A stretch of 64,000 bases of DNA, taken from NCBI RefSeq assembly GCF_000238915.1, contig NZ_BAEG01000008.1, positions 124,001 to 188,000 on the forward strand. Direction: 5' to 3'. Under the pieces are notes generated by a model, which did not search any database, was not told the DNA's origin, and saw only the letters and a list, made by a program, of their open reading frames with translations. Origin of the DNA: Arthrobacter globiformis NBRC 12137 (lineage in GTDB: Bacteria; Actinomycetota; Actinomycetes; Actinomycetales; Micrococcaceae). The stretch's first letter is position 1; each line of letters begins with the position of its first letter. Positions 1 through 64,000 of this stretch are shown one piece after another. The position numbers and the translations under genes were made by a program.

Positions 1-1
1 G

Positions 2-970
2 GGTACGCTGCTGCGGATCGTCATCACCACCTCCGTGGTCATCGAGGCCGCCCTCGCAATCGCCCTGATCCCGCGCTTCATGGTCCTCGGCGAGCCGTTC
101 TGGCAGTCTGTCTGGCACGGCGTCTTCTACTCGATCTCGTCCTTCAACAACGCCGGCTTCACCCCGCACTCGGACGGCATTGTCCCCTACGAAACAGACC
201 TGTGGATCCTCATTCCGCTCATGCTCGGCGTGTTCCTTGGCAGCCTCGGTTTCCCCGTCGTCATGGTCCTGCAGCAAAACGGGCTCAACTGGAAAAAGTG
301 GAACCTGCACACGAAGCTCACCATCCAGGTCTCGTTCATCCTGCTCGCAGCCGGAACGGTGCTGTGGGCGCTCATGGAGTGGGACAACGCCCGGACCATC
401 GGCAGCATGAACCTCGGTGACAAGATCACGCACTCGCTGTTCGCCTCAGTCATGACCCGCTCCGGCGGCTTCAACCTGGTGGACCAGAACCAGATGGAAT
501 CCACCACCATGCTGCTCACGGACGCCCTGATGTTCGCCGGCGGCGGCTCCGCCTCAACGGCAGGCGGCATCAAGGTCACCACGATCGCCGTCATGTTCCT
601 GGCCATCATCGCCGAGGCCCGCGGTGACGCGGACGTCAAGGTCTACGGCCGCACCATCCCGGAAGGCACCATGCGCGTGGCCATCTCGGTGATCGTCGCC
701 GGCGCCACGCTGGTGTCCGCCTCGGCCTTTCTGCTCCTGCACATCAGCGGCGCCTCCCTGGACCGGGTGCTGTTCGAGACCATTTCAGCCTTCGCCACCG
801 TCGGCCTGAGCACAAACCTCAGCGCCGAGCTGCCGCCGGAGGGCGTCTATGTGCTGTCCGCCCTGATGTTCGCCGGCCGCGTCGGCACCGTCACGCTTGC
901 CGCTGCCCTGGCCCTGCGCCAGCGCAGCCAGCTGTACCACTACCCGGAAGAGAGGCCCATCATTGGCTAA
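2..970 (+). CDS. TrkH/KtrB-family potassium channel subunit, 5'-truncated by window edge
   Basis: This is the C-terminal 322 residues of a K+ uptake membrane subunit; the reading frame is open from base 2, so the start lies outside the window. Three of the four pseudo-repeat filter regions are visible: SFNNAGFTPHSD, VMTRSGGFNLVD and SAFATVGLSTNLS. The glycine-rich gating segment GGGSASTAGGIKVTT lies between the last two. Hydrophobic segments alternate with these loops as expected for the family. The next gene encodes the RCK regulatory subunit and overlaps the stop codon by 8 bases, so the two form one translationally coupled K+ uptake system. KtrB is more likely than TrkH because the partner has a single RCK unit, but that is an inference. 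Confidence 0.93.
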   Translation, partial: GTLLRIVITTSVVIEAALAIALIPRFMVLGEPFWQSVWHGVFYSISSFNNAGFTPHSDGIVPYETDLWILIPLMLGVFLGSLGFPVVMVLQQNGLNWKKWNLHTKLTIQVSFILLAAGTVLWALMEWDNARTIGSMNLGDKITHSLFASVMTRSGGFNLVDQNQMESTTMLLTDALMFAGGGSASTAGGIKVTTIAVMFLAIIAEARGDADVKVYGRTIPEGTMRVAISVIVAGATLVSASAFLLLHISGASLDRVLFETISAFATVGLSTNLSAELPPEGVYVLSALMFAGRVGTVTLAAALALRQRSQLYHYPEERPIIG

Positions 971-1649
971 TTCGTCAGGCGCCCCCAACCGCCCCGCCCA
1001 CAACGCGCCGGTCCTGGTGATCGGGCTGGGCCGCTTCGGTTCCTCCACCGCTGAGCAGCTGGTGAAGCAGGGCCGCGAGGTGCTGGCCATCGAGCGCGAC
1101 AGGTCGCTGGTCCAGAAGTGGTCACCCGTCCTGACCCACGTGGTGGAAGCCGACGCCACCAATATCGACGCGCTGCGCCAGCTGGGCGCGCAGGAATTCA
1201 GTTCGGCCGTGGTGGGGGTGGGCACGTCCATTGAGTCCTCGGTGCTCATCACCGTGAATCTCGTGGACCTCGGCATCGAGCACCTGTGGGTCAAGGCCAT
1301 TACGCCGTCCCACGGCAAGATCCTCACGCGCATCGGCGCCAACCACGTCATCTACCCCGAGGCCGACGCCGGCGTCCGGGCCGCGCACCTGGTCTCCGGG
1401 CGCATGCTGGACTTCATCGAGTTCGACGACGACTTCGCGATCGTGAAGATGTATCCGCCGCGTGAAACGGTTGGTTTCACGCTGGACGAGTCCAAGGTGC
1501 GGTCCAAGTACGGCGTGACGATCGTGGGCGTGAAATCCCCGGGCGAGGACTTCACCTACGCCCGGCCGGAAACCAAGGTGTCCGCCCGCGACATGCTCAT
1601 CGTCTCCGGGCACGTGGACCTGCTGGAGCGGTTCGCCGCCCGGCCGTAA
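963..1649 (+). CDS. KtrA/TrkA-type RCK regulatory subunit of K+ uptake
   Basis: This 228-residue cytoplasmic protein gates the K+ channel encoded just upstream in response to nucleotides. The N-terminal RCK_N Rossmann fold shows VLVIGLGRFGSS at about residues 15-26 followed by an acidic residue (AIERD) that binds the ribose. An RCK_C domain occupies roughly residues 150-225. I chose the TTG start at 963, which overlaps the channel stop codon and has AGAGAGG just upstream. An earlier in-frame start at 897 would lie deep inside the channel gene. It is the last gene of the transcription unit; a long inverted repeat follows. Confidence 0.93.
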   Translation: MANSSGAPNRPAHNAPVLVIGLGRFGSSTAEQLVKQGREVLAIERDRSLVQKWSPVLTHVVEADATNIDALRQLGAQEFSSAVVGVGTSIESSVLITVNLVDLGIEHLWVKAITPSHGKILTRIGANHVIYPEADAGVRAAHLVSGRMLDFIEFDDDFAIVKMYPPRETVGFTLDESKVRSKYGVTIVGVKSPGEDFTYARPETKVSARDMLIVSGHVDLLERFAARP

Positions 1650-1650
1650 C

Positions 1651-1720
1651 GGGAGATTTTGTACAGATACCGTGCCCAAAAAGGGGGGCTTTCACCCGCG
1701 GTATCTGTACAAAAACTCCA
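1651..1720. repeat. Long inverted repeat between convergent ktrA and proC
   Basis: Two perfect 16-base arms, TTTTGTACAGATACCG at 1657-1672 and its complement at 1699-1714, flank a 26-base loop. The match continues outward with one mismatch for a few more bases. The loop holds its own G/C-rich pairing potential (GCCC with GGGC). Lying between two converging genes, it could act as a bidirectional terminator, since a T-run or A-run borders each arm. It may instead be a copy of a dispersed REP-like palindrome, because its arm sequence is unlike ordinary terminators. Confidence 0.75.
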
Positions 1721-1746
1721 ATCCCTGAGGGGAGGCAGGGGCGTGC

Positions 1747-2580
1747 CTAGCCGAGCTGCTTGGTGATCTCGGCGGCGCGGTCGGCTGCGGCGCGGGCGCC
1801 CGCGGCGATGATGGCCGGCATGCCGCGGTCATCGAACGTGGCGATGGCGCGTTCGGTGGTGCCGTTGGGACTGGTCACGGCTTTGCGCAGTGCGGAGGGT
1901 TCCGCACCCGGTTCCGCAAGCATGAGACCTGCCCCGGCGACGGTTTCGCGTGCCAGCAGGAGCGCCAGCTCCTCGTCCAGGCCGAGTTCGACGCCGGCCG
2001 CGGCCATCGCCTCGGCCAGGTAGAACGCGTAGGCCGGACCGGATCCGCTGATGGCGCCCAGGGCGTCCACCTGCTCCTCGGGAATTTCGACGACGGTCCC
2101 CACCGCGCCGAGGATGTCTTTCGCCCGCTGGAGCTGCTCGGGCGAGCAGTTGGTGCCGGCAGACACCGAGACCACGCCGCGGCCCAGCTTCGCCGGGGTG
2201 TTGGGCATCGTCCGGATCACCGGCTGCCCCGGGGGCAGTGCCGCTTCGAGCTGGGCGATGGAGACGGCGGCTGCAACGCTGATAACGATCGCATCCGGAG
2301 ACAGGGAGCCACTGATTTCCCGGGCCAACTCGGCAATGCCCACAGGCTTCACGCCGAGAATCACGACCCCAGCGCCCTTCGCCGCCTGCTTGTTGTTGTC
2401 GGGTTCTTCGCTGCCGGCGATGGCCATGATGCCGGCGTACCGTTCAGCCAGCTCCGCTGCCCGCTCCGCGCGGCGGACGGTGGCCACCACCTCCGTGGGA
2501 TTCGTCCCGCCCTCCAGCAGGCCGCCCAGGATGGCCTCGTTCATTGATCCACAGCCAAGGAATGCGATTCGGTTGCTCAT
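1747..2580 (-). CDS. proC: Pyrroline-5-carboxylate reductase
   Basis: This catalyses the last step of proline synthesis, reducing 1-pyrroline-5-carboxylate with NAD(P)H in the cytoplasm. The 277-residue protein begins with the nucleotide-binding motif IAFLGCGSMNEAILGGLL. Near residue 220 it carries the family signature (ALGAISGSGPAYAFYLAEAM). I chose the ATG at 2580 (MSNRIAFLG), which fits the family N-terminus. GGAG sits only two bases upstream, so the ATG seven codons earlier at 2601 cannot be excluded. It appears monocistronic: the upstream gap of 519 bases holds an RNA candidate on the other strand. Confidence 0.95.
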   Translation of the reverse strand: MSNRIAFLGCGSMNEAILGGLLEGGTNPTEVVATVRRAERAAELAERYAGIMAIAGSEEPDNNKQAAKGAGVVILGVKPVGIAELAREISGSLSPDAIVISVAAAVSIAQLEAALPPGQPVIRTMPNTPAKLGRGVVSVSAGTNCSPEQLQRAKDILGAVGTVVEIPEEQVDALGAISGSGPAYAFYLAEAMAAAGVELGLDEELALLLARETVAGAGLMLAEPGAEPSALRKAVTSPNGTTERAIATFDDRGMPAIIAAGARAAADRAAEITKQLG

Positions 2581-2699
2581 TGCTCCATCATTGCAGTTCA
2601 TGGCTTCGGATGCAGATCGTTGCCATTCACAGGAAGCTCACATGTTGCTCGAAGCATCCACACACCTTCGGCCCCTAACTTAGGTATTACCTCATTGAG

Positions 2700-2793
2700 G
2701 GTGCGAGTGATGAAGCAAGCATGGGGATGCTTGTCAGGCACCGACGGTCTGCAGTGGTTTTGCCCATTTTTTCTGCAGCAGGCCGTCGGTGTC
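2700..2793 (+). ncRNA. Candidate structured RNA, copy A
   Basis: A 43-nt core folds as P1 GGUGC (2700-2704) with GCACC (2738-2742). It encloses an 11-nt one-sided loop GAGUGAUGAAG, a perfect 7-bp hairpin CAAGCAU/AUGCUUG with a GGGG loop, and 4 nt on the return side. The P1 3' strand is also the beginning of a second hairpin: 2737-2747 pairs with 2783-2793 (including a G-U pair) and continues with CUGCAG/CUGCAG, so the two folds exclude each other. Copy B has the same layout with different stem sequences. G-U pairs in both copies favour plus-strand transcription. I do not recognise the family. Confidence 0.55.
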
Positions 2794-2898
2794 TTTGCTT
2801 ATAAGCTTCCGGACGGTTGCCGACGGATTCCCAGCGGGTTTTCAGGTAAATCCCCCAGAACACCCATACTTCCCCACTAGAGTCGTAAACGCCTCACA

Positions 2899-2993
2899 GG
2901 TGCGAGTGATGGAGCCGGTCCTTCGGGGCCGGCGTGGCGCCGGTCGGTTGCAGGAGTGTTCCCCCCAGCTTCTTCTGCGTAACCGGCCGGCGC
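2899..2993 (+). ncRNA. Candidate structured RNA, copy B
   Basis: The 43-nt core matches copy A segment by segment. P1 is GGUGC (2899-2903) with GCGCC (2937-2941), the loop is GAGUGAUGGAG, and a 7-bp hairpin CCGGUCC/GGGCCGG carries a UUCG tetraloop. The return side is CGUG. The stem sequences differ from copy A but still pair, while the 11-nt loop is conserved at 10 of 11 positions. P1 again overlaps a competing hairpin: 2937-2949 pairs with 2981-2993 over 13 bp with one U-G pair, plus an inner GCAG/CUGC. The right arm is the first unit of the adjoining tandem repeat. Confidence 0.55.
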
Positions 2994-3060
2994 TTACTCG
3001 TTTAAAGACCGGCCGGGGCTTACCCGTTTAGAAGACCGGCCGGGCGCCTGCCCGTTCAAG
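2982..3060. repeat. Three tandem 26-27-base repeats
   Basis: Units at 2982-3007, 3008-3034 and 3035-3060 each begin with ACCGGCCGG and continue with a GC-TTAC-CGTTTA-type tail, degenerate in the third unit. The first unit supplies the 3' arm of the competing hairpin of RNA copy B, and the other two units could offer alternative partners for that arm. They end about 40 bases before the ppx stop codon. Confidence 0.8.
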
Positions 3061-3099
3061 GCCCGGGCCCGAGAGGCCACCCCGGTCGGCGGACTAGGC

Positions 3100-4092
3100 C
3101 TAGATCGCCGGCAGGGCCGAGACCTGCGGGACGCCCACGTGCGGCGCCGGCTCCAGCGGACCGTCGAAGACCAGCTGGTCGAGCCGCCGGAGGATGAGGC
3201 CCTCGCGCAGCGCCCACGGGCAGATCTTGATTTTCTTGTACTCAAAGAGCTCCAGTGCCGCTTCAGCCACCAATGCACCGGCGAGGAGCTGGTTGGCACG
3301 CGCCTCAGAGACGCCCGGCAGGTGCAGCCTGTCCTCGGACTTCATGGCAGAGATGCGCTGTGCCCAGATGCCGAGATCGGCGCGGTTCAGGTCGCGCTTC
3401 ACGTACGGGCCCGCGGCGCTGGGTGCTGCCCCGGCAATCCGTGCCAGGGAGCGGAAGGTCTTGGAGGTGCCGGCCAGGACGTTCGCCCTGCCCACCTCGT
3501 TGAAGCTGCGGACCACCGGCTTGAGGGTGGTCCGAATGTAGCGGCGCAGTTCCTTGACGCTCTTCGCGGAGGGCGGATCCTCGTGCAGCCAGTCGCGGGT
3601 CAGCCGGCTCGCACCCAGCGGCACGGAAGTGGCAAGCTCCGGCAGTTCGTCCTGCCCCAGCGCCATTTCGAAGGACCCGCCGCCGATGTCGAAGTTCAGG
3701 ATGGTGCCGGCGCCCCAGCCGTACCAGCGGCGGACGGCGAAGAACGTCATGGACGCTTCCTCGCTGCCCGTGAGCTCCTGCAGCGTGACGGTGGTTTCGT
3801 GCTTTACCCGGGCGAGCACCGCGGGACCGTTGGTGGCCTCGCGAATGGCTGACGTACAGAAGGCCAGCAGGTCGTCGGCCTTGTGCCGCGCCGCGAACTC
3901 CCAGGCCTCAAGCACGAATTCCGTGAGCTCGTGCTGGCCGGCGTCGGTGATGTTGCCGTCCTCGTCCAGGTACTGCACCAGTGAGAGGGGGCGCTTGTGG
4001 GAGGCGAAGGGCACAGGCCGTGCGCCGGGGTGGGCATCCACCAGCAGGAGGTGGACAGTGTTTGAACCGATGTCGAGGACGCCAAGCCGCAT
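3100..4092 (-). CDS. Ppx/GppA-family phosphatase (exopolyphosphatase-type)
   Basis: This 330-residue cytoplasmic enzyme of the ASKHA fold would hydrolyse polyphosphate or pppGpp. The N-terminal phosphate-1 loop is LDIGSNTVHLLLVDA and the phosphate-2 loop is FDIGGGSFEMALG. The catalytic Glu is probably in SAIREATNG. The short form without a C-terminal HD domain resembles the mycobacterial short exopolyphosphatases, and the end REGLILRRLDQL is typical. The ATG at 4092 gives the expected MRLGVLDIGSN start. The gene is followed on the same strand, across the gap, by proC. Confidence 0.92.
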   Translation of the reverse strand: MRLGVLDIGSNTVHLLLVDAHPGARPVPFASHKRPLSLVQYLDEDGNITDAGQHELTEFVLEAWEFAARHKADDLLAFCTSAIREATNGPAVLARVKHETTVTLQELTGSEEASMTFFAVRRWYGWGAGTILNFDIGGGSFEMALGQDELPELATSVPLGASRLTRDWLHEDPPSAKSVKELRRYIRTTLKPVVRSFNEVGRANVLAGTSKTFRSLARIAGAAPSAAGPYVKRDLNRADLGIWAQRISAMKSEDRLHLPGVSEARANQLLAGALVAEAALELFEYKKIKICPWALREGLILRRLDQLVFDGPLEPAPHVGVPQVSALPAI

Positions 4093-4174
4093 CCTGCCAT
4101 TATTCCCCCCGCCGGCGCAGCGGACGCAACCCGTCGCTTACATTGCGGGCATTAGTTTGCGGACGGCCGCGGGG

Positions 4175-4624
4175 TTACTCGCCCTCGAGTCCGGCGGGGT
4201 TGGGGTCCACTTCATCGGCGCGCTTGAAATCGCGCTTGATGTTGGCGATGCCCTCGGGGTTGATCTCAAAGCCGTAGGCCGCGCCCGGGTTGATGACCAT
4301 GCCCAGCTCATCGCCGATGTTGGCGATGATCGCAGCGCCCTGGGTGCCCAGCACGTTCGGCGCGGCCTCCAGGTACTGCGTGTCCACCCGGCTGGGGTGC
4401 GAGAACACGGCAAGAACCGGCTGGCCGTCCGCGTTGCCCAGCACCAGCGGCTCAACCTGCGAGTCCTCGCCCTCGAGCGCGTCGGAACTGATGATGTAGA
4501 CCTCGTTGTTGAGGAACGAGAGGATCACGTCCACCGGGTCTGCGTCCGGCTGGCCGCCCCGGGCCAGCTTCTCTTCAAGGTCGTTCAGCGGCGTGATGTC
4601 TGCGGGTTCCGGCTGTTCAGTCAT
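4175..4624 (-). CDS. SseB-family protein
   Basis: The 149-residue protein matches the SseB N-terminal-domain family, whose molecular role in Actinobacteria is not established. Visible traits are an acidic composition, the segment DPVDVILSFLNNEVYIISS and a conserved PVLAVFSHPSRVDTQYLE core, then a glycine-rich end (GAAYGFEINPEG). No signal peptide or membrane segment is seen. It sits 82 bases downstream of ppx and is followed by topA, all on the minus strand. I assign only family membership, not a function. Confidence 0.8.
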   Translation of the reverse strand: MTEQPEPADITPLNDLEEKLARGGQPDADPVDVILSFLNNEVYIISSDALEGEDSQVEPLVLGNADGQPVLAVFSHPSRVDTQYLEAAPNVLGTQGAAIIANIGDELGMVINPGAAYGFEINPEGIANIKRDFKRADEVDPNPAGLEGE

Positions 4625-4720
4625 GCATCTACTCGACCACGTTGCAGTCCACGGCGCAATTCCGGCAGCACCAGTAAAGCCCGCCGAGACCTTGGTTTCG
4701 GCGGGCTCGACCAGCGGGAT

Positions 4721-7444
4721 CTACTTTTTCGCAGCGGCCTTCCTTGCCGGGGCCTTGCGCGTGGTGGTGCGCTTAACCGGGCCCTTGGCCCGCTTTTCGG
4801 CGAGAAGTTCGACGGCGCGTTCCCGGGTCAGTTCCTCCAGCGAGGTGCTGCGGGGGACGGTGATGTTGGTGATGCCGTCGGTGATGTACGGACCGAAGCG
4901 GCCCTCCTTCACCACAATGTTCTTCTCCGACACGGGGTCCGGACCGAACTCGGCCAGCGGCGGCACGGCCGCGCGGGCACCGCGCTGCTTGGGCTGGGAG
5001 TAGATTTCCAGCGCCTGCTCCAGCGTGATGGTGAAGATTTCCTCTTCCGAGCCGATGGACCGCGAGTCCGTGCCCTTCTTCAGGTACGGACCGAAGCGGC
5101 CGTTCTGCACCGTGATCGGGTTGCCCTCGGCGTCCTCACCGAGGACCCGCGGAAGGCTCATGAGCTGCAGCGCCTCGTCCAGCGTGACTGATTCCACGGT
5201 CATTGACTTGAACAAGGAACCGGTGCGCGGCTTGGCCTTGACGGGCTTCTTCGGCGGCTTGGGCTTGCCGTTCTTGTAGTACTCGACCGGCAGGTTGGCC
5301 AGCTGCTCCTCGGTCATCTCCGGGATGATCTCGGTGACGTAGGCGCCGTACCGGCCGTTCTTGGCAACCACCGTGTGGCCGGTGTGGGGATCGGTACCCA
5401 GGACCCGTTCCTCCGGGGCCGCGGTTTCCATGAGCTCCACTGCCTTGGCGGCGGTGAGCTCGTCCGGGGCAAGGTCCTCCGGGACGTTGGCGCGGGCGGA
5501 CTCCACTACTTCGCCGGTCTTGGGGTCCACCGTGGGAAGCGAGCTCTCCAGGTAGGGGCCGAACTTGCCGACGCGCAGCGTGATGCCGTCCGCGATGGGC
5601 ACGGAGTTGATCTCGCGGGCGTCGATCTCACCCAGGTTGTTCACGATGCTCAGCAGGCCGGGATCGGCATCTTCACCGTAGTAGAAGTGCTTGAGCCAGG
5701 CGGCGCCCACGGCCTGGCCGTTGGCGATCTTGTCCAGGTCGCCTTCCATGTCGGCCGTGAACTCGTAATCCACATAGTCCGTGAAGTGCTGTTCGAGGAG
5801 GCGCACCACGGAGAACGCAATCCAGCTCGGCACCAGGGCTGAGCCCTGCTTCCGCACGTAGCCGCGGTCCTGGATGGTGGAGATCGTGGAGGCGTACGTG
5901 GACGGGCGTCCGATGCCCTTCTTTTCCAGCTCGGCGGTCAGGGAGGCTTCCGTGTAGCGCGGCGGCGGCGAGGTCTCGTGGCCGACGGCGATGATCTCCG
6001 AGGCGGTCAGCCCGTCACCCTTCGCGACGTTCGGCAGACGGCGGGCCTCGTCGGAGTCGTCGTCGCCGCGGCTTTCGTCCTTGCCCTCTTCATAGGCGGC
6101 CAGGAAGCCGGGGAACGTGATGACGGTGCCGGAGGCGGAGAATTCGGCGTCGCGGCCGTCAGTGGCCACCGCACCCAGGCGGATGGTGGCCGTGGAGCCC
6201 TTGGCATCGCCCATCTGGGAGGCGACGGTGCGCTTCCAGATCAGCTCATAGAGCCGGAACTCGTCGCCGCTGAGCTGCTTGGCAACCTGGGCGGGGGTGC
6301 GGAAAGAGTCGCCGGCGGGGCGGATGGCCTCGTGGGCCTCCTGCGCGTTGGCAGCCTTGCTGGTGTAGACGCGCGGCGACTGCGGAACGTATTCGGGGCC
6401 GTACAGCTCGGCAGCCTGGCGGCGCGCGGCCGTGACGGCCTCGTCGCTCAGCGCCGAGGAGTCCGTACGCATATAGGTGATGTAGCCGTTCTCGTACAGC
6501 CGCTGGGCGATCTGCATGGTGCTCTTGGACGAGAACCGCAGCTTGCGGCCGGCCTCCTGCTGCAGCGTGGAGGTGGTGAAGGGCGCGGCGGGGCGGCGCG
6601 TGTACGGCTTGGTGTCCACCGAGCGGACGCGGAAATCGGCGTCCTGCAGGGCGGCGGCCAGGGAGGTGGCGAGTTCCTCGTTGAGGTGCGCAACGTTGCG
6701 CGAGGTGAGTTCGCCGTCGTCGTTAAAGTCCCGTCCGGTGGCCACCTTGGCGCCGTCAACGGCAGCAAGCTTGGCCTTGAACGAGCCGGAATCGGCACCG
6801 AACTGCCCGGTCAGGTCCCAGTAGGACGCGGACTTGAACGCCATGCGCTCGCGTTCGCGGTCCACCACCATGCGCGTGACCACGGACTGCACGCGGCCGG
6901 CCGACAGTCCGCGCGCCACCTTGCGCCACAGTACCGGGGAGATCTCGTAGCCGTAGAGGCGGTCCAGGATGCGGCGGGTTTCCTGCGCGTCAACGAGGGC
7001 GGCGTCGACGTCGCGCAGGTTATCCATGGCGCGGTGGATGGCTTCCTTGGTGATTTCGCCGAAGGTCATCCGGTAGACGGGGACCTTGGGCTTCAGGACC
7101 TCCAGGAGGTGCCACGCGATGGCTTCGCCTTCGCGGTCCCCATCAGTTGCGAGATAGAGCGCGTCAGCGTCTTTGAGCTGGGCCTTGAGCTCGGCCACCT
7201 TTTTCTTCTTGTCCGGGGAGACGACGTAGTAGGGCTTGAAGTCGTTTTCGACGTCGACGGCGAACTTGCCCAGGGAGGTCTTCTTCAGGTCCGCGGGGAG
7301 CTCGGACGGCTGCGGCAGGTCGCGGATGTGACCGATGGAGGCCTCAACAATGAAGCCCTCGCCCAGGTACTTGGCGATGGTCTTGCTCTTGGCCGGAGAC
7401 TCCACAATCACGAGTTTCTTGCCGGTTTTGGCCTTGCTTGGCAC
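4721..7444 (-). CDS. topA: DNA topoisomerase I
   Basis: This type IA topoisomerase of 907 residues relaxes negative supercoils. The TOPRIM domain starts at residue 9 with LVIVESPAKSKTIAKYLG and has the metal-binding DGDREGEAIAW at about 101-111. The catalytic tyrosine is Tyr324 in YITYMRTDSS. The C-terminal part lacks Cys4 zinc fingers. Instead it has repeated glycine/aromatic units (KFGPYLESS, NGRYGAYVTE, NGRFGPYLKK, EGRFGPYITDG), ending in a Lys/Arg/Ala tail as in other actinobacterial TopA. A perfect 12-bp palindrome lies 66 bases upstream of the start. Confidence 0.98.
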   Translation of the reverse strand: MPSKAKTGKKLVIVESPAKSKTIAKYLGEGFIVEASIGHIRDLPQPSELPADLKKTSLGKFAVDVENDFKPYYVVSPDKKKKVAELKAQLKDADALYLATDGDREGEAIAWHLLEVLKPKVPVYRMTFGEITKEAIHRAMDNLRDVDAALVDAQETRRILDRLYGYEISPVLWRKVARGLSAGRVQSVVTRMVVDRERERMAFKSASYWDLTGQFGADSGSFKAKLAAVDGAKVATGRDFNDDGELTSRNVAHLNEELATSLAAALQDADFRVRSVDTKPYTRRPAAPFTTSTLQQEAGRKLRFSSKSTMQIAQRLYENGYITYMRTDSSALSDEAVTAARRQAAELYGPEYVPQSPRVYTSKAANAQEAHEAIRPAGDSFRTPAQVAKQLSGDEFRLYELIWKRTVASQMGDAKGSTATIRLGAVATDGRDAEFSASGTVITFPGFLAAYEEGKDESRGDDDSDEARRLPNVAKGDGLTASEIIAVGHETSPPPRYTEASLTAELEKKGIGRPSTYASTISTIQDRGYVRKQGSALVPSWIAFSVVRLLEQHFTDYVDYEFTADMEGDLDKIANGQAVGAAWLKHFYYGEDADPGLLSIVNNLGEIDAREINSVPIADGITLRVGKFGPYLESSLPTVDPKTGEVVESARANVPEDLAPDELTAAKAVELMETAAPEERVLGTDPHTGHTVVAKNGRYGAYVTEIIPEMTEEQLANLPVEYYKNGKPKPPKKPVKAKPRTGSLFKSMTVESVTLDEALQLMSLPRVLGEDAEGNPITVQNGRFGPYLKKGTDSRSIGSEEEIFTITLEQALEIYSQPKQRGARAAVPPLAEFGPDPVSEKNIVVKEGRFGPYITDGITNITVPRSTSLEELTRERAVELLAEKRAKGPVKRTTTRKAPARKAAAKK

Positions 7445-7509
7445 AGTGCTCCTACAGAAAAAGGTTGCTCGGGCAGATCAGCCCATATTGGCCTAGTTCA
7501 CCATATTTT

Positions 7510-7521
7510 GCAGAATTCTGC
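7510..7521. promoter_or_regulatory. Perfect palindrome upstream of topA
   Basis: GCAGAATTCTGC is a perfect 12-base palindrome set in an A/T-rich patch of the 174-base space between topA and the ArsR-like gene, both on the minus strand. It is placed where a topA operator could be, but no regulator can be named from sequence. Confidence 0.3.
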
Positions 7522-7618
7522 GCTGTCATGTGGAAAACGGTGGCCCCCATCACGGCCGGGACTGCCCGCCGCCCGGCCGGGTCCCCGCGGGCCGGCACAG
7601 ACCCGTCCGCCACGCCCG

Positions 7619-8335
7619 TCAGGTGCCGTTGTGGCCACCTGAGGCCCCTGGCAGGGTGCGGTCGTCCGGAATCATGGACCACATGGTGGCGATCCGTTCG
7701 GCACCCGGCGGAACACGGTTGGGATCCTCCAGCTCGTAGTCGCGGAGCAGCTCAAACACCCGTTCGGTCAGTTCGCTGCGCTGCTCGGCCGTGAGGTAGA
7801 GAAGGTTGCTTGCGAGCAGCACTGCCGACGCCGGCTCCCCGGGCTCACCGCTCTGCCGCTGTTCGTCCCGGGCACGGGCGTAGGCCCTGGCGCGGCGGCG
7901 GAACGCATCCAGTTCCAGATCGATCACCGCAAAGTCCGGGCCGGCCACTGCCCCGCCCGAATTGATGGCAAAGTCGGTGCCCGCCGCCTTCCACCGGCGT
8001 TCGCGGGCGTCGGCCGACGCCTCGGCCGGGACCACGATGCCCCACTTCTGTAGCGCCCGCAGGTGGTAGCTCATCGCACTGGGGGTCAGCCCTGTCTGCT
8101 GGGCGAGTTCCGTGGCCGTGCGGCTGGACTGCGTGGAGTACAGCTCGGAAATGACCTCCAGGCGGGCAGCATGAGCCAGGGCGCGGATCGCCTTGGGGTC
8201 GGTGATTTCCACCTTCTTTTCCGGCCGGTTCCTGCGCCGGGTTCCGGCTGCGGCCGGCGTCGGCCCCGTTGCAGCCGCGGCGGCTGTGTCCGGCGTGGTT
8301 CCCGCCGGTTCCGACGGCGGCATGTCAGTACTCAC
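7619..8335 (-). CDS. ArsR-like winged-helix transcriptional regulator
   Basis: The 238-residue protein has a disordered Pro/Thr/Ala N-terminus (1-45), then a winged helix at about 47-100. The recognition region is TATELAQQTGLTPSAMSYHL followed by the wing. The remaining C-terminal part (about 115-238) is helical and charged and could bind a ligand or mediate dimerisation. There are no obvious metal-binding Cys pairs, so metal sensing is unlikely. The GTG start at 8335 is preceded by TAGACT six bases away and no ribosome site, which suggests a leaderless transcript. An inverted repeat in the divergent gap may be its own operator. Confidence 0.85.
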   Translation of the reverse strand: MSTDMPPSEPAGTTPDTAAAAATGPTPAAAGTRRRNRPEKKVEITDPKAIRALAHAARLEVISELYSTQSSRTATELAQQTGLTPSAMSYHLRALQKWGIVVPAEASADARERRWKAAGTDFAINSGGAVAGPDFAVIDLELDAFRRRARAYARARDEQRQSGEPGEPASAVLLASNLLYLTAEQRSELTERVFELLRDYELEDPNRVPPGAERIATMWSMIPDDRTLPGASGGHNGT

Positions 8336-8421
8336 TTCATCAGTCTACGCAGGCCGAAGGAGCTCTGAAAGAAATGCTTGATATCCGCCGTTTCAATCCA
8401 GCCAGCTTGCCCCGGAATTAC

Positions 8422-8438
8422 TAAGCATGCTTTGCTTA
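8422..8438. promoter_or_regulatory. Inverted repeat in divergent promoter region (candidate operator)
   Basis: TAAGCA at 8422-8427 and TGCTTA at 8433-8438 flank TGCTT, and AAGCATGCTT at 8423-8432 is itself a perfect palindrome. The site lies between the ArsR-like gene (minus) and the small gene at 8521 (plus), so autoregulation is plausible. Confidence 0.35.
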
Positions 8439-8520
8439 CTTCCGTAAACAGACCTCCCGCAAGCAGTTCGCGGCGGGGCCGCCAGCGTTGGCGGTCCCGT
8501 GAGAAGCCCAAAGGATGACC

Positions 8521-8835
8521 ATGATTACCCTGCACGAAGACGCTTTGATCCCGGCAGCCCAGCCCGCCGGAGAACTCACAGGCTCAAGCCTGGATGCCGG
8601 GACAGCCACCGACGGCCCCCTCCTGGCGGCAACGGGCACCCCGCGGCACTGCCGACGGCCCATGAAGCGTCTCGATCAGGAGTTCCCCCTGGAAATGGCC
8701 ATCAGGGTGGACGGCCCGCGCCTGATCCGCTCCGTGAAGGCCGTGGGTGCAGCCGACGCCGTGACCTACCGCTGCATGTGCGGCTTCACCATCGACGTCC
8801 CCGCTCCCGGAATGGGCCGCGCCCCGATTAACTGA
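8521..8835 (+). CDS. Small hypothetical protein with Cys-rich end
   Basis: I do not recognise this 104-residue protein. The N-terminal half is low-complexity and probably disordered. The second half contains RHCRRPMKRL and, near the end, YRCMCGFTI, which together give three cysteines and a histidine that could hold a metal or a redox pair. The ATG at 8521 is preferred over the ATG at 8515 because AAAGG at 8510-8514 lies six bases before it. It is divergent from the ArsR-like regulator, separated by a candidate operator, so it may be that regulator's target. Confidence 0.6.
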   Translation: MITLHEDALIPAAQPAGELTGSSLDAGTATDGPLLAATGTPRHCRRPMKRLDQEFPLEMAIRVDGPRLIRSVKAVGAADAVTYRCMCGFTIDVPAPGMGRAPIN

Positions 8836-8841
8836 CTGTCC

Positions 8842-8909
8842 GTTCGCGTTCCCGGCGCGAACAAACAGTTGCGGCCCGGATCCGCCGGGCCGTTCGCGGC
8901 CACAACTGT
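8842..8909. repeat. Compound palindromic element after the 8521 gene
   Basis: Hairpin 1 pairs GTTCGCG (8842-8848) with CGCGAAC (8856-8862). Hairpin 2 pairs ACAGTTG (8865-8871) with CAACTGT (8903-8909) around an inner 7-bp GGCCCGG/CCGGGCC stem (8873-8891). CCGTTCGCG occurs three times in and next to the element. It lies between converging genes and may terminate transcription, but the nested layout suggests a dispersed palindromic repeat. Confidence 0.7.
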
Positions 8910-8923
8910 CCGTTCGCGCGTTG

Positions 8924-8974
8924 GACCCGCTGTCAGTCCCGACCCGCTGTCAGTCCCGACCCGTTATCAGTCCA
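8924..8974. repeat. Three tandem 17-base repeats overlapping a gene end
   Basis: GACCCGCTGTCAGTCCC occurs exactly at 8924-8940 and 8941-8957 and with changes at 8958-8974. The last unit overlaps the stop codon and last codons of the methyltransferase on the minus strand. Confidence 0.85.
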
Positions 8975-10592
8975 GGTCCGGGACCACGGGCAGCAGGAAT
9001 CCGTCCCGGACCAGATTGGCCACTTCGGTGAGCAGGCCGCTGCGGAAGGCACCGCCGTCGAACCCCTCCGTCCCGCCCAGCAGCGCCTCAAGGGCGCCGA
9101 TAATCTGTCCGGCGGTCAGGTCGCCATCGCACGCGGAGACAAAGCCCGCCAGTTCGGTGCTCAGCAGGTTGGTGCGGCGGAGGCCGGTTCCCTGGCGCAG
9201 CAGGATGACGCCGGGGTGTTCGGCGCCGGGGCGCTGGTGGCGCTCCTCCGTGACGTCCTCGGCCACCAGAAGGTGGGCCGCGGACACGTCGTGGGCCGCA
9301 AGCCAGTCTGTCCGTTCCACCGCCGCCCCCAGATGCGGCCCGACCGGCTGTTCGATGGGGTAGGTGATCTCCTCGAACCGGCGGATCCGCCGCTCACCTG
9401 CCAGCCGGCGCAGGAAGACCATGCCGAAGCCGATCCCGCCGACATTCCGCGACGCGAAGTCCGTCAGGTACGCGGCATAAGCCTCCTGATAGTGCCGGCG
9501 GTCCCGGGTTTCCGACGCATCCTGCAGCCAGGTCTCGGCGTACTGCTCCGGCCCCACCTGCTCGCGCTGGATGAACCACGCGTCCGTGTCCGGACCGGCC
9601 CAGCTTTGCGGCCGCTCATCCCACGCAGAACCCTCCGGGATCTCCCAGTTGCCCAGAAGCTGGGCAGTTCCGCCGGGGGCGAGCACATCAGGCAGGGAGC
9701 GGATGAGCGACGCCACGATATCGTCGCCCGGCAGGCCGCCGTCGCGGTACGTGAACTGGTCGGCTGCGGCCTCCCCCGCAGTGCGCGGCGTGATGACGAA
9801 CGGCGGATTGGACACGACGAGGTCAAAAGTCTCGCCGGCAACAGGCTCGAGGAGCGATCCGAGCCGGAGGCTCACGCGATCGGCGGGCCGCGCCGGATCA
9901 ATATTCAGTGCCCCGGCATTGAGCAGGAGATTGAAGCGCGTGAATGCGAGGGCGCGCTCCGAGATGTCCGTGGCGGTGACGTGGCCGCTGTGCTGGAGAA
10001 GGTGGAAGGTCTGAATGCCGCAGCCGGTGCCCAGGTCCAGGGCCCGTTCGGCATGGCGGCGGATGGTGGTCTGGACAAGGGTGGTGGACGCCTGCCCGAT
10101 GCCCAGGACGTGGTCGTGCCTGAGGACGCCGGGCCGCTGGTGCGCAGCGAGGTCGCTGGCCACCCAGATCTCGACGCCGCCGTCCCTGCCCGCGTCCCAG
10201 CCGTAGGGACGCAGGTCCGCCTCGGCGGCAACCTCGGTCCCCATGATTTTCGCCAGCCCCAGCGCCGCCAGGCCTTCGGCGCGGGTCCGCGGCAGCGCGC
10301 CGTCGAGCACCTCCGCTTCCTGCGGAACGGCCAAAAGCCAAAAACGCACGACGGCGGCCAATGCTGCGGTGCGCGGCTCGCCGGCGGCCGCTGCTTCAGT
10401 CGCGATCAGCGCCGGGATGGGCTGGTCCCGGTTCAGTGCCGCGTACGCGGACTCCCCCAGCAGTTCCGCGACGCCCTCCAGGGTGTAGCCCACCTCGCGG
10501 AGGTCTGAGGCCAGGGCCTGCAGGAGGTCGGGCAGGTCGCTGCGGGGCGCGTCGGGAGTGTTGCCGGCGGTGAAGTGCGTTGGTTCGGTCAC
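8967..10592 (-). CDS. HemK/PrmC-like class I SAM-dependent methyltransferase, extended
   Basis: The 541-residue protein has a central Rossmann methyltransferase with the SAM loop ALDLGTGCGIQTFHL and the N6-amine or glutamine methylation motif VVSNPPFVITP. It is therefore related to PrmC/RsmC-type enzymes acting on a planar amino group. About 150 residues precede the core and about 200 follow it, so it is roughly twice the length of PrmC. Both extensions are seen in an actinobacterial subfamily whose substrate is unknown to me. The stop codon lies in a 17-base tandem repeat. Assignment to the fold is secure, substrate is not. Confidence 0.85.
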   Translation of the reverse strand: MTEPTHFTAGNTPDAPRSDLPDLLQALASDLREVGYTLEGVAELLGESAYAALNRDQPIPALIATEAAAAGEPRTAALAAVVRFWLLAVPQEAEVLDGALPRTRAEGLAALGLAKIMGTEVAAEADLRPYGWDAGRDGGVEIWVASDLAAHQRPGVLRHDHVLGIGQASTTLVQTTIRRHAERALDLGTGCGIQTFHLLQHSGHVTATDISERALAFTRFNLLLNAGALNIDPARPADRVSLRLGSLLEPVAGETFDLVVSNPPFVITPRTAGEAAADQFTYRDGGLPGDDIVASLIRSLPDVLAPGGTAQLLGNWEIPEGSAWDERPQSWAGPDTDAWFIQREQVGPEQYAETWLQDASETRDRRHYQEAYAAYLTDFASRNVGGIGFGMVFLRRLAGERRIRRFEEITYPIEQPVGPHLGAAVERTDWLAAHDVSAAHLLVAEDVTEERHQRPGAEHPGVILLRQGTGLRRTNLLSTELAGFVSACDGDLTAGQIIGALEALLGGTEGFDGGAFRSGLLTEVANLVRDGFLLPVVPDLD

Positions 10593-10664
10593 CGGCCAAG
10601 TCTATTTCCCGCCCACATTATTGTCGGCCTGATCATTGTCCGCGCCTGAGGCTACAGTTGGGCC

Positions 10665-11273
10665 ATGCTCGGAACCCAGGCAGGGGCGGCCGATCCCGAT
10701 TGGCTGCGGTACGCGACGGCATTCGCACCGCTGCTGGCCGCCGTCATCGCTGCCTGGATCGCGTGGCGCACACTCGCCCAACGGCGTCAGGCGGACCGGC
10801 GGGACCAGTGGTGGAAGCGCACCCAGTGGGCCATCGACCTTGCCATGGACCGCGACTTCAGCAGGGCGATTGTTGGCTTGGTGGCGCTGAAGCACCTTGC
10901 GGCCAGCGATCTGTGCACTGACGAGGACTACGAAATGCTGGACAAGATCGGAGGCGCCAAGATCGATGCCCTAACCCTGTCCGAGGAGAGCGCCAGGCGC
11001 GAGGCGTCGAAACCGCAGCCCACGGAATCGCCGCCCGCACATCACGAAGCCACGGCCGCGCGGGCCCGGGAGCAGGGAACCGCGGCGCCGCCGGGCGCTG
11101 CGGCGCGGACCACCGTCATTCCCGTGGCATTGGAGTCCCGGGGCGAGCAGGTTCTGGCGACCTCCGCAGGCATGGCCAAAGCGCTGACCGAGGCAGACAG
11201 ACTTGTCTCCTTTGTGGCCTCGCTGCGGACCGGGGGGAGGCGGCCGGAATCCGGCGGCACCTCAAACGGGTAA
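10665..11273 (+). CDS. Single-pass membrane protein, unknown function
   Basis: The 202-residue protein has one N-terminal membrane helix at about residues 14-35 (APLLAAVIAAWIAW). A basic, tryptophan-containing juxtamembrane stretch follows (RRDQWWKRTQWAIDLAM), then a conserved-looking soluble segment to about 105 and a Pro/Ala-rich disordered end. I do not recognise a family. TACAGT lies six bases before the ATG with no ribosome site, suggesting a leaderless mRNA. Its stop codon forms part of the putative -10 box of the next gene. Confidence 0.7.
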   Translation: MLGTQAGAADPDWLRYATAFAPLLAAVIAAWIAWRTLAQRRQADRRDQWWKRTQWAIDLAMDRDFSRAIVGLVALKHLAASDLCTDEDYEMLDKIGGAKIDALTLSEESARREASKPQPTESPPAHHEATAARAREQGTAAPPGAAARTTVIPVALESRGEQVLATSAGMAKALTEADRLVSFVASLRTGGRRPESGGTSNG

Positions 11274-11283
11274 GTTTGAAGGC

Positions 11284-11727
11284 ATGCCTGAACGTTGTCC
11301 TCTGATTTCCCGCGCCTTGGGCGGGGCGGCGGCGTCCGCCGCCATCCTGCTGGCAGCGACTGCCTGCTCCCCCGTGGTGTCGATCGAAAATGCCGATGTT
11401 CCGCAGTGGCGGGCCACCGCCCTGCCCTCCGACAGCCGAGCGGTGCTGGAGGACTCCGGCAAGATCCTCAACCGGGACAGGATCATCCAGGCGGCAGCCA
11501 GCGTCCCGGCGGGTGACTACACGCTGACCATCACCTGCGACGGCGGCGGCAAGGCGTTCTTCGCGGTGCTGCTCGCCGGCAAGGAACTGACGGAAGCCGG
11601 AGCGGCCTGCAACGGCAGCCGCGAAACCGCGACGATCACCGTACCGAAGGCCGGGCGGATGGAAATCAGCGCCTCCAGCGTGGATGCACCCCTTCTGTAC
11701 GCCTATCAGCTGGTTCCAGGGCGCTGA
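11284..11727 (+). CDS. Lipoprotein, first of a paralogous pair
   Basis: This 147-residue secreted protein has a lipobox ending at Cys28 (LLAATAC), so it should be anchored to the outer face of the membrane. The mature part looks like a small beta domain. It contains VPAGDYTLTITC and a second Cys in ACNGSR, which probably form a disulfide. The next gene encodes the same pattern (LPSGTYSLTLAC and CGTSR), so the pair arose by duplication. The ATG at 11284 follows TAAGTT by seven bases; GAAGG is also present. Ligand or role is unknown. Confidence 0.78.
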   Translation: MPERCPLISRALGGAAASAAILLAATACSPVVSIENADVPQWRATALPSDSRAVLEDSGKILNRDRIIQAAASVPAGDYTLTITCDGGGKAFFAVLLAGKELTEAGAACNGSRETATITVPKAGRMEISASSVDAPLLYAYQLVPGR

Positions 11728-11829
11728 TCCGCGGCCTATTCCGCTGCCATTTGGCCGCGGCGCCGGGAAATTTTCCTTCCGGCGGACTGCCATCTGTACC
11801 GGCGTCCCCGGCAGGCTTAAAGTCGGGAT

Positions 11830-12390
11830 ATGCCCACGGTGCGGACGGCCTCCGCGCATCGTTTCACGGCGCGGGCGCAACGCAGGCTCTGGCTGCGGGC
11901 GCCGGCAGCCGTCGTCGCGCTTTTCTTTGTGCTGGTGGCAGGCGTCCTGGGCGGCTGTGAATACAGCTACGACGACGGCCGTGGCGAACTTCCGGCCGCC
12001 CCCGTGATAACGGATCCCGTGTTGCCGCGTGATCCGCTGGAAAACGTGCCGGTGTCGGGTGAGGAGCTCACCGAATGGGCGAAGGACGTCCTGCCCGACG
12101 CCGAGGGACAGGTCTTCCACACAAGCTACGGCAGCGTGTCCAGGGGCCGCAGCAAGACAGAATCCACCAAGCAGCTGCCGAGCGGCACGTACTCCCTCAC
12201 CCTCGCGTGCCGGAGCGAGCGGCGGGTCTCATTCACAGTCCGCGACGCAGAATCCGCCTTGGTGGACCTGAGCCTCCGGTGCGGCACCTCGCGCGTCAAT
12301 GTGGTGCACGTGTCCGAGGACTCCGTGCTCCGGGTGACAGTGGAGGCGCGGTCGGCCGCCAATTTCGCCTACCGGATCAGCCGGATCTGA
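11830..12390 (+). CDS. Lipoprotein, second of a paralogous pair
   Basis: The 186-residue protein has a twin-basic N-terminus, a hydrophobic segment at 25-40 and a lipobox VLGGC with Cys43. The mature C-terminal half repeats the pattern of its upstream neighbour: PSGTYSLTLAC, FTV, CGTSR and a closing FAYRI. About 40 extra residues separate the lipid anchor from this domain. The start is preceded by TAAAGT six bases upstream, again a leaderless arrangement. An envelope role is inferred from the anchor; nothing more specific can be supported. Confidence 0.78.
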   Translation: MPTVRTASAHRFTARAQRRLWLRAPAAVVALFFVLVAGVLGGCEYSYDDGRGELPAAPVITDPVLPRDPLENVPVSGEELTEWAKDVLPDAEGQVFHTSYGSVSRGRSKTESTKQLPSGTYSLTLACRSERRVSFTVRDAESALVDLSLRCGTSRVNVVHVSEDSVLRVTVEARSAANFAYRISRI

Positions 12391-12445
12391 CGCTGCAGCC
12401 AGGACCCGGCCAGGCAGGGGCTGGCGGGCGCAGCCGTCCCCCTGC

Positions 12446-13342
12446 TCAGGCCGCGGCGCAACCGTCCGGGCAGCGCAGGGTTTCAGGGCTGGCGGCGCAC
12501 TCCGCGCAGTACAGCGTCAGCGTGCGGCAGCTGGGGTTCGAACAGTTCTCGAACTTGCTCGTGGGCGCCTGGCACCGGACGCATTCGCCGATGGTTTTGG
12601 CGTCCTCGCTGAATTCGAGGTGCATGCGCTTGTCGAAGACGTAGAGGGAGCCTTCCCAAAGGCCCTGGTCCTTGAACTTCTCCCCGTAGCGCACGATGCC
12701 GCCGTCCAGCTGGTACACCTCTTTGAAGCCGCGGTTAACCATGAGGCTGGACAGCACCTCGCAGCGGATGCCTCCGGTGCAGTAGGTGACGACCGGCTGG
12801 TCCTTCAGGTGGTCGTACTTGCCGGAGTCGAGCTCGGTGATGAAGTCGTGGGTGGTGGCGACGTCAGGGACAATGGCGTCCTTGAACTTGCCGATCTGTG
12901 CCTCGAACGCGTTGCGGCCGTCAAAGAACACCACGTCCTGGCCGCTGGCCTTCCTCGCGTCGACGAGTTCGTGGACTTCCTCGGGCTTCAGGTGGGTCCC
13001 GCCTCCCACGACGCCTTTTTCGTCCACCTTCAGCTCGCCGGGCGCACCGAACGAAACGATCTCGTCGCGGACCTTGACGCTCAGGCGGGGGAAGTCCTCC
13101 GCACCGCCGTCGGACCATTTGACGTCGATGCCACGGAAGCCCTTGTATTCACGGGTGGTTTTTACGTACTGCTTTACAGCCCCGATCTCTCCGCCAACGG
13201 TGGCGTTGATGCCGTCCTTGGAGATAAGGATTCGCCCGGTCAGGCCGAGCTTTTCGCACAGGGCACGCTGCCAGAGCCGGACAGCGTCCGGATCTGCGAT
13301 GGGAGTAAAGCCGTAAAAGAGTACGATTCGGTTCAAAGCCAC
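12446..13342 (-). CDS. trhO: tRNA uridine(34) hydroxylase, TrhO (YceA) family
   Basis: This rhodanese-domain enzyme uses O2 to form 5-hydroxyuridine at the wobble position of some tRNAs. The N-terminal acylphosphatase-like part contains [13 protein letters not shown]. The central rhodanese domain has the active-site loop YCTGGIRCE with the catalytic Cys. The C-terminus adds a Cys-rich zinc-binding-like tail (CVRCQAP, CSNPSC, YCAEC, CPDGC), which is usual in the Gram-positive form. I chose the GTG at 13342 ([12 protein letters not shown]), preceded by TACCCT seven bases away. Longer upstream starts add no conserved sequence. Confidence 0.92.
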
Positions 13343-13410
13343 GTGTTTAAGGGTACTGGGTGGCCGCCGGGGACGGATTCGGACCGGGGAAGAGCCTCCT
13401 ATCACAATTG

Positions 13411-13442
13411 CATAAGCAAGCGCCGAAGCTCTGTTGCTTATG
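13411..13442. promoter_or_regulatory. Inverted repeat between divergent trhO and GNAT genes
   Basis: CATAAGCAA at 13411-13419 and TTGCTTATG at 13434-13442 are perfect 9-base arms with a 14-base spacer, in a 124-base divergent intergenic region. TTGCTT could double as a -35 element for the GNAT gene. It is a candidate operator; the binding factor is unknown. Confidence 0.35.
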
Positions 13443-13466
13443 ACAGCGCTGGAATACTCTCATCAC

Positions 13467-14159
13467 ATGACGCCAGAAGCCATGGTTGGAGACATCACTC
13501 ATCTGCTGGAAGTCTGGGTAGCCGGTTGGGCTGGTTGCCGGGGCTATGAGACGCGCACCGAGGGACGGTTCCCCGCGGCCTTGCGTGCGGACACGACCGG
13601 GGACTGGGAATACTTCGCCTCCGATCCTACGGACGCGGAATTCGCAGAGCTGGCGGCCAAGACTGCCGAGGCCCCCAAACGGGTCCTGACCATCCTGACC
13701 AATAATGTGGGGCGCTACAAGCTCTTGGCTGAGCAACACAACCTCAACGCCACATCAGCGTCCCAGACCATGATGGTCGTCGACATGGAAACCCAGGACT
13801 CCGAGGACCCGTGGCTCTCGGACGACGAACTGTCCCTGAAAACGTGGGAGTCCAACGGTGTCCACTTCGCCGAAGTCCGCTCGGGCGACACTCTGGCGGT
13901 GAGCGGCCGCGTGGTGGTCATCAACGGCACCGCGGTGTTCGACAAGATCGTCACCGAACCCTCCTTCCAGCGCCGGGGGCTGGGCAGCTTCATCATGAAG
14001 GCGCTGGCGGCGCAGGCGTTCTCCCACGATGTGGAGGACGGACTCCTGTTGGCGTCCCTGGACGGACAGAAGCTGTATTCGCATCTGGGCTGGTCCTCGG
14101 TATGCCACGTGCTGATGCTCTCCGCCTCCGATGAAGGGTCCGACCTCTCCGTCGTCTGA
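13467..14159 (+). CDS. GNAT-family N-acetyltransferase
   Basis: The 230-residue protein carries the acetyl-CoA pyrophosphate-binding motif in the segment EPSFQRRGLGSFIMKALA (R-x-x-G-x-G/A pattern) at about residues 160-177. Beta strands before it are recognisable (TAVFDKIVT). The N-terminal 100 residues, with WVAGWAGCRGYETR, are not shared with small GNATs and may set substrate choice. I prefer the ATG at 13467, with TACTCT seven bases upstream, over ATG 13440 or TTG 13434. The earlier starts would place an inverted repeat inside the coding region. Substrate is unknown. Confidence 0.82.
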   Translation: MTPEAMVGDITHLLEVWVAGWAGCRGYETRTEGRFPAALRADTTGDWEYFASDPTDAEFAELAAKTAEAPKRVLTILTNNVGRYKLLAEQHNLNATSASQTMMVVDMETQDSEDPWLSDDELSLKTWESNGVHFAEVRSGDTLAVSGRVVVINGTAVFDKIVTEPSFQRRGLGSFIMKALAAQAFSHDVEDGLLLASLDGQKLYSHLGWSSVCHVLMLSASDEGSDLSVV

Positions 14160-14316
14160 CCCTTCCGGCCGTTCCGTCCTTCCGGGTTTCCGTAGCGGGT
14201 CGGCTGTTCTGTGCCGGGTTGCTTTTCCTTCCCTTCTTGCTCTGTGCCTGTCCGCTGGTCCGTGCCTGTTCGCTGTTCTGTGCCTGCGATTTTTGCCCGG
14301 ATGAAAGAATGTTGGG
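14160..14316. other. Pyrimidine-rich spacer with short tandem repeats
   Basis: This 157-base spacer before the helicase is rich in T, C and G on the plus strand. At about 14242-14290 it contains a degenerate 18-base tandem repeat based on GTGCCTGTCCGCTG. No gene is seen. Confidence 0.5.
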
Positions 14317-16713
14317 GTGAACCCCCATGACTCGCTGATTCCGTTGCTGGGCCGTGGCCCGGACCCGGAGCAGCTCCGGCATGTGCGGACCATTCCGGCG
14401 CGCGCCGCCGTGCACGAGCCATGGCCGGACTGGGCCCACCCGGACCTGGTCGCGGCCTACGGCAAGCTCGGCATCCACCAGCCCTACCGGCATCAGATTC
14501 GGGCAGCAGACATTGCCCACGGCGGCGGGCACGTGGTGATCGCCACCGGCACTGCGTCCGGAAAATCCCTGGCCTACCAGCTGCCGGCGCTCGACGCGAT
14601 TCACCGGTCCGAGCTCCGCGTCCTGTCGGACCCCGGAAAAATCCACGACGACGGCGCGGTGACGCTGTACCTCTCGCCCACCAAGGCGCTGGCGGCAGAC
14701 CAGCTCGCGGCAATTAGGTCCCTGAACCTCCCGACAGTCCGGGCCGAAACCTACGACGGCGACACCGACCAGGCCTCCCGCCGCTGGATCCGCGACCACG
14801 CGAATTTCATTCTTGCCAACCCAGACATGCTGCACTTCGGCATCCTGCCCAACCACGCCTGGTGGGCCGGGTTCTTCCGGCGCCTGCGCTACGTGATCGT
14901 TGACGAGGCGCACAGCTACCGCGGCGTCTTCGGCTCCCACGTGGCCAACCTGATGCGCCGGCTGCGGCGCATTTGCGCTTACTACGCGGCCGATGGAAAC
15001 GCTGCCGGACCGGTCTTCATCGCGGCGTCCGCCACCGCTTCCGAGCCGGAGAAGTCCTTTGGCCGGCTCATAGGCGCCGCGGTCCAGGGAGTCTCGGAAG
15101 ACTCCTCGCCGCACGGATCCACGACAGTGGCATTCTGGGAACCGGCGCTCAGCGAGGTGCGCGGCGAGAACGGCGCCAAGGAACGCAGGACGGCGGTGGC
15201 CGAGACCGCGGACCTGCTCGCGAACCTTGTCTCGTCACGGGTCCGGACCATCGCGTTCATCAAGTCCAGACGTGGCGCCGAAACCATCTCCTCCATCACC
15301 AAACGGCTCCTTGACGAAGTCGATCCCAGCCTGCCCCAACGCGTGGCCGCCTACCGCTCCGGGTACCTCCCGGAGGAACGCCGCGCCTTGGAAAGGGCCC
15401 TGCGGACCGGCCAGCTGCTGGGTATTTCCAGCACCTCGGCCCTGGAACTGGGGATCGACATCTCCGGGCTGGACGCCGTGCTGGTGGCTGGCTGGCCCGG
15501 CACCCGGGCGTCCCTCTTCCAGCAGATCGGCCGCGCCGGCCGCGCCGGACAGGACGCCATCGCTGCCTTCGTGGCCAGCGATGATCCCCTGGACACGTAC
15601 CTGGTCAATCATCCGGAAGCCATCTTCGACGTGTCCGTCGAGGCCACAGTCTTTGATCCGTCCAACCCCTATGTGCTGGGCCCGCACCTCTGCGCCGCTG
15701 CCGCCGAGCTCCCGCTCGGCGTGGCCGAGCTGCCGCTGTTCGGAGCCACAGCGGAGAAACTCCTCGGGCAGCTGGTGGCACAGGGGTACCTGCGGCGGCG
15801 CCCGGCCGGCTGGTTCTGGACCCACGCGCAGAGCGCGGCGGCCATGGTAAACCTGCGCGCTGACGGCGGCGGGCCAGTCAGCATTGTCGATGCCGACACC
15901 GGTTCGCTGCTGGGAACCATGGATTCGCCGCAAACGCACTACCAGGCCCATACCGGAGCCGTCTACGTCCATCAGGGTGACAGCTACGTGGTGGAGGACC
16001 TGAACGAGGACGATCACTGCGTGGTGGTACGCCGCGCCAACCCCGACTATTACACGACAGCCCGGGACGTCACGCAGATCGAGGTCCTCGAGACGCAGCG
16101 GACTGCGCAGTGGGGCGATGTTGCCGTCCACTTCGGCGACGTCAAGGTCACGACTCAAGTGGTCTCCTTTCAGCGGAAGGCCCTAATTTCCAATGAAGTC
16201 CTGGGCGAGGAGCCGCTCGATCTGGGAGCCCGGGACCTGTTTACGAAGGCCGTGTGGTTTGTCATGGAGAACCGTTCACTCACAGGCGCCGGACTCATCG
16301 AGGCCCAGTTCCCCGGCGCCCTCCACGCGGCCGAGCACGCCGCCATCGGCCTGCTGCCGCTGGTTGCCTCGAGCGACCGCTGGGACATCGGCGGGGTTTC
16401 AACCGCAATCCATGCCGACACCGGTGTGCCGACGATTTTCGTGTACGACGGGCATCCCGGCGGTGCCGGTTTTGCCGAACGGGGCTTCGAGAAGGCCAAG
16501 GTGTGGCTCTCGGCCACGAGAGACGCGATCGAGGCCTGCGAGTGCGAATCCGGATGCCCCTCCTGTGTCCAGTCGCCAAAATGCGGCAACAAGAACAACC
16601 CGTTGGACAAGGACGCGGCAGTCATCCTGATCGATGTCCTGCTGAAGGATGCGCGGGACGCGGCGGCGGCACAGGATTCCGAGGCGGGCGTACCGGCGCC
16701 GAACGCGGTCTAG
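14317..16713 (+). CDS. DEAD/DEAH-box helicase with DUF1998 zinc domain (MrfA/YprA-like)
   Basis: This 798-residue superfamily 2 helicase has Walker A ATGTASGKSLAYQLP, the DEAH box VDEAHSYRGVFGSH, SAT motif AASATASEP and motif VI QQIGRAGRAGQ. The C-terminal DUF1998 domain ends with four cysteines, CECESGCPSC and the nearby KCGNKN, that bind zinc in MrfA. MrfA is a 3'-5' helicase used in mitomycin-type DNA repair, so a repair role is inferred here. The GTG start at 14317 gives the family N-terminus. Mycobacteria have the same helicase beside a Tad locus and topA, which supports the local order as ancestral. Confidence 0.93.
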   Translation: MNPHDSLIPLLGRGPDPEQLRHVRTIPARAAVHEPWPDWAHPDLVAAYGKLGIHQPYRHQIRAADIAHGGGHVVIATGTASGKSLAYQLPALDAIHRSELRVLSDPGKIHDDGAVTLYLSPTKALAADQLAAIRSLNLPTVRAETYDGDTDQASRRWIRDHANFILANPDMLHFGILPNHAWWAGFFRRLRYVIVDEAHSYRGVFGSHVANLMRRLRRICAYYAADGNAAGPVFIAASATASEPEKSFGRLIGAAVQGVSEDSSPHGSTTVAFWEPALSEVRGENGAKERRTAVAETADLLANLVSSRVRTIAFIKSRRGAETISSITKRLLDEVDPSLPQRVAAYRSGYLPEERRALERALRTGQLLGISSTSALELGIDISGLDAVLVAGWPGTRASLFQQIGRAGRAGQDAIAAFVASDDPLDTYLVNHPEAIFDVSVEATVFDPSNPYVLGPHLCAAAAELPLGVAELPLFGATAEKLLGQLVAQGYLRRRPAGWFWTHAQSAAAMVNLRADGGGPVSIVDADTGSLLGTMDSPQTHYQAHTGAVYVHQGDSYVVEDLNEDDHCVVVRRANPDYYTTARDVTQIEVLETQRTAQWGDVAVHFGDVKVTTQVVSFQRKALISNEVLGEEPLDLGARDLFTKAVWFVMENRSLTGAGLIEAQFPGALHAAEHAAIGLLPLVASSDRWDIGGVSTAIHADTGVPTIFVYDGHPGGAGFAERGFEKAKVWLSATRDAIEACECESGCPSCVQSPKCGNKNNPLDKDAAVILIDVLLKDARDAAAAQDSEAGVPAPNAV

Positions 16714-16737
16714 GGGCCTTTAGGAGCGCTGCCAAGT

Positions 16738-17133
16738 TCAGGGCGGCGGTCCCGCCCTGGCCCGGCCGGTGGCGACGCCTAGGAGTGGCCCGGCAGGCAG
16801 CTCGGTACTGACCTCGACGGACTGGTCACCTCGGGCGGTGCAGCTGACAAGCGTTGCTTTGTGGCGGGCAGCCACCGCGGCAGCCACAAGGCAGGGCTCC
16901 CCCGCTGAAACACCACGGAGCGCGTCAGCCGCTGCCAAGGCCGCGAGGTCCGCCGCGGCGGCGGCTTTGGAGGCCGCCGCCGATGCCTGCGCCAGCAGGA
17001 GGAGCAGGGACATGACCATGACAACCACCATGCCGAGCCCCGCGGCCAGCACAGTGCCCGATCCGCGTTCGGATTCGATTCCGGAGACCGGATTTCTGCC
17101 CTGGCCGGGGGGCTGTTTCCGCCGAAGGCTCAC
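16738..17133 (-). CDS. TadE-like / Rv3654c-type secreted pilus protein
   Basis: The 131-residue protein has one N-terminal membrane helix (VLAAGLGMVVVMVMSLLLLL) preceded by ERGSGT, as in Tad-linked pseudopilin-like proteins. The rest is alanine-rich with two cysteines that may pair (GEPCLVAAA and LVSCTARG). The GTG at 17133 overlaps the upstream tadE stop as GTGA, so translation is coupled. It is the last gene of the pilus operon and converges on the helicase gene with 24 bases between stops. Confidence 0.8.
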   Translation of the reverse strand: MSLRRKQPPGQGRNPVSGIESERGSGTVLAAGLGMVVVMVMSLLLLLAQASAAASKAAAAADLAALAAADALRGVSAGEPCLVAAAVAARHKATLVSCTARGDQSVEVSTELPAGPLLGVATGRARAGPPP

Positions 17134-17672
17134 AGGAGCCGCCCGGCAGGAATCCCGTACCGCTGCCCGGCCGGCGCCGTCTGGAGCTTTCCCGGTGGCG
17201 GTGCCGAAGATGCCGTTTCGCTGCGTGCCTCTGCCCTGGCTGTCAGCGTCCACGGCACCATGCGTCCCAGGGGTCCCGACGCCCTGTCCGACACGGTGAC
17301 GCTCATCCATTCGCCGCCGGGAACAACGGCCGACGAGGCGGAAGGGCCTGCCAGTTTCCGGACGATGCCGTTGACGGCGGCGGGGTCTTCACCTCTCGCG
17401 AGTGCCCTGGCGCCAGCCCGGGCAGCATCCTCCAACCGCAGTTGGGTGATTCCCGCCGCAGACCCCGCCAGCAGCATGGCCAGAAGCAGCAGGACCGCCG
17501 GAAGGGCCACCGCGAATTCCGCGGTCACCGCGCCGCGGCTGATCCCGTGACCGTTCTCGGAACCGCGGGCCTTCCCCTGCCCGCGGCTGCCGGCCTGATC
17601 TGCGGATGGGTTCCTGTGCTGCCGGCAGGACTCAAGTCCGGCCGCTGCAGGGGTCCGCGGAGCGGGTTTCAC
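17130..17672 (-). CDS. tadE: TadE-family pilus assembly protein
   Basis: A TadE-type pseudopilin of 180 residues. After a 45-residue basic, disordered leader comes the motif RGAVTAEFAVALPAVLLLL, in which Glu52 is the conserved prepilin glutamate followed by the membrane helix. The mature domain is about 110 residues and includes LEDAARAGARALARGED, typical of TadE. GTG at 17672 overlaps the pilin stop codon (GTGA), and its own stop overlaps the next start, so three short genes are tightly coupled. Confidence 0.87.
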   Translation of the reverse strand: MKPAPRTPAAAGLESCRQHRNPSADQAGSRGQGKARGSENGHGISRGAVTAEFAVALPAVLLLLAMLLAGSAAGITQLRLEDAARAGARALARGEDPAAVNGIVRKLAGPSASSAVVPGGEWMSVTVSDRASGPLGRMVPWTLTARAEARSETASSAPPPGKLQTAPAGQRYGIPAGRLL

Positions 17673-17956
17673 GGCAGAGCCAGCGCCGTACGGATCAGGT
17701 TGAGCAGGAAGCCACGGACTTCGTCGCTTCGCAGGATGAACACCAGGAGCCCGGCGAAACCCACGGCGGCCAGCGTGGCGATGGCATATTCGGCGGTCGC
17801 CATGCCGGCTTCCGAGCCAGTGAGCCGCCTGCGTGGCCGTGGCTTCACCCGTGGCGCCATGCTGGCGCCCGGGTAGATCTCCAGCACATCGGCTTCTTCG
17901 GATGCCTGGCGCACGGGCTGGACGGCTTCACCCGGGGTGTGATGGTTGAGGGACAT
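17669..17956 (-). CDS. Flp-type pilin (DUF4244 family)
   Basis: The 95-residue protein is probably the structural pilin of this Tad locus. It has a 51-residue polar leader, then the type IVb prepilin site G51|MATAEY with Glu at +5 and Tyr at +6. A hydrophobic helix follows (AIATLAAVGFAGLLVFIL) and a short end. That spacing is the Flp signature. The long leader is unusual, since classical Flp leaders are shorter. The start has a good ribosome site (AAAGGAAAA). A 330-base gap upstream separates it from tadC and may hold its own promoter, fitting high pilin expression. Confidence 0.85.
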   Translation of the reverse strand: MSLNHHTPGEAVQPVRQASEEADVLEIYPGASMAPRVKPRPRRRLTGSEAGMATAEYAIATLAAVGFAGLLVFILRSDEVRGFLLNLIRTALALP

Positions 17957-18286
17957 GAATTTTCCTTTCTGGAGTTCCGGCGAGTTGCCGGTGCATTCGA
18001 CTCTCCCGTCCGCCGCCCGGACCGGTAAGGCCTGAACTTCCCTAAGTGGAAAAGCAGCCGGACCGGCCGCATGTGGAGGGAAAGTGCCGGAACATCCGCG
18101 GCGCCCGTGCGGGCATGCGCCGCACCTCAGGGTGAATGAAGCGACATCGGCACTTGCATGGCAGCACGAAAAGCCCTGCGGCGGGGATCAGTTTTGGGCG
18201 GCGCGAAACACCAGCCCCCGGCTCCCCGAGGGAACTCAGCTGCTCGACGGAACTCGGCGGCCCGACGGGTATCCGCCGGAGGGAAC
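17957..18286. other. 330-base gap between tadC and the pilin gene
   Basis: No coding sequence is seen. It begins, on the minus strand, with a duplication of the tadC 3' end and finishes with the pilin ribosome site. A separate pilin promoter is likely here by position, but I see no clear -35/-10 pair. Confidence 0.4.
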
Positions 18287-18304
18287 TCAGCTGCTCGACG
18301 GAAC
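18228..18304. repeat. Duplicated 3' end of tadC
   Basis: The 26-base sequence starting GAGGGAACTCAGCTGCTCG occurs identically at 18228-18253 and 18279-18304, 51 bases apart. The copy at 18279-18304 contains the last codons and stop of tadC (encoding PSSS and stop), and the other copy lies just beyond the gene. It is a local duplication of a gene terminus. Confidence 0.88.
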
Positions 18305-18901
18305 CAGGGCAAGCAGCACAGGAACGACTCCCAGGCAGATGAAGGCCGGAAGTGAACACAGCCCCAGCGGAACCACCAGCTTGACTCCCAAGGAGGCCGC
18401 ACGCTTCTCCGCGGCACGGAAACGCTCCCGCCTCATTCTGGCGGCCTGGGCATAAAGGATGGATGACGACGGTGCACCGGTCAGCGCGGCGAAGCCCAAG
18501 GCGTCCCTGAGGGCGAGTATCTCCGGCGAGGGCAGGTCTGAACTCCGCCAGGCCGTCTCCCAGTCGGCGCCAATGGCCATGGCTCCCACGACAGGCCGAA
18601 GGGCGCGGCGGTACTCGGGTGAGGCCGCAGCGGCCACCAGTTCCAGTGCTCGTCCGATACCGGCACCCGCGTGGAGCATGGCGGCAATCAGCTCAAGCAT
18701 CATGGCGGTATCGCGCAATCCCGGTGACTGCTCGGCGCGCCTCTGAGAGTGTTCGTCCTTGTCCGCCTTGCCGCTACCCGCCGCCAGGCCGCTCCGGCGA
18801 AGGAGACCGGATCTCGCAGGGGCGGATCCGCTAAAGGCGAGGCCTGCAGCGGCCGCGAGCGCCAGGAAGATGAGGGAAGCGGCCAGCACTGACCCGTTCA
18901 T
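18287..18901 (-). CDS. tadC: TadC-like inner-membrane platform protein
   Basis: A GspF/TadC-domain protein of 204 residues, shorter than typical TadC. It starts with a membrane segment (VLAASLIFLALAAAAGLAF). A cytoplasmic helical domain follows with LELIAAMLHAGAGIGRALE, the usual GspF core. It closes with a membrane helix (LVVPLGLCSLPAFICLGVVP). The ATG at 18901 is chosen because the longer frame overlaps tadB. With TadB it should form the membrane platform for pilus assembly. Its 3' end has been duplicated just downstream. Confidence 0.87.
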   Translation of the reverse strand: MNGSVLAASLIFLALAAAAGLAFSGSAPARSGLLRRSGLAAGSGKADKDEHSQRRAEQSPGLRDTAMMLELIAAMLHAGAGIGRALELVAAAASPEYRRALRPVVGAMAIGADWETAWRSSDLPSPEILALRDALGFAALTGAPSSSILYAQAARMRRERFRAAEKRAASLGVKLVVPLGLCSLPAFICLGVVPVLLALVPSSS

Positions 18902-18944
18902 CGGCCCGATCCGCTCAAACCGAGGCAGTCCGGCTGACGCGTGT

Positions 18945-19748
18945 TCATGGCGCGGCCGCGCCGGCGGCTGCCCGCACGAGCCTCGCGGACCATATGCGGC
19001 CGGCAACGGTCAGTCCGATGCCTGCGACCAGCGCAGCCACACCGAACGGCGTGCCCAGCAGCACGGCCAGCGGGTCCACGCCGAGGCAGACACCCAGTCC
19101 CAGCCCCAGCAGGGGCAGCCAGGTGAGTAGCGCGACCGTTGCCTTCGGTCCGGCGAGCGCCGTCTGGCGGGCGGCTTCGGCGTCGTCTTCAACCTCGAGC
19201 TGGGCGGCAAAGCGGGTCAGGACGTCGGCCAGCGGACAGCCGCTGGCGGCCGCTATCTCGAAGCAGGCTGCCAGCTCAGCCCAGATCCGCGGCTCACGGC
19301 CGCCCGCTCCCGGACGCGAGGGTGAACAGGCCGACCGTATTGCCTCGGCTACCGGCGCTCCCCGCAGGGCCGCTCCCCGGGCGGCTGACAAGACAGCCGA
19401 CGATCCGGGGCTGAGCCGTGGCCGGCAGGGGCTGTCATCCGCAGAGCCCTGCTCCACGTAGAGCTGCCACAGTTCCTCCCACAGCCGCGAAGGGGACCGG
19501 CCACCCTTCAACAGGGCAGCCAATTGCTGAACCACCACCGTCAGGGACACGAACGCCTCCCGGCGGCGGCCACGGGTGAGACCAAACTCGACTCGGTCCA
19601 TCGTGGCACGCCGTCCGTTACGGCGGACACGTCCACCGGCGAAACCGCTGAGGCCGAAGGCGACGCGTGCGCGCCGAACCGGCCCACCCGCAGGGCTGAG
19701 GATCAGCCACGCGGCGAGCGCCAGTGCACCAACAAGGGCCGCGGTCAT
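18945..19748 (-). CDS. tadB: TadB-like inner-membrane platform protein
   Basis: A 267-residue GspF-type membrane protein. The first helix is at residues 3-20 and a soluble helical domain runs from about 70 to 190, with LTVVVQQLAALLKGGRSPS and CPLADVLTRFAAQLE. Two C-terminal helices (LLTWLPLLGLGLGVCLGVDP and a final segment) follow. The ATG overlaps the tadA stop (ATGA), so translation is coupled to the ATPase. Confidence 0.88.
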   Translation of the reverse strand: MTAALVGALALAAWLILSPAGGPVRRARVAFGLSGFAGGRVRRNGRRATMDRVEFGLTRGRRREAFVSLTVVVQQLAALLKGGRSPSRLWEELWQLYVEQGSADDSPCRPRLSPGSSAVLSAARGAALRGAPVAEAIRSACSPSRPGAGGREPRIWAELAACFEIAAASGCPLADVLTRFAAQLEVEDDAEAARQTALAGPKATVALLTWLPLLGLGLGVCLGVDPLAVLLGTPFGVAALVAGIGLTVAGRIWSARLVRAAAGAAAP

Positions 19749-21145
19749 GCTGCTGCCCTGCGGGCTCCGCGCTTTTCACGCAGGTTCCCCGGACCGGGGC
19801 CGGAATCGCGGGCAGGGATGGAGCCGCGTCCGTCGCCGGCCCCGGGGACAGTGCCTGCCTCCGTTGCCAGGCCCGGATCGAGGGCCAGTCGCTGGGCAAG
19901 GATCTCCCACGCCGGCCCGGGAACCGGCCGGCCGGCTGAAACGTCAAGAGCCACGACGACGTCGAGGCCACCGTGCCGCTCGGTAAGAATGCCGATGCAC
20001 GCGACATAGCGTCCGTGCCTCGACCGGGCCACGTGCACCACCACGTCAAGGGCGCTGGCAACCTGCAGGCGGACCGCATCCTGGCCAAGCCCGGCCAGGG
20101 CCCCCAGAGCGGTAAGCCGGGCTGGAACCGAGCCTGCGGCGTTGGCGTGGATGGTCCCGCCGCCTCCAGTGTGGCCCGTATTCATGGCCGTCAGGAGTTC
20201 GCGCACCTCTGTGCCCCGGCATTCCCCCACAATCAGCCGGTCCGGCCGCATCCTCAGGGCCTGGCGGACGAGTTCACCGAGGTCCACTGCCCCGCCCCCT
20301 TCGAGATTCCCGTGTCGTGATTCCAGCGAGACCACATGCGGGTGCACGGGATTCAGCTCGGAGGCGTCCTCGATCAGGACCAGCCTCTCTCCCGGGTGGC
20401 AGAGCCCCAGCAGGGTGGACAAGAGGGTGGTCTTTCCGGACCCGGTGGCCCCGCTGACCAGGAAACTCAGCCTCTGCTCCACCATGCGCTCCAGAACGCA
20501 TTGAACAAGTGGCCCAAACATGCCCCCGTCCCGGAGCTCGTCCAGGGTGAAAACCTGTTCCCGCCGGATCCTGACACTGAGCAGCGTGCCGGCCGCCGAG
20601 ATGGGCGGCAGAACGGCATGGACCCGGTACCCTCCCTCGAGCCGCACATCCACACACGGCGATCCGTCATCCAGCCGCCTGCCGCCTGATGCCACCAGCC
20701 TGGCGGCAAGGGCCCTGAGCTGCGCCTCCCCTGCGAAGGTCACCGATGTCCGTTCGATGCCGCGGCCCCTGTCCAGCCAGACGGAGTCCGGGGCGTTCAC
20801 GAAGATGTCCGTGACCAGCGGGTCCCGGACCAGGTGCTGCAGCGGCCCAAGGCCGTTGAGCTCAGCGCTGATGCGCTCAGCGGCGGCGAGGGTTCCTGCT
20901 GTGCCCAGCAGCTTCCCGGTAGCCTGCACCGCAGCCGCCACCCGGGACGGGGTAACCGGCCCGGCGTCGGCCATGACCGACTCGCGGACGGTCTCGAGAA
21001 GCCCCGCGTCCAGGACCCGTGCCGCGCGCCGCCGCCCGGCAGTCTCGGCGAGCGCGGCGCGGGAGGCAGGTGCCCCGGGAAACCCGGGTCCGCCACTGAG
21101 GCCAGCATCCGCACCGGCCGCGGGCACTCCCAGATGAGCACTCAC
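19745..21145 (-). CDS. tadA: TadA/CpaF-family pilus assembly ATPase
   Basis: A hexameric secretion ATPase of 466 residues that should drive pilin polymerisation from the cytoplasmic side. The N-terminal domain has the LVRDPLVTDIFVNAPDSVW element. Walker A is SGATGSGKTTLLSTLLG, followed by the Asp box ERLVLIEDASELNP. Walker B is ALRMRPDRLIVGECRG and the His box TGHTGGGGTIHANAA, as in CpaF. GTG at 21145 overlaps the stop of the Ssd-like gene. The first 40 residues are Gly/Ala/Pro-rich and probably flexible. Confidence 0.95.
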   Translation of the reverse strand: MSAHLGVPAAGADAGLSGGPGFPGAPASRAALAETAGRRRAARVLDAGLLETVRESVMADAGPVTPSRVAAAVQATGKLLGTAGTLAAAERISAELNGLGPLQHLVRDPLVTDIFVNAPDSVWLDRGRGIERTSVTFAGEAQLRALAARLVASGGRRLDDGSPCVDVRLEGGYRVHAVLPPISAAGTLLSVRIRREQVFTLDELRDGGMFGPLVQCVLERMVEQRLSFLVSGATGSGKTTLLSTLLGLCHPGERLVLIEDASELNPVHPHVVSLESRHGNLEGGGAVDLGELVRQALRMRPDRLIVGECRGTEVRELLTAMNTGHTGGGGTIHANAAGSVPARLTALGALAGLGQDAVRLQVASALDVVVHVARSRHGRYVACIGILTERHGGLDVVVALDVSAGRPVPGPAWEILAQRLALDPGLATEAGTVPGAGDGRGSIPARDSGPGPGNLREKRGARRAAA

Positions 21146-22365
21146 CGGAGGTCTCCGGTCTCGCCGGCGAGGAGGCCAAGCACTGAGGAGGCGAAGCGCC
21201 GCACGCTCTTTCGCCTGCCTTGGTCGAGCAGGCGGCCCAGCTCGGTGGCCGAGGCTGTGCCCCGCACCTCGGGCATCACGCCGTGCAGGGGCAGCCCCAC
21301 GGACTCGGCGACCAGCGCGGCGTCCAGCGCAACCCCGGCCTTTCCCCTGATAACCAGGGCGGATTCGACAGGCGGAAGCTCCTGCAGCAGCCGCGCGGCG
21401 GCGACTGCAGCCTTCAGCTGGGCGGGGACGACCACCAGGAGGCGGTCACAATCCCATGCGAACGTGCGCAGCGGCTCGGCGTTGCGGCCGATATCGACAA
21501 TCACCACTTCATAGCCCCTGCGTGCGGCGTCGAGGACGCCTCCCACGGTGACCGGGTCCACCAGGGGCGGCCGTTCCCTGCTTCCGGGCCACGACAGAAA
21601 CGAGAACCCGCCGGCGACAGGCAACGCGTCCGAGAGCTGCTGGGGGTCAATGCTGCCACTGGCATCGGCCAGATCCGGCCAGCGGAGACCCGGGGATTCC
21701 TCCGCGGCCAGGGCCAGTTCGAGGCCACCGCCCCAGGGATCGGCGTCGACGAGCAGGACCCGCGCACCGAGTTCGGCTGCTGCCTGCGCGAGCCACGCCG
21801 CCGCGGTGGTGGCACCCGCCCCACCGCAGCCGCCGGTGACACCGAGCACCAGGCCTCCGGCCTCGGGTGAACGGGACCGGCTGAGATACTCCGCCAACCA
21901 GGCGGCGGCGTCCGGAAGAACGGCGACGCGTTGTGCACCCAGGGCAGCGCCCAGGTGCCAGAGCGTGTCCCCTTCGCCGCTGAGACCGACGAGCACGGCC
22001 GGGGCACGGCGCCGGGGCGGCAGTTCACGGACGTCGCTGCCCACCAGGACGTCGGCCGCGGAATCCCAGAATGGCGCAGCCTCCGCCACATCGTCCACCA
22101 CCCGGAGCCGTCCGCCCGCGGCAGCGACAATCCGTTCCACTTCTCCCCGCAGGAATTCAAAGCCCGTGACGAGCAGGACGTCGCCGCCGTCGCCGGGGAG
22201 CCAGGTTCCGGTTTCAGAACCGGGCGAGAGCCCCACCGGAGCCGGCCTGCGCCGTGCATCCGGCACAGCAGCACCAGGCACAGCAGCATTGGGCACGGCA
22301 GCATCAGGCTGTGCGCTGTCTGGGTCTGATGGGAGTCGCCCGTTCCGGGCGTGGTGCCTGCTCAT
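21142..22365 (-). CDS. Ssd/CpaE-like MinD-family protein of the Tad locus
   Basis: The first gene of the pilus operon encodes 407 residues. A Pro/Ala linker with the repeat AAVP-type units (residues about 18-38) precedes a receiver-like region (VLLVTGFEFLRGEVERIV). A MinD/CpaE ATPase domain starts at about residue 165. Its P-loop GGCGGAGATT lacks the usual lysines, as often in CpaE/Ssd proteins, while VLLVDADPWGGGLE is kept. It probably localises the pilus machine rather than acting as a septum-site protein. I start it at ATG 22365; a longer frame to 22806 has no coding character. Confidence 0.85.
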   Translation of the reverse strand: MSRHHARNGRLPSDPDSAQPDAAVPNAAVPGAAVPDARRRPAPVGLSPGSETGTWLPGDGGDVLLVTGFEFLRGEVERIVAAAGGRLRVVDDVAEAAPFWDSAADVLVGSDVRELPPRRRAPAVLVGLSGEGDTLWHLGAALGAQRVAVLPDAAAWLAEYLSRSRSPEAGGLVLGVTGGCGGAGATTAAAWLAQAAAELGARVLLVDADPWGGGLELALAAEESPGLRWPDLADASGSIDPQQLSDALPVAGGFSFLSWPGSRERPPLVDPVTVGGVLDAARRGYEVVIVDIGRNAEPLRTFAWDCDRLLVVVPAQLKAAVAAARLLQELPPVESALVIRGKAGVALDAALVAESVGLPLHGVMPEVRGTASATELGRLLDQGRRKSVRRFASSVLGLLAGETGDLR

Positions 22366-22573
22366 GCAGCAACTGTGCCCAACGGAACAGCCGCCCGGCA
22401 GAGCCGGATGGCCGTATGTGGAAAACCGGCCGGCCGGCTGCTGAAAAGGAACGCCTGACTGGCTGTGGAGGACAAGAGCGACAAGGCCCCGCAGGTGGGC
22501 ACAGGCCGGCCACTGGCATCCAAGGCGCCAGACGCGGCGCCGAACAGCGCGGCGGCAGGGCAGAATTGGACAT

Positions 22574-24352
22574 ATGTACCTGTTGCTCGCCGCCCACCCT
22601 GACGGCGCAGCCGTACAGGAACTCACGGCGGCAGGCCTCCCCCACCCTGACAACCCGGAACCCCGGATTGTCAGCGTTGCCCCGCAGCGAGCGGACGTGG
22701 GAGCCCACCAGGCCGCACCCCAAACCGCACCCGGCGGCGGAACCGGGCTCGCCGCCGTCGTCCGTGAACTCGAGAAGCGGCGCCCGCGCTGGATCTGGCA
22801 CCGCACCCAGGACTGGTACCCGTCACTGCTGGCGGCGGGCGTCGACGTGGAGCGTTGCTACGACCTCTCCTTGTGCGGCGCCATCCTGGCCCATTCCGAG
22901 TTCACGGCCCACACCCTGTACTCCCGGAACGCCGAGAAGCTTACCCAGGACGATGACCTGCAGCCGCCTCGGCTGCTCCAGCCGCCTCCTCCTCCCGCGG
23001 ACCAGGGGGCGCTCTTCGATGACCCGGGCGCGGCCACCGAACCGCGCCAGGCCTTGGCCGAGTTGCGTGCCGAATACGCCGCCCAGCAGGAGGCCCTCGC
23101 AGCGGCGGGAGCAGCCACCGCTGGGGACGGTAACCGCCGGCAGCGTCTTCAGCTCCTCCTCGCCGCCGAATCCGCCAGCGCCTTGGTCGCTGCCGAGATG
23201 CAGCATGCCGGCGTGCCGTGGCGCGAGGAGCTGCACGAGCACATCCTGGCGGAGCACCTGGGCCCGCGGCCTCCGGTGGGGCACCGCCCGGCCAAGCTCG
23301 AGGCCCTCAACACCGAACTCCGGGGCCTGCTGAACGCACCGGCGCTGAACCCGGACTCGCCACAGGAGCTGATGCGCGCCCTGCACCGCAACGGCATCGA
23401 GGTGAAGTCCACGCGGCAATGGGAACTGAAGGGGTCCAGCCATCCGGCGATCGCGCCGCTGCTGGCCTACAAGAAACTGTCGCGGCTCCACACCGCCAAC
23501 GGTTGGGCGTGGCTGGACGCCTGGGTGCGGAACGGAAGGTTCCGGCCTGAATATGTAGTAGGCGGAGTGGTGTCGGGCCGCTGGGCGTCACGCGGCGGCG
23601 GGGCGCTGCAGATCCCCCGCCAGGTCCGCGGCGCCGTGCATGCAGACCCGGGGCACAAGCTCATCGTGGCGGACGCGTCCCAGCTGGAACCCCGTGTCCT
23701 CGCCGCCCTCGCGCAGGACTCGACCATGGCTGAGGCCGCCCGGGACCAGGATCTCTACGCGGGGATCGCGGCCAAGGGGTTCGGCGGTGATCGGAGCAAG
23801 GCAAAAATGGCGCTGCTGGGAGCCATGTACGGCGCCACCTCCGGCGAAGCGGGCCGCCTGATGCCGCAGCTGGCCAAGACCTACCCGCGTGCGGTGGGCT
23901 TCGTCGAACGCGCCGCCCGCGACGGCGAAGCGGGCCGGACCGTCACCTCGCGCCTGGGACGCAGCAGCCCGCCGCCGTCGGAACGGTGGTTCCTCAGCCA
24001 GCGGTCCACTTCGGCGGAGGAGCAGCGCCGCGCCGACGCCATCGCGCGTTCGCGCGGACGTTTCACGCGGAACTTCGTGGTCCAGGGTTCGGCTGCGGAC
24101 TGGGCGGCCTGCTGGCTTGCGGAACTACGACGGCGGCTGCGCACCATGCGTGCCGACGGTTCAGCAACAGGGGAACTCGTGTTTTTCCTGCACGACGAGG
24201 TCATGGTCCACGCCCCGGACGCCGCTGTGGATGCCTGCGTCCGCGCCATCGAGGAAGCGGCCAACGCCGCCAAGGAGCTGCTCTTCGGCCCCATTCCGGT
24301 CGAGTTCCCGGTGAGCGTCGCCGTCGTCGACTCCTACGACAACGCAAAGTAA
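22574..24352 (+). CDS. Family A DNA polymerase with 3'-5' exonuclease-like domain
   Basis: The 592-residue protein belongs to the actinobacterial class annotated as bifunctional 3'-5' exonuclease/DNA polymerase, distinct from replicative Pol I. The N-terminal third has an RNase-D-like fold with WYPSLLAAGVDVERCYDLSL. Polymerase motif A is ADASQLEPRVLAALAQD, motif B RSKAKMALLGAMYG and motif C FFLHDEVMVHAP. The motif A arginine and motif C aspartate are present, so activity is plausible. The gene is divergent from the pilus operon. No 5'-nuclease domain is present. Its cellular role is not established to my knowledge. Confidence 0.9.
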   Translation: MYLLLAAHPDGAAVQELTAAGLPHPDNPEPRIVSVAPQRADVGAHQAAPQTAPGGGTGLAAVVRELEKRRPRWIWHRTQDWYPSLLAAGVDVERCYDLSLCGAILAHSEFTAHTLYSRNAEKLTQDDDLQPPRLLQPPPPPADQGALFDDPGAATEPRQALAELRAEYAAQQEALAAAGAATAGDGNRRQRLQLLLAAESASALVAAEMQHAGVPWREELHEHILAEHLGPRPPVGHRPAKLEALNTELRGLLNAPALNPDSPQELMRALHRNGIEVKSTRQWELKGSSHPAIAPLLAYKKLSRLHTANGWAWLDAWVRNGRFRPEYVVGGVVSGRWASRGGGALQIPRQVRGAVHADPGHKLIVADASQLEPRVLAALAQDSTMAEAARDQDLYAGIAAKGFGGDRSKAKMALLGAMYGATSGEAGRLMPQLAKTYPRAVGFVERAARDGEAGRTVTSRLGRSSPPPSERWFLSQRSTSAEEQRRADAIARSRGRFTRNFVVQGSAADWAACWLAELRRRLRTMRADGSATGELVFFLHDEVMVHAPDAAVDACVRAIEEAANAAKELLFGPIPVEFPVSVAVVDSYDNAK

Positions 24353-24684
24353 TCCGGCCTCCAGAGCCGGCCAAACCGAAACGGGGCACTTTGACGCGCG
24401 CCGCGCCGGCCGCCGTCGTAATTCACGACGTCGGCACCTCCAAAGTGCCCCACGACGGCACTTCCTGGCTCACCTGCCGCCCCGTGGGGGCCGGACAATA
24501 GCCCCTGTCCACGGCAAATAAAAGTCACATTCGCCACTTCCGGAATAAGCGGTTGTACCGAGTAATGTACCGGCGGGTAGCTCGCATCATGTGGCGTGGG
24601 CCACTAAGCTCGATGGTGGCCGGGCAGTGGCAACAAGTTGGCCCGGCACGTGCGACGAAGCATCAGCAGGGGGTTTCCACGCCA
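24353..24684. other. 332-base gap with long inverted repeat
   Basis: Perfect 11-base arms GGGGCACTTTG (24383-24393) and its complement (24441-24451) enclose an inner hairpin CGTCGT/ACGACG at 24414-24430. It sits just after the polymerase stop, so it may terminate transcription, but it also resembles the other dispersed palindromes in this window. The right half, with TGTACCG twice at about 24553-24570, is upstream of the DUF1508 gene. No coding ORF is supported. Confidence 0.6.
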
Positions 24685-24876
24685 ATGGCGGGCAAGTTTG
24701 AAGTTCACCAGGACAGCGATCAGTCCTACAAGTTCCGGCTCATGGATGGGGACGGAAACATCGTGGCAGAGTCGCCGCGATTCAAGAGTGTTTCGGGAGT
24801 AGTGGCGGGCATCAACGCACTGCGCGAAAACGCCGCCACCGGCCTGGTGGTGGATCTGCGGAAATCGCAGCACTGA
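24685..24876 (+). CDS. DUF1508 (YegP-like) small protein
   Basis: The 63-residue protein has the single DUF1508 unit: KFEVHQDSDQSYKFRLMDGDG, then AESPRFKSVSGVVAGINALRENA. This family forms a compact alpha/beta fold, often in tandem copies; here there is one. The ATG at 24685 begins exactly at the domain, with AGGGGG about 12 bases upstream. The longer in-frame extension to 24553 has no homologous character. The function of the family is unknown. Confidence 0.88.
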   Translation: MAGKFEVHQDSDQSYKFRLMDGDGNIVAESPRFKSVSGVVAGINALRENAATGLVVDLRKSQH

Positions 24877-24907
24877 CACTGGCGGGACAGCCGGCAGTTC
24901 CGCCTCG

Positions 24908-25585
24908 TCAGAGGTCCAGCGGGTGAAGCCTGGTCCTGTCCCAAGGGACGGCCCAGGCCAGCTGGTCGAACAGTTCGTTCAGGATCATTCCCGTAAAGCC
25001 CCAGACCACCAGGCTGTTCACGGTGAACGCCGGGCTCTGGAACGTCTGGTTCATGCGGGTCACGGCCGCCATGGTGCGGTTCTCGGGGTCCAGCAGGTCA
25101 CGGACCGGGACCCGGAAGACCTGGGCGGACTCGCCGTAGTCCACCACCCGGACGGGCGACGGCGACGCCCACCAGGCCAGGACAGGGGTCACCAGGAAGT
25201 TTCCGCGCGGAAGGGCCAGTTCCGGCAGTGCACCCAGCACTTCGACGCCGGAAGGGTCCAGGCCGGTCTCCTCCTCGGCTTCCCGCAGCGCGGCCTCCAC
25301 CGGAGTCTCACCCGCGTGGATACCTCCGCCGGGAAAAGCCACCTGGCCGGGATGGTCATCGAGGGTGTGGGCCCGTTCCAGGAGCAGGACGTCCAGGTCG
25401 GCAGCAACGAGCGGTTTGCCGGAGGCTGCAGGCACATCGTCCAGGGCTCCGAAGAGGATCAGAACGGCCGCTTTGCGGGCCACGGACTCGTCAACAGTGA
25501 GCTTGCGCCAGTAAGGATTCCGGGCAGGACCGGTTCCCGCCCTGATTGAATCGACGAGGTCCACCAGGTCCTGGCGCGCTGTCAT
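24908..25585 (-). CDS. CoA pyrophosphatase-type Nudix hydrolase (NudL-like)
   Basis: A 225-residue Nudix enzyme, likely cleaving CoA or related diphosphates. The Nudix box is [20 protein letters not shown] followed by ETGL. The upstream family signature for CoA pyrophosphatases is visible as [21 protein letters not shown]. The ATG at 25585 overlaps the nth stop (ATGA), so nth and this gene form an operon. The same nth-Nudix pairing occurs in mycobacteria, next to a MarP-like protease, which here lies 21 kb away. Confidence 0.9.
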
Positions 25586-26502
25586 TGAGTCCTCCGCTGC
25601 GATTCCATCCGGATCTCGGCGGCGCGGTGCGTCTCGGCCAGCAGCTTCGCCAGGAGCTCCTCGTTTCCGGGCGCCAGCTCGTACTTCAGCAGTTTCGCGG
25701 CCTTGGCGGGGTTCGTCTCGCCCGAGCCGAAGCTGGGGCACCAGTTGGCCACGGCGCAGGCCCCGCAGGCCGGCTTGCGGGAATGGCACACCCGCCTGCC
25801 GTGAAAGACCACCCGGTGGGACAGCATGGTCCAGTCCCTGGGCTCAAACAGCTCCGCCACGTCGGACTCGATCCGGACGGGGTCGTCCGACTCCGTCCAG
25901 CCGAACCGCCGCGCCAGCCGCCCGAAGTGGGTGTCCACCGTAATGCCGGGGATGCCGAACGCGTTGCCCAGCACCACGTTCGCGGTTTTCCGCCCGACGC
26001 CGGGAAGCGTCACCAGGTCTTCCAGCCGGCCCGGCACAACGCCGTCGAACTCGTCCACCACCCGGTTCGCCAGCGCGAGGAGGTTCCGCGTCTTGGCGCG
26101 GAAAAACCCCGTCGGCTTGATGATGGCTTCAAGCTCCGCCGTGTCGGCTTCCGCCATGGCCCGGGCGTCCGGGTAGCGGGAGAAAAGGAGCGGAGTGATC
26201 AGGTTGACTGTCACATCCGTGGTCTGCGCGGAGAGCACCGTGGCCACGAGGAGCTCAAAGGGATTCCGGAAGTCGAGCTCGGCGTGGGCGTACGGGTACT
26301 GCTCGGCGAGGGCACGGTTGATCCTGCGCGCCCGGCGCTTCAGCGCCAGGGCTGACTCGCCGGAGCGGGCCGGCGGGCTAGCCGCCGGCCCAGTTTCGGC
26401 GGGGGCGGCAGCGGCGGGAACCTCCGCGGATACCTCTGCCGGGGCAGGGGCAACAGGGGCGCCGACCGGGGTGCCGCGCCGGCGGGAAGCGGAATCGGCC
26501 AC
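25582..26502 (-). CDS. nth: Endonuclease III (DNA glycosylase/AP lyase)
   Basis: Removes oxidised pyrimidines in base excision repair. The helix-hairpin-helix is [14 protein letters not shown], with the catalytic Lys, and the catalytic Asp is in [15 protein letters not shown]. The iron-sulfur loop is complete: [17 protein letters not shown] has the C-x6-C-x2-C-x5-C spacing. The protein has 306 residues because of a roughly 65-residue Pro/Ala-rich, probably disordered N-terminal extension that E. coli Nth lacks. Later in-frame starts exist, so part of the extension may not be translated. It is coupled to the downstream Nudix gene. Confidence 0.95.
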
Positions 26503-26511
26503 GGTGGCCGG

Positions 26512-28062
26512 CTAGCCGCGCTCGATGTTGCTGAGGTCGCGCAGGACGCCCACCCGGCCGTCCGTGTGCTGGACCAGGAACTCATCGCCGCGGTCCTCGA
26601 GCGCCAGGACCCAGCCGCCGGGCTCGATCCCGAACAGCGGCGCGCCCGTGCGCTCGTCAACGGCAGTGCGGTGCTGTGCCACGGCAAACCAGAAGGCCTC
26701 GTGGACCGGCTCCTGCTCCGACTCCTCCGGCCGGCTCGCCGGGTCAACGGTGGCACCGATCGGTTCCTGCGACCTCGTCTGCTCGGGCATGTCCACCCTC
26801 GGGTGAACCGCGGTAGCAGGCGTGGCCGAGGCCGCACGGGCTGCCTCTTCCGCGGCTTGACGTGCAGCAGCGTTGGACTTGCCTTCGGCTACGGGGGCTT
26901 CCGCAGCGGGCGCCTCCCCTGCCGCTCCGACGGCGGGAGCTTCAGCTGCGGGAACTCCTACGGCGGGGGCTTCAGCTGCCGGAGCCTTTGCACCGGCTGC
27001 TCCAGCGCCGGCCGCCGGGGCTGTGGCTTCGTCCACCGGGGTCTGCTTGGCCGCCGAGGTGGCCGGCTGCGCGCCGGCGCCGGCGGCCTTGGCGGACGGC
27101 CGCGCGCCCGTCTGCGCAGCGGCACCACCGGTCTGCGGGGACGGCACGACGGCGGCCTGTCCCATTTCCGGCGAGGCGGCGGCGCTGCTGGCCGCGTTGG
27201 CGGCAGGCCATCCTCCGGTCGCCGGCGCTGCACCGGCGCCAGCGGCACCTGCAGCACCGGCGCCAGCAACACCACCGGCACCTGCGGTTACGGTCGGGGT
27301 TCCACCGCGCCCCGGCTGGCCAACCGCCGTCGCACCATGGGAAGGGGAAGTGTGGGAGGCGGCACCATGGGAAGCGGAAACACCCGCCGAAGCAGCACCC
27401 GGCACGGCGGCAGCACCCGTCGCGGCGGCGGCAGGCTTCGGCTCCTTGGGTGCCTTGGGTTTGCGCACGGGAACTGCCGAGTCGCGCGCCATGATGTGGG
27501 CCGGCACCTCGGCGCGGTCCAGGAAGTCCCCGGCGAAGAACGGGATGTAACGGGCCAGCACCGTGGCCGCCAGCAGGACAAGGGAGCCGATCAGCGCCAC
27601 GAGCAGGCTGGGCGTGTACGCTCCGGCAACAGAGAGGAAGAAGAAGCCGACCGCAAACGAGGCAACCACCGAACCGAACTGGTCCACGGAAAGGGATCCG
27701 ATCCGAACCTTCGTGTCAGGGGCGAGCCGGCGGGCGGCAAACAGTGCGGCAACGATGAGCGGCAGCACCACACCGAGCCCCAGAAAGAAGAGGCTTCCGA
27801 GGTTCCACAGGTTGTAGCGCACAGCGAACATTGGAATCAGGGACGCGACAAAGAGAACCAGGGTGGCTGCGAAAACAGTCAGGTCACGGACGGTGAAAGG
27901 TCCGGCAACGGCCTCATTCCGCACGCCTTGCTGCTTCATGAAAGTCGGCGCAGCACTGTGCGCTTCCGGCCGCCCTGACGGTCCTGTGCCGTGCGGTGCC
28001 TGGCCGGCGCCCTGCTGGGCCGTGCCCTGCTGGCCCGGCTGGCCCTGGCTTTGCTGATTCAT
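26512..28062 (-). CDS. Four-helix membrane protein with long Ala/Pro-rich tail
   Basis: The 516-residue protein starts with a Gln/Gly-rich segment. About four membrane helices follow at residues 55-195, including LTVFAATLVLFVASLIPMFA and SLVDQFGS-adjacent hydrophobic stretches. A 200-residue Ala/Pro/Gly low-complexity region comes next (about 220-420). The protein ends in a folded-looking C-terminal segment (EPGGWVLALEDRGDEFLVQHT). I do not recognise a function. ATG 28062 has a strong ribosome site (TAAGGAGAAC). It lies nine bases upstream of nth, so it may head an operon with nth and the Nudix gene. Confidence 0.8.
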   Translation of the reverse strand: MNQQSQGQPGQQGTAQQGAGQAPHGTGPSGRPEAHSAAPTFMKQQGVRNEAVAGPFTVRDLTVFAATLVLFVASLIPMFAVRYNLWNLGSLFFLGLGVVLPLIVAALFAARRLAPDTKVRIGSLSVDQFGSVVASFAVGFFFLSVAGAYTPSLLVALIGSLVLLAATVLARYIPFFAGDFLDRAEVPAHIMARDSAVPVRKPKAPKEPKPAAAATGAAAVPGAASAGVSASHGAASHTSPSHGATAVGQPGRGGTPTVTAGAGGVAGAGAAGAAGAGAAPATGGWPAANAASSAAASPEMGQAAVVPSPQTGGAAAQTGARPSAKAAGAGAQPATSAAKQTPVDEATAPAAGAGAAGAKAPAAEAPAVGVPAAEAPAVGAAGEAPAAEAPVAEGKSNAAARQAAEEAARAASATPATAVHPRVDMPEQTRSQEPIGATVDPASRPEESEQEPVHEAFWFAVAQHRTAVDERTGAPLFGIEPGGWVLALEDRGDEFLVQHTDGRVGVLRDLSNIERG

Positions 28063-28461
28063 TCTGTTCTCCTTAGCGTGGCGGCGCCCGGACTGGCGTC
28101 CGCTGCGTGATTCCGCCCTACGGCCGGAGCATGACCATAAGCGGTCTGGCTGCCTCCGGCCACTGTCACGAGTCCATCTCAGCCTAGCCAAGTGCAGGGT
28201 GCTTCACTAGCTGACTGGCCGCGGAGCGCGGTGCTCACAGAAGCCGCACAGCTCTCCCAAAGAACCGTTCACCGCTAAATGGGCACCGCTCACGGCCAGT
28301 CGTGTGACGCGGCCCACGCGCCGAAGCCTGAGGCGCTAGTCTGGTTTCGGAACAGCTCTTTGCGGTTTGTCCGCGACGGGCCGTTGCCCGACGCCGTGCG
28401 CCGGGCAACGGCCGGGACCGGCGCACCGCGCAGCAAAGATCGATGAATGATGAGGTTCACC
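28063..28461 (+). promoter_or_regulatory. 399-base divergent region and acs leader with strong hairpin
   Basis: No coding ORF is supported. Near its right end, GGCCGTTGCCCG at 28379-28390 and its perfect complement at 28402-28413 form a 12-bp hairpin with an 11-base loop, ending 48 bases before the acs start. A cAMP-receptor-like half site TGTGA occurs at about 28303. The hairpin could be an RNA leader element or a terminator/attenuator for acs. Confidence 0.4.
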
Positions 28462-30459
28462 ATGTCCCAGGACACCCCCGGCTCGACGGCCACCGCTGCC
28501 ACCCCCAGCCAGCAGGGCGATGCTCTTGAAAACCTGCTGCATGAGAACCGCAAGTTTGCCCCTTCCGAGGACTTCGCCGCCAACGCCGTGGTGGGCGCCG
28601 AGGTCTATGCCGAGGCGGCAGCTGACCGGCCGGCGTTCTGGGCCAAGCAGGCCCGCGAACTGCTGACCTGGAACAGGGACTTCACCGAGGCCCTGGACTG
28701 GTCCAACCCGCCGTTCGCCAAGTGGTTCGTCGGCGGCGAGGTCAACGCCGCGTACAACGCCCTGGACCGGCACGTGGAGAACGGCCTGGGCGACCGGGTG
28801 GCGATCTACTTCGAGGGTGAGCCGGGAGATTCCCGCTCCTATACCTACGCCGAGCTCACCGACGAGGTGAAGAGGGCCGCGAACGCGTTCGAGTCCCTCG
28901 GCGTGGCCAAGGGTGACCGGGTGGCCGTGTACCTGCCGATGATCCCCGAGGCCGTGATCACGCTGCTGGCCTGCGCCCGGATCGGGGCCGTGCATTCGGT
29001 GGTGTTCGGCGGGTTCTCAGCGGACGCGCTGCGTTCCCGGATCGAGGACGCCGAAGCCAAGCTCGTGGTCACCGCGGACGGCACCTACCGGCGCGGCAAG
29101 CCCAGCGCCCTGAAACCCGCCGTGGATGCCGCCCTCGAACAGGACGGCCACACCGTGCAGAACGTCGTGGTGGTCAAGCGCAACGGCCAGGACATCGACT
29201 GGCACGAGGGCCGCGACCACTGGTGGGAGGACACCGTCGGGGCTGCGTCAGCCGAGCACACCGCCGTCGGGCATGACTCCGAGCACCCACTGTTCATCCT
29301 CTACACCTCCGGCACCACCGGAAAGCCCAAGGGCATCCTGCACACCACCGGCGGCTACCTCACCCAGACCGCCTACACCCACAAGGCGGTCTTCGACCTG
29401 CACCCGGAAACGGACGTGTACTGGTGCACGGCCGACGTCGGATGGGTCACCGGGCACTCATACGTCGCCTACGCCCCGCTCATCAACGGCGCCACCCAGG
29501 TCATGTACGAGGGCACCCCGGACTCCCCGCACCAGGGCCGCTGGTGGGAGATCGTGGAAAAGTACAAGGTTTCCATCCTCTACACCGCCCCCACCGCGAT
29601 CCGCACGTTCATGAAGTGGGGCCGGGACATCCCGGACAAGTACGACCTCTCCTCCATCCGGGTCTTGGGCTCGGTGGGCGAACCAATCAACCCCGAGGCC
29701 TGGATGTGGTACCGCGACGTCATCGGCGGGAACAAGGCCCCGATCGTGGACACCTGGTGGCAGACCGAGACCGGTGCGCAGATGATCGCCCCGCTGCCCG
29801 GCGTGACCGCCACCAAGCCCGGCTCCGCCCAGGTGCCGCTGCCCGGGATCGCCGTGGACGTCGTGGACGAGAACGGCGCTTCGGTCCCTGACGGGCACGG
29901 CGGCTTCCTGGTGATCCGCGAACCGTGGCCGGCCATGCTCCGCGGGATCTGGGGCGACCCGGAACGGTTCAAGGACACCTACTGGTCCCGCTTCGAAACC
30001 ATGTACTTCGCCGGCGACGGCGCCAAGAAGGACGAGGACGGCGACATCTGGCTCCTCGGGCGGGTGGATGACGTCATGAACGTCTCCGGACACCGGCTCT
30101 CCACCACCGAAATCGAATCCGCCCTGGTCAGCCACCCCGCCGTGGCCGAGGCCGCCGTCGTCGGCGCCACCGACGAAACCACCGGCCAGGCCGTCGTCGC
30201 GTTCGTGATCCTGCGCGGCGACGCCGTGGACTCCGGCGACGAGATCGTCCAGGACCTCCGCAACCACGTCGGCAAGGAAATCGGCCCGATCGCCAAACCC
30301 AAGACCATCCTCGTGGTGCCCGAACTGCCCAAGACCCGGTCCGGCAAGATCATGCGCCGCCTCCTCAAGGACGTCGCCGAAGGACGCGACGTCGGCGACG
30401 CCACCACCCTCGCCGACAACACCGTCATGCAGCAGATCGCCGCGTCACTGAAGAAGTAG
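28462..30459 (+). CDS. acs: Acetyl-CoA synthetase (acetate-CoA ligase, AMP-forming)
   Basis: Activates acetate to acetyl-CoA through acetyl-AMP. The 665-residue protein has the ATP P-loop [19 protein letters not shown] and motif A5 [18 protein letters not shown]. The hinge is [18 protein letters not shown]. The C-terminal catalytic Lys lies in [14 protein letters not shown], the site acetylated in other Acs enzymes. I use ATG 28462, because GAGG at 28452-28455 sits six bases upstream; ATGs at 28447 and 28450 are alternatives. It is monocistronic, with a strong hairpin after the stop. Confidence 0.97.
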
Positions 30460-30475
30460 GCACAACACCGCCAAG

Positions 30476-30509
30476 GCAGGGCCCGCCCGGGACACCGGGC
30501 GGGCCCTGC
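30476..30509 (+). terminator. Transcription terminator after acs
   Basis: A perfect 15-bp stem, GCAGGGCCCGCCCGG (30476-30490) with its complement (30495-30509), closes a GACA loop 16 bases after the acs stop. Only a weak T-run (GTTAT) follows, as usual in high-GC bacteria. Confidence 0.85.
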
Positions 30510-30543
30510 GTTATGCCCTGGAAGTCCCGCCTCCGGCCGGCAA

Positions 30544-30577
30544 ATGTTATTTTTCGATCCTTCATGTTCTCTTTTGC
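30544..30577. promoter_or_regulatory. Direct repeats upstream of the DeoR gene (candidate operator)
   Basis: ATGTTATTTTTCG at 30544-30556 is followed two helical turns later by ATGTTCTCTTTTG at 30564-30576. DeoR-family proteins often bind A/T-rich direct repeats with such spacing, so autoregulation is plausible. The patch is markedly more AT-rich than its surroundings. Confidence 0.4.
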
Positions 30578-30630
30578 GAGGAATAGGCAATGATGGGCAG
30601 TACGAGGTTTCATCCACTGAAAGGATCCCG

Positions 30631-31413
30631 ATGCTTCCCGCGGCCCGTCACCAGTCCATAGTGGACGCCGTCCGGCGCGAACGGGTGGTCCGCGTGTCGG
30701 ACCTCGCGCAGCAGCTGGGAGTGTCCCTGATGACGGTGCGCCGCGACATCGAGATGCTGGAGGAAAGCGGCCAGGTGGAGCGGATCCACGGCGGCGCCAA
30801 ACTGCCCGGGGACGCCAGCACACACGAGCCCGGATTCGAACAGAAGTCCACCCAGCTGACCGCGCAGAAACGCGCCATAGCATTGGAGGCCGCCACTCTG
30901 GTCCACGAGGGCATGGCGGTTGCCCTGAGCGCGGGCACCACCACCTGGGCGCTGGCCAAGGAACTCGCGAACGGCCCCCGGATCACCGCGGTGACCAACT
31001 CAGTGAAGATCGCCGACCTCTTCCATCATGCCTCGGCATCGGGGTCCGGGCGCCACGCCTCAACGGTGATCCTCATCGGCGGGGAGCGCACGCCGTCGGA
31101 CGCCCTGGTGGGCCCCATCGCGACCGCGGCGCTCCGCCAACTGCACCTGGACCTGCTGTTCCTGGGCGTGCACGGCATGGATGCGGACGCCGGCTACACC
31201 ACGCCCAACCTCCTGGAGGCCGAAACCAACCGGGCGTTCATCGCCGCCTCCCGCAAGGTGGTGGTCCTGGCGGACCATACCAAGTGGGGCACCCAGGGAA
31301 TCAGCACCATCGCCAAACTTGAAGAAGCCGACGAAGTGATCTGCGATTCCGGCCTGTCCCCGGACGCCCAGCGGATCCTCCGCGACCGGGTGGGCCGGCT
31401 GCGGCTCGTCTAA
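30631..31413 (+). CDS. DeoR-family transcriptional regulator
   Basis: A 260-residue sugar-phosphate-responsive repressor. The N-terminal HTH is VSDLAQQLGVSLMTVRRDIE, followed by the family wing (SGQVERIHGGA). The C-terminal DeoRC effector domain shows ALSAGTTTWALAKEL (phosphate-binding loop) and LLFLGVHGMDADAGYTTPN. ATG 30631 follows AAAGGAT by the right distance. It stands at the edge of the sugar island and converges on the LacI gene, so it may control part of it or a remote sugar operon. Confidence 0.9.
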   Translation: MLPAARHQSIVDAVRRERVVRVSDLAQQLGVSLMTVRRDIEMLEESGQVERIHGGAKLPGDASTHEPGFEQKSTQLTAQKRAIALEAATLVHEGMAVALSAGTTTWALAKELANGPRITAVTNSVKIADLFHHASASGSGRHASTVILIGGERTPSDALVGPIATAALRQLHLDLLFLGVHGMDADAGYTTPNLLEAETNRAFIAASRKVVVLADHTKWGTQGISTIAKLEEADEVICDSGLSPDAQRILRDRVGRLRLV

Positions 31414-31444
31414 AACTCCGGACGGTTTACTACATGGCGCGGCA

Positions 31445-32473
31445 TCACGGGCACCCGCAGGACTGCCTGACCAGGAGTTTCGTCGGGAAGACGCGGTGCT
31501 GAGCGGGCTCGCCGCGGTCCGCCCCGACGAGCGCCCGGACGGCTGCTTCCGCCATGTCCCGCACGGGCTGCTCCACGGTGGTCAGCGTCGGCCAGGAGTA
31601 TTCCGCGTCCTCCGAACCGTCGAACGAGACCAGCGCTATGTCTTCCGGGACGGACAAGCCGGCCTCGTGGAGCGCGCGGAGGATGCCGATGGCCTGCATG
31701 TCGGAGCTGGCGAAGATGGCAGTGGGCCGGTGCCCGGACGCCAGGAACCGCTTCCCTGCGGCGTAGCCGCCAACCCGGGTGAAGGCGCTGCGGGCAATAG
31801 GGCCTTCCGGCAACCCGGCGTCCCTGAGCGCCTGCACCCAGCCCTCTTCGCGGGCGTCCGCTTCGTTGCCGGTGGTGGTACCCATGGCCAGGCCGATGTT
31901 GGTGTGGCCATGACCGATCAAATGCTCGACGGCGGTGCGCGCACCTTTCGCCAGGTCCACACCCACCGTGGTGACCCCGGCTGAGCTGCCGCTGTGGCTC
32001 AGGAGCACGGACGGGATCTCCGCTGCCTCCAGGTCATCCAGCTCCGGTTCGAACAGGACGCTGGCCAGCACCACGCCGTCCACCTGCCGGGCGGCCAGGT
32101 TCCGGATATTCCGGCGCTCCTTGGCCAGGTTGCCGTCCGAGTTCGTCAGTACCAGGGCGTACCCGAGTGCGCCCGCCGCGTCCTCCACGGCATGGGCCAG
32201 CATTGAGAAGAACGGGTTGCTGTTGTCCGGAATGACCAAACCGATCGTTTCGCTGGACCCCAGCTTCAGGGCCCGCGCAGCCGCGTTGGGGCGGTAGCCC
32301 AGCTGCCGGATGGCTTCCTGGACCTTCGCTTCGGTGGCGGGCGCCACCTTCTTCGGCCCGCCGTTCACCACATAGCTGACGACGGCGGTGCTCACCCCGG
32401 CGTACCGGGCCACATCCTTGCGGGTCACCTGGGTCCGCGGGGCGGGCGCTGCCGGAATGGTCATAGTGTCCAT
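31445..32473 (-). CDS. LacI-family transcriptional regulator
   Basis: The 342-residue repressor has an N-terminal HTH TRKDVARYAGVSTAVVSYVV and hinge YRPNAAARALKLG. A periplasmic-binding-like effector domain starts with TIGLVIPDNSNPFFSML. It ends in a Cys-containing tail (RQSCGCP). It lies five bases downstream of the Gfo/Idh gene, so the two are probably one transcript. Three CpG-centred palindromes in the divergent promoter upstream are good candidate operators. It is likely the specific regulator of the alpha-galactoside cluster. Confidence 0.93.
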   Translation of the reverse strand: MDTMTIPAAPAPRTQVTRKDVARYAGVSTAVVSYVVNGGPKKVAPATEAKVQEAIRQLGYRPNAAARALKLGSSETIGLVIPDNSNPFFSMLAHAVEDAAGALGYALVLTNSDGNLAKERRNIRNLAARQVDGVVLASVLFEPELDDLEAAEIPSVLLSHSGSSAGVTTVGVDLAKGARTAVEHLIGHGHTNIGLAMGTTTGNEADAREEGWVQALRDAGLPEGPIARSAFTRVGGYAAGKRFLASGHRPTAIFASSDMQAIGILRALHEAGLSVPEDIALVSFDGSEDAEYSWPTLTTVEQPVRDMAEAAVRALVGADRGEPAQHRVFPTKLLVRQSCGCP

Positions 32474-32478
32474 GCTAG

Positions 32479-33693
32479 CTACAGCGTGTCCCTAAGCTTC
32501 GCCGGAGCATCGCCAAAGTCGCGGATGGGGAGGCGTTCGCCGTTCCGCCGGGCGGATTCATGGGCCACAATGCCGGGCAGGGTGAACCGCGCGGCCGTCC
32601 ATGCGTTGACCGGCGGCAGCGACCCCGTGTTCACGGCCGTGACAAAGTCGTCCACGAGGAACTGGTGGCTGCCTTCGTGGCCGTTGGGCGCCCCGCGGAA
32701 CTCCTCGGGCAGCCTGCCGCTGTCATGCACCGGCGCCAGACCGGACACGAAGGCGTCCCGAAGTTCCGGCGCCACATTGGCGAGCGACGGATCGTCCAGC
32801 GGCACACTGGGCCGTGACTCCATCTGCTCGGAGATGTCGTGGACGTTGGTCTTGTCCTGCCACACCGTGACCTTGGCCAGCTGCTCAAAGCTGGCCTCGG
32901 TGCCGAAGAACCGGAACCGGGACTCACGGATATGCGAGGGGTAGCCCACCCGGCGCATCTCGTTGGTCCGCATGGCACCGCCGTCGTTCAGCTCGAAGAG
33001 GGCCGAGGCGTTGGAGAAGTCGTTCCCGAACATGCTGATGTCCTTGTCGAACACGCCGTCCCCGCGGCTGTCCTTCACACCGACGCAGCTGACGCTCACG
33101 GCGTGCGCCGGCAGGGCACCGAGGACGCCGCCAATCGCGTGCGTCGGGTACAGCATGGGCGGGTAGCTGGCCGTTTCCTTCCAGTGCTCCCCGCCGCTGT
33201 ACCGGTAGGCGTCGTAAAAGCCCAGGTCCATGTCATGGACGTAATCGCCTTCCGCGTAGAACACCCTGCCGAACCGGCCGGCCGCGTGCTGCTCGCGGGC
33301 ATAGACCGTGGCCGGGTTGTAGTAACTGGTTTCGCCCATCATGTAGACGTTGCCGGTTTCACGGACGGCGTCGATGATCTTCGCGATCTCGTCCTCGGTG
33401 ACGGCCATGGGCACCGCCGAGTAGACGTGCTTTCCGGCCCGGAGCGCCCGTTCCACCAGCGGTCCGTGGGTCCACCGCTGCGTGAAGATGGCGACGGCAT
33501 CGACGTCGGATGCCAGCAGCTCGTCAAAGGTGCCCCTGGAACCAGCAAGGCCATATTGCGCGACCGCCCCGGCCGCACGGTCCGCAAGCTCGTCCACGGC
33601 GAAGACCTCGCTGACTCCGGGGTGGAGGTTGAAGAGGTACGCGAACTGGCCGCCAAACTGTCCCAAGCCGACTACTCCGATTGAAAACGCCAT
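32479..33693 (-). CDS. Gfo/Idh/MocA-family oxidoreductase
   Basis: A 404-residue NAD(P)-dependent sugar dehydrogenase-like protein. The Rossmann motif is SIGVVGLGQFGGQFAYLF, and the family EKP-type motif appears as GKHVYSAVPMAVTEDE, with Lys kept but Pro displaced. The C-terminal alpha/beta domain runs to the end. ATG 33693 follows GGCAGGAA. It is divergent from the first ABC importer and co-oriented with lacI. It may oxidise or isomerise an imported sugar; the exact substrate cannot be told. Confidence 0.87.
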   Translation of the reverse strand: MAFSIGVVGLGQFGGQFAYLFNLHPGVSEVFAVDELADRAAGAVAQYGLAGSRGTFDELLASDVDAVAIFTQRWTHGPLVERALRAGKHVYSAVPMAVTEDEIAKIIDAVRETGNVYMMGETSYYNPATVYAREQHAAGRFGRVFYAEGDYVHDMDLGFYDAYRYSGGEHWKETASYPPMLYPTHAIGGVLGALPAHAVSVSCVGVKDSRGDGVFDKDISMFGNDFSNASALFELNDGGAMRTNEMRRVGYPSHIRESRFRFFGTEASFEQLAKVTVWQDKTNVHDISEQMESRPSVPLDDPSLANVAPELRDAFVSGLAPVHDSGRLPEEFRGAPNGHEGSHQFLVDDFVTAVNTGSLPPVNAWTAARFTLPGIVAHESARRNGERLPIRDFGDAPAKLRDTL

Positions 33694-33769
33694 TGTTCCT
33701 GCCTTCCTAGGCCCAGGCGGCACCGATATCCGGACCGCATACGTGTTTGAGCCACAGTCTTTCAGCCCA

Positions 33770-33863
33770 ATCTACTCGAGTCAACGCCTGCAACGTTGGA
33801 GAAGCTATGGGCCTGATTTGTCCGGAAATAATCCTTGCGGTCCAATATCTACTCGTGTAGATT
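33770..33863 (+). promoter_or_regulatory. Promoter of the sugar ABC operon with LacI-type operators
   Basis: TTGCGG (33835-33840) and TAGATT (33858-33863) are separated by exactly 17 bases, a good -35/-10 pair for the permease genes. A perfect palindrome, ATCTAC-TCGT-GTAGAT (33847-33862), overlaps the -10. A second copy of its left half lies at 33770-33779 (ATCTACTCGAGT, with palindromic ACTCGAGT). CAACGTTG is at 33791-33798. All three have the central CpG usual for LacI-family operators. Confidence 0.6.
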
Positions 33864-33905
33864 CGTTCTCGATTGTTAGTTCCATCACACACCCAGGAAG
33901 GGTCG

Positions 33906-34859
33906 ATGATGACCACCCTTACCAACAACCCCCCAACCAGGAGTGACCCACGGCGGCCGGCACGGTCCGGCGGGCTCCGCCGCGGCGCCGCCCGCCTGGG
34001 CGACCTCAGGATCGCGCTGCTGTTCATCGTCCCGGCGCTGATCGGCTTCATTGCGTTTTGCCTGGTCCCCACCATCCGTGGCGTCTACCTGAGCTTCACC
34101 GAGTACAGCGTGCTGGGCGAACCGGAGTGGATCGGCGTCAAGAACTACACCGCGATTTTTGCCGACGAGCTCTTCTGGAACGCGATGGCCGTGACCGTGC
34201 AGTACGTCGGCATCAACATCGGCCTGCAGACCCTCATCGCCCTCGGCCTGGCGCTGTTAATGCACCGGGTGGCCAAGTCCACGCTCATCCGCGGCGCGCT
34301 GCTGCTCCCGTTCCTGGTGGCCAACGTGATCGTCGCCCTGCTCTGGTTCTGGATGCTCGACTATCAACTGGGCATCGTCAACGAAGTCATCAGCTGGCTG
34401 GGGCTCCCCCGCATCGCCTTCTTCGGCAGTGAGCAGTGGGCCATCCCCACGATTGCTTTCGTCAACGTGTGGCGCCACATGGGCTACACAGCACTGCTCA
34501 TCTTCGCCGGGCTGCAGGCCATCCCCAACCATGTATATGAAGTGGCTTCCCTGGACGGCGCCTCGCCCGCCAGGACGTTCTGGTCCATCACCATGCCGCT
34601 GCTGCGCCCCGTCCTGGCGCTGGTCCTGGTAGTCACCGTCATCGGATCCTTTCAGGTCTTCGACACGGTAGCGGTCACCACCGGCGGTGGGCCCGTCAAT
34701 GCCTCACGCGTCATCCAGATGTACATCTACCAAAAAGCCTTCGGCGAATCCGACTTCGGGTACGCCTCAGCCCTGTCCGTCATCCTCTTCGTGATCCTCG
34801 CCCTGGTGGCCTTCATCCAGATGAAGTTCCTCAAGGGCAACGAATCGGATCTGGACTAA
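33906..34859 (+). CDS. Sugar ABC transporter permease (MalF/UgpA type), set 1
   Basis: A 317-residue inner-membrane subunit with about six helices. The first is at LLFIVPALIGFIAFCLVP, and the cytoplasmic EAA loop is EVASLDGASPARTFWSITMP, which docks the ATPase. ATG 33906 (or the adjacent 33909) follows AGGAAGGG. It heads an operon with a second permease and a binding lipoprotein. No ATPase gene is present, so a shared MsiK-type ATPase elsewhere is expected from actinobacterial precedent. Confidence 0.93.
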   Translation: MMTTLTNNPPTRSDPRRPARSGGLRRGAARLGDLRIALLFIVPALIGFIAFCLVPTIRGVYLSFTEYSVLGEPEWIGVKNYTAIFADELFWNAMAVTVQYVGINIGLQTLIALGLALLMHRVAKSTLIRGALLLPFLVANVIVALLWFWMLDYQLGIVNEVISWLGLPRIAFFGSEQWAIPTIAFVNVWRHMGYTALLIFAGLQAIPNHVYEVASLDGASPARTFWSITMPLLRPVLALVLVVTVIGSFQVFDTVAVTTGGGPVNASRVIQMYIYQKAFGESDFGYASALSVILFVILALVAFIQMKFLKGNESDLD

Positions 34860-34871
34860 GGAAACCCCGCC

Positions 34872-35777
34872 ATGACCACTCAGACAATCACCCGCGTCCG
34901 CAAATCCATGAACTGGCGACTCATCGGCGCCTGGGCCCTCGTCGCCGTTGCGCTGGCCGTCACCATCCTCCCGTTCCTCTGGATGCTCCGCACGGCACTC
35001 TCCAGCAACCATTCGCTCGCCTCCAATTCCACGAACCTCCTCCCTGCTGACTTCTCCTGGGGCGCTTTCAAGCGCGTCTTCGGAATGCAGTCTGCAGAAG
35101 AGGCCATCGCCGAGGGCGGCTCCGGTGCCAACATCGACTTCTGGCTATACCTGCGCAACTCGATTCTCTTCTCCACCGTGACAACAGCAGGCCAGGTCTT
35201 TTTCAGCGCACTCGCCGCCTACGCCTTCGCCCGGCTCCGCTGGCCCGGACGGGACAAGGTCTTCGCCCTGTTCCTGGCCACCATGATGATTCCGCCGATC
35301 TTCACCGCGCTGCCCAACTTCCTGCTCATCAAGAACCTGGGACTGCTGAACACCTTCGCCGGACTAACGCTGCCCTTCGTGTTCATGTCCGCGTTCGGCA
35401 TCTTCTTCCTCCGCCAGTTCTTCATGAGCATGTCCCGGGAAGTCGAAGAGGCCGCCATGCTCGACGGTGCCAAGCACCTGCGCATCTTCTTCCAGATCGT
35501 GCTGCCGAACGCCGCCGCACCGATGGCCACCCTGGCCCTGCTCACGTTCATCGGCCAGTGGAACGAATACTTCTGGCCACTGCTGGTGGGCCAGGAAGAA
35601 AACGTCCGCGTCCTCACCGTGGGCCTGAGCGTCTTCAAGTCCCAGTCTCCGCAGGGTGCCCCGGACTGGTCAGGACTTATGGCCGCCACCATCGTCGCAG
35701 CTGTGCCCGTCCTCATCCTGTTCATCGCCTTCGGCAAGAAGGTGGTCAACTCCATCGGCTTCTCCGGCATCAAATAA
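34872..35777 (+). CDS. Sugar ABC transporter permease (MalG/UgpE type), set 1
   Basis: The 301-residue partner permease has a first helix at about residues 17-38 and the EAA loop EEAAMLDGAKHLRIFFQIVLP. The end GKKVVNSIGFSGIK is typical of the family. It starts 12 bases after the preceding permease with AAGGA upstream. It should form a heterodimer with that protein. Confidence 0.93.
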   Translation: MTTQTITRVRKSMNWRLIGAWALVAVALAVTILPFLWMLRTALSSNHSLASNSTNLLPADFSWGAFKRVFGMQSAEEAIAEGGSGANIDFWLYLRNSILFSTVTTAGQVFFSALAAYAFARLRWPGRDKVFALFLATMMIPPIFTALPNFLLIKNLGLLNTFAGLTLPFVFMSAFGIFFLRQFFMSMSREVEEAAMLDGAKHLRIFFQIVLPNAAAPMATLALLTFIGQWNEYFWPLLVGQEENVRVLTVGLSVFKSQSPQGAPDWSGLMAATIVAAVPVLILFIAFGKKVVNSIGFSGIK

Positions 35778-35841
35778 CCGCTAACCCTCATCACACCCAC
35801 TCCACTCCGGGCTACCCCATGCCCCCTTCGAAAGGTTCATC

Positions 35842-37188
35842 ATGAAGAAAACCCTCGGCGCCGTCGCTGCCGCCGCAGCTATCGCCATGTCCCTCACCGC
35901 CTGCGGCGGCGGGTCCCCCTCCACCACCTCCGGCGAGGCGAAGGGCGACATCAACTACTGGCTGTGGGATGCCAACCAGCTCCCGGCCTATAAGCAGTGC
36001 GCTGCTGACTTCACCAAGGCCAACCCTGACATCAAGGTCAAGATCACCCAGCGCGGCTGGGGCGACTACTGGACCACCCTGACCAACGGCTTCGTTGCCG
36101 GTAACGCGCCGGACGTCTTCACCAACCACCTCTCCAAGTACCCCGAATACGCCTCAAAGAAGCAGCTGCTCAGCTTGGATGAAGCGGTTGAGAAGGACGG
36201 GGTCAAGCTGGACGTCTACAACGAGGGCCTCGCTGACCTGTGGGTGGGCCAGGACGGCAAGCGCTACGGCCTGCCCAAGGACTGGGACACCGTCGCCATG
36301 TTCTACAACAAGAAGCTCGTCAAGGATGCCGGGTACACCGAGGAACAGTTGACGAATCTCGACTGGAACCCGCAGGACGGCGGTACTTACGAGAAGGCCA
36401 TTGCGCACCTCACCGTGGACAAGAACGGCAAGCGCGGCGACGAGCCGGGCTTCGACAAGAACAACGTTGCCGTCTACGGACTGGGCCTGGAAAATTCCGG
36501 CAACGGCCAGGGGCAGACCCAGTGGAGCTTCCTTACCGGGACCACCGGCTGGACGCACACGGACAAGAATCCGTGGGGCACCAAGTTCAACTACGACGAT
36601 CCCAAGTTCCAGGAAACTATCAAGTGGTGGGCGGGCCTGGCAGAAAAGGGTTACATGCCCAAGCTTGAGACCACCGTGGGCGCGAGCGTGTCGGACGCCT
36701 TCGGCGCCGGGAAGGCCGCCATCAACACCAACGGCTCCTGGATGATCGGCCAGTACACCAGCTACAAGGGCATCGAGACCGATATCGCTCCCACCCCCAA
36801 GGGACCCGACGGCAAGCGCGCCAGCATGTTCAACGGTCTGGCGGACTCCATCTGGGCCGGCACGAAGAACCCGGCGGCTGCCGCCAAGTGGGTCGAGTAC
36901 CTGGCCTCCAGTGACTGCCAGGACGTCGTGGCCTCCAAGGCCGTTGTCTTCCCTGCCATCAAGAGCTCCTCGGAGAAGGCAGCCGCGGCCTTCAAGGCCA
37001 AGGGCATCGACGTCAGCGCGTTCACCACGCACGTCAAGGACGGCACCACCTTCCTCTTCCCCATCACCGAGAACGCGGCGAAGGTGGACGGCCTCATGGC
37101 GCCAGCCATGGACGCTGTGCTCTCCGGCAAGAAGGACGCCAGCACCCTGGGCGAGGCCAACGAGAAGGTGAACTCGCTCTTCAAGTAG
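35842..37188 (+). CDS. Sugar-binding lipoprotein of ABC importer, set 1
   Basis: A 448-residue cluster-B solute-binding protein. The signal peptide ends in the lipobox MSLTAC with Cys21, so it is anchored outside the membrane. INYWLWDANQLPAYKQCAADF and later GKAAINTNGSWMIGQYTS are family features. It follows both permease genes, an unusual order since the binding protein normally comes first. A stable hairpin downstream could protect this mRNA segment and raise its dosage. Substrate is inferred as an alpha-galactoside from the next gene. Confidence 0.93.
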   Translation: MKKTLGAVAAAAAIAMSLTACGGGSPSTTSGEAKGDINYWLWDANQLPAYKQCAADFTKANPDIKVKITQRGWGDYWTTLTNGFVAGNAPDVFTNHLSKYPEYASKKQLLSLDEAVEKDGVKLDVYNEGLADLWVGQDGKRYGLPKDWDTVAMFYNKKLVKDAGYTEEQLTNLDWNPQDGGTYEKAIAHLTVDKNGKRGDEPGFDKNNVAVYGLGLENSGNGQGQTQWSFLTGTTGWTHTDKNPWGTKFNYDDPKFQETIKWWAGLAEKGYMPKLETTVGASVSDAFGAGKAAINTNGSWMIGQYTSYKGIETDIAPTPKGPDGKRASMFNGLADSIWAGTKNPAAAAKWVEYLASSDCQDVVASKAVVFPAIKSSSEKAAAAFKAKGIDVSAFTTHVKDGTTFLFPITENAAKVDGLMAPAMDAVLSGKKDASTLGEANEKVNSLFK

Positions 37189-37239
37189 GAAGTCAACTGG
37201 GCGAAAACCAAAGTCCAGGCATCCACACAGCACCACGCC

Positions 37240-37278
37240 TGCGGGGCCGGAACCGCGCACACCGCGCCCGGCCCCGCA
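37240..37278 (+). terminator. Stable hairpin between binding protein and alpha-galactosidase genes
   Basis: TGCGGGGCCGG (37240-37250) pairs perfectly with 37268-37278 around a 17-base loop. With no T-run after it, it is more likely a partial terminator or 3' stabiliser within the operon than a full stop. Confidence 0.55.
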
Positions 37279-37321
37279 ACACCCCTTATACCTGTCTGCT
37301 CATTATGAAAGAGAACTACCT

Positions 37322-39523
37322 ATGGATCCCCTGCACCTCCGTTCCGCCGGCACCAGCCTGGTGATCAGCTTCAACAGCGGGGAGGCCGAGGTCATCCACT
37401 GGGGTGCCGATCTTGGCAGTGACCTCCCTGACCTGTCCATCCTCACCGAGGCCATTCCCAACTCGGCCATCGACGCCACCGTCCCGGCGGGACTGCTTCC
37501 CCAGGCGTCCTCCAGCTGGCGGGGTCGTCCGGCCCTCCGCGGCCACCGGATTGCCGACGGCGTCTCCGGCCTGGACTTCTCCGTTCGCCTACGTGCCGTG
37601 CACGCCGCAACCAACGGCAACTCCGCCGCCGTCGTCCAGCAGGACACCGACGCCGGCATCACCGTGGAATCCACGCTCGCCCTCCACGACGGCGGCCTGC
37701 TGGAACTGCGCCACACCGTCACGAACACCGGAACCACGCCTTTCCAGCTCGACGAACTGGCCGCCGTCCTCCCGGTGGCCCCGGACGCCGTCGAACTTCT
37801 GGACCTGACCGGGCGCTGGTGCCGGGAACGGCACCCCCAGCGCCGGCCCATTCATCAGGGCACCTGGGTGCGCACAGGGCGGCATGGCCGCACCGGCCAC
37901 GATTCCTCGCTGCTCTTCGCCGCCGGCACCGCCGGCTTCGGCAACCGCCACGGAAAGGTCTGGGCCACCCACCTGGCCTGGAGCGGCAACCATGAACAGT
38001 TCGCCGACACCATCGGCGACGGCCGCACCATGATCGGCGGTACGGAGCTGCTGGGACCTGCCGAAGTGATCCTCCAACCGGATGGAAGCTACACCACACC
38101 GGCGCTCTTCGCTGCCTACTCCGACCGCGGCCTGGACGGGATCAGCGAGGCGTTCTACAGCTGGTTCCGTTCCCGCCCGCACCATGTGCTTCCGGCAGCG
38201 GGCGGCGGAAAGGCCCGCCCCGTGGTGCTCAACACCTGGGAGGCCGTCTACTTCGACCACAACCTGGACACCCTGATTGAGCTTGCGGACTCGGCCGCCG
38301 ACCTCGGCGTGGAGCGCTTCGTCCTGGACGACGGCTGGTTCCGCGGCCGCCGCGACGACACCGCCGGCCTGGGCGACTGGTTCGTGGACGAGACGCTCTG
38401 GCCGGAAGGACTGACACCGCTCATCGACGCCGTCACGTCCCGGGGCATGGAGTTCGGCCTGTGGGTGGAACCCGAGATGATCAACCTCAACTCGGACACG
38501 GCACGCGCGCACCCCGACTGGATCGTGGGACCGGCCGCCGCCTCCCACAAGGATGGCGGCCGCCTGCCGCTCGCATGGCGGAACCAGCACATCATCGACC
38601 TGGTGAACCCGGAGGCATGGCAGTACATCTTTGACCGGATCGACACCCTCCTGCGCGAAAACGACATCAGCTACCTGAAGTGGGACCAGAACCGGGACCT
38701 CACCGAGCACGGGCACGCCGGACGCGCCTCCGTCCACGAGCAGACACTGGCCGCCTATCGCCTGTTCGACGAACTGCGCAAGGCCCATCCCGGCGTCGAG
38801 ATTGAGAGCTGCTCCTCCGGCGGGGCGCGCGTGGACTTGGGCATCCTGGAGCGCACAGACCGTATCTGGGGTTCGGACTGCAATGATGCCCTGGAACGGC
38901 AGACCATCCAGCGGTGGACCGGCGTCGTGGTTCCGCCCGAACTGGTGGGCGGGCACATCGGCCCCACCACGTCGCACACCACCGCGCGCACCCACGACCT
39001 GTCCTTCCGTGCCATCACGGCGCTGTTCGGCCACTTCGGGATGGAGTGGGATGTGCGGGAGGTCCAGGGTGAGCAGCGCGAGGAACTCAAGCGATTCATC
39101 GCGCTCTACAAGGAGCACCGCGGCCTGATCCACAGCGGCCGGATGGTCCGCGCCGACGTTCCCGACGATTCGCTGATGCTGCACGGTGTTGTGGCGGGCA
39201 CTGCTGGTTCCGTTGCGGGTGCTGCCTTGGAACCCGGCTCGACGGCTGCGCTGTTCGCCCTGGTGAGCACGCGCACCTCGTTCGCCGAGCAGCTGGGACG
39301 GGTCGCCCTGCCCGGGCTCGAGGCGGCACGCCGCTACCGGGTAGAGGCCATCTTCCCGGACCCGGTGGACGCCGACTATGGCCACACCTTCACCCAGATC
39401 CGGCCGCCGGCGTGGCTGGCTTCCGGGGCGGAGGCCAGCGGCCGCTTCCTGGCCGAGGTGGGACTCCCGATGCCCAGCCTCAACCCGGAGCACGCACTGG
39501 TGCTGAAGGTCACAGCCCTCTAG
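37322..39523 (+). CDS. Alpha-galactosidase, GH36 (copy 1)
   Basis: A cytoplasmic retaining alpha-galactosidase of 733 residues, releasing galactose from raffinose- or melibiose-type sugars. The N-terminal beta-supersandwich (1-290) precedes the TIM barrel with RFVLDDGWFRGRRDD. The nucleophile is Asp455 in YLKWDQNRD. The acid/base is Asp519 in RIWGSDCND, preceded by the SCSSGGARVD signature. There is no signal peptide. ATG 37322 has GAAAGAGA upstream. The second GH36 gene 3.4 kb downstream is clearly related but diverged. Confidence 0.95.
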   Translation: MDPLHLRSAGTSLVISFNSGEAEVIHWGADLGSDLPDLSILTEAIPNSAIDATVPAGLLPQASSSWRGRPALRGHRIADGVSGLDFSVRLRAVHAATNGNSAAVVQQDTDAGITVESTLALHDGGLLELRHTVTNTGTTPFQLDELAAVLPVAPDAVELLDLTGRWCRERHPQRRPIHQGTWVRTGRHGRTGHDSSLLFAAGTAGFGNRHGKVWATHLAWSGNHEQFADTIGDGRTMIGGTELLGPAEVILQPDGSYTTPALFAAYSDRGLDGISEAFYSWFRSRPHHVLPAAGGGKARPVVLNTWEAVYFDHNLDTLIELADSAADLGVERFVLDDGWFRGRRDDTAGLGDWFVDETLWPEGLTPLIDAVTSRGMEFGLWVEPEMINLNSDTARAHPDWIVGPAAASHKDGGRLPLAWRNQHIIDLVNPEAWQYIFDRIDTLLRENDISYLKWDQNRDLTEHGHAGRASVHEQTLAAYRLFDELRKAHPGVEIESCSSGGARVDLGILERTDRIWGSDCNDALERQTIQRWTGVVVPPELVGGHIGPTTSHTTARTHDLSFRAITALFGHFGMEWDVREVQGEQREELKRFIALYKEHRGLIHSGRMVRADVPDDSLMLHGVVAGTAGSVAGAALEPGSTAALFALVSTRTSFAEQLGRVALPGLEAARRYRVEAIFPDPVDADYGHTFTQIRPPAWLASGAEASGRFLAEVGLPMPSLNPEHALVLKVTAL

Positions 39524-39544
39524 CAGTCGACACAAACAAATCCG

Positions 39545-39599
39545 AGACTGCCCCGCCGTTCCCCGGCTCTCAGGAGTGAACGGGACGTCGGGGCAGTCT
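39545..39599 (+). terminator. Hairpin between alpha-galactosidase and galE
   Basis: AGACTGCCCCG (39545-39555) pairs with 39589-39599, and the stem continues inside as CCGTTC/GAACGG. The short tail TTCG follows. It could end most transcripts from the upstream operon, making galE partly independent. Confidence 0.65.
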
Positions 39600-39621
39600 T
39601 CGCCCAGGCAGAGGAAAGCAC

Positions 39622-40635
39622 ATGAGAATACTGGTCACAGGCGGCACCGGGTACATCGGCTCGCACACTGTTCTAGCCCTGCAGGAAGCCGGCCATGACG
39701 TGGTGGTGATCGACAGCCTGGTGAACTCCAGTGTGGAATCGCTGCGCCGCGTTGCCGAACTCACAGGCCAGAAAGCCGTCTTCCACGCTGTAGACCTGTT
39801 GGACGAGGCCGCCGTCGACGCGGTGTTTGCCCGTCACGCAATCGACGCCGTCATCCACTTCGCCGGTCTGAAGGCTGTGGGTGAGTCGGTCCGGGAACCG
39901 CTGAAGTATTACCACAACAACCTCGTGGGCACCCTCATCCTCCTTCGGGTGATGGACCGCCACGACGTCCGCTCGCTCGTCTTCAGCTCGTCGGCCACCG
40001 TTTACGGGGAACACAGCCCCGTCCCGTATGTCGAAAAAATGGAAATCGGCGCCAACAACCCGTACGGCAGGACCAAGGAACAGATTGAGGACATCCTCAC
40101 GGACCTCGGCGGCTCCGATCACAGCTGGCACATCGCGCTGCTGCGGTACTTCAACCCTGTGGGCGCCCACCAGTCCGGCCGGATCGGCGAGGACCCCCTG
40201 GGCATTCCCAACAACCTGGTGCCGTTCATCGCCCAGGTCGCCGTGGGGCGCCGGGACAAGCTGATGGTTTTCGGCGGCGACTACAACACGCCGGACGGTA
40301 CCTGTTTACGCGATTACATCCATGTGGTGGACCTGGCCGAAGGCCATTCGGCAGCCCTAAATCACGTGGCCGGCCGCACCGGGGTGTTCCGGTGGAACCT
40401 CGGCTCAGGCAAAGGCTCCTCGGTGCTGGAGGTTCTGCGGTCCTTCGAGGCGGCCGTCGGCCGGCCGATTCCCCACGAAATCACGGCGCGCCGCGCGGGT
40501 GACCTTCCCGCCTTCTGGGCTGACGCTTCCGCCGCCCTCGCCGACCTCAGCTGGTCCACCACAAAGACCTTGGACCAGATGTGCGAGGACCACTGGCGCT
40601 GGCAGAAGAATAACCCGAACGGCTATGCCGGATAG
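39622..40635 (+). CDS. galE: UDP-glucose 4-epimerase
   Basis: Interconverts UDP-galactose and UDP-glucose, the step that lets galactose carbon enter central metabolism. The 337-residue short-chain dehydrogenase has the NAD motif GGTGYIGSHT at residues 7-16. It has the SSSATVYGE strand near 122-130, the catalytic Tyr148-x3-Lys152 (NPYGRTK) and the substrate motif RYFNPVGAH. A GAGGAAAG ribosome site precedes ATG 39622. galK and galT are not in the window. Confidence 0.96.
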   Translation: MRILVTGGTGYIGSHTVLALQEAGHDVVVIDSLVNSSVESLRRVAELTGQKAVFHAVDLLDEAAVDAVFARHAIDAVIHFAGLKAVGESVREPLKYYHNNLVGTLILLRVMDRHDVRSLVFSSSATVYGEHSPVPYVEKMEIGANNPYGRTKEQIEDILTDLGGSDHSWHIALLRYFNPVGAHQSGRIGEDPLGIPNNLVPFIAQVAVGRRDKLMVFGGDYNTPDGTCLRDYIHVVDLAEGHSAALNHVAGRTGVFRWNLGSGKGSSVLEVLRSFEAAVGRPIPHEITARRAGDLPAFWADASAALADLSWSTTKTLDQMCEDHWRWQKNNPNGYAG

Positions 40636-40766
40636 GACAGAGACCCTCATGGCCCCTGGCGGCCACACGGCGGGGCCTCGGAACCGCGTGCGGGCCAGTC
40701 TCTGCCGGCAGCCGTTCCTGCCGAATATCAAGAAGCCGAAAAGGACGCCCGACCGTAAAATAAGAC

Positions 40767-42938
40767 ATGTCTCCCCACCTTTTCCAGCTCCAAGCAGGCG
40801 GAACCGCCGTCGTCGTCGATGCTTCCCTTGCCGGAATGCCTGCCATCCTTCACTGGGGCACGGAACTGGGCCTGCTCGGCCAGGACGAACTGGGCGCGCT
40901 AAGCACTGCCGCTAAACCACAGCGGGTCTCCGGCGGAATCGATCGCCCGGCCCGGCTCACGCTTCTCCCGCAGGAAGCCCAGGGCTGGCAGCTGGCCCCC
41001 GGAATCTCCGGCCACCGCTCCGGCACAGCGTTCTCGCCCGACTTCCAGGTGACAGACATCTCCGGCACAGGCACCAGCCTCACCGTTACGGCTGAGGATC
41101 CCCATACCTCTCTGCACCTGACCAGCCGCCTCGAAGTGACAGGCTCCGGACTTTTCAAACAGCAACACATGGTGACCAACACCGGAGACAGCGCTTACGA
41201 CCTCACTTCCCTCCAACTGTTTTTCCCGCTGCCCGCCGACGCTACCGAAGTGCTGGACACCACAGGCCGGCACCTTAAGGAACGCTCGCCGCAACGGCGC
41301 GATCTCACGGTCGGCACGCACGTGCGGGAAAGCCGGCGCGGGCGCCCTGGTGCCGACGCATCCCTGCTCATGGCGGCTGGCCGCAGAGGCTTCGGCTTCC
41401 GCTCGGGCAGGGTCCACGCCGTGCACCTGGCCTGGAGCGGAAATCACCGCCTCAGCGCCGAGCGAAGCATCAATGCACAGAACTTCCTCACAGCTTCCGA
41501 ACTCCTGCTGCCGGGTGAGGTTCGCCTGCAGCCAGGTGACAGCTACAGCACCCCCTGGGCGATCGGCTCCTGGGGAAACGGGCTGGATGAACTGGCCGGG
41601 CGCTTCCACGAGCACCTTCGCGCACGCCCCCACCACCCGCGGGCCCCGCGTCCTGTCACCATGAACAGCTGGGAAGCCGTGTACTTCGACCACGACCTTC
41701 CCCGGCTGAAAGCGATCGCCAGCGCCGCGGCTGCGGCGGGAGTCGAACGCTTCGTCCTCGACGACGGTTGGTTCCTCGGGCGCCGCGACGACACCGCCGG
41801 CCTTGGCGACTGGATAGTGGACAAATCCGTCTGGCCCGATGGCCTCGGCCCGATCATTGACCACGTCCGAGGCCTCGGGATGGAGTTCGGGCTCTGGTTC
41901 GAGCCGGAAATGGTCAATCCGGACAGCGAACTGGCCCGGAGTCACCCCGAATGGATGCTGCAGGTGAATGGCCGGATGCCGGTCCCGGCTCGCCAACAGC
42001 AGGTCCTTAACCTGGCCCTTCCCGCCGCCTGGGAGTACATTTTCAATGCCGTGCACAGCATTCTGGATGAATACCCGATCAGCTACATCAAGTGGGATCA
42101 CAACCGCGACCTGCTTGACCCGGGTAGCGCGGCCTCAGGCCAGGCCGCGGTGCACGCAAACACGAAAGCCGTTTACCGGCTCATGGAAGCCCTCAAGGAA
42201 CACCATCCCGGCCTGGAAATCGAGTCCTGCGCGTCCGGCGGGGCACGCGTGGACCTTGCTGTGCTGGACCGGACCGACAGGATCTGGACGAGCGACTGCA
42301 TTGATCCGCTGGAACGGCTGGACAACCAGGCCTATACCGGACTTCTGGTCCCCTACGAGCTGATGGGAGCCCACGTCGGCGGGCCTAGCTCCCATTCCAC
42401 CCGGCGCAGCCACAGTCTCGACTTCCGCGCGGCGACCGCCCTCTTCGGCCATTACGGCATCGAATGGGACATTTCAGACCTCCCTCAGGCGGAACTGGGG
42501 GCGCTGCGCGGCTGGGTGGATTTCCACAAGGCCAACCGGTCCCTCTTCCACACCGGCAGCAGCGTGCATTCCGACCATCCGGACACCTCCATGGACGTCC
42601 GCGGCGTGGTGGCCAAAGACCGGCAGCGGGCCATCTTCATCTACACGCAACGCACTGCCAGCACCACCTACCCGCCAGGCCCATTCACGCTGCCGGGCCT
42701 CGATCCGGACAGCGTCTACTCAGTTGCCCTGGCCGCCCCGCTGACCGACGCGGCAAGCCCGGGGCAATCGGCCCTTGAATGGGCCCAGAAACCGGTGCTC
42801 CTCAGCGGCCGCATACTCGAGACCGTTGGGCTGCAGGCACCCGTGCTCTTCCCGGAAACGGCCATCGTGATCATGGCCGAATCCATGGGCGGTCCGTCAG
42901 CGCCGCTCCCCCCAGCATCCGTCAGCCTCAAGGAATAG
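40767..42938 (+). CDS. Alpha-galactosidase, GH36 (copy 2)
   Basis: The 723-residue enzyme has the same plan as copy 1: beta-sandwich, then barrel with RFVLDDGWFLGRRDD. The nucleophile is Asp444 in YIKWDHNRD and the acid/base is Asp510 in RIWTSDCID. All key residues are kept, so it should be active. Sequence differences in the N-terminal domain and C-terminal cap suggest another chain length or substrate. TAAAAT lies five bases before the ATG and no ribosome site is seen, so this gene may have its own leaderless promoter. It runs directly into the second ABC set. Confidence 0.94.
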   Translation: MSPHLFQLQAGGTAVVVDASLAGMPAILHWGTELGLLGQDELGALSTAAKPQRVSGGIDRPARLTLLPQEAQGWQLAPGISGHRSGTAFSPDFQVTDISGTGTSLTVTAEDPHTSLHLTSRLEVTGSGLFKQQHMVTNTGDSAYDLTSLQLFFPLPADATEVLDTTGRHLKERSPQRRDLTVGTHVRESRRGRPGADASLLMAAGRRGFGFRSGRVHAVHLAWSGNHRLSAERSINAQNFLTASELLLPGEVRLQPGDSYSTPWAIGSWGNGLDELAGRFHEHLRARPHHPRAPRPVTMNSWEAVYFDHDLPRLKAIASAAAAAGVERFVLDDGWFLGRRDDTAGLGDWIVDKSVWPDGLGPIIDHVRGLGMEFGLWFEPEMVNPDSELARSHPEWMLQVNGRMPVPARQQQVLNLALPAAWEYIFNAVHSILDEYPISYIKWDHNRDLLDPGSAASGQAAVHANTKAVYRLMEALKEHHPGLEIESCASGGARVDLAVLDRTDRIWTSDCIDPLERLDNQAYTGLLVPYELMGAHVGGPSSHSTRRSHSLDFRAATALFGHYGIEWDISDLPQAELGALRGWVDFHKANRSLFHTGSSVHSDHPDTSMDVRGVVAKDRQRAIFIYTQRTASTTYPPGPFTLPGLDPDSVYSVALAAPLTDAASPGQSALEWAQKPVLLSGRILETVGLQAPVLFPETAIVIMAESMGGPSAPLPPASVSLKE

Positions 42939-42940
42939 TC

Positions 42941-44224
42941 ATGTTCCACCTCAAGCAGGTTCGGGCAAAGGCCCTCAGCGCCGCACTTGCCGCCGCGCTG
43001 CTGACCAGCTGTGCCGCCCCACCGGCAGAGGATGAAGTCACGCTGAGCTTCTTCCAGTTCAAGCCGGAGGCCGTGAAGGAATTTGCCGGTCTTATCGACG
43101 AGTTCGAAGCCGCGAACCCCGGCATTAGGGTGCTACAGAACAACGTTCCGGACCCGGACACCGCCATCCGGACACTTCTTGTCAAAAACAAGACACCGGA
43201 TGTGCTGACCCTGAACGGAAACGCCAGCTTCGGCCTCCTAGCGAGGGCCTGCGTGTTCGCCGACCTGAGCCAGGAACCCGCAGCAAGAGATGTTCTTCCC
43301 GCTGTGCAGGACATCCTCAACGCCAACGGGCGGTGCAGCGGCTCGGAGATCAACGGGCTTCCCATGGCGAACAATGCCAGCGGCGTCCTGTACAACCCGG
43401 AGCTCTTCGCAAAGTACGGTGTCTCCGTTCCACGAACCTGGGACGAGCTGATTGCGGCGGCCGAGACCTTCAAGGCCAATGGGGTTGCACCGTTTTACAT
43501 GACCCTCAAGGACGCGTGGACCACGTCCCCGGCCCTGGTGAATCTCGCTGCACAGCTGCAGCCGGAAGGCTTCTTTGACCGGCTGACCGCGGCCGGTGCG
43601 GACCGGAACAACAGCCCGGTATCGTTCAGCAAGAATTACCAGGAAGTAGCCGACAAGTTGCTCCAGCTCTTTCACTACGCCCAGCCGGGCGCTGCCGGCG
43701 TCGACTACGCGACCGGAAATAAGGCCTTTGCTGACGGCAAGTCCGCGATGTACCTCAATGGCAGCTTCGCGGTACCGGCCATCAGAGCCGCTAACCCTGA
43801 CGCCAGAATCGCCTCATTTCCCTACCCGGTCACGAACAATCCCGGCAATGTCACGGTGGTGTCCGGCGTCGACGTGGTACTCGCTATGGGGCGTGACACT
43901 CCCCACCGGGCTGAAGCGCAAAAATTCATCAACTTCCTCATGTCCAAGGACGTGATCGACAAGTACGCCAAAAACCAGAGCGCCTTCGCCCCCATCAGGT
44001 CAGCTGCACCGCAACAGGACACGGCCCTGCGGGGCCTGGCCTCCTACTTCACCTCCGGCAAGGTCGATGGCTACATGGACCACCGGCTGCCGCCCAGCAT
44101 CCCGCTGGTCAACATCACACAGCAGTTCGTCCTGGACGGCGACAAGTCCCGCTACCTGAACACCCTGGACAACGAATGGTTTAAGGTCGCAGCCCGCATG
44201 CCCAACCGAGGTGACCAGCAATGA
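42941..44224 (+). CDS. Sugar-binding lipoprotein of ABC importer, set 2
   Basis: A 427-residue solute-binding protein with lipobox LLTSC (Cys24). The mature start has VTLSFFQFKPEAVKEFAGLI and a later YLNGSFAVPAIRAANPDARI. It starts two bases after the GH36 stop with AAGGA upstream, and its own stop overlaps the next ATG. It is only distantly similar to the set 1 binding protein, so the two importers are not a recent duplication. Confidence 0.92.
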   Translation: MFHLKQVRAKALSAALAAALLTSCAAPPAEDEVTLSFFQFKPEAVKEFAGLIDEFEAANPGIRVLQNNVPDPDTAIRTLLVKNKTPDVLTLNGNASFGLLARACVFADLSQEPAARDVLPAVQDILNANGRCSGSEINGLPMANNASGVLYNPELFAKYGVSVPRTWDELIAAAETFKANGVAPFYMTLKDAWTTSPALVNLAAQLQPEGFFDRLTAAGADRNNSPVSFSKNYQEVADKLLQLFHYAQPGAAGVDYATGNKAFADGKSAMYLNGSFAVPAIRAANPDARIASFPYPVTNNPGNVTVVSGVDVVLAMGRDTPHRAEAQKFINFLMSKDVIDKYAKNQSAFAPIRSAAPQQDTALRGLASYFTSGKVDGYMDHRLPPSIPLVNITQQFVLDGDKSRYLNTLDNEWFKVAARMPNRGDQQ

Positions 44225-45084
44225 CGCATTCCACCAAAGCCTTCTACTGGATGGCCGTTCCCGCGCTGCTGCTCTTCGTTGTCCTGCACACCATTCCGGT
44301 GGTCACGGGCATGTTCTTCAGCCTCACGGATTACGCCGGCTACGGAAAATGGAACTTCGTTGGTCTTCAGAACTACGTCAGCCTTTTCAAGGACGACCGG
44401 GTTCTGGCCTCCTACGGTTTCACTTTCCTTTTCGCCATCACGGCGACGGTGATCGTCAACGTGTTGGCGCTCGGAATCGCCATGCTGCTCAACGCGAGGA
44501 TCAAATTCCGCACCGCGTTCCGCGGCATCTTCTTCATCCCGAACGTACTGGCCGTCCTCATCATCGGCTATGTCTTCAACTTCATCTTTTCCAACTCGCT
44601 TCCGCTGCTGGGCCAATCGCTGGGGCTCGACTGGCTCTCGACCTCGATCCTGGCCAACAAAGACCTCGCCTGGCTCGGCATCGTGGCCGTATCGGCATGG
44701 CAGTCCATCGCGTTCAGCGTCATCCTGTACCTCGCCGGGCTGCAGACCATACCCGCGGAGCTGTACGAGGCGGCTGGCCTGGACGGGGCCAGCTACTGGC
44801 GGCAGTTCAGTTCCATCACCTTTCCGATGATCGGCGCGTTCTTTACCATCAACATGGTGCTGGCGCTTAAGGGCTTCCTGCAGGCCTTCGACCAGATTGT
44901 CGCCCTGACCAACGGCGGTCCCGGCACTTCCACCGAGTCCGTCGCCATGGTGATCTTCCGCGGCGGCTTCCAGGGCGGGGAATTCGGCTACCAGATGGCC
45001 AACTCCGTTGTTTATCTGCTGGTGATCGTGGCGGTGTCCGTGATCCAGCTCCGGACACTCCAGCGCAAAGAGGCGGACTTCTAG
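44221..45084 (+). CDS. Sugar ABC transporter permease (MalF type), set 2
   Basis: A 287-residue permease. Six helices are visible, the first at WMAVPALLLFVVLHTIPVV. The EAA loop is ELYEAAGLDGASYWRQFSSI. The ATG overlaps the binding-protein stop (ATGA), and its stop shares a base with the following GTG, so the three genes are translationally coupled. Any ATPase must come from elsewhere. Confidence 0.93.
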   Translation: MTHSTKAFYWMAVPALLLFVVLHTIPVVTGMFFSLTDYAGYGKWNFVGLQNYVSLFKDDRVLASYGFTFLFAITATVIVNVLALGIAMLLNARIKFRTAFRGIFFIPNVLAVLIIGYVFNFIFSNSLPLLGQSLGLDWLSTSILANKDLAWLGIVAVSAWQSIAFSVILYLAGLQTIPAELYEAAGLDGASYWRQFSSITFPMIGAFFTINMVLALKGFLQAFDQIVALTNGGPGTSTESVAMVIFRGGFQGGEFGYQMANSVVYLLVIVAVSVIQLRTLQRKEADF

Positions 45085-45977
45085 TGACCACCACAACCGA
45101 GACGGCGTCATCAGCCCGGAGCGTAACGCCGGCCCGCGGCCTGCGGCGGCGCGGCCGGCTGAGCGACCGCGTGAACTGGCCGCTCACAGCCCTGGCGGCG
45201 GTCCTGGCACTGACCGTGCTCATCCCGCTTTACCTCACGGTCATCACCGCCCTCAAGACACCGGACCAGCTTGGCGGTTCCGGGTTCGAATGGCCGAGCC
45301 GGGTCCGGCTGGAAAACTTTTCCGACGCCTGGAACCTGACCAACTTCCCCCGAGCCCTGCTGAACTCCGCCATCGTCACGGTGGGGGCGGTGGTTCTCAC
45401 CATCCTGTCCAATTCCCTGGTGGCCTACGCCATCGCACGGAACCTGCACAAGCGCTTCTTCAAATTCCTCTACTATTTCTTCGTCGCTGCGCTCTTCGTG
45501 CCGTTTCCGATCATCATGCTGCCGGCCACCAAGGAGACCGCTTTGTTGGGGCTGGACAACCCGGTGGGACTGTTCCTGCTCTACACGGTCTACGGGCTCA
45601 GTTTCAACGTCTTCGTCTACACCGCTTTCATCCGCTCCATCCCGCGTGAACTGGAGGAAGCGGCAACCATGGATGGCGCCTCCACCTGGGGCATATTCCG
45701 CCGCATCATCTTCCCGTTGCTCACTCCGATGAATGCAACCGTGGGCATCCTGACGTGCCTCTGGGCCTGGAACGACTTCCTGCTGCCTCTCGTCATCCTT
45801 TCGGACCCCGCGACGCGCACACTGCCCCTTGCGCAGTATGTGTTCCAGAGCCAGTTCAACACCAACTACACGGTGGCTTTTGCCTCGTACCTGATGGCCC
45901 TGGCGCCCCTGCTGCTGGTCTACCTGTTCGCGCAGCGCTGGGTGATCTCTGGCGTCATGCGCGGCTCCATCAAGTGA
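45084..45977 (+). CDS. Sugar ABC transporter permease (MalG type), set 2
   Basis: The 297-residue partner permease has a first helix at about 30-50 (LTALAAVLALTVLIPLYLTV) and the EAA loop ELEEAATMDGASTWGIFRRI. The C-terminal RWVISGVMRGSIK is family-like. GTG 45084 shares its first base with the preceding stop. It is the last gene of the sugar island. Confidence 0.92.
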   Translation: MTTTTETASSARSVTPARGLRRRGRLSDRVNWPLTALAAVLALTVLIPLYLTVITALKTPDQLGGSGFEWPSRVRLENFSDAWNLTNFPRALLNSAIVTVGAVVLTILSNSLVAYAIARNLHKRFFKFLYYFFVAALFVPFPIIMLPATKETALLGLDNPVGLFLLYTVYGLSFNVFVYTAFIRSIPRELEEAATMDGASTWGIFRRIIFPLLTPMNATVGILTCLWAWNDFLLPLVILSDPATRTLPLAQYVFQSQFNTNYTVAFASYLMALAPLLLVYLFAQRWVISGVMRGSIK

Positions 45978-46052
45978 GTCAGCGCTCTGGCGTTCCGTAA
46001 CGAAAGCCCAGCCCGCGCAAGACCGGCAAGCCGACGCGATAGATTTGCAGTC

Positions 46053-46529
46053 ATGACTGAAGCCCCCTCCGCCACCGAAGCCGGCCGCGGCACCATCCTT
46101 GTCCTGAACGGCCCCAACCTGAACCTCCTCGGCACCCGCGAGCCGGAAAAGTACGGAACTGCCACACTGGCCGACGTCGAGCAGCTCGCCAGGGACGCCG
46201 CCGACGCCCGCGGGCTCGACGTCGAGTGCTTCCAGTCGAACCATGAGGGCGCCCTGGTGGACGCCATCCACGCCGCCAGGGGCAAGGCCATCGGCATCGT
46301 GCTGAACGCCGGGGCGTACACCCACACCTCGGTGGCCATCCGCGACGCCATCTCCGCGGTTCAGGTCCCCGCGGTGGAAGTCCACATCACCAACGTGCAC
46401 GCCCGCGAAGAATTCCGCCACCACTCCTACCTCTCCGACATCAGCAAGGCCGTGATCGCCGGTGCCGGGATTCTGGGCTACCGCTTCGCCGTGGAGTACC
46501 TCGCCGACCTGAATGCCGGCAAGGCCTGA
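46053..46529 (+). CDS. aroQ: Type II 3-dehydroquinate dehydratase
   Basis: Third step of the shikimate pathway, in the cytoplasm. The 158-residue protein has [16 protein letters not shown], containing the catalytic Tyr loop. [29 protein letters not shown] and the substrate-binding [15 protein letters not shown] follow, all diagnostic for the dodecameric type II enzyme. TAGATT ends seven bases before the ATG and there is no clear ribosome site, so a leaderless mRNA is likely. DUF2332 follows two bases after the stop. Confidence 0.96.
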
Positions 46530-46531
46530 CC

Positions 46532-47557
46532 ATGCCGGCGGCGGCCCTCGGCACCGCAGAGTGGTACCGGCACTTCGGCACGGTTGATGCCCCCGGTTCC
46601 TCACCCTGCTACGCCGACTGGTCGCTGCACATCGCCGACGATCCCGAGCTCATTGCCCGGATCGACCAGTGGCCGTACAACAAGCGCCAGCCCCTGCTCA
46701 TGCTCGCCGCCACCCGCTTCCTCGGCGCCAATGTCTCCCCGTACCCCGAGTTCCGGAGATTCCTGGACGAGCACTGGGCCGAGGTCTCGCGCACCGTCAT
46801 GTCCCGCGCCACGCAGACCAACGAGGTGGGCCGCTGCGCCACCCTGCTGCCCTCGCTCCGGGCCATCGCCGCCGCCGAGGGCAGGCCCCTTGCCCTGATC
46901 GAGGTGGGGGCCTCCGCTGGGCTCGCCCTGTTTCCGGACCGCTACAGCTACGAGTTCGACGACGGCGTGACCGTTACGCGGCTGGGTCCCGGCGGGTCCG
47001 GCGGGCTGCCGGAGCCCCCGGTCCTGCCCTGCCGGACAGCGGGCCCGGTTCCCCTGCCCGACGCCTTGCCTGAGGTGGTGTGGCGGGCCGGGATCGACCT
47101 GAACCCGCTGGACGTGCGGAATCCCGACGACGTCGCCTGGCTTGAGGCGCTGATCTGGCCGGAGCAGGAATTCCGGCGTGAGCGGCTGCGCCGGGCCATA
47201 GCCATTGCGCGCGAACAACCGCCCTTGCTCGTGGCCGGCGACCTGAACGAGCAACTGCTGTCATTGGCCGGCCAAGTGCCTGCCGATGCCGCACTGGTGG
47301 TGTTCCACAGCGCCGTCATGGGTTACCTCAGCGCTGACGGGCGCGCCAGGTTCCGGGCCACCATGCAGGGCCTGGCACATGACCGTGGTTGCCACTGGCT
47401 GTCCAACGAGGGCGAGACAGTGATCATCCAGGAGGACGGCTCGGCGGTTCTCCCGGACATGGAGCCCAGCCGGATCGGGGGAAACTTCCTGCTGCAGCAC
47501 AACAGCCGGCCCGTCGCCATCACCGGCCCGCACGGCCAGAGCCTGGACTGGCTGTAA
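46532..47557 (+). CDS. DUF2332-family protein
   Basis: A 341-residue cytoplasmic protein of a family with no established function. RPLALIEVGASAGLALFPDRY resembles a degenerate SAM-binding glycine loop (EVGASAG), and a methyltransferase-like fold is conceivable. Other family-like blocks are GIDLNPLDVRNPDDVAWLEA and LLVAGDLNEQLLSL. It is co-transcribed with aroQ by spacing, though I see no pathway link. Confidence 0.85.
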   Translation: MPAAALGTAEWYRHFGTVDAPGSSPCYADWSLHIADDPELIARIDQWPYNKRQPLLMLAATRFLGANVSPYPEFRRFLDEHWAEVSRTVMSRATQTNEVGRCATLLPSLRAIAAAEGRPLALIEVGASAGLALFPDRYSYEFDDGVTVTRLGPGGSGGLPEPPVLPCRTAGPVPLPDALPEVVWRAGIDLNPLDVRNPDDVAWLEALIWPEQEFRRERLRRAIAIAREQPPLLVAGDLNEQLLSLAGQVPADAALVVFHSAVMGYLSADGRARFRATMQGLAHDRGCHWLSNEGETVIIQEDGSAVLPDMEPSRIGGNFLLQHNSRPVAITGPHGQSLDWL

Positions 47558-47594
47558 CCCGCTGAACCCGCTGCCGGGATGCCAATAGCGGGTG

Positions 47595-47644
47595 CCTACT
47601 GCTGGATGCACTGCTGCTGGATGCCCCTACTGCTGGATGCACTG
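47595..47644. repeat. Duplicated 3' end of marP
   Basis: The 19-base CCTACTGCTGGATGCACTG occurs at 47595-47613 and 47626-47644, 31 bases apart, with a partial third copy between. On the minus strand the second copy encodes the last residues (CIQQ) and stop of the protease, and the others lie beyond it. Confidence 0.88.
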
Positions 47645-48811
47645 TCCGGACGACACGGGGCTGGACAGGCTCGGCGCCTCTGCCGCCACCGGCCGAAGGT
47701 CGATCATCGGGATCGCGAAGCCCATGGCCGCGTCGGTGGTTGTCTTCGCGAAGATAACGCCTGCCACCGCCCCGTTGGTGGTGAGCAACGGGCCGCCGGA
47801 GTTGCCGGGCTGGACGTCGCCGGCAAGCTTGTACACCTCGTCGGGAACGGGGTTGTTTCCGTAGATGTCCGGCACCAGCACCGTGGAAATGCCCTGCACA
47901 GTGGCCGGCTTGGACGTGTACGGGCCGCCGTGCGGGTAGCCGGCGAAGGCGGCAGCGGTTCCCGCAGGCAGGTCGGGGCTCAGTGGCAGTGCCGCGGTGG
48001 GCAGGCCGTCCACGGCCAGGACGGCGAGGTCGCGTTTGCTGTCGAAATACACCACCCTGCCGGGCATGGCTCCTCCGCCGGGGATTTCCACCACGGGTTG
48101 CGACACACCCGCCACGACGTGTGCGTTGGTCACCACGCGTCCGGGCGATACAGCAAAGCCTGTGCCTGTCTGGTTCTGCCCGCACTGGAACGCGGTCCCT
48201 GCGATCTTCAGCACCGAACCGGCTGCCCTGTTCAGCGCCGGAGTATCCGTGCTGGCGTTTGGAACCGGGACCTGCTGGTCCTGGCCTATGCCCTCGATGA
48301 GCGTGGGGATGCCGTCGCCGATGACCGCAGAGCGCAGCTGAGCCATGGCGGATTTGACCGGGTTGGGCGTCAGTCCGTCTATGAAACGGATCACCTTTGA
48401 CTCGGCCAGCTGCTGCGAGACGAAGGGAACGCCAAGGGCGCTGATGCTGAAGGCCAGCAGGGACATGACCAGCGCGGACACGATCAGGTTCAGTGCCCCG
48501 CCGACGACTCTGTCCACAGCCCGGAGCGGCTGCATGCGGACGGCGCTGCGGATGCTGCGCCCAATCATGGTGCCGAGCGCATTGCCCAGGACCACCAGCA
48601 GGACGGCAGTTCCAATGATGGCGGTCAGGCGCCACCCGCTGTCCTCCACGAAGTCGCTGACCAGCGGAACGGAGAGGAAAGCGGCCACAGCGCCGGCCGC
48701 AAAGCCGGCAAGGCCGCCGACGGTCACCAGGAAGCCGTTGCGCAGGCCGTAGATCAGATAGGACAAAAGCGTGAGAATCAACGCAAGGTCCAGAACGGTC
48801 AGGCCAAACAC
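47627..48811 (-). CDS. marP: MarP-type membrane serine protease (CvpA domain plus trypsin-like domain)
   Basis: The 394-residue protein has four N-terminal helices of a CvpA domain (1-165) and an extracytoplasmic chymotrypsin-like protease. The triad is His231 (TNAHVVAG), Asp261 (KRDLAVLAV) and Ser338 (QPGNSGGPL). Cys210 and Cys391 match the positions of the regulatory disulfide known in mycobacterial MarP, a protease needed for acid and oxidative stress survival. The redox control is therefore inferred to be conserved. Cys391 is four residues from the end, in the segment affected by a 3' duplication. Confidence 0.93.
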   Translation of the reverse strand: MFGLTVLDLALILTLLSYLIYGLRNGFLVTVGGLAGFAAGAVAAFLSVPLVSDFVEDSGWRLTAIIGTAVLLVVLGNALGTMIGRSIRSAVRMQPLRAVDRVVGGALNLIVSALVMSLLAFSISALGVPFVSQQLAESKVIRFIDGLTPNPVKSAMAQLRSAVIGDGIPTLIEGIGQDQQVPVPNASTDTPALNRAAGSVLKIAGTAFQCGQNQTGTGFAVSPGRVVTNAHVVAGVSQPVVEIPGGGAMPGRVVYFDSKRDLAVLAVDGLPTAALPLSPDLPAGTAAAFAGYPHGGPYTSKPATVQGISTVLVPDIYGNNPVPDEVYKLAGDVQPGNSGGPLLTTNGAVAGVIFAKTTTDAAMGFAIPMIDLRPVAAEAPSLSSPVSSGQCIQQ

Positions 48812-49002
48812 CAGGTCTCCTCAAAGCAGCTAAGCCCCGATTCTACTGGCGAAGTCTGACAATTTGCCGTGGATGCGCGGAGCCCGCGCTGGTCTCGCGG
48901 CGTCTTTTAGGGCGTTTCAGCTGCCAAGTACGTCACAGAACGTTGAAAATTCTGAAACAATGGCACAAGCGCCCCAGACGACACTTTTACTCAGGAGAAT
49001 TT

Positions 49003-49680
49003 ATGGACATCGAGGTATTGCGCCGCGCACCCCTTTTCGCCACGCTGGACGACGACGCGTTCCGCCTGCTGACGGACGAACTGACCGAGGTCGATCTGTC
49101 CCGCGGTGCATCCGTTTTCCGCGAGGGCGACCAGGGTGACCAGCTCTACTTCATTGTCTCCGGCAAGGTGAAGCTCGGCCGCACCTCCCCCGACGGCCGC
49201 GAATCCCTCCTGGCCATCCTCGGCCCGGGTGAGCTCTTCGGCGAGATGGCCCTGTTCGACCCGAGCCCGCGCACCGCCACGGCCACCGCCGTCTCGGAGA
49301 CCCGCCTGGCCGGCCTCAAGAACGAGAGCCTGAACTCCCTGCTCCGGACCCGTCCGGAGGTCTCGGCCCAGCTGCTGCAGGCACTGGCCCGCCGCCTCCG
49401 CCGCACCAATGACTCCCTCTCGGACCTGGTCTTCTCCGACGTGCCCGGCCGTGTGGCCAAGGCCCTCCTGGACCTCGCCGACCGCTTCGGCCGTCCGGCC
49501 ACCGACGGCGTTCTCGTGGCACACGAGCTCACCCAGGAAGAGCTGGCCCAGCTCGTGGGCGCCTCCCGCGAAACCGTCAACAAGGCGCTGGCCGAGTTCG
49601 TCCAGCGCGGCTGGCTGCGCCTCGAGGCACGCGCCGTCGTGATTTTGGACATGCAGCGCCTCCGCCAGCGCTCCCGCTAG
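49003..49680 (+). CDS. crp: Crp/Fnr-family cAMP-binding global regulator
   Basis: A 225-residue regulator equivalent in context to mycobacterial Crp and corynebacterial GlxR. The cyclic-nucleotide domain (1-120) includes VFREGDQGDQLYFIVSG and the phosphate cassette GELFGEMALFDPSPRTATA. The HTH is TQEELAQLVGASRETVNKAL. ATG 49003 is preceded by AGGAG. It should govern carbon catabolism broadly, possibly including acs and the sugar island. A textbook terminator follows. Confidence 0.94.
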   Translation: MDIEVLRRAPLFATLDDDAFRLLTDELTEVDLSRGASVFREGDQGDQLYFIVSGKVKLGRTSPDGRESLLAILGPGELFGEMALFDPSPRTATATAVSETRLAGLKNESLNSLLRTRPEVSAQLLQALARRLRRTNDSLSDLVFSDVPGRVAKALLDLADRFGRPATDGVLVAHELTQEELAQLVGASRETVNKALAEFVQRGWLRLEARAVVILDMQRLRQRSR

Positions 49681-49687
49681 CTAAACG

Positions 49688-49721
49688 AGCAAAGGCCGCC
49701 CCGATCGGGGCGGCCTTTGCT
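49688..49721 (+). terminator. Intrinsic terminator after crp
   Basis: AGCAAAGGCCGCCCC (49688-49702) pairs perfectly with 49707-49721 around GATC, followed by GTTT, eight bases after the crp stop. Confidence 0.95.
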
Positions 49722-49793
49722 GTTTAACTCACCATGGGCGGACGGGAAACCCCTCTGGTTGCGCCTGTGGAAACCAAGTGTTCGGACCCTAAA

Positions 49794-49847
49794 GCGACGG
49801 GACCTGAGGACGCGTCAGGAAAAAGGCGACGAAACCTGAGGACGCGT
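49794..49847. repeat. Tandem 22-base imperfect direct repeat
   Basis: Two 22-base copies, both ending CCTGAGGACGCGT, lie at 49794-49815 and 49826-49847 (20 of 22 identical, period 32). They sit between the crp terminator and the end of the Nudix gene. A third CCTGAGG is at 49853. Confidence 0.75.
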
Positions 49848-49910
49848 TGGTTCCTGAGGCTCGATCGGCGGAGGTGAGCTCGATCCGCGGGCGGAGCCAG
49901 AAGCGGAGGC

Positions 49911-50822
49911 TTAGCGTTCGCGCTGGGGCTCTCCGGCTACAGTTTTTGCCGCCTCGACTTCGAGCATGAGCGTCCCGTTCTCGTCGACCAGCCTGGGCTG
50001 GTAGACGTGGGGGGTGCGCTTGTAGCTGAGGTACGCGATGCAGCCGTTGGCCTTCGCCATCTTCTCCAGCATGATCTCGGTGCCGGGGACCATGAGCTGC
50101 CCGAGCGTGAGGCCAACGGTGTTCTCCTGGCCCACCTCGTCGCCCAGGACAGTAGCGTCGCGTTCGGCGATCGCCTTGGTGGCGCACACCCACCGCCCCC
50201 AGACGCCCTTGCTCTCCAGGATGGAGGGCTGCTGGTTCATGGGGACGGTGGCGGCGAAGTACCGCGTGTTGAAGCGCCGGTGCGCGAAGTCCGGGCTGAG
50301 CCAGTTCACGAGCGGCTTGAGCAGGTCCGTGCGCAGGGACAGGCCGCGCTTGGCCAGCTCCTCGGTGAACGACTTTTCCTGCGACGCCACGGCTTCCCGG
50401 GCCTTCATCCACTCGGCAGTGGACGTCGCCTCCACGGTGGAGGACAGGTCCGGGCCGGCCAGCAGCACGCCGGTTTCCTCGAACAGTTCACGGACGGCAC
50501 CCACCACGTGGCGGCGGGCCAGGCCGACGTCGTCCGTTCCCATCTGCTCGGCCCAGTGCTGGGGCGAGGGCCCCAGCCAGCCGACGGCGTCGTCGTCGGA
50601 CGCATCCAGGGAACCGCCCGGGAACGCGACGACACCCAGCGGGGATTCCCCCGGCCGGTAGCCGAGCCAGGTTTCCAGGCCGGTGGGCGAATCCCGGAGC
50701 AGCACCACGGAGGAAGCGAAACGGGGTTTGCGGGGAGTCCGCTCACCGTGTTCGAGCCAGCTTCGTGCCGCCCCTTCAAGATCGGGAGGAAGAACGAAGA
50801 GCCGGCGTGCTAGATGGGGCAA
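49911..50822 (-). CDS. Nudix hydrolase, large NUDT19-like form
   Basis: A 303-residue Nudix protein. GVVAFPGGSLDASDDD begins the Nudix region, but a roughly 25-residue insertion separates it from AVRELFEETGVLL. That split box is known in NUDT19/RP2-like enzymes, which act on CoA esters. The start appears to be TTG 50822, with AGTAGG upstream, 16 bases after ridA. The operon is DUF4177-ridA-Nudix. Substrate is uncertain. Confidence 0.85.
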   Translation of the reverse strand: MPHLARRLFVLPPDLEGAARSWLEHGERTPRKPRFASSVVLLRDSPTGLETWLGYRPGESPLGVVAFPGGSLDASDDDAVGWLGPSPQHWAEQMGTDDVGLARRHVVGAVRELFEETGVLLAGPDLSSTVEATSTAEWMKAREAVASQEKSFTEELAKRGLSLRTDLLKPLVNWLSPDFAHRRFNTRYFAATVPMNQQPSILESKGVWGRWVCATKAIAERDATVLGDEVGQENTVGLTLGQLMVPGTEIMLEKMAKANGCIAYLSYKRTPHVYQPRLVDENGTLMLEVEAAKTVAGEPQRER

Positions 50823-50838
50823 AGGAACCTACTGCTCC

Positions 50839-51372
50839 CTAGCTGAATTCGGCGATCAGTTCGACTTCCACCGGAGAGTCGAGCGGGAGGACGGAAACGC
50901 CGACGGCGGAACGGGCGTGCTGGCCCGCGTCACCGAAGACCCGGCCCAGGAGCTCGGACGCGCCGTTGATGACGCCGGGCTGGCCGGTGAAGGAAGTCTC
51001 GGAGGAGACGAAGCCCACAACCTTGACAATGCGCGTGATGCGGTCGAGGTCACCGATGACACTCTTGACGGCGGCCAAGGCGTTCACGGCACAGACGGCG
51101 GCGTATGCCTTCGCGTCTTCCGGCGACACAGTCGGCTCGTCCGAGGTCCCCTCGGTGCCGGCGGACACCTTGCCGGTAGCTTCGAGTTTGCCGTTAATAA
51201 ACGGCAGCTGCCCGGACGTGTAAACGTGGTTGCCGGAGACGACGGCCGGCACGTAGGCGGCGACAGGCGCGGCAACTTCCGGGAGGGTCAGTCCCAGCTC
51301 GGCGAGACGCTGCTCGACGGCGGACGATGGCGTCAGATCAGCGCTGGATGCGGTTTCCTGGGGGGTGGTCAT
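50839..51372 (-). CDS. RidA-family enamine/imine deaminase-like protein
   Basis: A 177-residue member of the YjgF/RidA family, larger than the canonical 130 residues because of an N-terminal helix (SSAVEQRLAELGL). GNHVYTSGQLPFINGK, VCAVNALAAVKSVIGD and VVGFVSSETSF are family blocks. The Arg that defines active RidA in the C-terminal block appears as RSAVGVSVLPLDSPVEVE. Mycobacteria keep a RidA-like gene in the same place near crp. ATG 51372 is one base from the DUF4177 stop. Confidence 0.9.
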   Translation of the reverse strand: MTTPQETASSADLTPSSAVEQRLAELGLTLPEVAAPVAAYVPAVVSGNHVYTSGQLPFINGKLEATGKVSAGTEGTSDEPTVSPEDAKAYAAVCAVNALAAVKSVIGDLDRITRIVKVVGFVSSETSFTGQPGVINGASELLGRVFGDAGQHARSAVGVSVLPLDSPVEVELIAEFS

Positions 51373-51373
51373 G

Positions 51374-51529
51374 CTACTGCTTCTCCCTCTTAAGGTAGGC
51401 GACAAGGCCGTTGCCGTCGGGTCCGGGGACTACCTGGACAAGCTCCCAGCCGTCGTCTCCCCACTGGTCCAGAATCTGCTTCGTGGCGTGGATGATGAGC
51501 GGAATCGTGGCGTACTCCCATTTGGTCAT
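51374..51529 (-). CDS. DUF4177 small protein
   Basis: A 51-residue protein starting MTKWEYATIPLIIHATKQIL and ending GWELVQVVPGPDGNGLVAYL plus a basic tail. The W-E-L-V-x-V core is the DUF4177 hallmark. Its function is unknown, but the position beside ridA, crp and the PBP gene is shared with mycobacteria. It heads the ridA operon and is divergent from the PBP gene with only 37 bases between starts, so the two promoters overlap. Confidence 0.9.
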   Translation of the reverse strand: MTKWEYATIPLIIHATKQILDQWGDDGWELVQVVPGPDGNGLVAYLKREKQ

Positions 51530-51566
51530 GAAATAAAGCCTAATCGTTGCCGGTAAACTGGAGAAC

Positions 51567-53915
51567 ATGGCGACTCGTAAGAACCCCATATTCGACACGG
51601 CCACCACCCTCGGCAAAATTTTTGGCTTCCTTGGCGTGAGCGCTATTTGTGGTGTCCTCGTGGCCGGTCTGCTGGTTCCTGCAGCCGCCGTTTCGGGCAG
51701 CACAGCCAGCGGCTCGATCGAATTCTTTGACACCCTGCCCGCTGAACTCCAGGTGGACCCGCCCAGCCAGTCCACCAAGGTCCTGGCCGCGGACGGGAGC
51801 GTGATCGCCAACCTGTACGCGGAGAACCGCACCCGCGTTCCGCTGGACCAGATCTCCCCGTTCATGAAGGACGCGGTGATCGCCATTGAAGACAGCCGGT
51901 TCTACGAGCACGGCGGTGTGGACACCACCGGCATCCTCCGCGCCCTGGTCGCCACGGCGCGCGGCAACAAGCAGGGCGCCTCCACCATCACGCAGCAGTA
52001 CGTCAACAACGTCCTCAACGCCAACCTTGAAGCGGAAGGCAATTCCGACGAGATCAAGCTCAACGGTGTCAACAAGGGTGTCGGCGACAAGCTCCGCGAA
52101 ATGAAGCTAGCGATCGCCCTGGAGAAAAAATTCACCAAGGAGCAGATCCTTGAGGGCTACCTGAACATCGTCTTCTTCAACCGTGATGCATACGGTATTG
52201 AGGCCGCCTCCAAGTTCTTCTTCAGCACCACCGCGAAGAACCTCACACTCCCCCAGGCTGCGCTGCTTGCCGGCCTCGTGAACAGCCCGTCGGCCTTTGA
52301 CCCGATCACCAACCCGGACAACGCGAAGAAGCGCCGGGACCTGGTTTTGAGTGCGATGCTCACCCACGGCAAGATCACCAAGGCCCAGTACACCGCCGCA
52401 GTGGCAACCCCTGTGACGCCGAAGGTGACGCCGGCACGGCAGGGCTGTGCCTACTCGCCCACCGCCCCGTACTTCTGTGACTACGTCCTGCACCTCCTGC
52501 TGAACAACCCGGCCTACGGAGCGGACGCCACCGAACGCGAGAAGAAGGTATTCCGTGGCGGCCTGACCATCAAGACCACCCTGGACCCGAAGGCGCAGAA
52601 GACCGCGCAGGACCAGGTGAACGCCGCTGCGGGCGCAAATCCGGACAAGTGGGGCGCTGCCCTGGTGTCCGTTGAACCGGGCACCGGCAAGATCACCAAC
52701 ATGGCCCAGAACACCTCATGGTTTGCGGGCAAGGGCAAATTCGACTCCCAGATCAACTTCAGCGTTGACCAGTACGACGACCAGGGCAATGACCTGAACG
52801 GCCTCGGCGGTGCGCAGCCCGGCTCCACCATGAAGCCGTTCACGTTTGCCGAGTGGCTGAATGAGGGCAAGTCGATGAACACCATCGTCAATGCCGCCCA
52901 GCGACGGTACCCGCAGAATTTCCCGTGGCAGAACACCTGCCCCACCCCGACTGTGGGCTGGTATGACAGCACGAACGGCACCACGGACCTCCAGAACGCG
53001 GAGGAGGGCTACTACCGGCCCATGAGCGTGCTGGACGGCCTGAAGAACTCCATCAACACGGCAACGTTCGCCTCGGCGTCACAGGTTGACCTGTGCGGCA
53101 TCCAGAAGGTGGTGGACGCCGTCGGACTGCACGGCGGGCTGCCGACCCGCGACAAGGACACCAACGCGATAGTCGATGCGAATCCGAGCATCACCATGAC
53201 CACGCTGGGCAACCTTCTGGGCTCCACCCAGACAGCGCCGCTGACCATGGCCAGCGCCTTTGCCACGTTCGCGAACGACGGCAAGTACTGTGCCCCGATC
53301 GCGATCACCTCGGTGACCGACCAGACCGGCGCGCAGCTGCCGGCGCAGTCCCCTGCCTGCCGGGACGCCCTCAAGCCCGAGGTGGCGCGCGGCGTGAACT
53401 ATGCGCTTCAGAAGGTGCTTAACGAGGGATCCGGTTCACTCATCCAGCCCAGGATTTCCACCGAGACCAACTTCCCGATCGCGGCCAAGACCGGTACGTC
53501 CAACAACAATGGCTCCACCTGGGTTGTCGGACACACCATGGGCCTGGCAACGGCTGCCTGGTTCGGTGACGCGCTCGGCGCCCAGGACCGGGCCGGCCAG
53601 AACGTGACGGTCAACGGCAAGTTCTACACGGGCATCGACGGCTACATGATCGCCGGCCCGATGTTCTCCAATTTCATGTCCCAGATCGCGCCCGGCTACG
53701 GCACGGACCCCTTCCCGGAACCGCCGTCGAACCTGCTTTACGGCACGCCGCAGTATGAGCCCACGGTTCCGAATAATCCCTCCACCGGTGGAAACAATGA
53801 CACCGGCAATACCGGCGGGAACACGGGCGGCAACACCGGCGGCACCGGGGGCAACAGCGACAACGGGGACAACAGCAGCAATGGAAACGGCAACAGCACC
53901 AAGGGGAACGGCTGA
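51567..53915 (+). CDS. Bifunctional penicillin-binding protein (GT51 transglycosylase and transpeptidase)
   Basis: A class A PBP of 782 residues that polymerises and cross-links peptidoglycan. A membrane anchor at 15-42 is followed by the GT51 domain with catalytic Glu108 in AIEDSRFYEHGGVD and the GASTITQQYVNNVL motif. The transpeptidase has Ser420-x2-Lys423 (PGSTMKPF), SIN (LKNSINTATF) and KTGT. It ends in an Asn/Gly/Thr low-complexity tail of about 40 residues and lacks a PASTA domain. In position it matches mycobacterial ponA2. TAAACT lies seven bases before the ATG, and GGAGAA also precedes it. Confidence 0.94.
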   Translation: MATRKNPIFDTATTLGKIFGFLGVSAICGVLVAGLLVPAAAVSGSTASGSIEFFDTLPAELQVDPPSQSTKVLAADGSVIANLYAENRTRVPLDQISPFMKDAVIAIEDSRFYEHGGVDTTGILRALVATARGNKQGASTITQQYVNNVLNANLEAEGNSDEIKLNGVNKGVGDKLREMKLAIALEKKFTKEQILEGYLNIVFFNRDAYGIEAASKFFFSTTAKNLTLPQAALLAGLVNSPSAFDPITNPDNAKKRRDLVLSAMLTHGKITKAQYTAAVATPVTPKVTPARQGCAYSPTAPYFCDYVLHLLLNNPAYGADATEREKKVFRGGLTIKTTLDPKAQKTAQDQVNAAAGANPDKWGAALVSVEPGTGKITNMAQNTSWFAGKGKFDSQINFSVDQYDDQGNDLNGLGGAQPGSTMKPFTFAEWLNEGKSMNTIVNAAQRRYPQNFPWQNTCPTPTVGWYDSTNGTTDLQNAEEGYYRPMSVLDGLKNSINTATFASASQVDLCGIQKVVDAVGLHGGLPTRDKDTNAIVDANPSITMTTLGNLLGSTQTAPLTMASAFATFANDGKYCAPIAITSVTDQTGAQLPAQSPACRDALKPEVARGVNYALQKVLNEGSGSLIQPRISTETNFPIAAKTGTSNNNGSTWVVGHTMGLATAAWFGDALGAQDRAGQNVTVNGKFYTGIDGYMIAGPMFSNFMSQIAPGYGTDPFPEPPSNLLYGTPQYEPTVPNNPSTGGNNDTGNTGGNTGGNTGGTGGNSDNGDNSSNGNGNSTKGNG

Positions 53916-53917
53916 CC

Positions 53918-54865
53918 GTGGCTGACCTTTCACGCGTGGCAAGCCGCGTCCGTAGCATCGGGCGCGGCTTTGCCGTCACCGCCGGCGCCGGAACCGCGGC
54001 CGCCTTGGCCGCCACAGCCTACGGGTTGTGGGAAAAGAACCAGTTCGTCCTCCGCGAGGAGACCGTCCCGGTCCTTCCTGCGGGCCGGGCACCGTTCCGG
54101 ATCCTGCACCTGAGCGACATCCACTTCGTTCCGGGCCAGAAGGCCAAGGCGGACTGGCTGCGGTCGCTGGCGGCGCTCAGGCCGGACCTTGTGGTGAACA
54201 CTGGCGACAACCTCAGCCACCCCAAAGCCGTAGACCCCCTTCTCAACGCGCTGGCACCGCTCATGGAGTTCCCGGGCGTGTTCGTCCCGGGTTCCAATGA
54301 CTACTACGCGCCCAAGCTGAAGAACCCCGCCGCCTACCTCATGGGCCCTTCGAAGGCCGCGCCAAACCGGCAGGAACTCGACTGGCCGCGCCTCAGGTCC
54401 GGCTTCGGCATGGGCGGCTGGATCGACCTCACCAACCGGCACCAGTCCATCGTCCTGAACGGCATGCGGTTCGATTTCTCAGGCGTGGATGATCCGCACC
54501 TCAACCGCGAACGGTATGCCGGCTGGCCGCGCGGCACCAGGGGCCAGAACGCCAAGGACCACCTGCGGGTCGCCGTCATCCACGCCCCGTACCAGCGGGT
54601 CCTGGACCACTTCACCGAGGACGGCGCGGACCTGCTCCTGGCTGGCCACACGCACGGCGGCCAGCTGTGCATCCCGGGGTACGGCGCAGTCGTCGCCAAT
54701 TGCGACATCCCCACCTGGCGGGCCAAGGGCCTCAACGACTGGACCAGCAACGGAAGTACGACGCCGGTCAACGTCTCGGGCGGGATCGGCACCTCGCGCT
54801 TTGCGCCGGTCCGCATCGCCTGCAAGCCCGAGGCCGTCCTGCTGACCCTCACCCCGCGCGCCTGA
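53918..54865 (+). CDS. Membrane-anchored metallophosphoesterase
   Basis: A 315-residue calcineurin-like phosphoesterase with an N-terminal hydrophobic segment (about 14-30). Metal-binding motifs are LSDIHF, NTGDNLSH, the GNxD-type motif as GSNDYY, and GHTHGGQLC. It starts at GTG two bases after the PBP stop, so they are co-transcribed, as in mycobacteria. A role in envelope precursor turnover is inferred from this pairing; the substrate is unknown. Confidence 0.92.
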   Translation: MADLSRVASRVRSIGRGFAVTAGAGTAAALAATAYGLWEKNQFVLREETVPVLPAGRAPFRILHLSDIHFVPGQKAKADWLRSLAALRPDLVVNTGDNLSHPKAVDPLLNALAPLMEFPGVFVPGSNDYYAPKLKNPAAYLMGPSKAAPNRQELDWPRLRSGFGMGGWIDLTNRHQSIVLNGMRFDFSGVDDPHLNRERYAGWPRGTRGQNAKDHLRVAVIHAPYQRVLDHFTEDGADLLLAGHTHGGQLCIPGYGAVVANCDIPTWRAKGLNDWTSNGSTTPVNVSGGIGTSRFAPVRIACKPEAVLLTLTPRA

Positions 54866-55007
54866 CCGCTCACCCCGTCTTCCGCCGGGCGAGTTGTTGG
54901 TCCTCCGGTGACTGATCACCTGTGAAGCGTGCCATCCATGGCATAGGGTAGTTGCTACGGGAAACTACATCACAGTTGATTCACACAGCTGAGTTCAAGA
55001 AGCGGGC

Positions 55008-56825
55008 ATGGCCAAGCAGAGTTCATTTTTTCGATCCGTCAGCCGTCTCTATCCGCATATTAAGCCGGTCCTGCCGCGGCTGATCATGGGCCTGCTGTCG
55101 GCACTCCTGGCCAGTGTGGTTGCCCTGACCATCCCGCAGGTACTGCGGGTGCTCATCAACGACTCCCTCCGGCCCGGGGCCACCGCCGGGGCCGTGTGGG
55201 GCTCGGCCGGCCTCATCCTGGCGCTGGGCGTCGCCGAAGCGGTACTGGTTGCCCTGCGCCGCACCTTCGTGATCAACCCGGCAACCACCGTGGAGACCCG
55301 GATGAGGGTCTCGCTTTACGGCCACCTGCAGGACCTCCCCGTCGCCTTCCATGACCGCTGGGGCTCCGGCCAGCTGCTCTCCCGCGCCATGACCGACCTC
55401 AACTTCATCCGGCGCTGGATGGCGTTCGGGGCCATCATGCTCGTGGTGACCACCCTGACCGTGGTGATCGGCGTCGTCGTCATGTTCACCATGAGCTGGC
55501 AGCTGGCCCTGATCTTCCTCGCCGCCGCGGGCCCGGTGATGGTCTATGGCTTCCGTTTCCGCACCCGTTTCAGCAAGGTCACCCGTCGCAGCCAGGACCA
55601 GGCGGGCGACCTCGCCACCACCGTTGAGGAATCCGTCCACGGCATCCGCGTGCTGAAGGCCTTCGGCCGCAGCCGCGAGGCATTGGAGACATTCAACGGC
55701 CAGGCCGAGGAACTGCGCCAGACGGAAATCGCCAAGGCCAGGCACCAGGCCGTCTTCAGCATGGTGGTGACGCTTCTGCCCGAGCTGGCGCTGGGCACAG
55801 GCCTGGTCACGGGCATACTGCTCGCAGCCGGCGGCCATCTCAGCATCGGCTCCCTTGTGGCCTTCTTCGCCACCGCCGCCGTTATCGCGGCGCCCGTGGA
55901 GTTCTCCGGCATGCTGCTGGCCATGGCGCTGACGGCGAAAACGGCGCTGGACCGGCACTTCGAGGTTATGGATTCCCAAAACACCATCACCAGTCCGGCG
56001 GAACCCCGCCGCCCGGCCGACGTCAAGGGCGCGCTGAGCTTCCACAACGTGACGTTCGCGTTCGACGACGCCCCGGACAAACCGGTCCTGAAGGACGTCC
56101 GGCTGGACATCTGTCCGGGCGAGACCATGGCCCTGGTGGGCATCACCGGCAGCGGCAAGAGTGCCCTGCTGCAGCTCGTACCCCGGCTCTACGATGTCAC
56201 CGCGGGTTCCATCACGCTCGACGGCGTCGACCTGCGGGAATTCAGCGTTCAGGAGCTCCGTGCCCTTGTGGCCGTCGCCTTCGAGGACACCACCCTGTTC
56301 TCCAGCTCGGTGCGCGACAATGTGCTGCTCGGCGTCAGGGCCGGGGACGCCGACACCCGGGAGGAAATTCTCGCGGAGGCCCTGGACACCGCACAGGCGC
56401 ACTTCGCCTATTCGCTGCCCGAGGGGCTGGACACCCTCATCGGCGAGGAGGGCCTCAGCCTGTCCGGCGGCCAGCGCCAGCGCCTCGCCCTGGCGCGGGC
56501 CATTGCGGCACGGCCCTCCGTGCTGGTCCTGGACGATCCCCTCTCCGCACTGGATGTGAACACCGAGGAGCTCGTGGAAAACCGGCTGCGGGAGGTGCTG
56601 GCCGGCACCACCACGCTCATCGTCGCCCACCGCCCATCCACCGTGGCGCTGGCCGACCGGGTGGCGCTGCTGGAGGACGGCCGCATCGCCGCCGTCGGAA
56701 CCCATACCGAACTGCTGGCCGGGAACAGCCATTACCGGTACGTCATCGCGAGCCTGGAGACGGAGCCCCGCGACCTGGACTCCGAACTGTCGGCCCTCGA
56801 CGACACAGAGGAGGTCAGCCAATGA
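55008..56825 (+). CDS. ABC exporter half-transporter with degenerate ATPase site
   Basis: A 605-residue membrane-plus-ATPase protein. Six helices precede the nucleotide domain with Walker A GITGSGKSALLQLV, signature LSLSGGQRQRLALARA and Walker B VLVLDDPLSALD. The usual catalytic Glu after Walker B is Asp here, which marks the degenerate site of heterodimeric exporters. Its stop overlaps the next gene (ATGA), whose Walker B is canonical, so the two should pair. The exported substrate is unknown. Confidence 0.93.
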   Translation: MAKQSSFFRSVSRLYPHIKPVLPRLIMGLLSALLASVVALTIPQVLRVLINDSLRPGATAGAVWGSAGLILALGVAEAVLVALRRTFVINPATTVETRMRVSLYGHLQDLPVAFHDRWGSGQLLSRAMTDLNFIRRWMAFGAIMLVVTTLTVVIGVVVMFTMSWQLALIFLAAAGPVMVYGFRFRTRFSKVTRRSQDQAGDLATTVEESVHGIRVLKAFGRSREALETFNGQAEELRQTEIAKARHQAVFSMVVTLLPELALGTGLVTGILLAAGGHLSIGSLVAFFATAAVIAAPVEFSGMLLAMALTAKTALDRHFEVMDSQNTITSPAEPRRPADVKGALSFHNVTFAFDDAPDKPVLKDVRLDICPGETMALVGITGSGKSALLQLVPRLYDVTAGSITLDGVDLREFSVQELRALVAVAFEDTTLFSSSVRDNVLLGVRAGDADTREEILAEALDTAQAHFAYSLPEGLDTLIGEEGLSLSGGQRQRLALARAIAARPSVLVLDDPLSALDVNTEELVENRLREVLAGTTTLIVAHRPSTVALADRVALLEDGRIAAVGTHTELLAGNSHYRYVIASLETEPRDLDSELSALDDTEEVSQ

Positions 56826-58712
56826 GCGCCGCAGCCTTCGGAACTGCCAACGAGGACAATGCCAACCTGAGCAGGAGCGACAGCAAAGCCGTACGACGCC
56901 GGTCGCTCGCCTTGCTGGGGTCGCTGATCCGTCCCGTGCGGCTGAGGTTCTGGCTCACCATTGCCACAGTGGTCCTGTCCCAGGCAGCCCGGGCGGCCGG
57001 CCCGGCGCTTATCGCCTTCGGCATCGACCACGCGCTGCCTTCCCTCCGCGCCGGCAACAACATCCCGCTCGTGCTGACCGGCGTCGCCTACCTGGCTACA
57101 GCACTCGCGGCGGCCGGGCTCACGGCCCTGTATGTGACGTCGACGGCGAGACTCAGCCAGGCCATGCTGCTGGACCTGCGGCTGTGGGTATTCCGCCACA
57201 CGCAGCGGCTCAGCCTTGAATTCCACGAAAGGTACACCTCGGGACGGATCATCGCCCGGCAGACCTCCGACCTTGAGTCGCTGCGCGAACTGCTGGACTC
57301 GGGAGTCAGCTCGCTCGCCTCGGGTGCGCTGTTCATGGTGTTCACCGCCGTCACCGTCTTCGCCCTCGACTGGCCCAGCGGACTGGTGGTGCTGGCCGCG
57401 GCCGTGCCAATGTTCCTACTGGCCCGCTGGTACCAGAAGCATTCGCAGATAGCGTTCCGCCAGTCCCGGGTGGTCTCGGCCCGGCTCATCGTGCACTTTA
57501 TCGAGACCATGACCGGCATCCGCGCGGTCAAGGCCTTCCGTAAGGAGCGCGAAAACGCCGCACGCTACGGCGAACTCGCCGAGGACTACCGGCAGGCGAC
57601 CGTCCGGTCCATCAATCTGAACGGCGTCTTCCAGCCCGGCCTCGTGCTGATCGGCAACGTCTGCGTGGCTGCCGTGCTGCTGTTCGGCGGCTTCCGGGTA
57701 CTGACCGGCGACCTCGCCGTGGGCGTGCTGCTGGCCCTCATGCTTTCCACGAAGCGTTTCTTCCAGCCCGTGGACCAGATGGCCATGTTCTACAACTCCT
57801 TCCAAAGCGCGCAGGCCGCGCTGGAGAAGGTCTCGGGGCTGCTTGAGGAGGTGCCCACGGTGCGCCCGCCGCGGAACGCGGTGGAGCTCCGCAACGCACG
57901 GGGCGCCGTCGAATTCCGGGACGTCGAGTTCCGCTACCGCAACGGGCCGCTCATCATCCCCAAGCTGAACGTCAGCATTCCGGCCGGCCAGACCGTAGCG
58001 CTGGTGGGCCAGACCGGGGCAGGCAAGTCCACGCTGGCCAAGCTGATTGCGCGTTTCTATGACGTGTCCGCCGGTTCGGTGATGCTCGACGGCGTGGACG
58101 TCCGCCAGCTGGCCACCGCGGAACTGCGGCGGAACATCGTGATGGTCACCCAGGAGGCCTTCCTGTTCCAGCGGCTCTGTGGCGGACAACATCGCCCTGG
58201 GCAGGCCGGAGGCACCGCGCGAGGAGATCGAGGCGGCGGCGAAGGCCGTGGGCGCACACGAGTTCATCATGGAACTCCCTGAGGGATACGACACCGACGT
58301 CAACAAACGGGGCGGCCGCGTATCCGCCGGCCAGCGCCAGCTCATCAGCTTCGCGCGTGCCTTCCTCGCCCGGCCGGCGGTGCTGATCCTGGACGAGGCC
58401 ACGTCCTCGCTGGACATCCCCTCCGAGCGGCTCGTGCAGAGCGGCCTCGCCGGGCTGCTGCGCGGAATGGACGGCACCGGACCGGCAGGTGACAGGCCAG
58501 TCGGCGACGGGCCTACTGGCGACGGGACGTCCGGGGGAACCGCCCGTACGGCACTGATCATCGCCCACCGGCTGTCTACAGTGGAGACGGCGGACAGAGT
58601 GCTCGTGGTCCACGACGGCCGGGTGGTGGAGGACGGAACCCCGGACGAGCTGATCGGCGGGAACGGCCGTTTCGCCCGGCTGCACACCGCCTGGAAGGAC
58701 TCGCTGGTCTGA
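56822..58712 (+). pseudogene. ABC exporter half-transporter, interrupted by a one-base frameshift
   Basis: The first frame (to 58282) gives the membrane domain, Walker A GQTGAGKSTLAKLI and Q-loop TQEAFLF, then turns to nonsense. The second frame (from about 58170) continues with [10 protein letters not shown], signature RVSAGQRQL, Walker [14 protein letters not shown] and H-loop IIAHRLST. Dropping one C from CC at 58168-58169 restores [14 protein letters not shown], so a one-base insertion is the cause. It could be a sequencing error or a real lesion. A Gly/Asp-rich insert (about 20 residues) lies between Walker B and the H-loop. Confidence 0.88.
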
Positions 58713-58793
58713 ACCGGTGCCCTTCCCGACCTCGATTTCGCATGTAGCCCCGGTATCGGATATCCTTGTTTAGTTGCTTTCGCAGCAACGGAT

Positions 58794-58870
<77 letters not shown>

Positions 58871-58872
58871 AA

Positions 58873-58909
58873 AGGAAGAGGGTCTCCCCCATGGGGAGGC
58901 CCTCTTCCT
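58873..58909 (+). terminator. Intrinsic terminator after tRNA-Pro
   Basis: AGGAAGAGGG (58873-58882) pairs with CCCTCTTCCT (58900-58909), with an inner CTCC/GGAG extension around the loop, followed by GTTT. Confidence 0.93.
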
Positions 58910-58934
58910 GTTTCTGCAATTATGTCCGGGCCCG

Positions 58935-59000
58935 CCCAACTAGGTAGCAGCACAGGGCCTTCTCAGCGCTGGGAACCCCCAGAAGTGCTACCTAGTTGGG
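58935..59000. repeat. Long inverted repeat after the tRNA
   Basis: CCCAACTAGGTAGCA (58935-58949) and its perfect complement (58986-59000) flank 36 bases that hold CTTCT/AGAAG and the palindrome CAGCGCTG. A separate tRNA terminator already exists, so termination alone does not explain this element. It ends 11 bases before the stop of the converging gene. Confidence 0.8.
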
Positions 59001-59011
59001 TCCGTGCGGGC

Positions 59012-59365
59012 TCAGTTACCGCCGAGGCTCTGGTTGTGGATGTTCTGCGTCGCCTGCCCGTCGCCGAACAGGGGCACCCTGGGCTTTCCGGATCCGTCGT
59101 CGGCCAGGTAGTCGCCCCGGCTGTCGTAGCTTTGGACCTGGTTCAGGTAGCCGTGGCGCACACGGAGGCCGACGGCGAAAAGCACCACCGACTCCAGCAG
59201 CGCCGCGATGCCGATCATCCCCCAGACAAAAGTCCCGGCGTCGGCCGTTCCCCTGAACACCTCAACGATTGCGGCACCGGCAGCGGCCGCCACAATCAGA
59301 GACGTGCCGGCAATGGTCCAGAGGAAAAAGGCCCGCTGCAGGCCGTCGGTCGCTCTCCGTGTCAT
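59012..59365 (-). CDS. Small two-helix membrane protein
   Basis: A 117-residue protein with helices at about 12-36 (FFLWTIAGTSLIVAAAAGAA) and 46-66 (FVWGMIGIAALLESVVLFAV), and a polar C-terminal tail of about 45 residues. I do not recognise a family. ATG 59365 follows AAGGAG nine bases upstream. It lies beyond the terminator of the peptide-precursor gene on the same strand, so it is probably transcribed separately, though readthrough is possible. A link with the peptide system, for example as receptor or processing factor, is only positional. Confidence 0.72.
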   Translation of the reverse strand: MTRRATDGLQRAFFLWTIAGTSLIVAAAAGAAIVEVFRGTADAGTFVWGMIGIAALLESVVLFAVGLRVRHGYLNQVQSYDSRGDYLADDGSGKPRVPLFGDGQATQNIHNQSLGGN

Positions 59366-59405
59366 GGTCCCCACTCCTTGGTTACGGCTGCTGTTTGCGG
59401 AAAGA

Positions 59406-59450
59406 AAAACGGCCCCGGAACATGATGTGCGCATGTTCCGGGACCGTTTT
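59406..59450. terminator. Bidirectional terminator after the peptide-precursor gene
   Basis: CCCGGAACATG (59414-59424) pairs perfectly with 59432-59442 around a 7-base loop. AAAACGG (59406-59412) pairs with CCGTTTT (59444-59450) across a single mismatch. On the minus strand it ends in a T-rich run, closing the precursor gene 16 bases after its stop. Confidence 0.92.
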
Positions 59451-59465
59451 CCTCATGGAAGCTGT

Positions 59466-59699
59466 TTACATGGGATCAGGCCAGTTGCCAATGGTGGTTT
59501 CAGACACCATGGGGTCGGGCCAATTGCCGATAGTGGTCTTGTTCACGTCCTGGACGCGCATCGGATCCGGCCAGTTGCCAATGGCAACCGAGGTGCCCGC
59601 GTTGTCCGCAATCGAGCCTGCAGACAGAACGGCGGGAGCCGCAGCAGAAAATGCGAGGGCCCCCGCCAGAACGGCGGCGGCTGCTATCTTCTTCAACAT
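59466..59699 (-). CDS. Secreted peptide precursor with three IGNWPDPM repeats (putative pheromone)
   Basis: The 77-residue product has a Sec signal peptide (MLKKIAAAAVLAGALAFSAA, cleavage likely near APAVLSA). Three identical octapeptides IGNWPDPM follow at 59559-59582, 59508-59531 and 59469-59492, the last at the very C-terminus. Copies 2 and 3 share the wider TTIGNWPDPM. The copies use different codons for Ile, Asn, Pro and Asp, so sameness is kept at peptide level. The start at ATG 59699 has GAGGAA eight bases upstream. It has its own promoter and terminator and is divergent from an XRE-TPR regulator, as in peptide quorum-sensing pairs. The signalling role is inferred. Confidence 0.8.
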   Translation of the reverse strand: MLKKIAAAAVLAGALAFSAAAPAVLSAGSIADNAGTSVAIGNWPDPMRVQDVNKTTIGNWPDPMVSETTIGNWPDPM

Positions 59700-59752
59700 G
59701 TGAGAGTTCCTCAATACGAGTCGGATTCGTTACCAAGTCAGCACAGTCCTTG

Positions 59753-59792
59753 TTGACATACATTGTAAAATGTTTTCCACAGAGGGTGTCAA
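59753..59792. promoter_or_regulatory. Shared promoter/operator between peptide precursor and regulator
   Basis: For the peptide gene (minus strand), TTGACA lies at 59792-59787, with TTTACA at 17 or TACAAT at 19 bases, giving a leader of about 55 bases. On the plus strand another TTGACA lies at 59753-59758, facing the first. A perfect inverted repeat ACATT-GTAA-AATGT (59760-59773) covers the minus-strand -10 region and is the best operator candidate. Confidence 0.6.
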
Positions 59793-59832
59793 GCATTCTG
59801 TACAAAGGCTGTCCGGAATAGGAGGAACCCCA

Positions 59833-61095
59833 GTGGGTAACGGATTCGGGGAGAAGCTCCGCGCTGAGCGGCTGGAGCGCGGACTGACTCAGGCCGAACT
59901 GGGCAAAGACCTGTACTCCCCCAGCTACATTTCTTTGCTGGAGACGGGCCGGCGGGAACCCACAGCCGACGTCATCGAAGAACTCGCCCGCCGGCTCGAG
60001 CTCGCACCCAAGGCCCTGGAAGCATGGAGCCAGCCCATCTCGGTCAGCGACGCCGAATACGTGCTGGCCGGACTCTACGCCCGGCAGGCCTGGGACCTGC
60101 GCGACTACGCCCTCGCTGCCGAGCATGCCGCCAACGCCGCCCGCATCGCCCTCGACGGCAAGAACACCAGCGCCTGGTGGAACATGACCTACATGCAGGC
60201 CGAATGCCTCATGAAACAGGGCCAGCTCAAGGAATGCCAGAAGATCATGGAGCACCTGTCCGAGCACCCCATGGCCACCGAATCGGCCGGCCTCGGTGTC
60301 CGGGCGCGCCAGATGCTCGCCGCCCTGTGCCACGGACAGGGCCAGCTGAGCACCGCCGTTGAACACGCCGAGAAGGCGGTGGAGCTGTGCGCACAGCTGC
60401 CCAAGGGCTCAACGCTGATCATCGGCGCGCTCCGTGCGCTCATCGGTGCGCTGGCCGAGAGCGGCCGGCTGGACGAGGCCTGGAAATACTGCCAGGACAT
60501 GAATGAGCAGATGGACGAGCATTCGATGTCCCAGCTCGCCGGCGAGGTGGCCTGGGTGATCGGGAACGTCGCCTTCATGCGGCACGACTACCCGGAAGGG
60601 ATCAAGCACCACGAGCGGGCGGCCAAGCTGCTCTCCCCCGCCAACGACATCGAGCTGTGGGCCCGCTTCAACAAGGCGTCGGCCGCCGTCCGCCTGTCCT
60701 CCGGAATCGTGGAGCCGGAGACCCTGTCCGCCATTGAACGCGCCGAGCTCGCGCTGTCCATCGTCGGCGGCAACAAGACGGACCAGCTGGAGGTGGCGTT
60801 CATCCGCGCCCGCTGGCTCTATCTCACCGGCGACATCGTGGCCGCAGTGCAGAAGCTCCGTGATATCCACGCCGAACGCGCCGACCTGGCCCGGCACACC
60901 GCCGGCGAAGTCTCGCTGCTGCTGGGCAAGTCGCTGAAGGCCGCGGGCGAAGCTGACGAGGCACTGGTGCACCTGGAGGAGGCGCAGAAGGAGTTCAGCG
61001 CCGCCGGTGCCCAGGACCGCGTCCAGCAGGCCCTCGACGCCGTGCTGGAGATCCGGCTCGCCCAGCGCCGCGCCGCCGCCGCAGAGGCCAGCTAG
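59833..61095 (+). CDS. XRE-family HTH regulator with TPR domain (RRNPP-like)
   Basis: The 420-residue protein has an N-terminal XRE HTH at about residues 5-55 (LTQAELGKDLYSPSYISLLE). A helical array of TPR-like pairs follows to the end, for example ALAAEHAANAARIALDG, QLSTAVEHAEKAVELC and EGIKHHERAAKLL. The length and plan match peptide-receptor regulators such as NprR. GTG 59833 has a strong GGAGGAA site at 59820-59826. It is divergent from a secreted repeat-peptide gene with 133 bases between. Peptide binding is inferred from architecture and context. A strong bidirectional terminator follows. Confidence 0.88.
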   Translation: MGNGFGEKLRAERLERGLTQAELGKDLYSPSYISLLETGRREPTADVIEELARRLELAPKALEAWSQPISVSDAEYVLAGLYARQAWDLRDYALAAEHAANAARIALDGKNTSAWWNMTYMQAECLMKQGQLKECQKIMEHLSEHPMATESAGLGVRARQMLAALCHGQGQLSTAVEHAEKAVELCAQLPKGSTLIIGALRALIGALAESGRLDEAWKYCQDMNEQMDEHSMSQLAGEVAWVIGNVAFMRHDYPEGIKHHERAAKLLSPANDIELWARFNKASAAVRLSSGIVEPETLSAIERAELALSIVGGNKTDQLEVAFIRARWLYLTGDIVAAVQKLRDIHAERADLARHTAGEVSLLLGKSLKAAGEADEALVHLEEAQKEFSAAGAQDRVQQALDAVLEIRLAQRRAAAAEAS

Positions 61096-61120
61096 CAACT
61101 GCCGGATCAAGCCGGATTAA

Positions 61121-61164
61121 GACGTCAGGCGCCCCCGGGACTCTTCCCGGGGGCGCCTGACGTC
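61121..61164. terminator. Bidirectional terminator between regulator and purC
   Basis: A perfect 20-bp stem, 61121-61140 (beginning GACGTCAGGCGCCCCC) with 61145-61164, closes a CTCT loop, with A before and T after. It lies between two converging genes. Confidence 0.93.
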
Positions 61165-61174
61165 TGTTGAAAAC

Positions 61175-62119
61175 CTAGCTGAAAGTGCGGCCGGTCAGCT
61201 TCTCGTAGGCCTCAACGTAGCGGGCCCGGGTGCGCTCCACGATGTCCGCGGGCAGGGCCGGCGGCGGCGTGTCCGAAGCCTTGTCCCAGCCCGATTCGGC
61301 GGATGTCAGCCAGTCCCGGACAAACTGCTTGTCGTAGGAGGGCTGCGCCTTGCCCGGCTCGTAGGTGGCGGCATCCCAGAACCGGGACGAATCCGGGGTG
61401 AGGACCTCGTCGCCCAGCGTGATGGCACCGTTCACGACGTCGTAGCCGAACTCCACCTTGGTGTCCGCCAGGATGATGCCGCGTTCACGGGCGATCTCCT
61501 CGGCCTTGGTGTAGATGCTCAGGGTCAGCTCGCTCAGGCGCGCGGCGATGTCGTCGCCCACGATGGACACGACCGCGTCGTAGGTGATGTTTTCGTCGTG
61601 CTCGCCCACCTCGGCCTTGGCCGACGGCGTGAAGATGGCCTGCTCCAGGCGGGAGCCGTCCACCAGGCCTTCCGGCAGCGGGATCTCGCAGACGGTGCCG
61701 GACTGCCGGTACTCCACGAGGCCGGAGCCGGTGAGGTAGCCGCGGGCGATGCACTCCACCGGGAACATTTCCAGCTTCTTGCAGATCATGGCGCGGCCCT
61801 CGACCGCGGCCGGCACGCCGTCCTCCACAGTGGATGCCAGGACGTGGTGCTCAACGTCCAGCTGGTCGAACCACCAGAGGCTCAGCTGGGTGAGGATCCG
61901 TCCCTTGTCCGGGATCTCGCTGCTGAGCACGTGGTCGTAGGCGCTGATGCGGTCGCTCGCCACCACCAGCACGCATTCCTGCCCGAACTGGTCATTGATG
62001 GCGTCGCTGGCCGGGACGTAGAGGTCGCGGACCTTGCCCGAGTAGACGTGCTTCCAGCCGGGCAGCTCGGTGTGCGGGGTGTCCAGGCCGCGGGGGCCTT
62101 CCTGTTCAGCCACTGTCAC
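61175..62119 (-). CDS. purC: SAICAR synthetase (phosphoribosylaminoimidazole-succinocarboxamide synthase)
   Basis: Joins aspartate to CAIR in purine synthesis. The 314-residue protein has YSGKVRDLYVP at the N-terminus and LVVASDRISAYDHVLSSEIP. It also has PVECIARGYLTGSGLVEYR and LADTKVEFGYD, all standard PurC blocks. GTG 62119 overlaps the purD stop (GTGA), so the two purine genes are coupled. Confidence 0.97.
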   Translation of the reverse strand: MTVAEQEGPRGLDTPHTELPGWKHVYSGKVRDLYVPASDAINDQFGQECVLVVASDRISAYDHVLSSEIPDKGRILTQLSLWWFDQLDVEHHVLASTVEDGVPAAVEGRAMICKKLEMFPVECIARGYLTGSGLVEYRQSGTVCEIPLPEGLVDGSRLEQAIFTPSAKAEVGEHDENITYDAVVSIVGDDIAARLSELTLSIYTKAEEIARERGIILADTKVEFGYDVVNGAITLGDEVLTPDSSRFWDAATYEPGKAQPSYDKQFVRDWLTSAESGWDKASDTPPPALPADIVERTRARYVEAYEKLTGRTFS

Positions 62120-63435
62120 GCCTCCTCTTCCGATGCGGAGCCGGCCTGGGCAGCGACGGCGGCCGACACCTTGATCTCACCGCGTGCTGCCTTGCCTGCG
62201 ATGTCCGTGCGGAACTGGGCGCCTTCCAGCTGAACCAGCTCCACGCCGTCGTACGCCCTTTCCCTGGCCTCCACGAGGTCGGATCCCAGCGCCACCACGG
62301 CCAGCACGCGGCCGCCGGCGGAGACCACCTTGCCCTCGTCGTCGAGCTTGGTTCCGGCGTGGATCACGTGGACGCCGTCCAGCTCGTCCACCTTCTTGAG
62401 CCCGCGGATGCGGTCGCCCGTCCGCGGGGTGTCCGGGTAATTTTCAGAGGCGACGACGACGGCGACTGCCGTGTCCTTGGACCAGCGCAGCTCTTCTGCC
62501 TGGTCCAGTTCGCCCTTGGCGGCAGACAGGAGCAGGGAACCGAGCGGCGTCTTGAGCCGTGCGAGCACAGCCTGGGTTTCGGGGTCGCCGAACCGGACGT
62601 TGAATTCGATGACGCGCGTGCCGCGCTTCGTCAGCGCCAGGCCGACGAACAGCACGCCGACGAACGGGGTGCCGCGGCGGGCCATCTCGTCCACGGTGGG
62701 CTGGGCGATGCGGTCGATGACCTCCTGGACCAGGCCGTCCGGGGCCCAGTCGAGCGGGGTGTACGCGCCCATGCCGCCGGTGTTGGGGCCTTCGTCGTTG
62801 TCGTAGATGCGCTTGAAGTCCTGCGCCGGGGACAGGGCCACGGTGTTGCGGCCGTCGCACAGGACGAACACGGACACCTCGGGGCCGTCCAGGAACTCCT
62901 CGATGACGACGGTTCCGCCGGCGTCGAAGCAGCTCTGGGCGTGGGCCAGGGCATCGTTCCGGTCGTTGGTGACCACCACGCCCTTGCCGGCGGCCAGTCC
63001 GTCATCCTTGACGACGTAGGGGGCCCCGAAGGTGTCCAGCGCCGCGGCTGCCTCGTCAGCGTTGGCGGCGACGAGCGCCATGGCGGTGGGAACGCCGGCC
63101 TCGGCCATGACCTGCTTCGCGAAAGCCTTGGAGGCCTCCAGCTGGGCGGCCGCCTTGCTCGGGCCGAAGACCGGGATGCCGGCGTCGCGCACGGCGTCGG
63201 AAACACCGGCGGCAAGGGGGGCTTCGGGACCAACGACCACGAGGTCGACGTCGAGCCGGGTGGCGAGCGCCGCCACTGCGTCCGGATCGTTCCCGTTGAT
63301 GGCGTGCGTGGGGACGAGCTTGCTGATGCCGGCGTTGCCCGGAGCCGCATGGACTTCGGACACGTTGGGGTCGGCAAGGAGGGAGCGGACAATGGCGTGT
63401 TCGCGGCCACCGGGGCCAATGACGAGTACCTTCAC
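62116..63435 (-). CDS. purD: Phosphoribosylamine-glycine ligase (GAR synthetase)
   Basis: Second step of purine synthesis. The 439-residue ATP-grasp enzyme begins VKVLVIGPGGREHAIVRSLL. It contains VVKDDGLAAGKGVVV and the signature IEFNVRFGDPETQAVLARL. I use GTG 63435, with TTGGAG upstream. A GTG eight codons earlier (63459) is possible but outside the conserved start. It is upstream of purC in one operon. Confidence 0.97.
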   Translation of the reverse strand: MKVLVIGPGGREHAIVRSLLADPNVSEVHAAPGNAGISKLVPTHAINGNDPDAVAALATRLDVDLVVVGPEAPLAAGVSDAVRDAGIPVFGPSKAAAQLEASKAFAKQVMAEAGVPTAMALVAANADEAAAALDTFGAPYVVKDDGLAAGKGVVVTNDRNDALAHAQSCFDAGGTVVIEEFLDGPEVSVFVLCDGRNTVALSPAQDFKRIYDNDEGPNTGGMGAYTPLDWAPDGLVQEVIDRIAQPTVDEMARRGTPFVGVLFVGLALTKRGTRVIEFNVRFGDPETQAVLARLKTPLGSLLLSAAKGELDQAEELRWSKDTAVAVVVASENYPDTPRTGDRIRGLKKVDELDGVHVIHAGTKLDDEGKVVSAGGRVLAVVALGSDLVEARERAYDGVELVQLEGAQFRTDIAGKAARGEIKVSAAVAAQAGSASEEEA

Positions 63436-63486
63436 AGTCTCCAAGGGTACTTTGTGCACCGTGCTGGCTCCTAAGCTGAGGCCCGG

Positions 63487-63552
63487 CCCTCAGTTGCACC
63501 CGGCCTCAGTTGCACCCGACCCTCCGTTGTACCTGGCCCGCAGTTGCGGCGG
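63487..63552. repeat. Four tandem 16-17-base repeats
   Basis: Units at 63487-63503, 63504-63519, 63520-63536 and 63537-63552 share the pattern CCTCAGTTGCACCCG, with decay in the last two. They occupy the divergent space between purD and the oxidoreductase gene. The last unit continues as CAGTTGCGGC, which also occurs in the palindromic element near 8866. Confidence 0.8.
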
Positions 63553-63590
63553 CGGACAATCCGGGCGGCCATCCGCTACGAACCAAGGTC

Positions 63591-64000
63591 ATGAAGAAGC
63601 TCATGAGGTTGTTCAGGGGACCAGCCGCACTGGCGGCCCTCGCCGGAGTGGCCGCCGCCGCCGTCGTTCTTTCCGTAGCGGAACTGTTGGGGGCGTTCTT
63701 TACGGCACGCGCCACTCCCCTGATTGCCCTCGGTTCTACGTTCATCGACTTCACGCCGCCGTGGCTGAAGGACTTCGCGATTGCGACGTTCGGCACCAAT
63801 GACAAGGCCGCGCTCTTCGCGGGGATGGGCCTGACGATTTTCGTGCTGGCGTGCGTGCTGGGCGTGGTGGCGTACCGGAGATGGGCGCTGGGCGCCGCCG
63901 GGGTGCTGCTCATGGGCGCGTTGATCGTGGCCGGCGTGGTGACCCGGGCGGGCGTCAGACCGCTGGACGCTGTGCCCTCGCTGGTAGGAACCGCGGCGGG
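63591..64000 (+). CDS. Molybdopterin-dependent oxidoreductase, N-terminal membrane part (cut by window end)
   Basis: The frame opens at ATG 63591 (AAGG just upstream) and stays open to the end, giving at least 136 residues. It has helices at about 11-35 (ALAALAGVAAAAVVLSVAEL), 76-95 (LFAGMGLTIFVLACVLGVVA) and 98-115. The loop TPLIALGSTFIDFTPPWLKD fits the membrane-anchored sulfite-oxidase-like proteins of Actinobacteria. The catalytic domain would lie outside the window, so the name rests on the N-terminus only. Confidence 0.7.
   Translation, partial: MKKLMRLFRGPAALAALAGVAAAAVVLSVAELLGAFFTARATPLIALGSTFIDFTPPWLKDFAIATFGTNDKAALFAGMGLTIFVLACVLGVVAYRRWALGAAGVLLMGALIVAGVVTRAGVRPLDAVPSLVGTAA

Follow-up and report, generated by a model that had tools for sequence, protein, structure and literature searches.

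A repeat-bearing precursor gene divergent from an HTH-TPR gene

The window, by which we mean the whole stretch of 64,000 nucleotides of Arthrobacter globiformis NBRC 12137 that was analysed, contains two divergently oriented genes that an initial annotation, made from the sequence alone, had singled out as a candidate peptide-pheromone system. The smaller gene (59466-59699, minus strand; ORF read from 59699 to 59466) encodes a 77-residue protein that starts with MLKKIAAAAVLAGALAFSAAAPAVLSAGS, and the larger (59833-61095, plus strand) encodes a 420-residue protein. The sequence and the ORF translation bore out the description of the former as a precursor with a signal sequence and three IGNWPDPM octapeptides, the third of which is the exact C-terminus with the stop codon directly after it, and Pfam matches to HTH and TPR families did the same for the latter as a divergent HTH-TPR regulator.

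The signal sequence covers about residues 1 to 27 (59619-59699, minus strand), as judged by eye and with a crude hydrophobicity screen, without a cleavage-site tool. The octapeptide copies lie at 59559-59582, 59508-59531 and 59469-59492, all on the minus strand, and spell the same peptide in three different DNA sequences. By eye, a Shine-Dalgarno-like GAGGAA is found at 59707-59712 on the same strand, and an imperfect hairpin followed by a T-rich tail at 59410-59446 (minus strand) is the likely terminator of the precursor gene; this hairpin is absent from the computed terminator list. No Pfam family matched the precursor. Its sole NCBIfam match, rodlin (E 0.036), fell far below the cut-off and was dropped.

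A chance control was made on 121.6 kb, comprising the window and three loci of the same genome, with a crude home-made signal screen. At least two identical xxWP words occurred in only one of 109 small signal-sequence-like ORFs, which was that of the window. The DNA pattern for GNWPDP matched the A. globiformis genome eight times and the reversed pattern not at all; among 395 genomes of the family, the two patterns were found in 114 and 5, respectively, by hand count from the rows. Synonymous turnover was extensive, with 403 GNWPDP copies written in 68 DNA spellings. Precursors of the genus usually have their last copy at the C-terminus, but this is not a general rule, and in another genus (L119-L124) they carry short tails at their ends.

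The regulator and the intergenic element

The regulator gene starts with GTG at 59833, preceded by a Shine-Dalgarno AGGAGG at 59820-59825 (plus strand). Residues 5 to 64 (59845-60024, plus strand) match the Pfam helix-turn-helix families HTH_31/HTH_3, and residues 121 to 186 match TPR_12. The AlphaFold2 model (mean pLDDT 89.5, pTM 0.78) consists of the HTH domain and a predicted TPR superhelix over residues 71 to 419 (60043-61089, plus strand). In a fold search the model aligned over about 300 to 350 residues with Rap-peptide complexes (Z 25.3-24.7), NprR (Z 22.8) and AimR (Z 21.0), and it aligned equally with TPR proteins of other function, such as APPBP2 (Z 27.2), MalT (Z 26.7) and APC subunits. 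The predicted fold therefore agrees with that of a peptide receptor and is no proof of one. A profile search of PDB sequences reached PlcR through the HTH part only (residues 3 to 57).

Between the two genes, at 59753-59793, lies a near-symmetric element, TTGACA-N28-TGTCAA with GTAAA in the middle, which by its conservation is a candidate operator and divergent promoter region. The outer boxes TTGACA and TGTCAAG and the central GTAAA were kept in at least 90% of 26 aligned rows, and the inner palindrome ACATT-GTAA-AATGT was perfect in only part of them. With up to 3 mismatches allowed, the 22-base core of the element occurred only once in the genome; because there was no second site, we did not predict a regulon. 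A consensus promoter scan found no promoter, and the TTGACA boxes are only suggestive of one. The sole match of an Rfam scan was a tRNA.

Conservation of the pair

A regulator search was run on 59 genomes, namely that of A. globiformis, 36 others of the genus and 22 from other families of the order. An orthologue at least 78% identical was present in 37 of 37 genus genomes. In a search of the family, all 77 genus genomes had an orthologue, and 221 of 395 genomes had a homologue at E <= 1e-20. The exact GNWPDP DNA pattern occurred in 73 of the 77 genus genomes, and the other four carry SGNWPNPM (two genomes), SGNWPYPM or SGNWPYPV beside the regulator.

The initial annotation had named two findings that would refute it: orthologous regulators that regularly lack a neighbouring repeat peptide, and a repeat ORF that is absent or frameshifted in close relatives. 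Among regulators at least 70% identical to that of the window, neither was seen at any of 79 loci (73 of the genus and 6 of a sister genus): every one had a divergent precursor, as did all 30 loci of a first, smaller set, and all 79 precursors passed the crude signal-sequence screen. Addition of 80 named loci raised the count to 159 of 159. These were the best 80 of 298, all from Arthrobacter, Pseudarthrobacter or Paenarthrobacter by record title, and they overlap in species with the 79. Canonical copies numbered one at 8 of the 159 loci, two at 79, three at 38, four at 32 and five at 2.

The pairing thus held for close regulators, but not for the more distant ones. At 51-70% identity the precursor was present at 12 of 16 loci and missing at four, and below 51% identity it was present at 10 of 41 and missing at 31, after two spurious rows (L162 and L167) had been dropped. 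Twenty of the 31 misses fall in one genus group (g45) and five are secondary paralogues in another (g28). At two further ones (L164 and L168) a leaderless 32-residue ORF, ending GIGDWPHAA or GIGDWPHAD, lies upstream of the regulator. The missing precursors below 51% identity are a real limit of the pairing. The HTH-TPR homologues at the g45 loci (among L139-L172) are about 44-50% identical and have no xWP precursor beside them; they are possible orphan receptors.

Covariation of peptide and regulator

The core of the peptide varies with the regulator. Beside [IVTS]GNWPDP[MAV] we found GNWPNPM, GNWPYPM, GIWPDPM and VGNWPDAV, further variants such as PGNWPDS, VGIWPNS, VGDWPH and VGEWPH, and, with more distant regulators, other repeats, for example GNWPNPM, GDWPH and GGSWPT. 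In 147 distinct precursor-regulator pairs, peptide residue 1 was most informative on regulator residues 127, 132 and 167, and peptide residue 6 on residue 128. Isoleucine at peptide residue 1 went with M127/L132/H167 in 76 of 76 pairs; at residue 6, aspartate went with K128 in 137 of 137 and histidine with D128 in 4 of 4.

Because related sequences share their history, a tree was built without the covarying columns. Changes were placed on it by parsimony, branch weights were taken from all other columns, and 280 columns were tested; the p values for residues 127, 132 and 167 rest on 100,000 draws. Peptide residue 1 changed 19 times on the tree. Residue 132 changed together with it in 12 of its own 18 changes (p = 0.00001), residue 127 in 10 of 18 (p = 0.00001) and residue 167 in 9 of 14 (p = 0.00003), all far above expectation and the first two at the floor of the test. 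Residues 127 to 132 are encoded at 60211-60228 and residue 167 at 60331-60333, both on the plus strand. Residues 139 (7 of 17, p 0.004) and 412 (6 of 14, p 0.0025) also showed an excess and lie outside this patch in the sequence. On the tree, the link between peptide residue 6 and residue 128 was not convincing (2 of 4 changes, p 0.15), nor was the signal of the columns linked to peptide residue 8, and residues 129, 164 and 168, high in the raw ranking, had no branch-level excess. An independent-pairs test on well supported branches gave only five pairs, with 0.05 out of reach; the independent pairs listed for residues 127, 132 and 167 all pointed in one direction.

In the model, residues 127-132 and 167 lie at the ends of helices 112-129 and 152-168, which we take to be neighbouring inner helices by the usual TPR geometry. 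That the first residue of the peptide lies near receptor positions 127, 132 and 167 is supported by this covariation, which is only indirect evidence on binding; binding itself is inferred.

Paralogous and distant candidate receptor-peptide pairs

A paralogue without the HTH part, matching the regulator only from residue 57 or later, was found in 18 of the 37 genus genomes, and at all 18 loci it had its own divergent xWP precursor of the GWWPN or a related type. In G000 this paralogue is fused to the Pfam domain DUF7793; the gene for the TPR-DUF7793 protein (L002 1132-3003; G000:C117:24384-26255, outside the window) is divergent from the gene of a precursor whose last residues are IGWWPN. In another genus, words such as IGNWPD and IGDWPN occur in the precursors of six HTH-less homologues (L175-L180). 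The predicted model of one paralogue is a TPR superhelix (pLDDT 93.3) that aligned with LGN (Z 27.6), NprR (Z 20.1) and RapI (Z 19.7); LGN, its best match, is no RRNPPA member. A scan of 81 genus genomes for GWWP(N/D) was discarded, the pattern being too short and the control counts similar.

Outside the family, a class-level profile search found homologues in 12 of 394 genomes at E <= 1e-20. We also read 17 hand-chosen plasmid loci, 14 of Streptomyces and one each of Kitasatospora, Embleya and Dermacoccus. At five of these an ORF with a signal sequence carries IGWP words, in six copies (Kitasatospora), four, three, three, and a single IGWP with one IGWS. The signal-sequence/WP screen found no adjacent precursor at the other 12. 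The Streptomycetaceae precursors are convergent, on the 3' side of the regulator, at four loci and divergent at one, and two of them matched no Pfam family. The proteins at L350 3011-3271, L353 2882-3115, L356 2990-3379 and L357 956-1180, recorded as hypothetical proteins of Streptomyces or Kitasatospora plasmids, have a signal sequence and repeated IGWP words and lie beside an HTH-TPR gene. At ten loci outside the family, the same screen gave clear repeat precursors at two, a single NWP word at one (L333) and none at seven. A precursor with three TVGGSWPT copies lies 88 nt from a regulator of 29% identity (L330), and one with three DISWP copies lies 420 nt from a regulator of 25% identity (L336). 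These two distant precursors and those of Streptomycetaceae passed the crude signal-sequence screen.

Leaderless copies in hosts and in viral contigs

Two further sites in the A. globiformis genome carry the octapeptide, a leaderless ORF with four [RL]IGNWPDPM (L040 16132-16341) and an 81-residue ORF ending ADIGNWPDPM (L041 9659-9904). We read 22 such orphan loci, these two and 20 hand-chosen among the matches listed, and by eye accepted 16 as short leaderless ORFs. For eleven of the 16, the gene that ends 76-91 nt upstream encodes an Ala/Pro-rich protein that looks secreted and ends DPG(S/C)xPD, and the gap contains hairpin-like sequence. The FDPGCSPD protein of L040 matched no Pfam family. 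Two of the 16 (L204 and L211) join IGNWPDPM and IGWWP(N/D) words in one leaderless ORF, and in G020, the source of L204, the precursor of the HTH-less receptor ends IGWWPD. Five matches (L198, L205, L207, L210 and L212) were judged to be chance or unclear, and L197, a fragment beside N, was not counted. At L201 and L202, leaderless VGNWPDPL ORFs lie just upstream of a gene that by eye is glycosyltransferase-like.

The GNWPDPM pattern also occurred in 10 stretches of IMG/VR contigs. Seven of these represent four distinct sequences with a micro-ORF of 10-12 codons and the stop right after the motif: MRIGNWPDPM in L360 with L361 (7213-7242), in L363 with L367 and in L366, and MMSTIGNWPDPM in L362 with L368. 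Three of the four have a GGAG-type Shine-Dalgarno sequence close upstream, at a distance of a few bases; that of L362 is more remote. In L369, a VGNWPDPM end stands behind a membrane-type leader. A wider pattern gave 35 stretches, which beyond L360-L363 and L366-L369 looked like other proteins or chance; L364 and L382 (possible 20-codon ORF) were ambiguous.

In comparisons of L361, L363 and L366 with phage records, the best-covering records were Arthrobacter phages, at the terminase end and with 66-81% DNA identity. Arthrobacter as the host of these contigs is only inferred from such matches, because in two of the searches the majority of matched records, by shorter pieces, came from phages of other hosts (Klebsiella in 113 of 263, Mycobacterium in 190 of 231); in the third search 43 of 80 records were of Arthrobacter. 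L362 was outside this comparison and shares gene types with L363. The right ends of five related GenBank Arthrobacter phages contained GNWP in none of the five stretches, and the micro-ORF is therefore not universal. The viral contigs yielded no receptor homologue, and the phage records no match to the regulator of the window; a Streptomyces regulator had one match there, limited to the HTH end and 12% of its length, which we rejected.

The leaderless copies in hosts and phages suggest an intracellular route that the initial annotation had not foreseen.

Proposed mechanism and alternative explanations

The initial annotation had inferred an actinobacterial counterpart of the RRNPP systems with a multi-copy precursor. 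This reading is supported, because peptide and regulator are paired and covary, the fold is RRNPP-like, a paralogous receptor-peptide pair exists, and similar pairs occur in other families. We consider it probable that the pair is a peptide signal with an intracellular receptor that works like RRNPP systems, in Actinomycetota. The pairing, the conservation of the repeats at the protein level, the covariation and the fold are observations; binding, processing, import and targets are inferred. According to the mechanism that we propose, the precursor would be exported by Sec, a step judged from its sequence, and proteases would then trim the spacers to free IGNWPDPM-like octapeptides. These would be taken up again, probably through an oligopeptide permease, and would bind to the TPR superhelix on its concave side. 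Binding may alter the action of the HTH domain at the element 59753-59793, by which the pair would regulate at least itself. The HTH-less paralogue and its GWWPN-type precursor would form a Rap-like second receptor system, and the leaderless host copies and phage micro-ORFs may be intracellular sources of the same ligand.

For a broader reading the evidence seems to us evenly balanced: W-P peptide signals and their HTH-TPR or HTH-less receptors would form one family that spans the actinomycetes, and the ligand would also arise within the cell from leaderless host ORFs and phage micro-genes. The ORFs that join IGNWPDPM and IGWWP(N/D) would then address both receptors at once, and Arthrobacter phages, through their micro-genes of 10-12 codons, would present an infected host with the signal that it makes itself.

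The peptide could instead be a ligand of the TPR regulator that acts only inside its producer, in an autocrine or export-sensing manner, with no population signal; export might then serve to remove the ligand. ORFs for the same octapeptide without a leader in the same genomes, leaderless viral micro-ORFs, and the leaderless GIGDWPHAA/GIGDWPHAD ORFs upstream of two regulators all speak for this explanation, but we regard it as unlikely, with signal sequences passed by the crude screen in 79 of 79 precursors of close regulators and in the distant precursors. Less plausible still is that the repeats are a secreted effector, for instance an antimicrobial or surface-binding peptide, whose expression the HTH-TPR protein merely controls. 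A signal sequence, repeats and a divergent regulator do fit a regulated secreted product, and so does a gene pair about 0.75 kb beyond the precursor that we named ABC exporter by eye, yet such a product would not be expected to covary on the branches of the tree, at its peptide residue 1, with residues 127, 132 and 167 of the regulator, and neither the leaderless copies in hosts nor the 10-12 codon micro-ORFs in viral contigs suit it. That the WPDP word acts in translation, as a ribosome-arrest leader, or as another cis-acting device without a free peptide is in our view very unlikely: very short ORFs ending WPDPM exist in viral contigs and hosts and arrest peptides are known to contain Trp-Pro and Pro-x-Pro words, but such a device does not account for multiple spaced copies inside exported precursors, for covariation with a trans-acting regulator, or for the hairpin between the precursor gene and the next gene on the same strand in the window.

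Relation to known systems

Genetically encoded peptides with intracellular TPR receptors have been described for Bacillota. The Arthrobacter pair resembles the RRNPPA systems of that phylum (PlcR-PapR, NprR-NprX, Rap-Phr, AimR-AimP, Rgg-SHP, ComR-XIP) in having HTH-TPR or HTH-less TPR receptors, the regulator of the window having its HTH, a domain that Rap lacks, at the N-terminus ahead of the predicted TPR superhelix, and in the small propeptide gene adjacent to the receptor (present at each of the 79 loci with at least 70% identity), its export being predicted only. It differs in its phylum, in peptides built around a W-P core, in the leaderless copies elsewhere in the genome and in the occurrence of the peptide without a receptor in viral contigs. 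Propeptides with up to 8 repeat copies are known among RRNPPA systems, as the accessible part of one report states (PMC11343458). The pheromone gene of Bacillales lies immediately downstream of the receptor gene, according to the portion available of another (PMC9765709), whereas the precursor gene in the window is divergent. The likeness of the TPR part is at the level of the fold, which unrelated TPR proteins share, and by sequence only the HTH reaches PlcR. The pair works like RRNPPA systems in our reading; with fold-level TPR homology, another gene order and another phylum, descent is left open.

As far as the partial sources go, leaderless short ORFs that carry a signal are also a feature of LCP-RopB of Firmicutes. 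The Arthrobacter leaderless ORFs differ in being additional to a precursor with a signal sequence, in being unlinked to the receptor, and in lying behind an Ala/Pro-rich secreted-looking protein gene in 11 of 16 cases. In the arbitrium system (AimR-AimP) of Bacillus phages, to the extent that our material covers it, the phage encodes both the receptor and a short signal peptide. The viral contigs described here share the peptide gene but have only the micro-ORF for a host-type peptide, with no receptor homologue found in them or, for the window regulator, in the phage records.

Cell-density signalling in Actinomycetota is represented by the gamma-butyrolactones, named for Streptomyces (PMC13220807, available in part). 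The excerpts at hand describe these as small molecules made by enzymes (PMC10075063, PMC13220807), as signals of the phylum typically are (PMC10075063). The available portions of PMC10075063, PMC9765709, PMC12700828, PMC11343458, PMC13220807 and PMC13419125 report no RRNPPA-type system in Actinomycetota, and a text search limited to open-licence PMC articles returned no account of W-P peptides or an actinobacterial RRNPP system; papers with letter matches to the peptide words were unrelated by title. Our results point to a hitherto undescribed peptide-signal family of Actinobacteria that phages seem to carry as well. If it extends over Arthrobacter, other Micrococcaceae and, as is probable, Streptomyces, such a family would make peptide control accessible in this phylum to direct tests with inexpensive synthetic octapeptides, and the residue code (I, V, T or S against residues 127, 132 and 167) makes its specificity directly testable. 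If phage micro-genes do copy the host signal, they would be a very compact tap into host signalling.

Neighbouring genes in the window

Downstream of the precursor gene, beyond the hairpin, lies a small membrane-protein-like ORF (59012-59434, minus strand). The ABC exporter gene pair, so named by eye, occupies 55008-58712. Its second gene (56822-58712) reads as two frames that overlap (56822-58282 and 58179-58712), suggestive of a frameshift or an assembly error.
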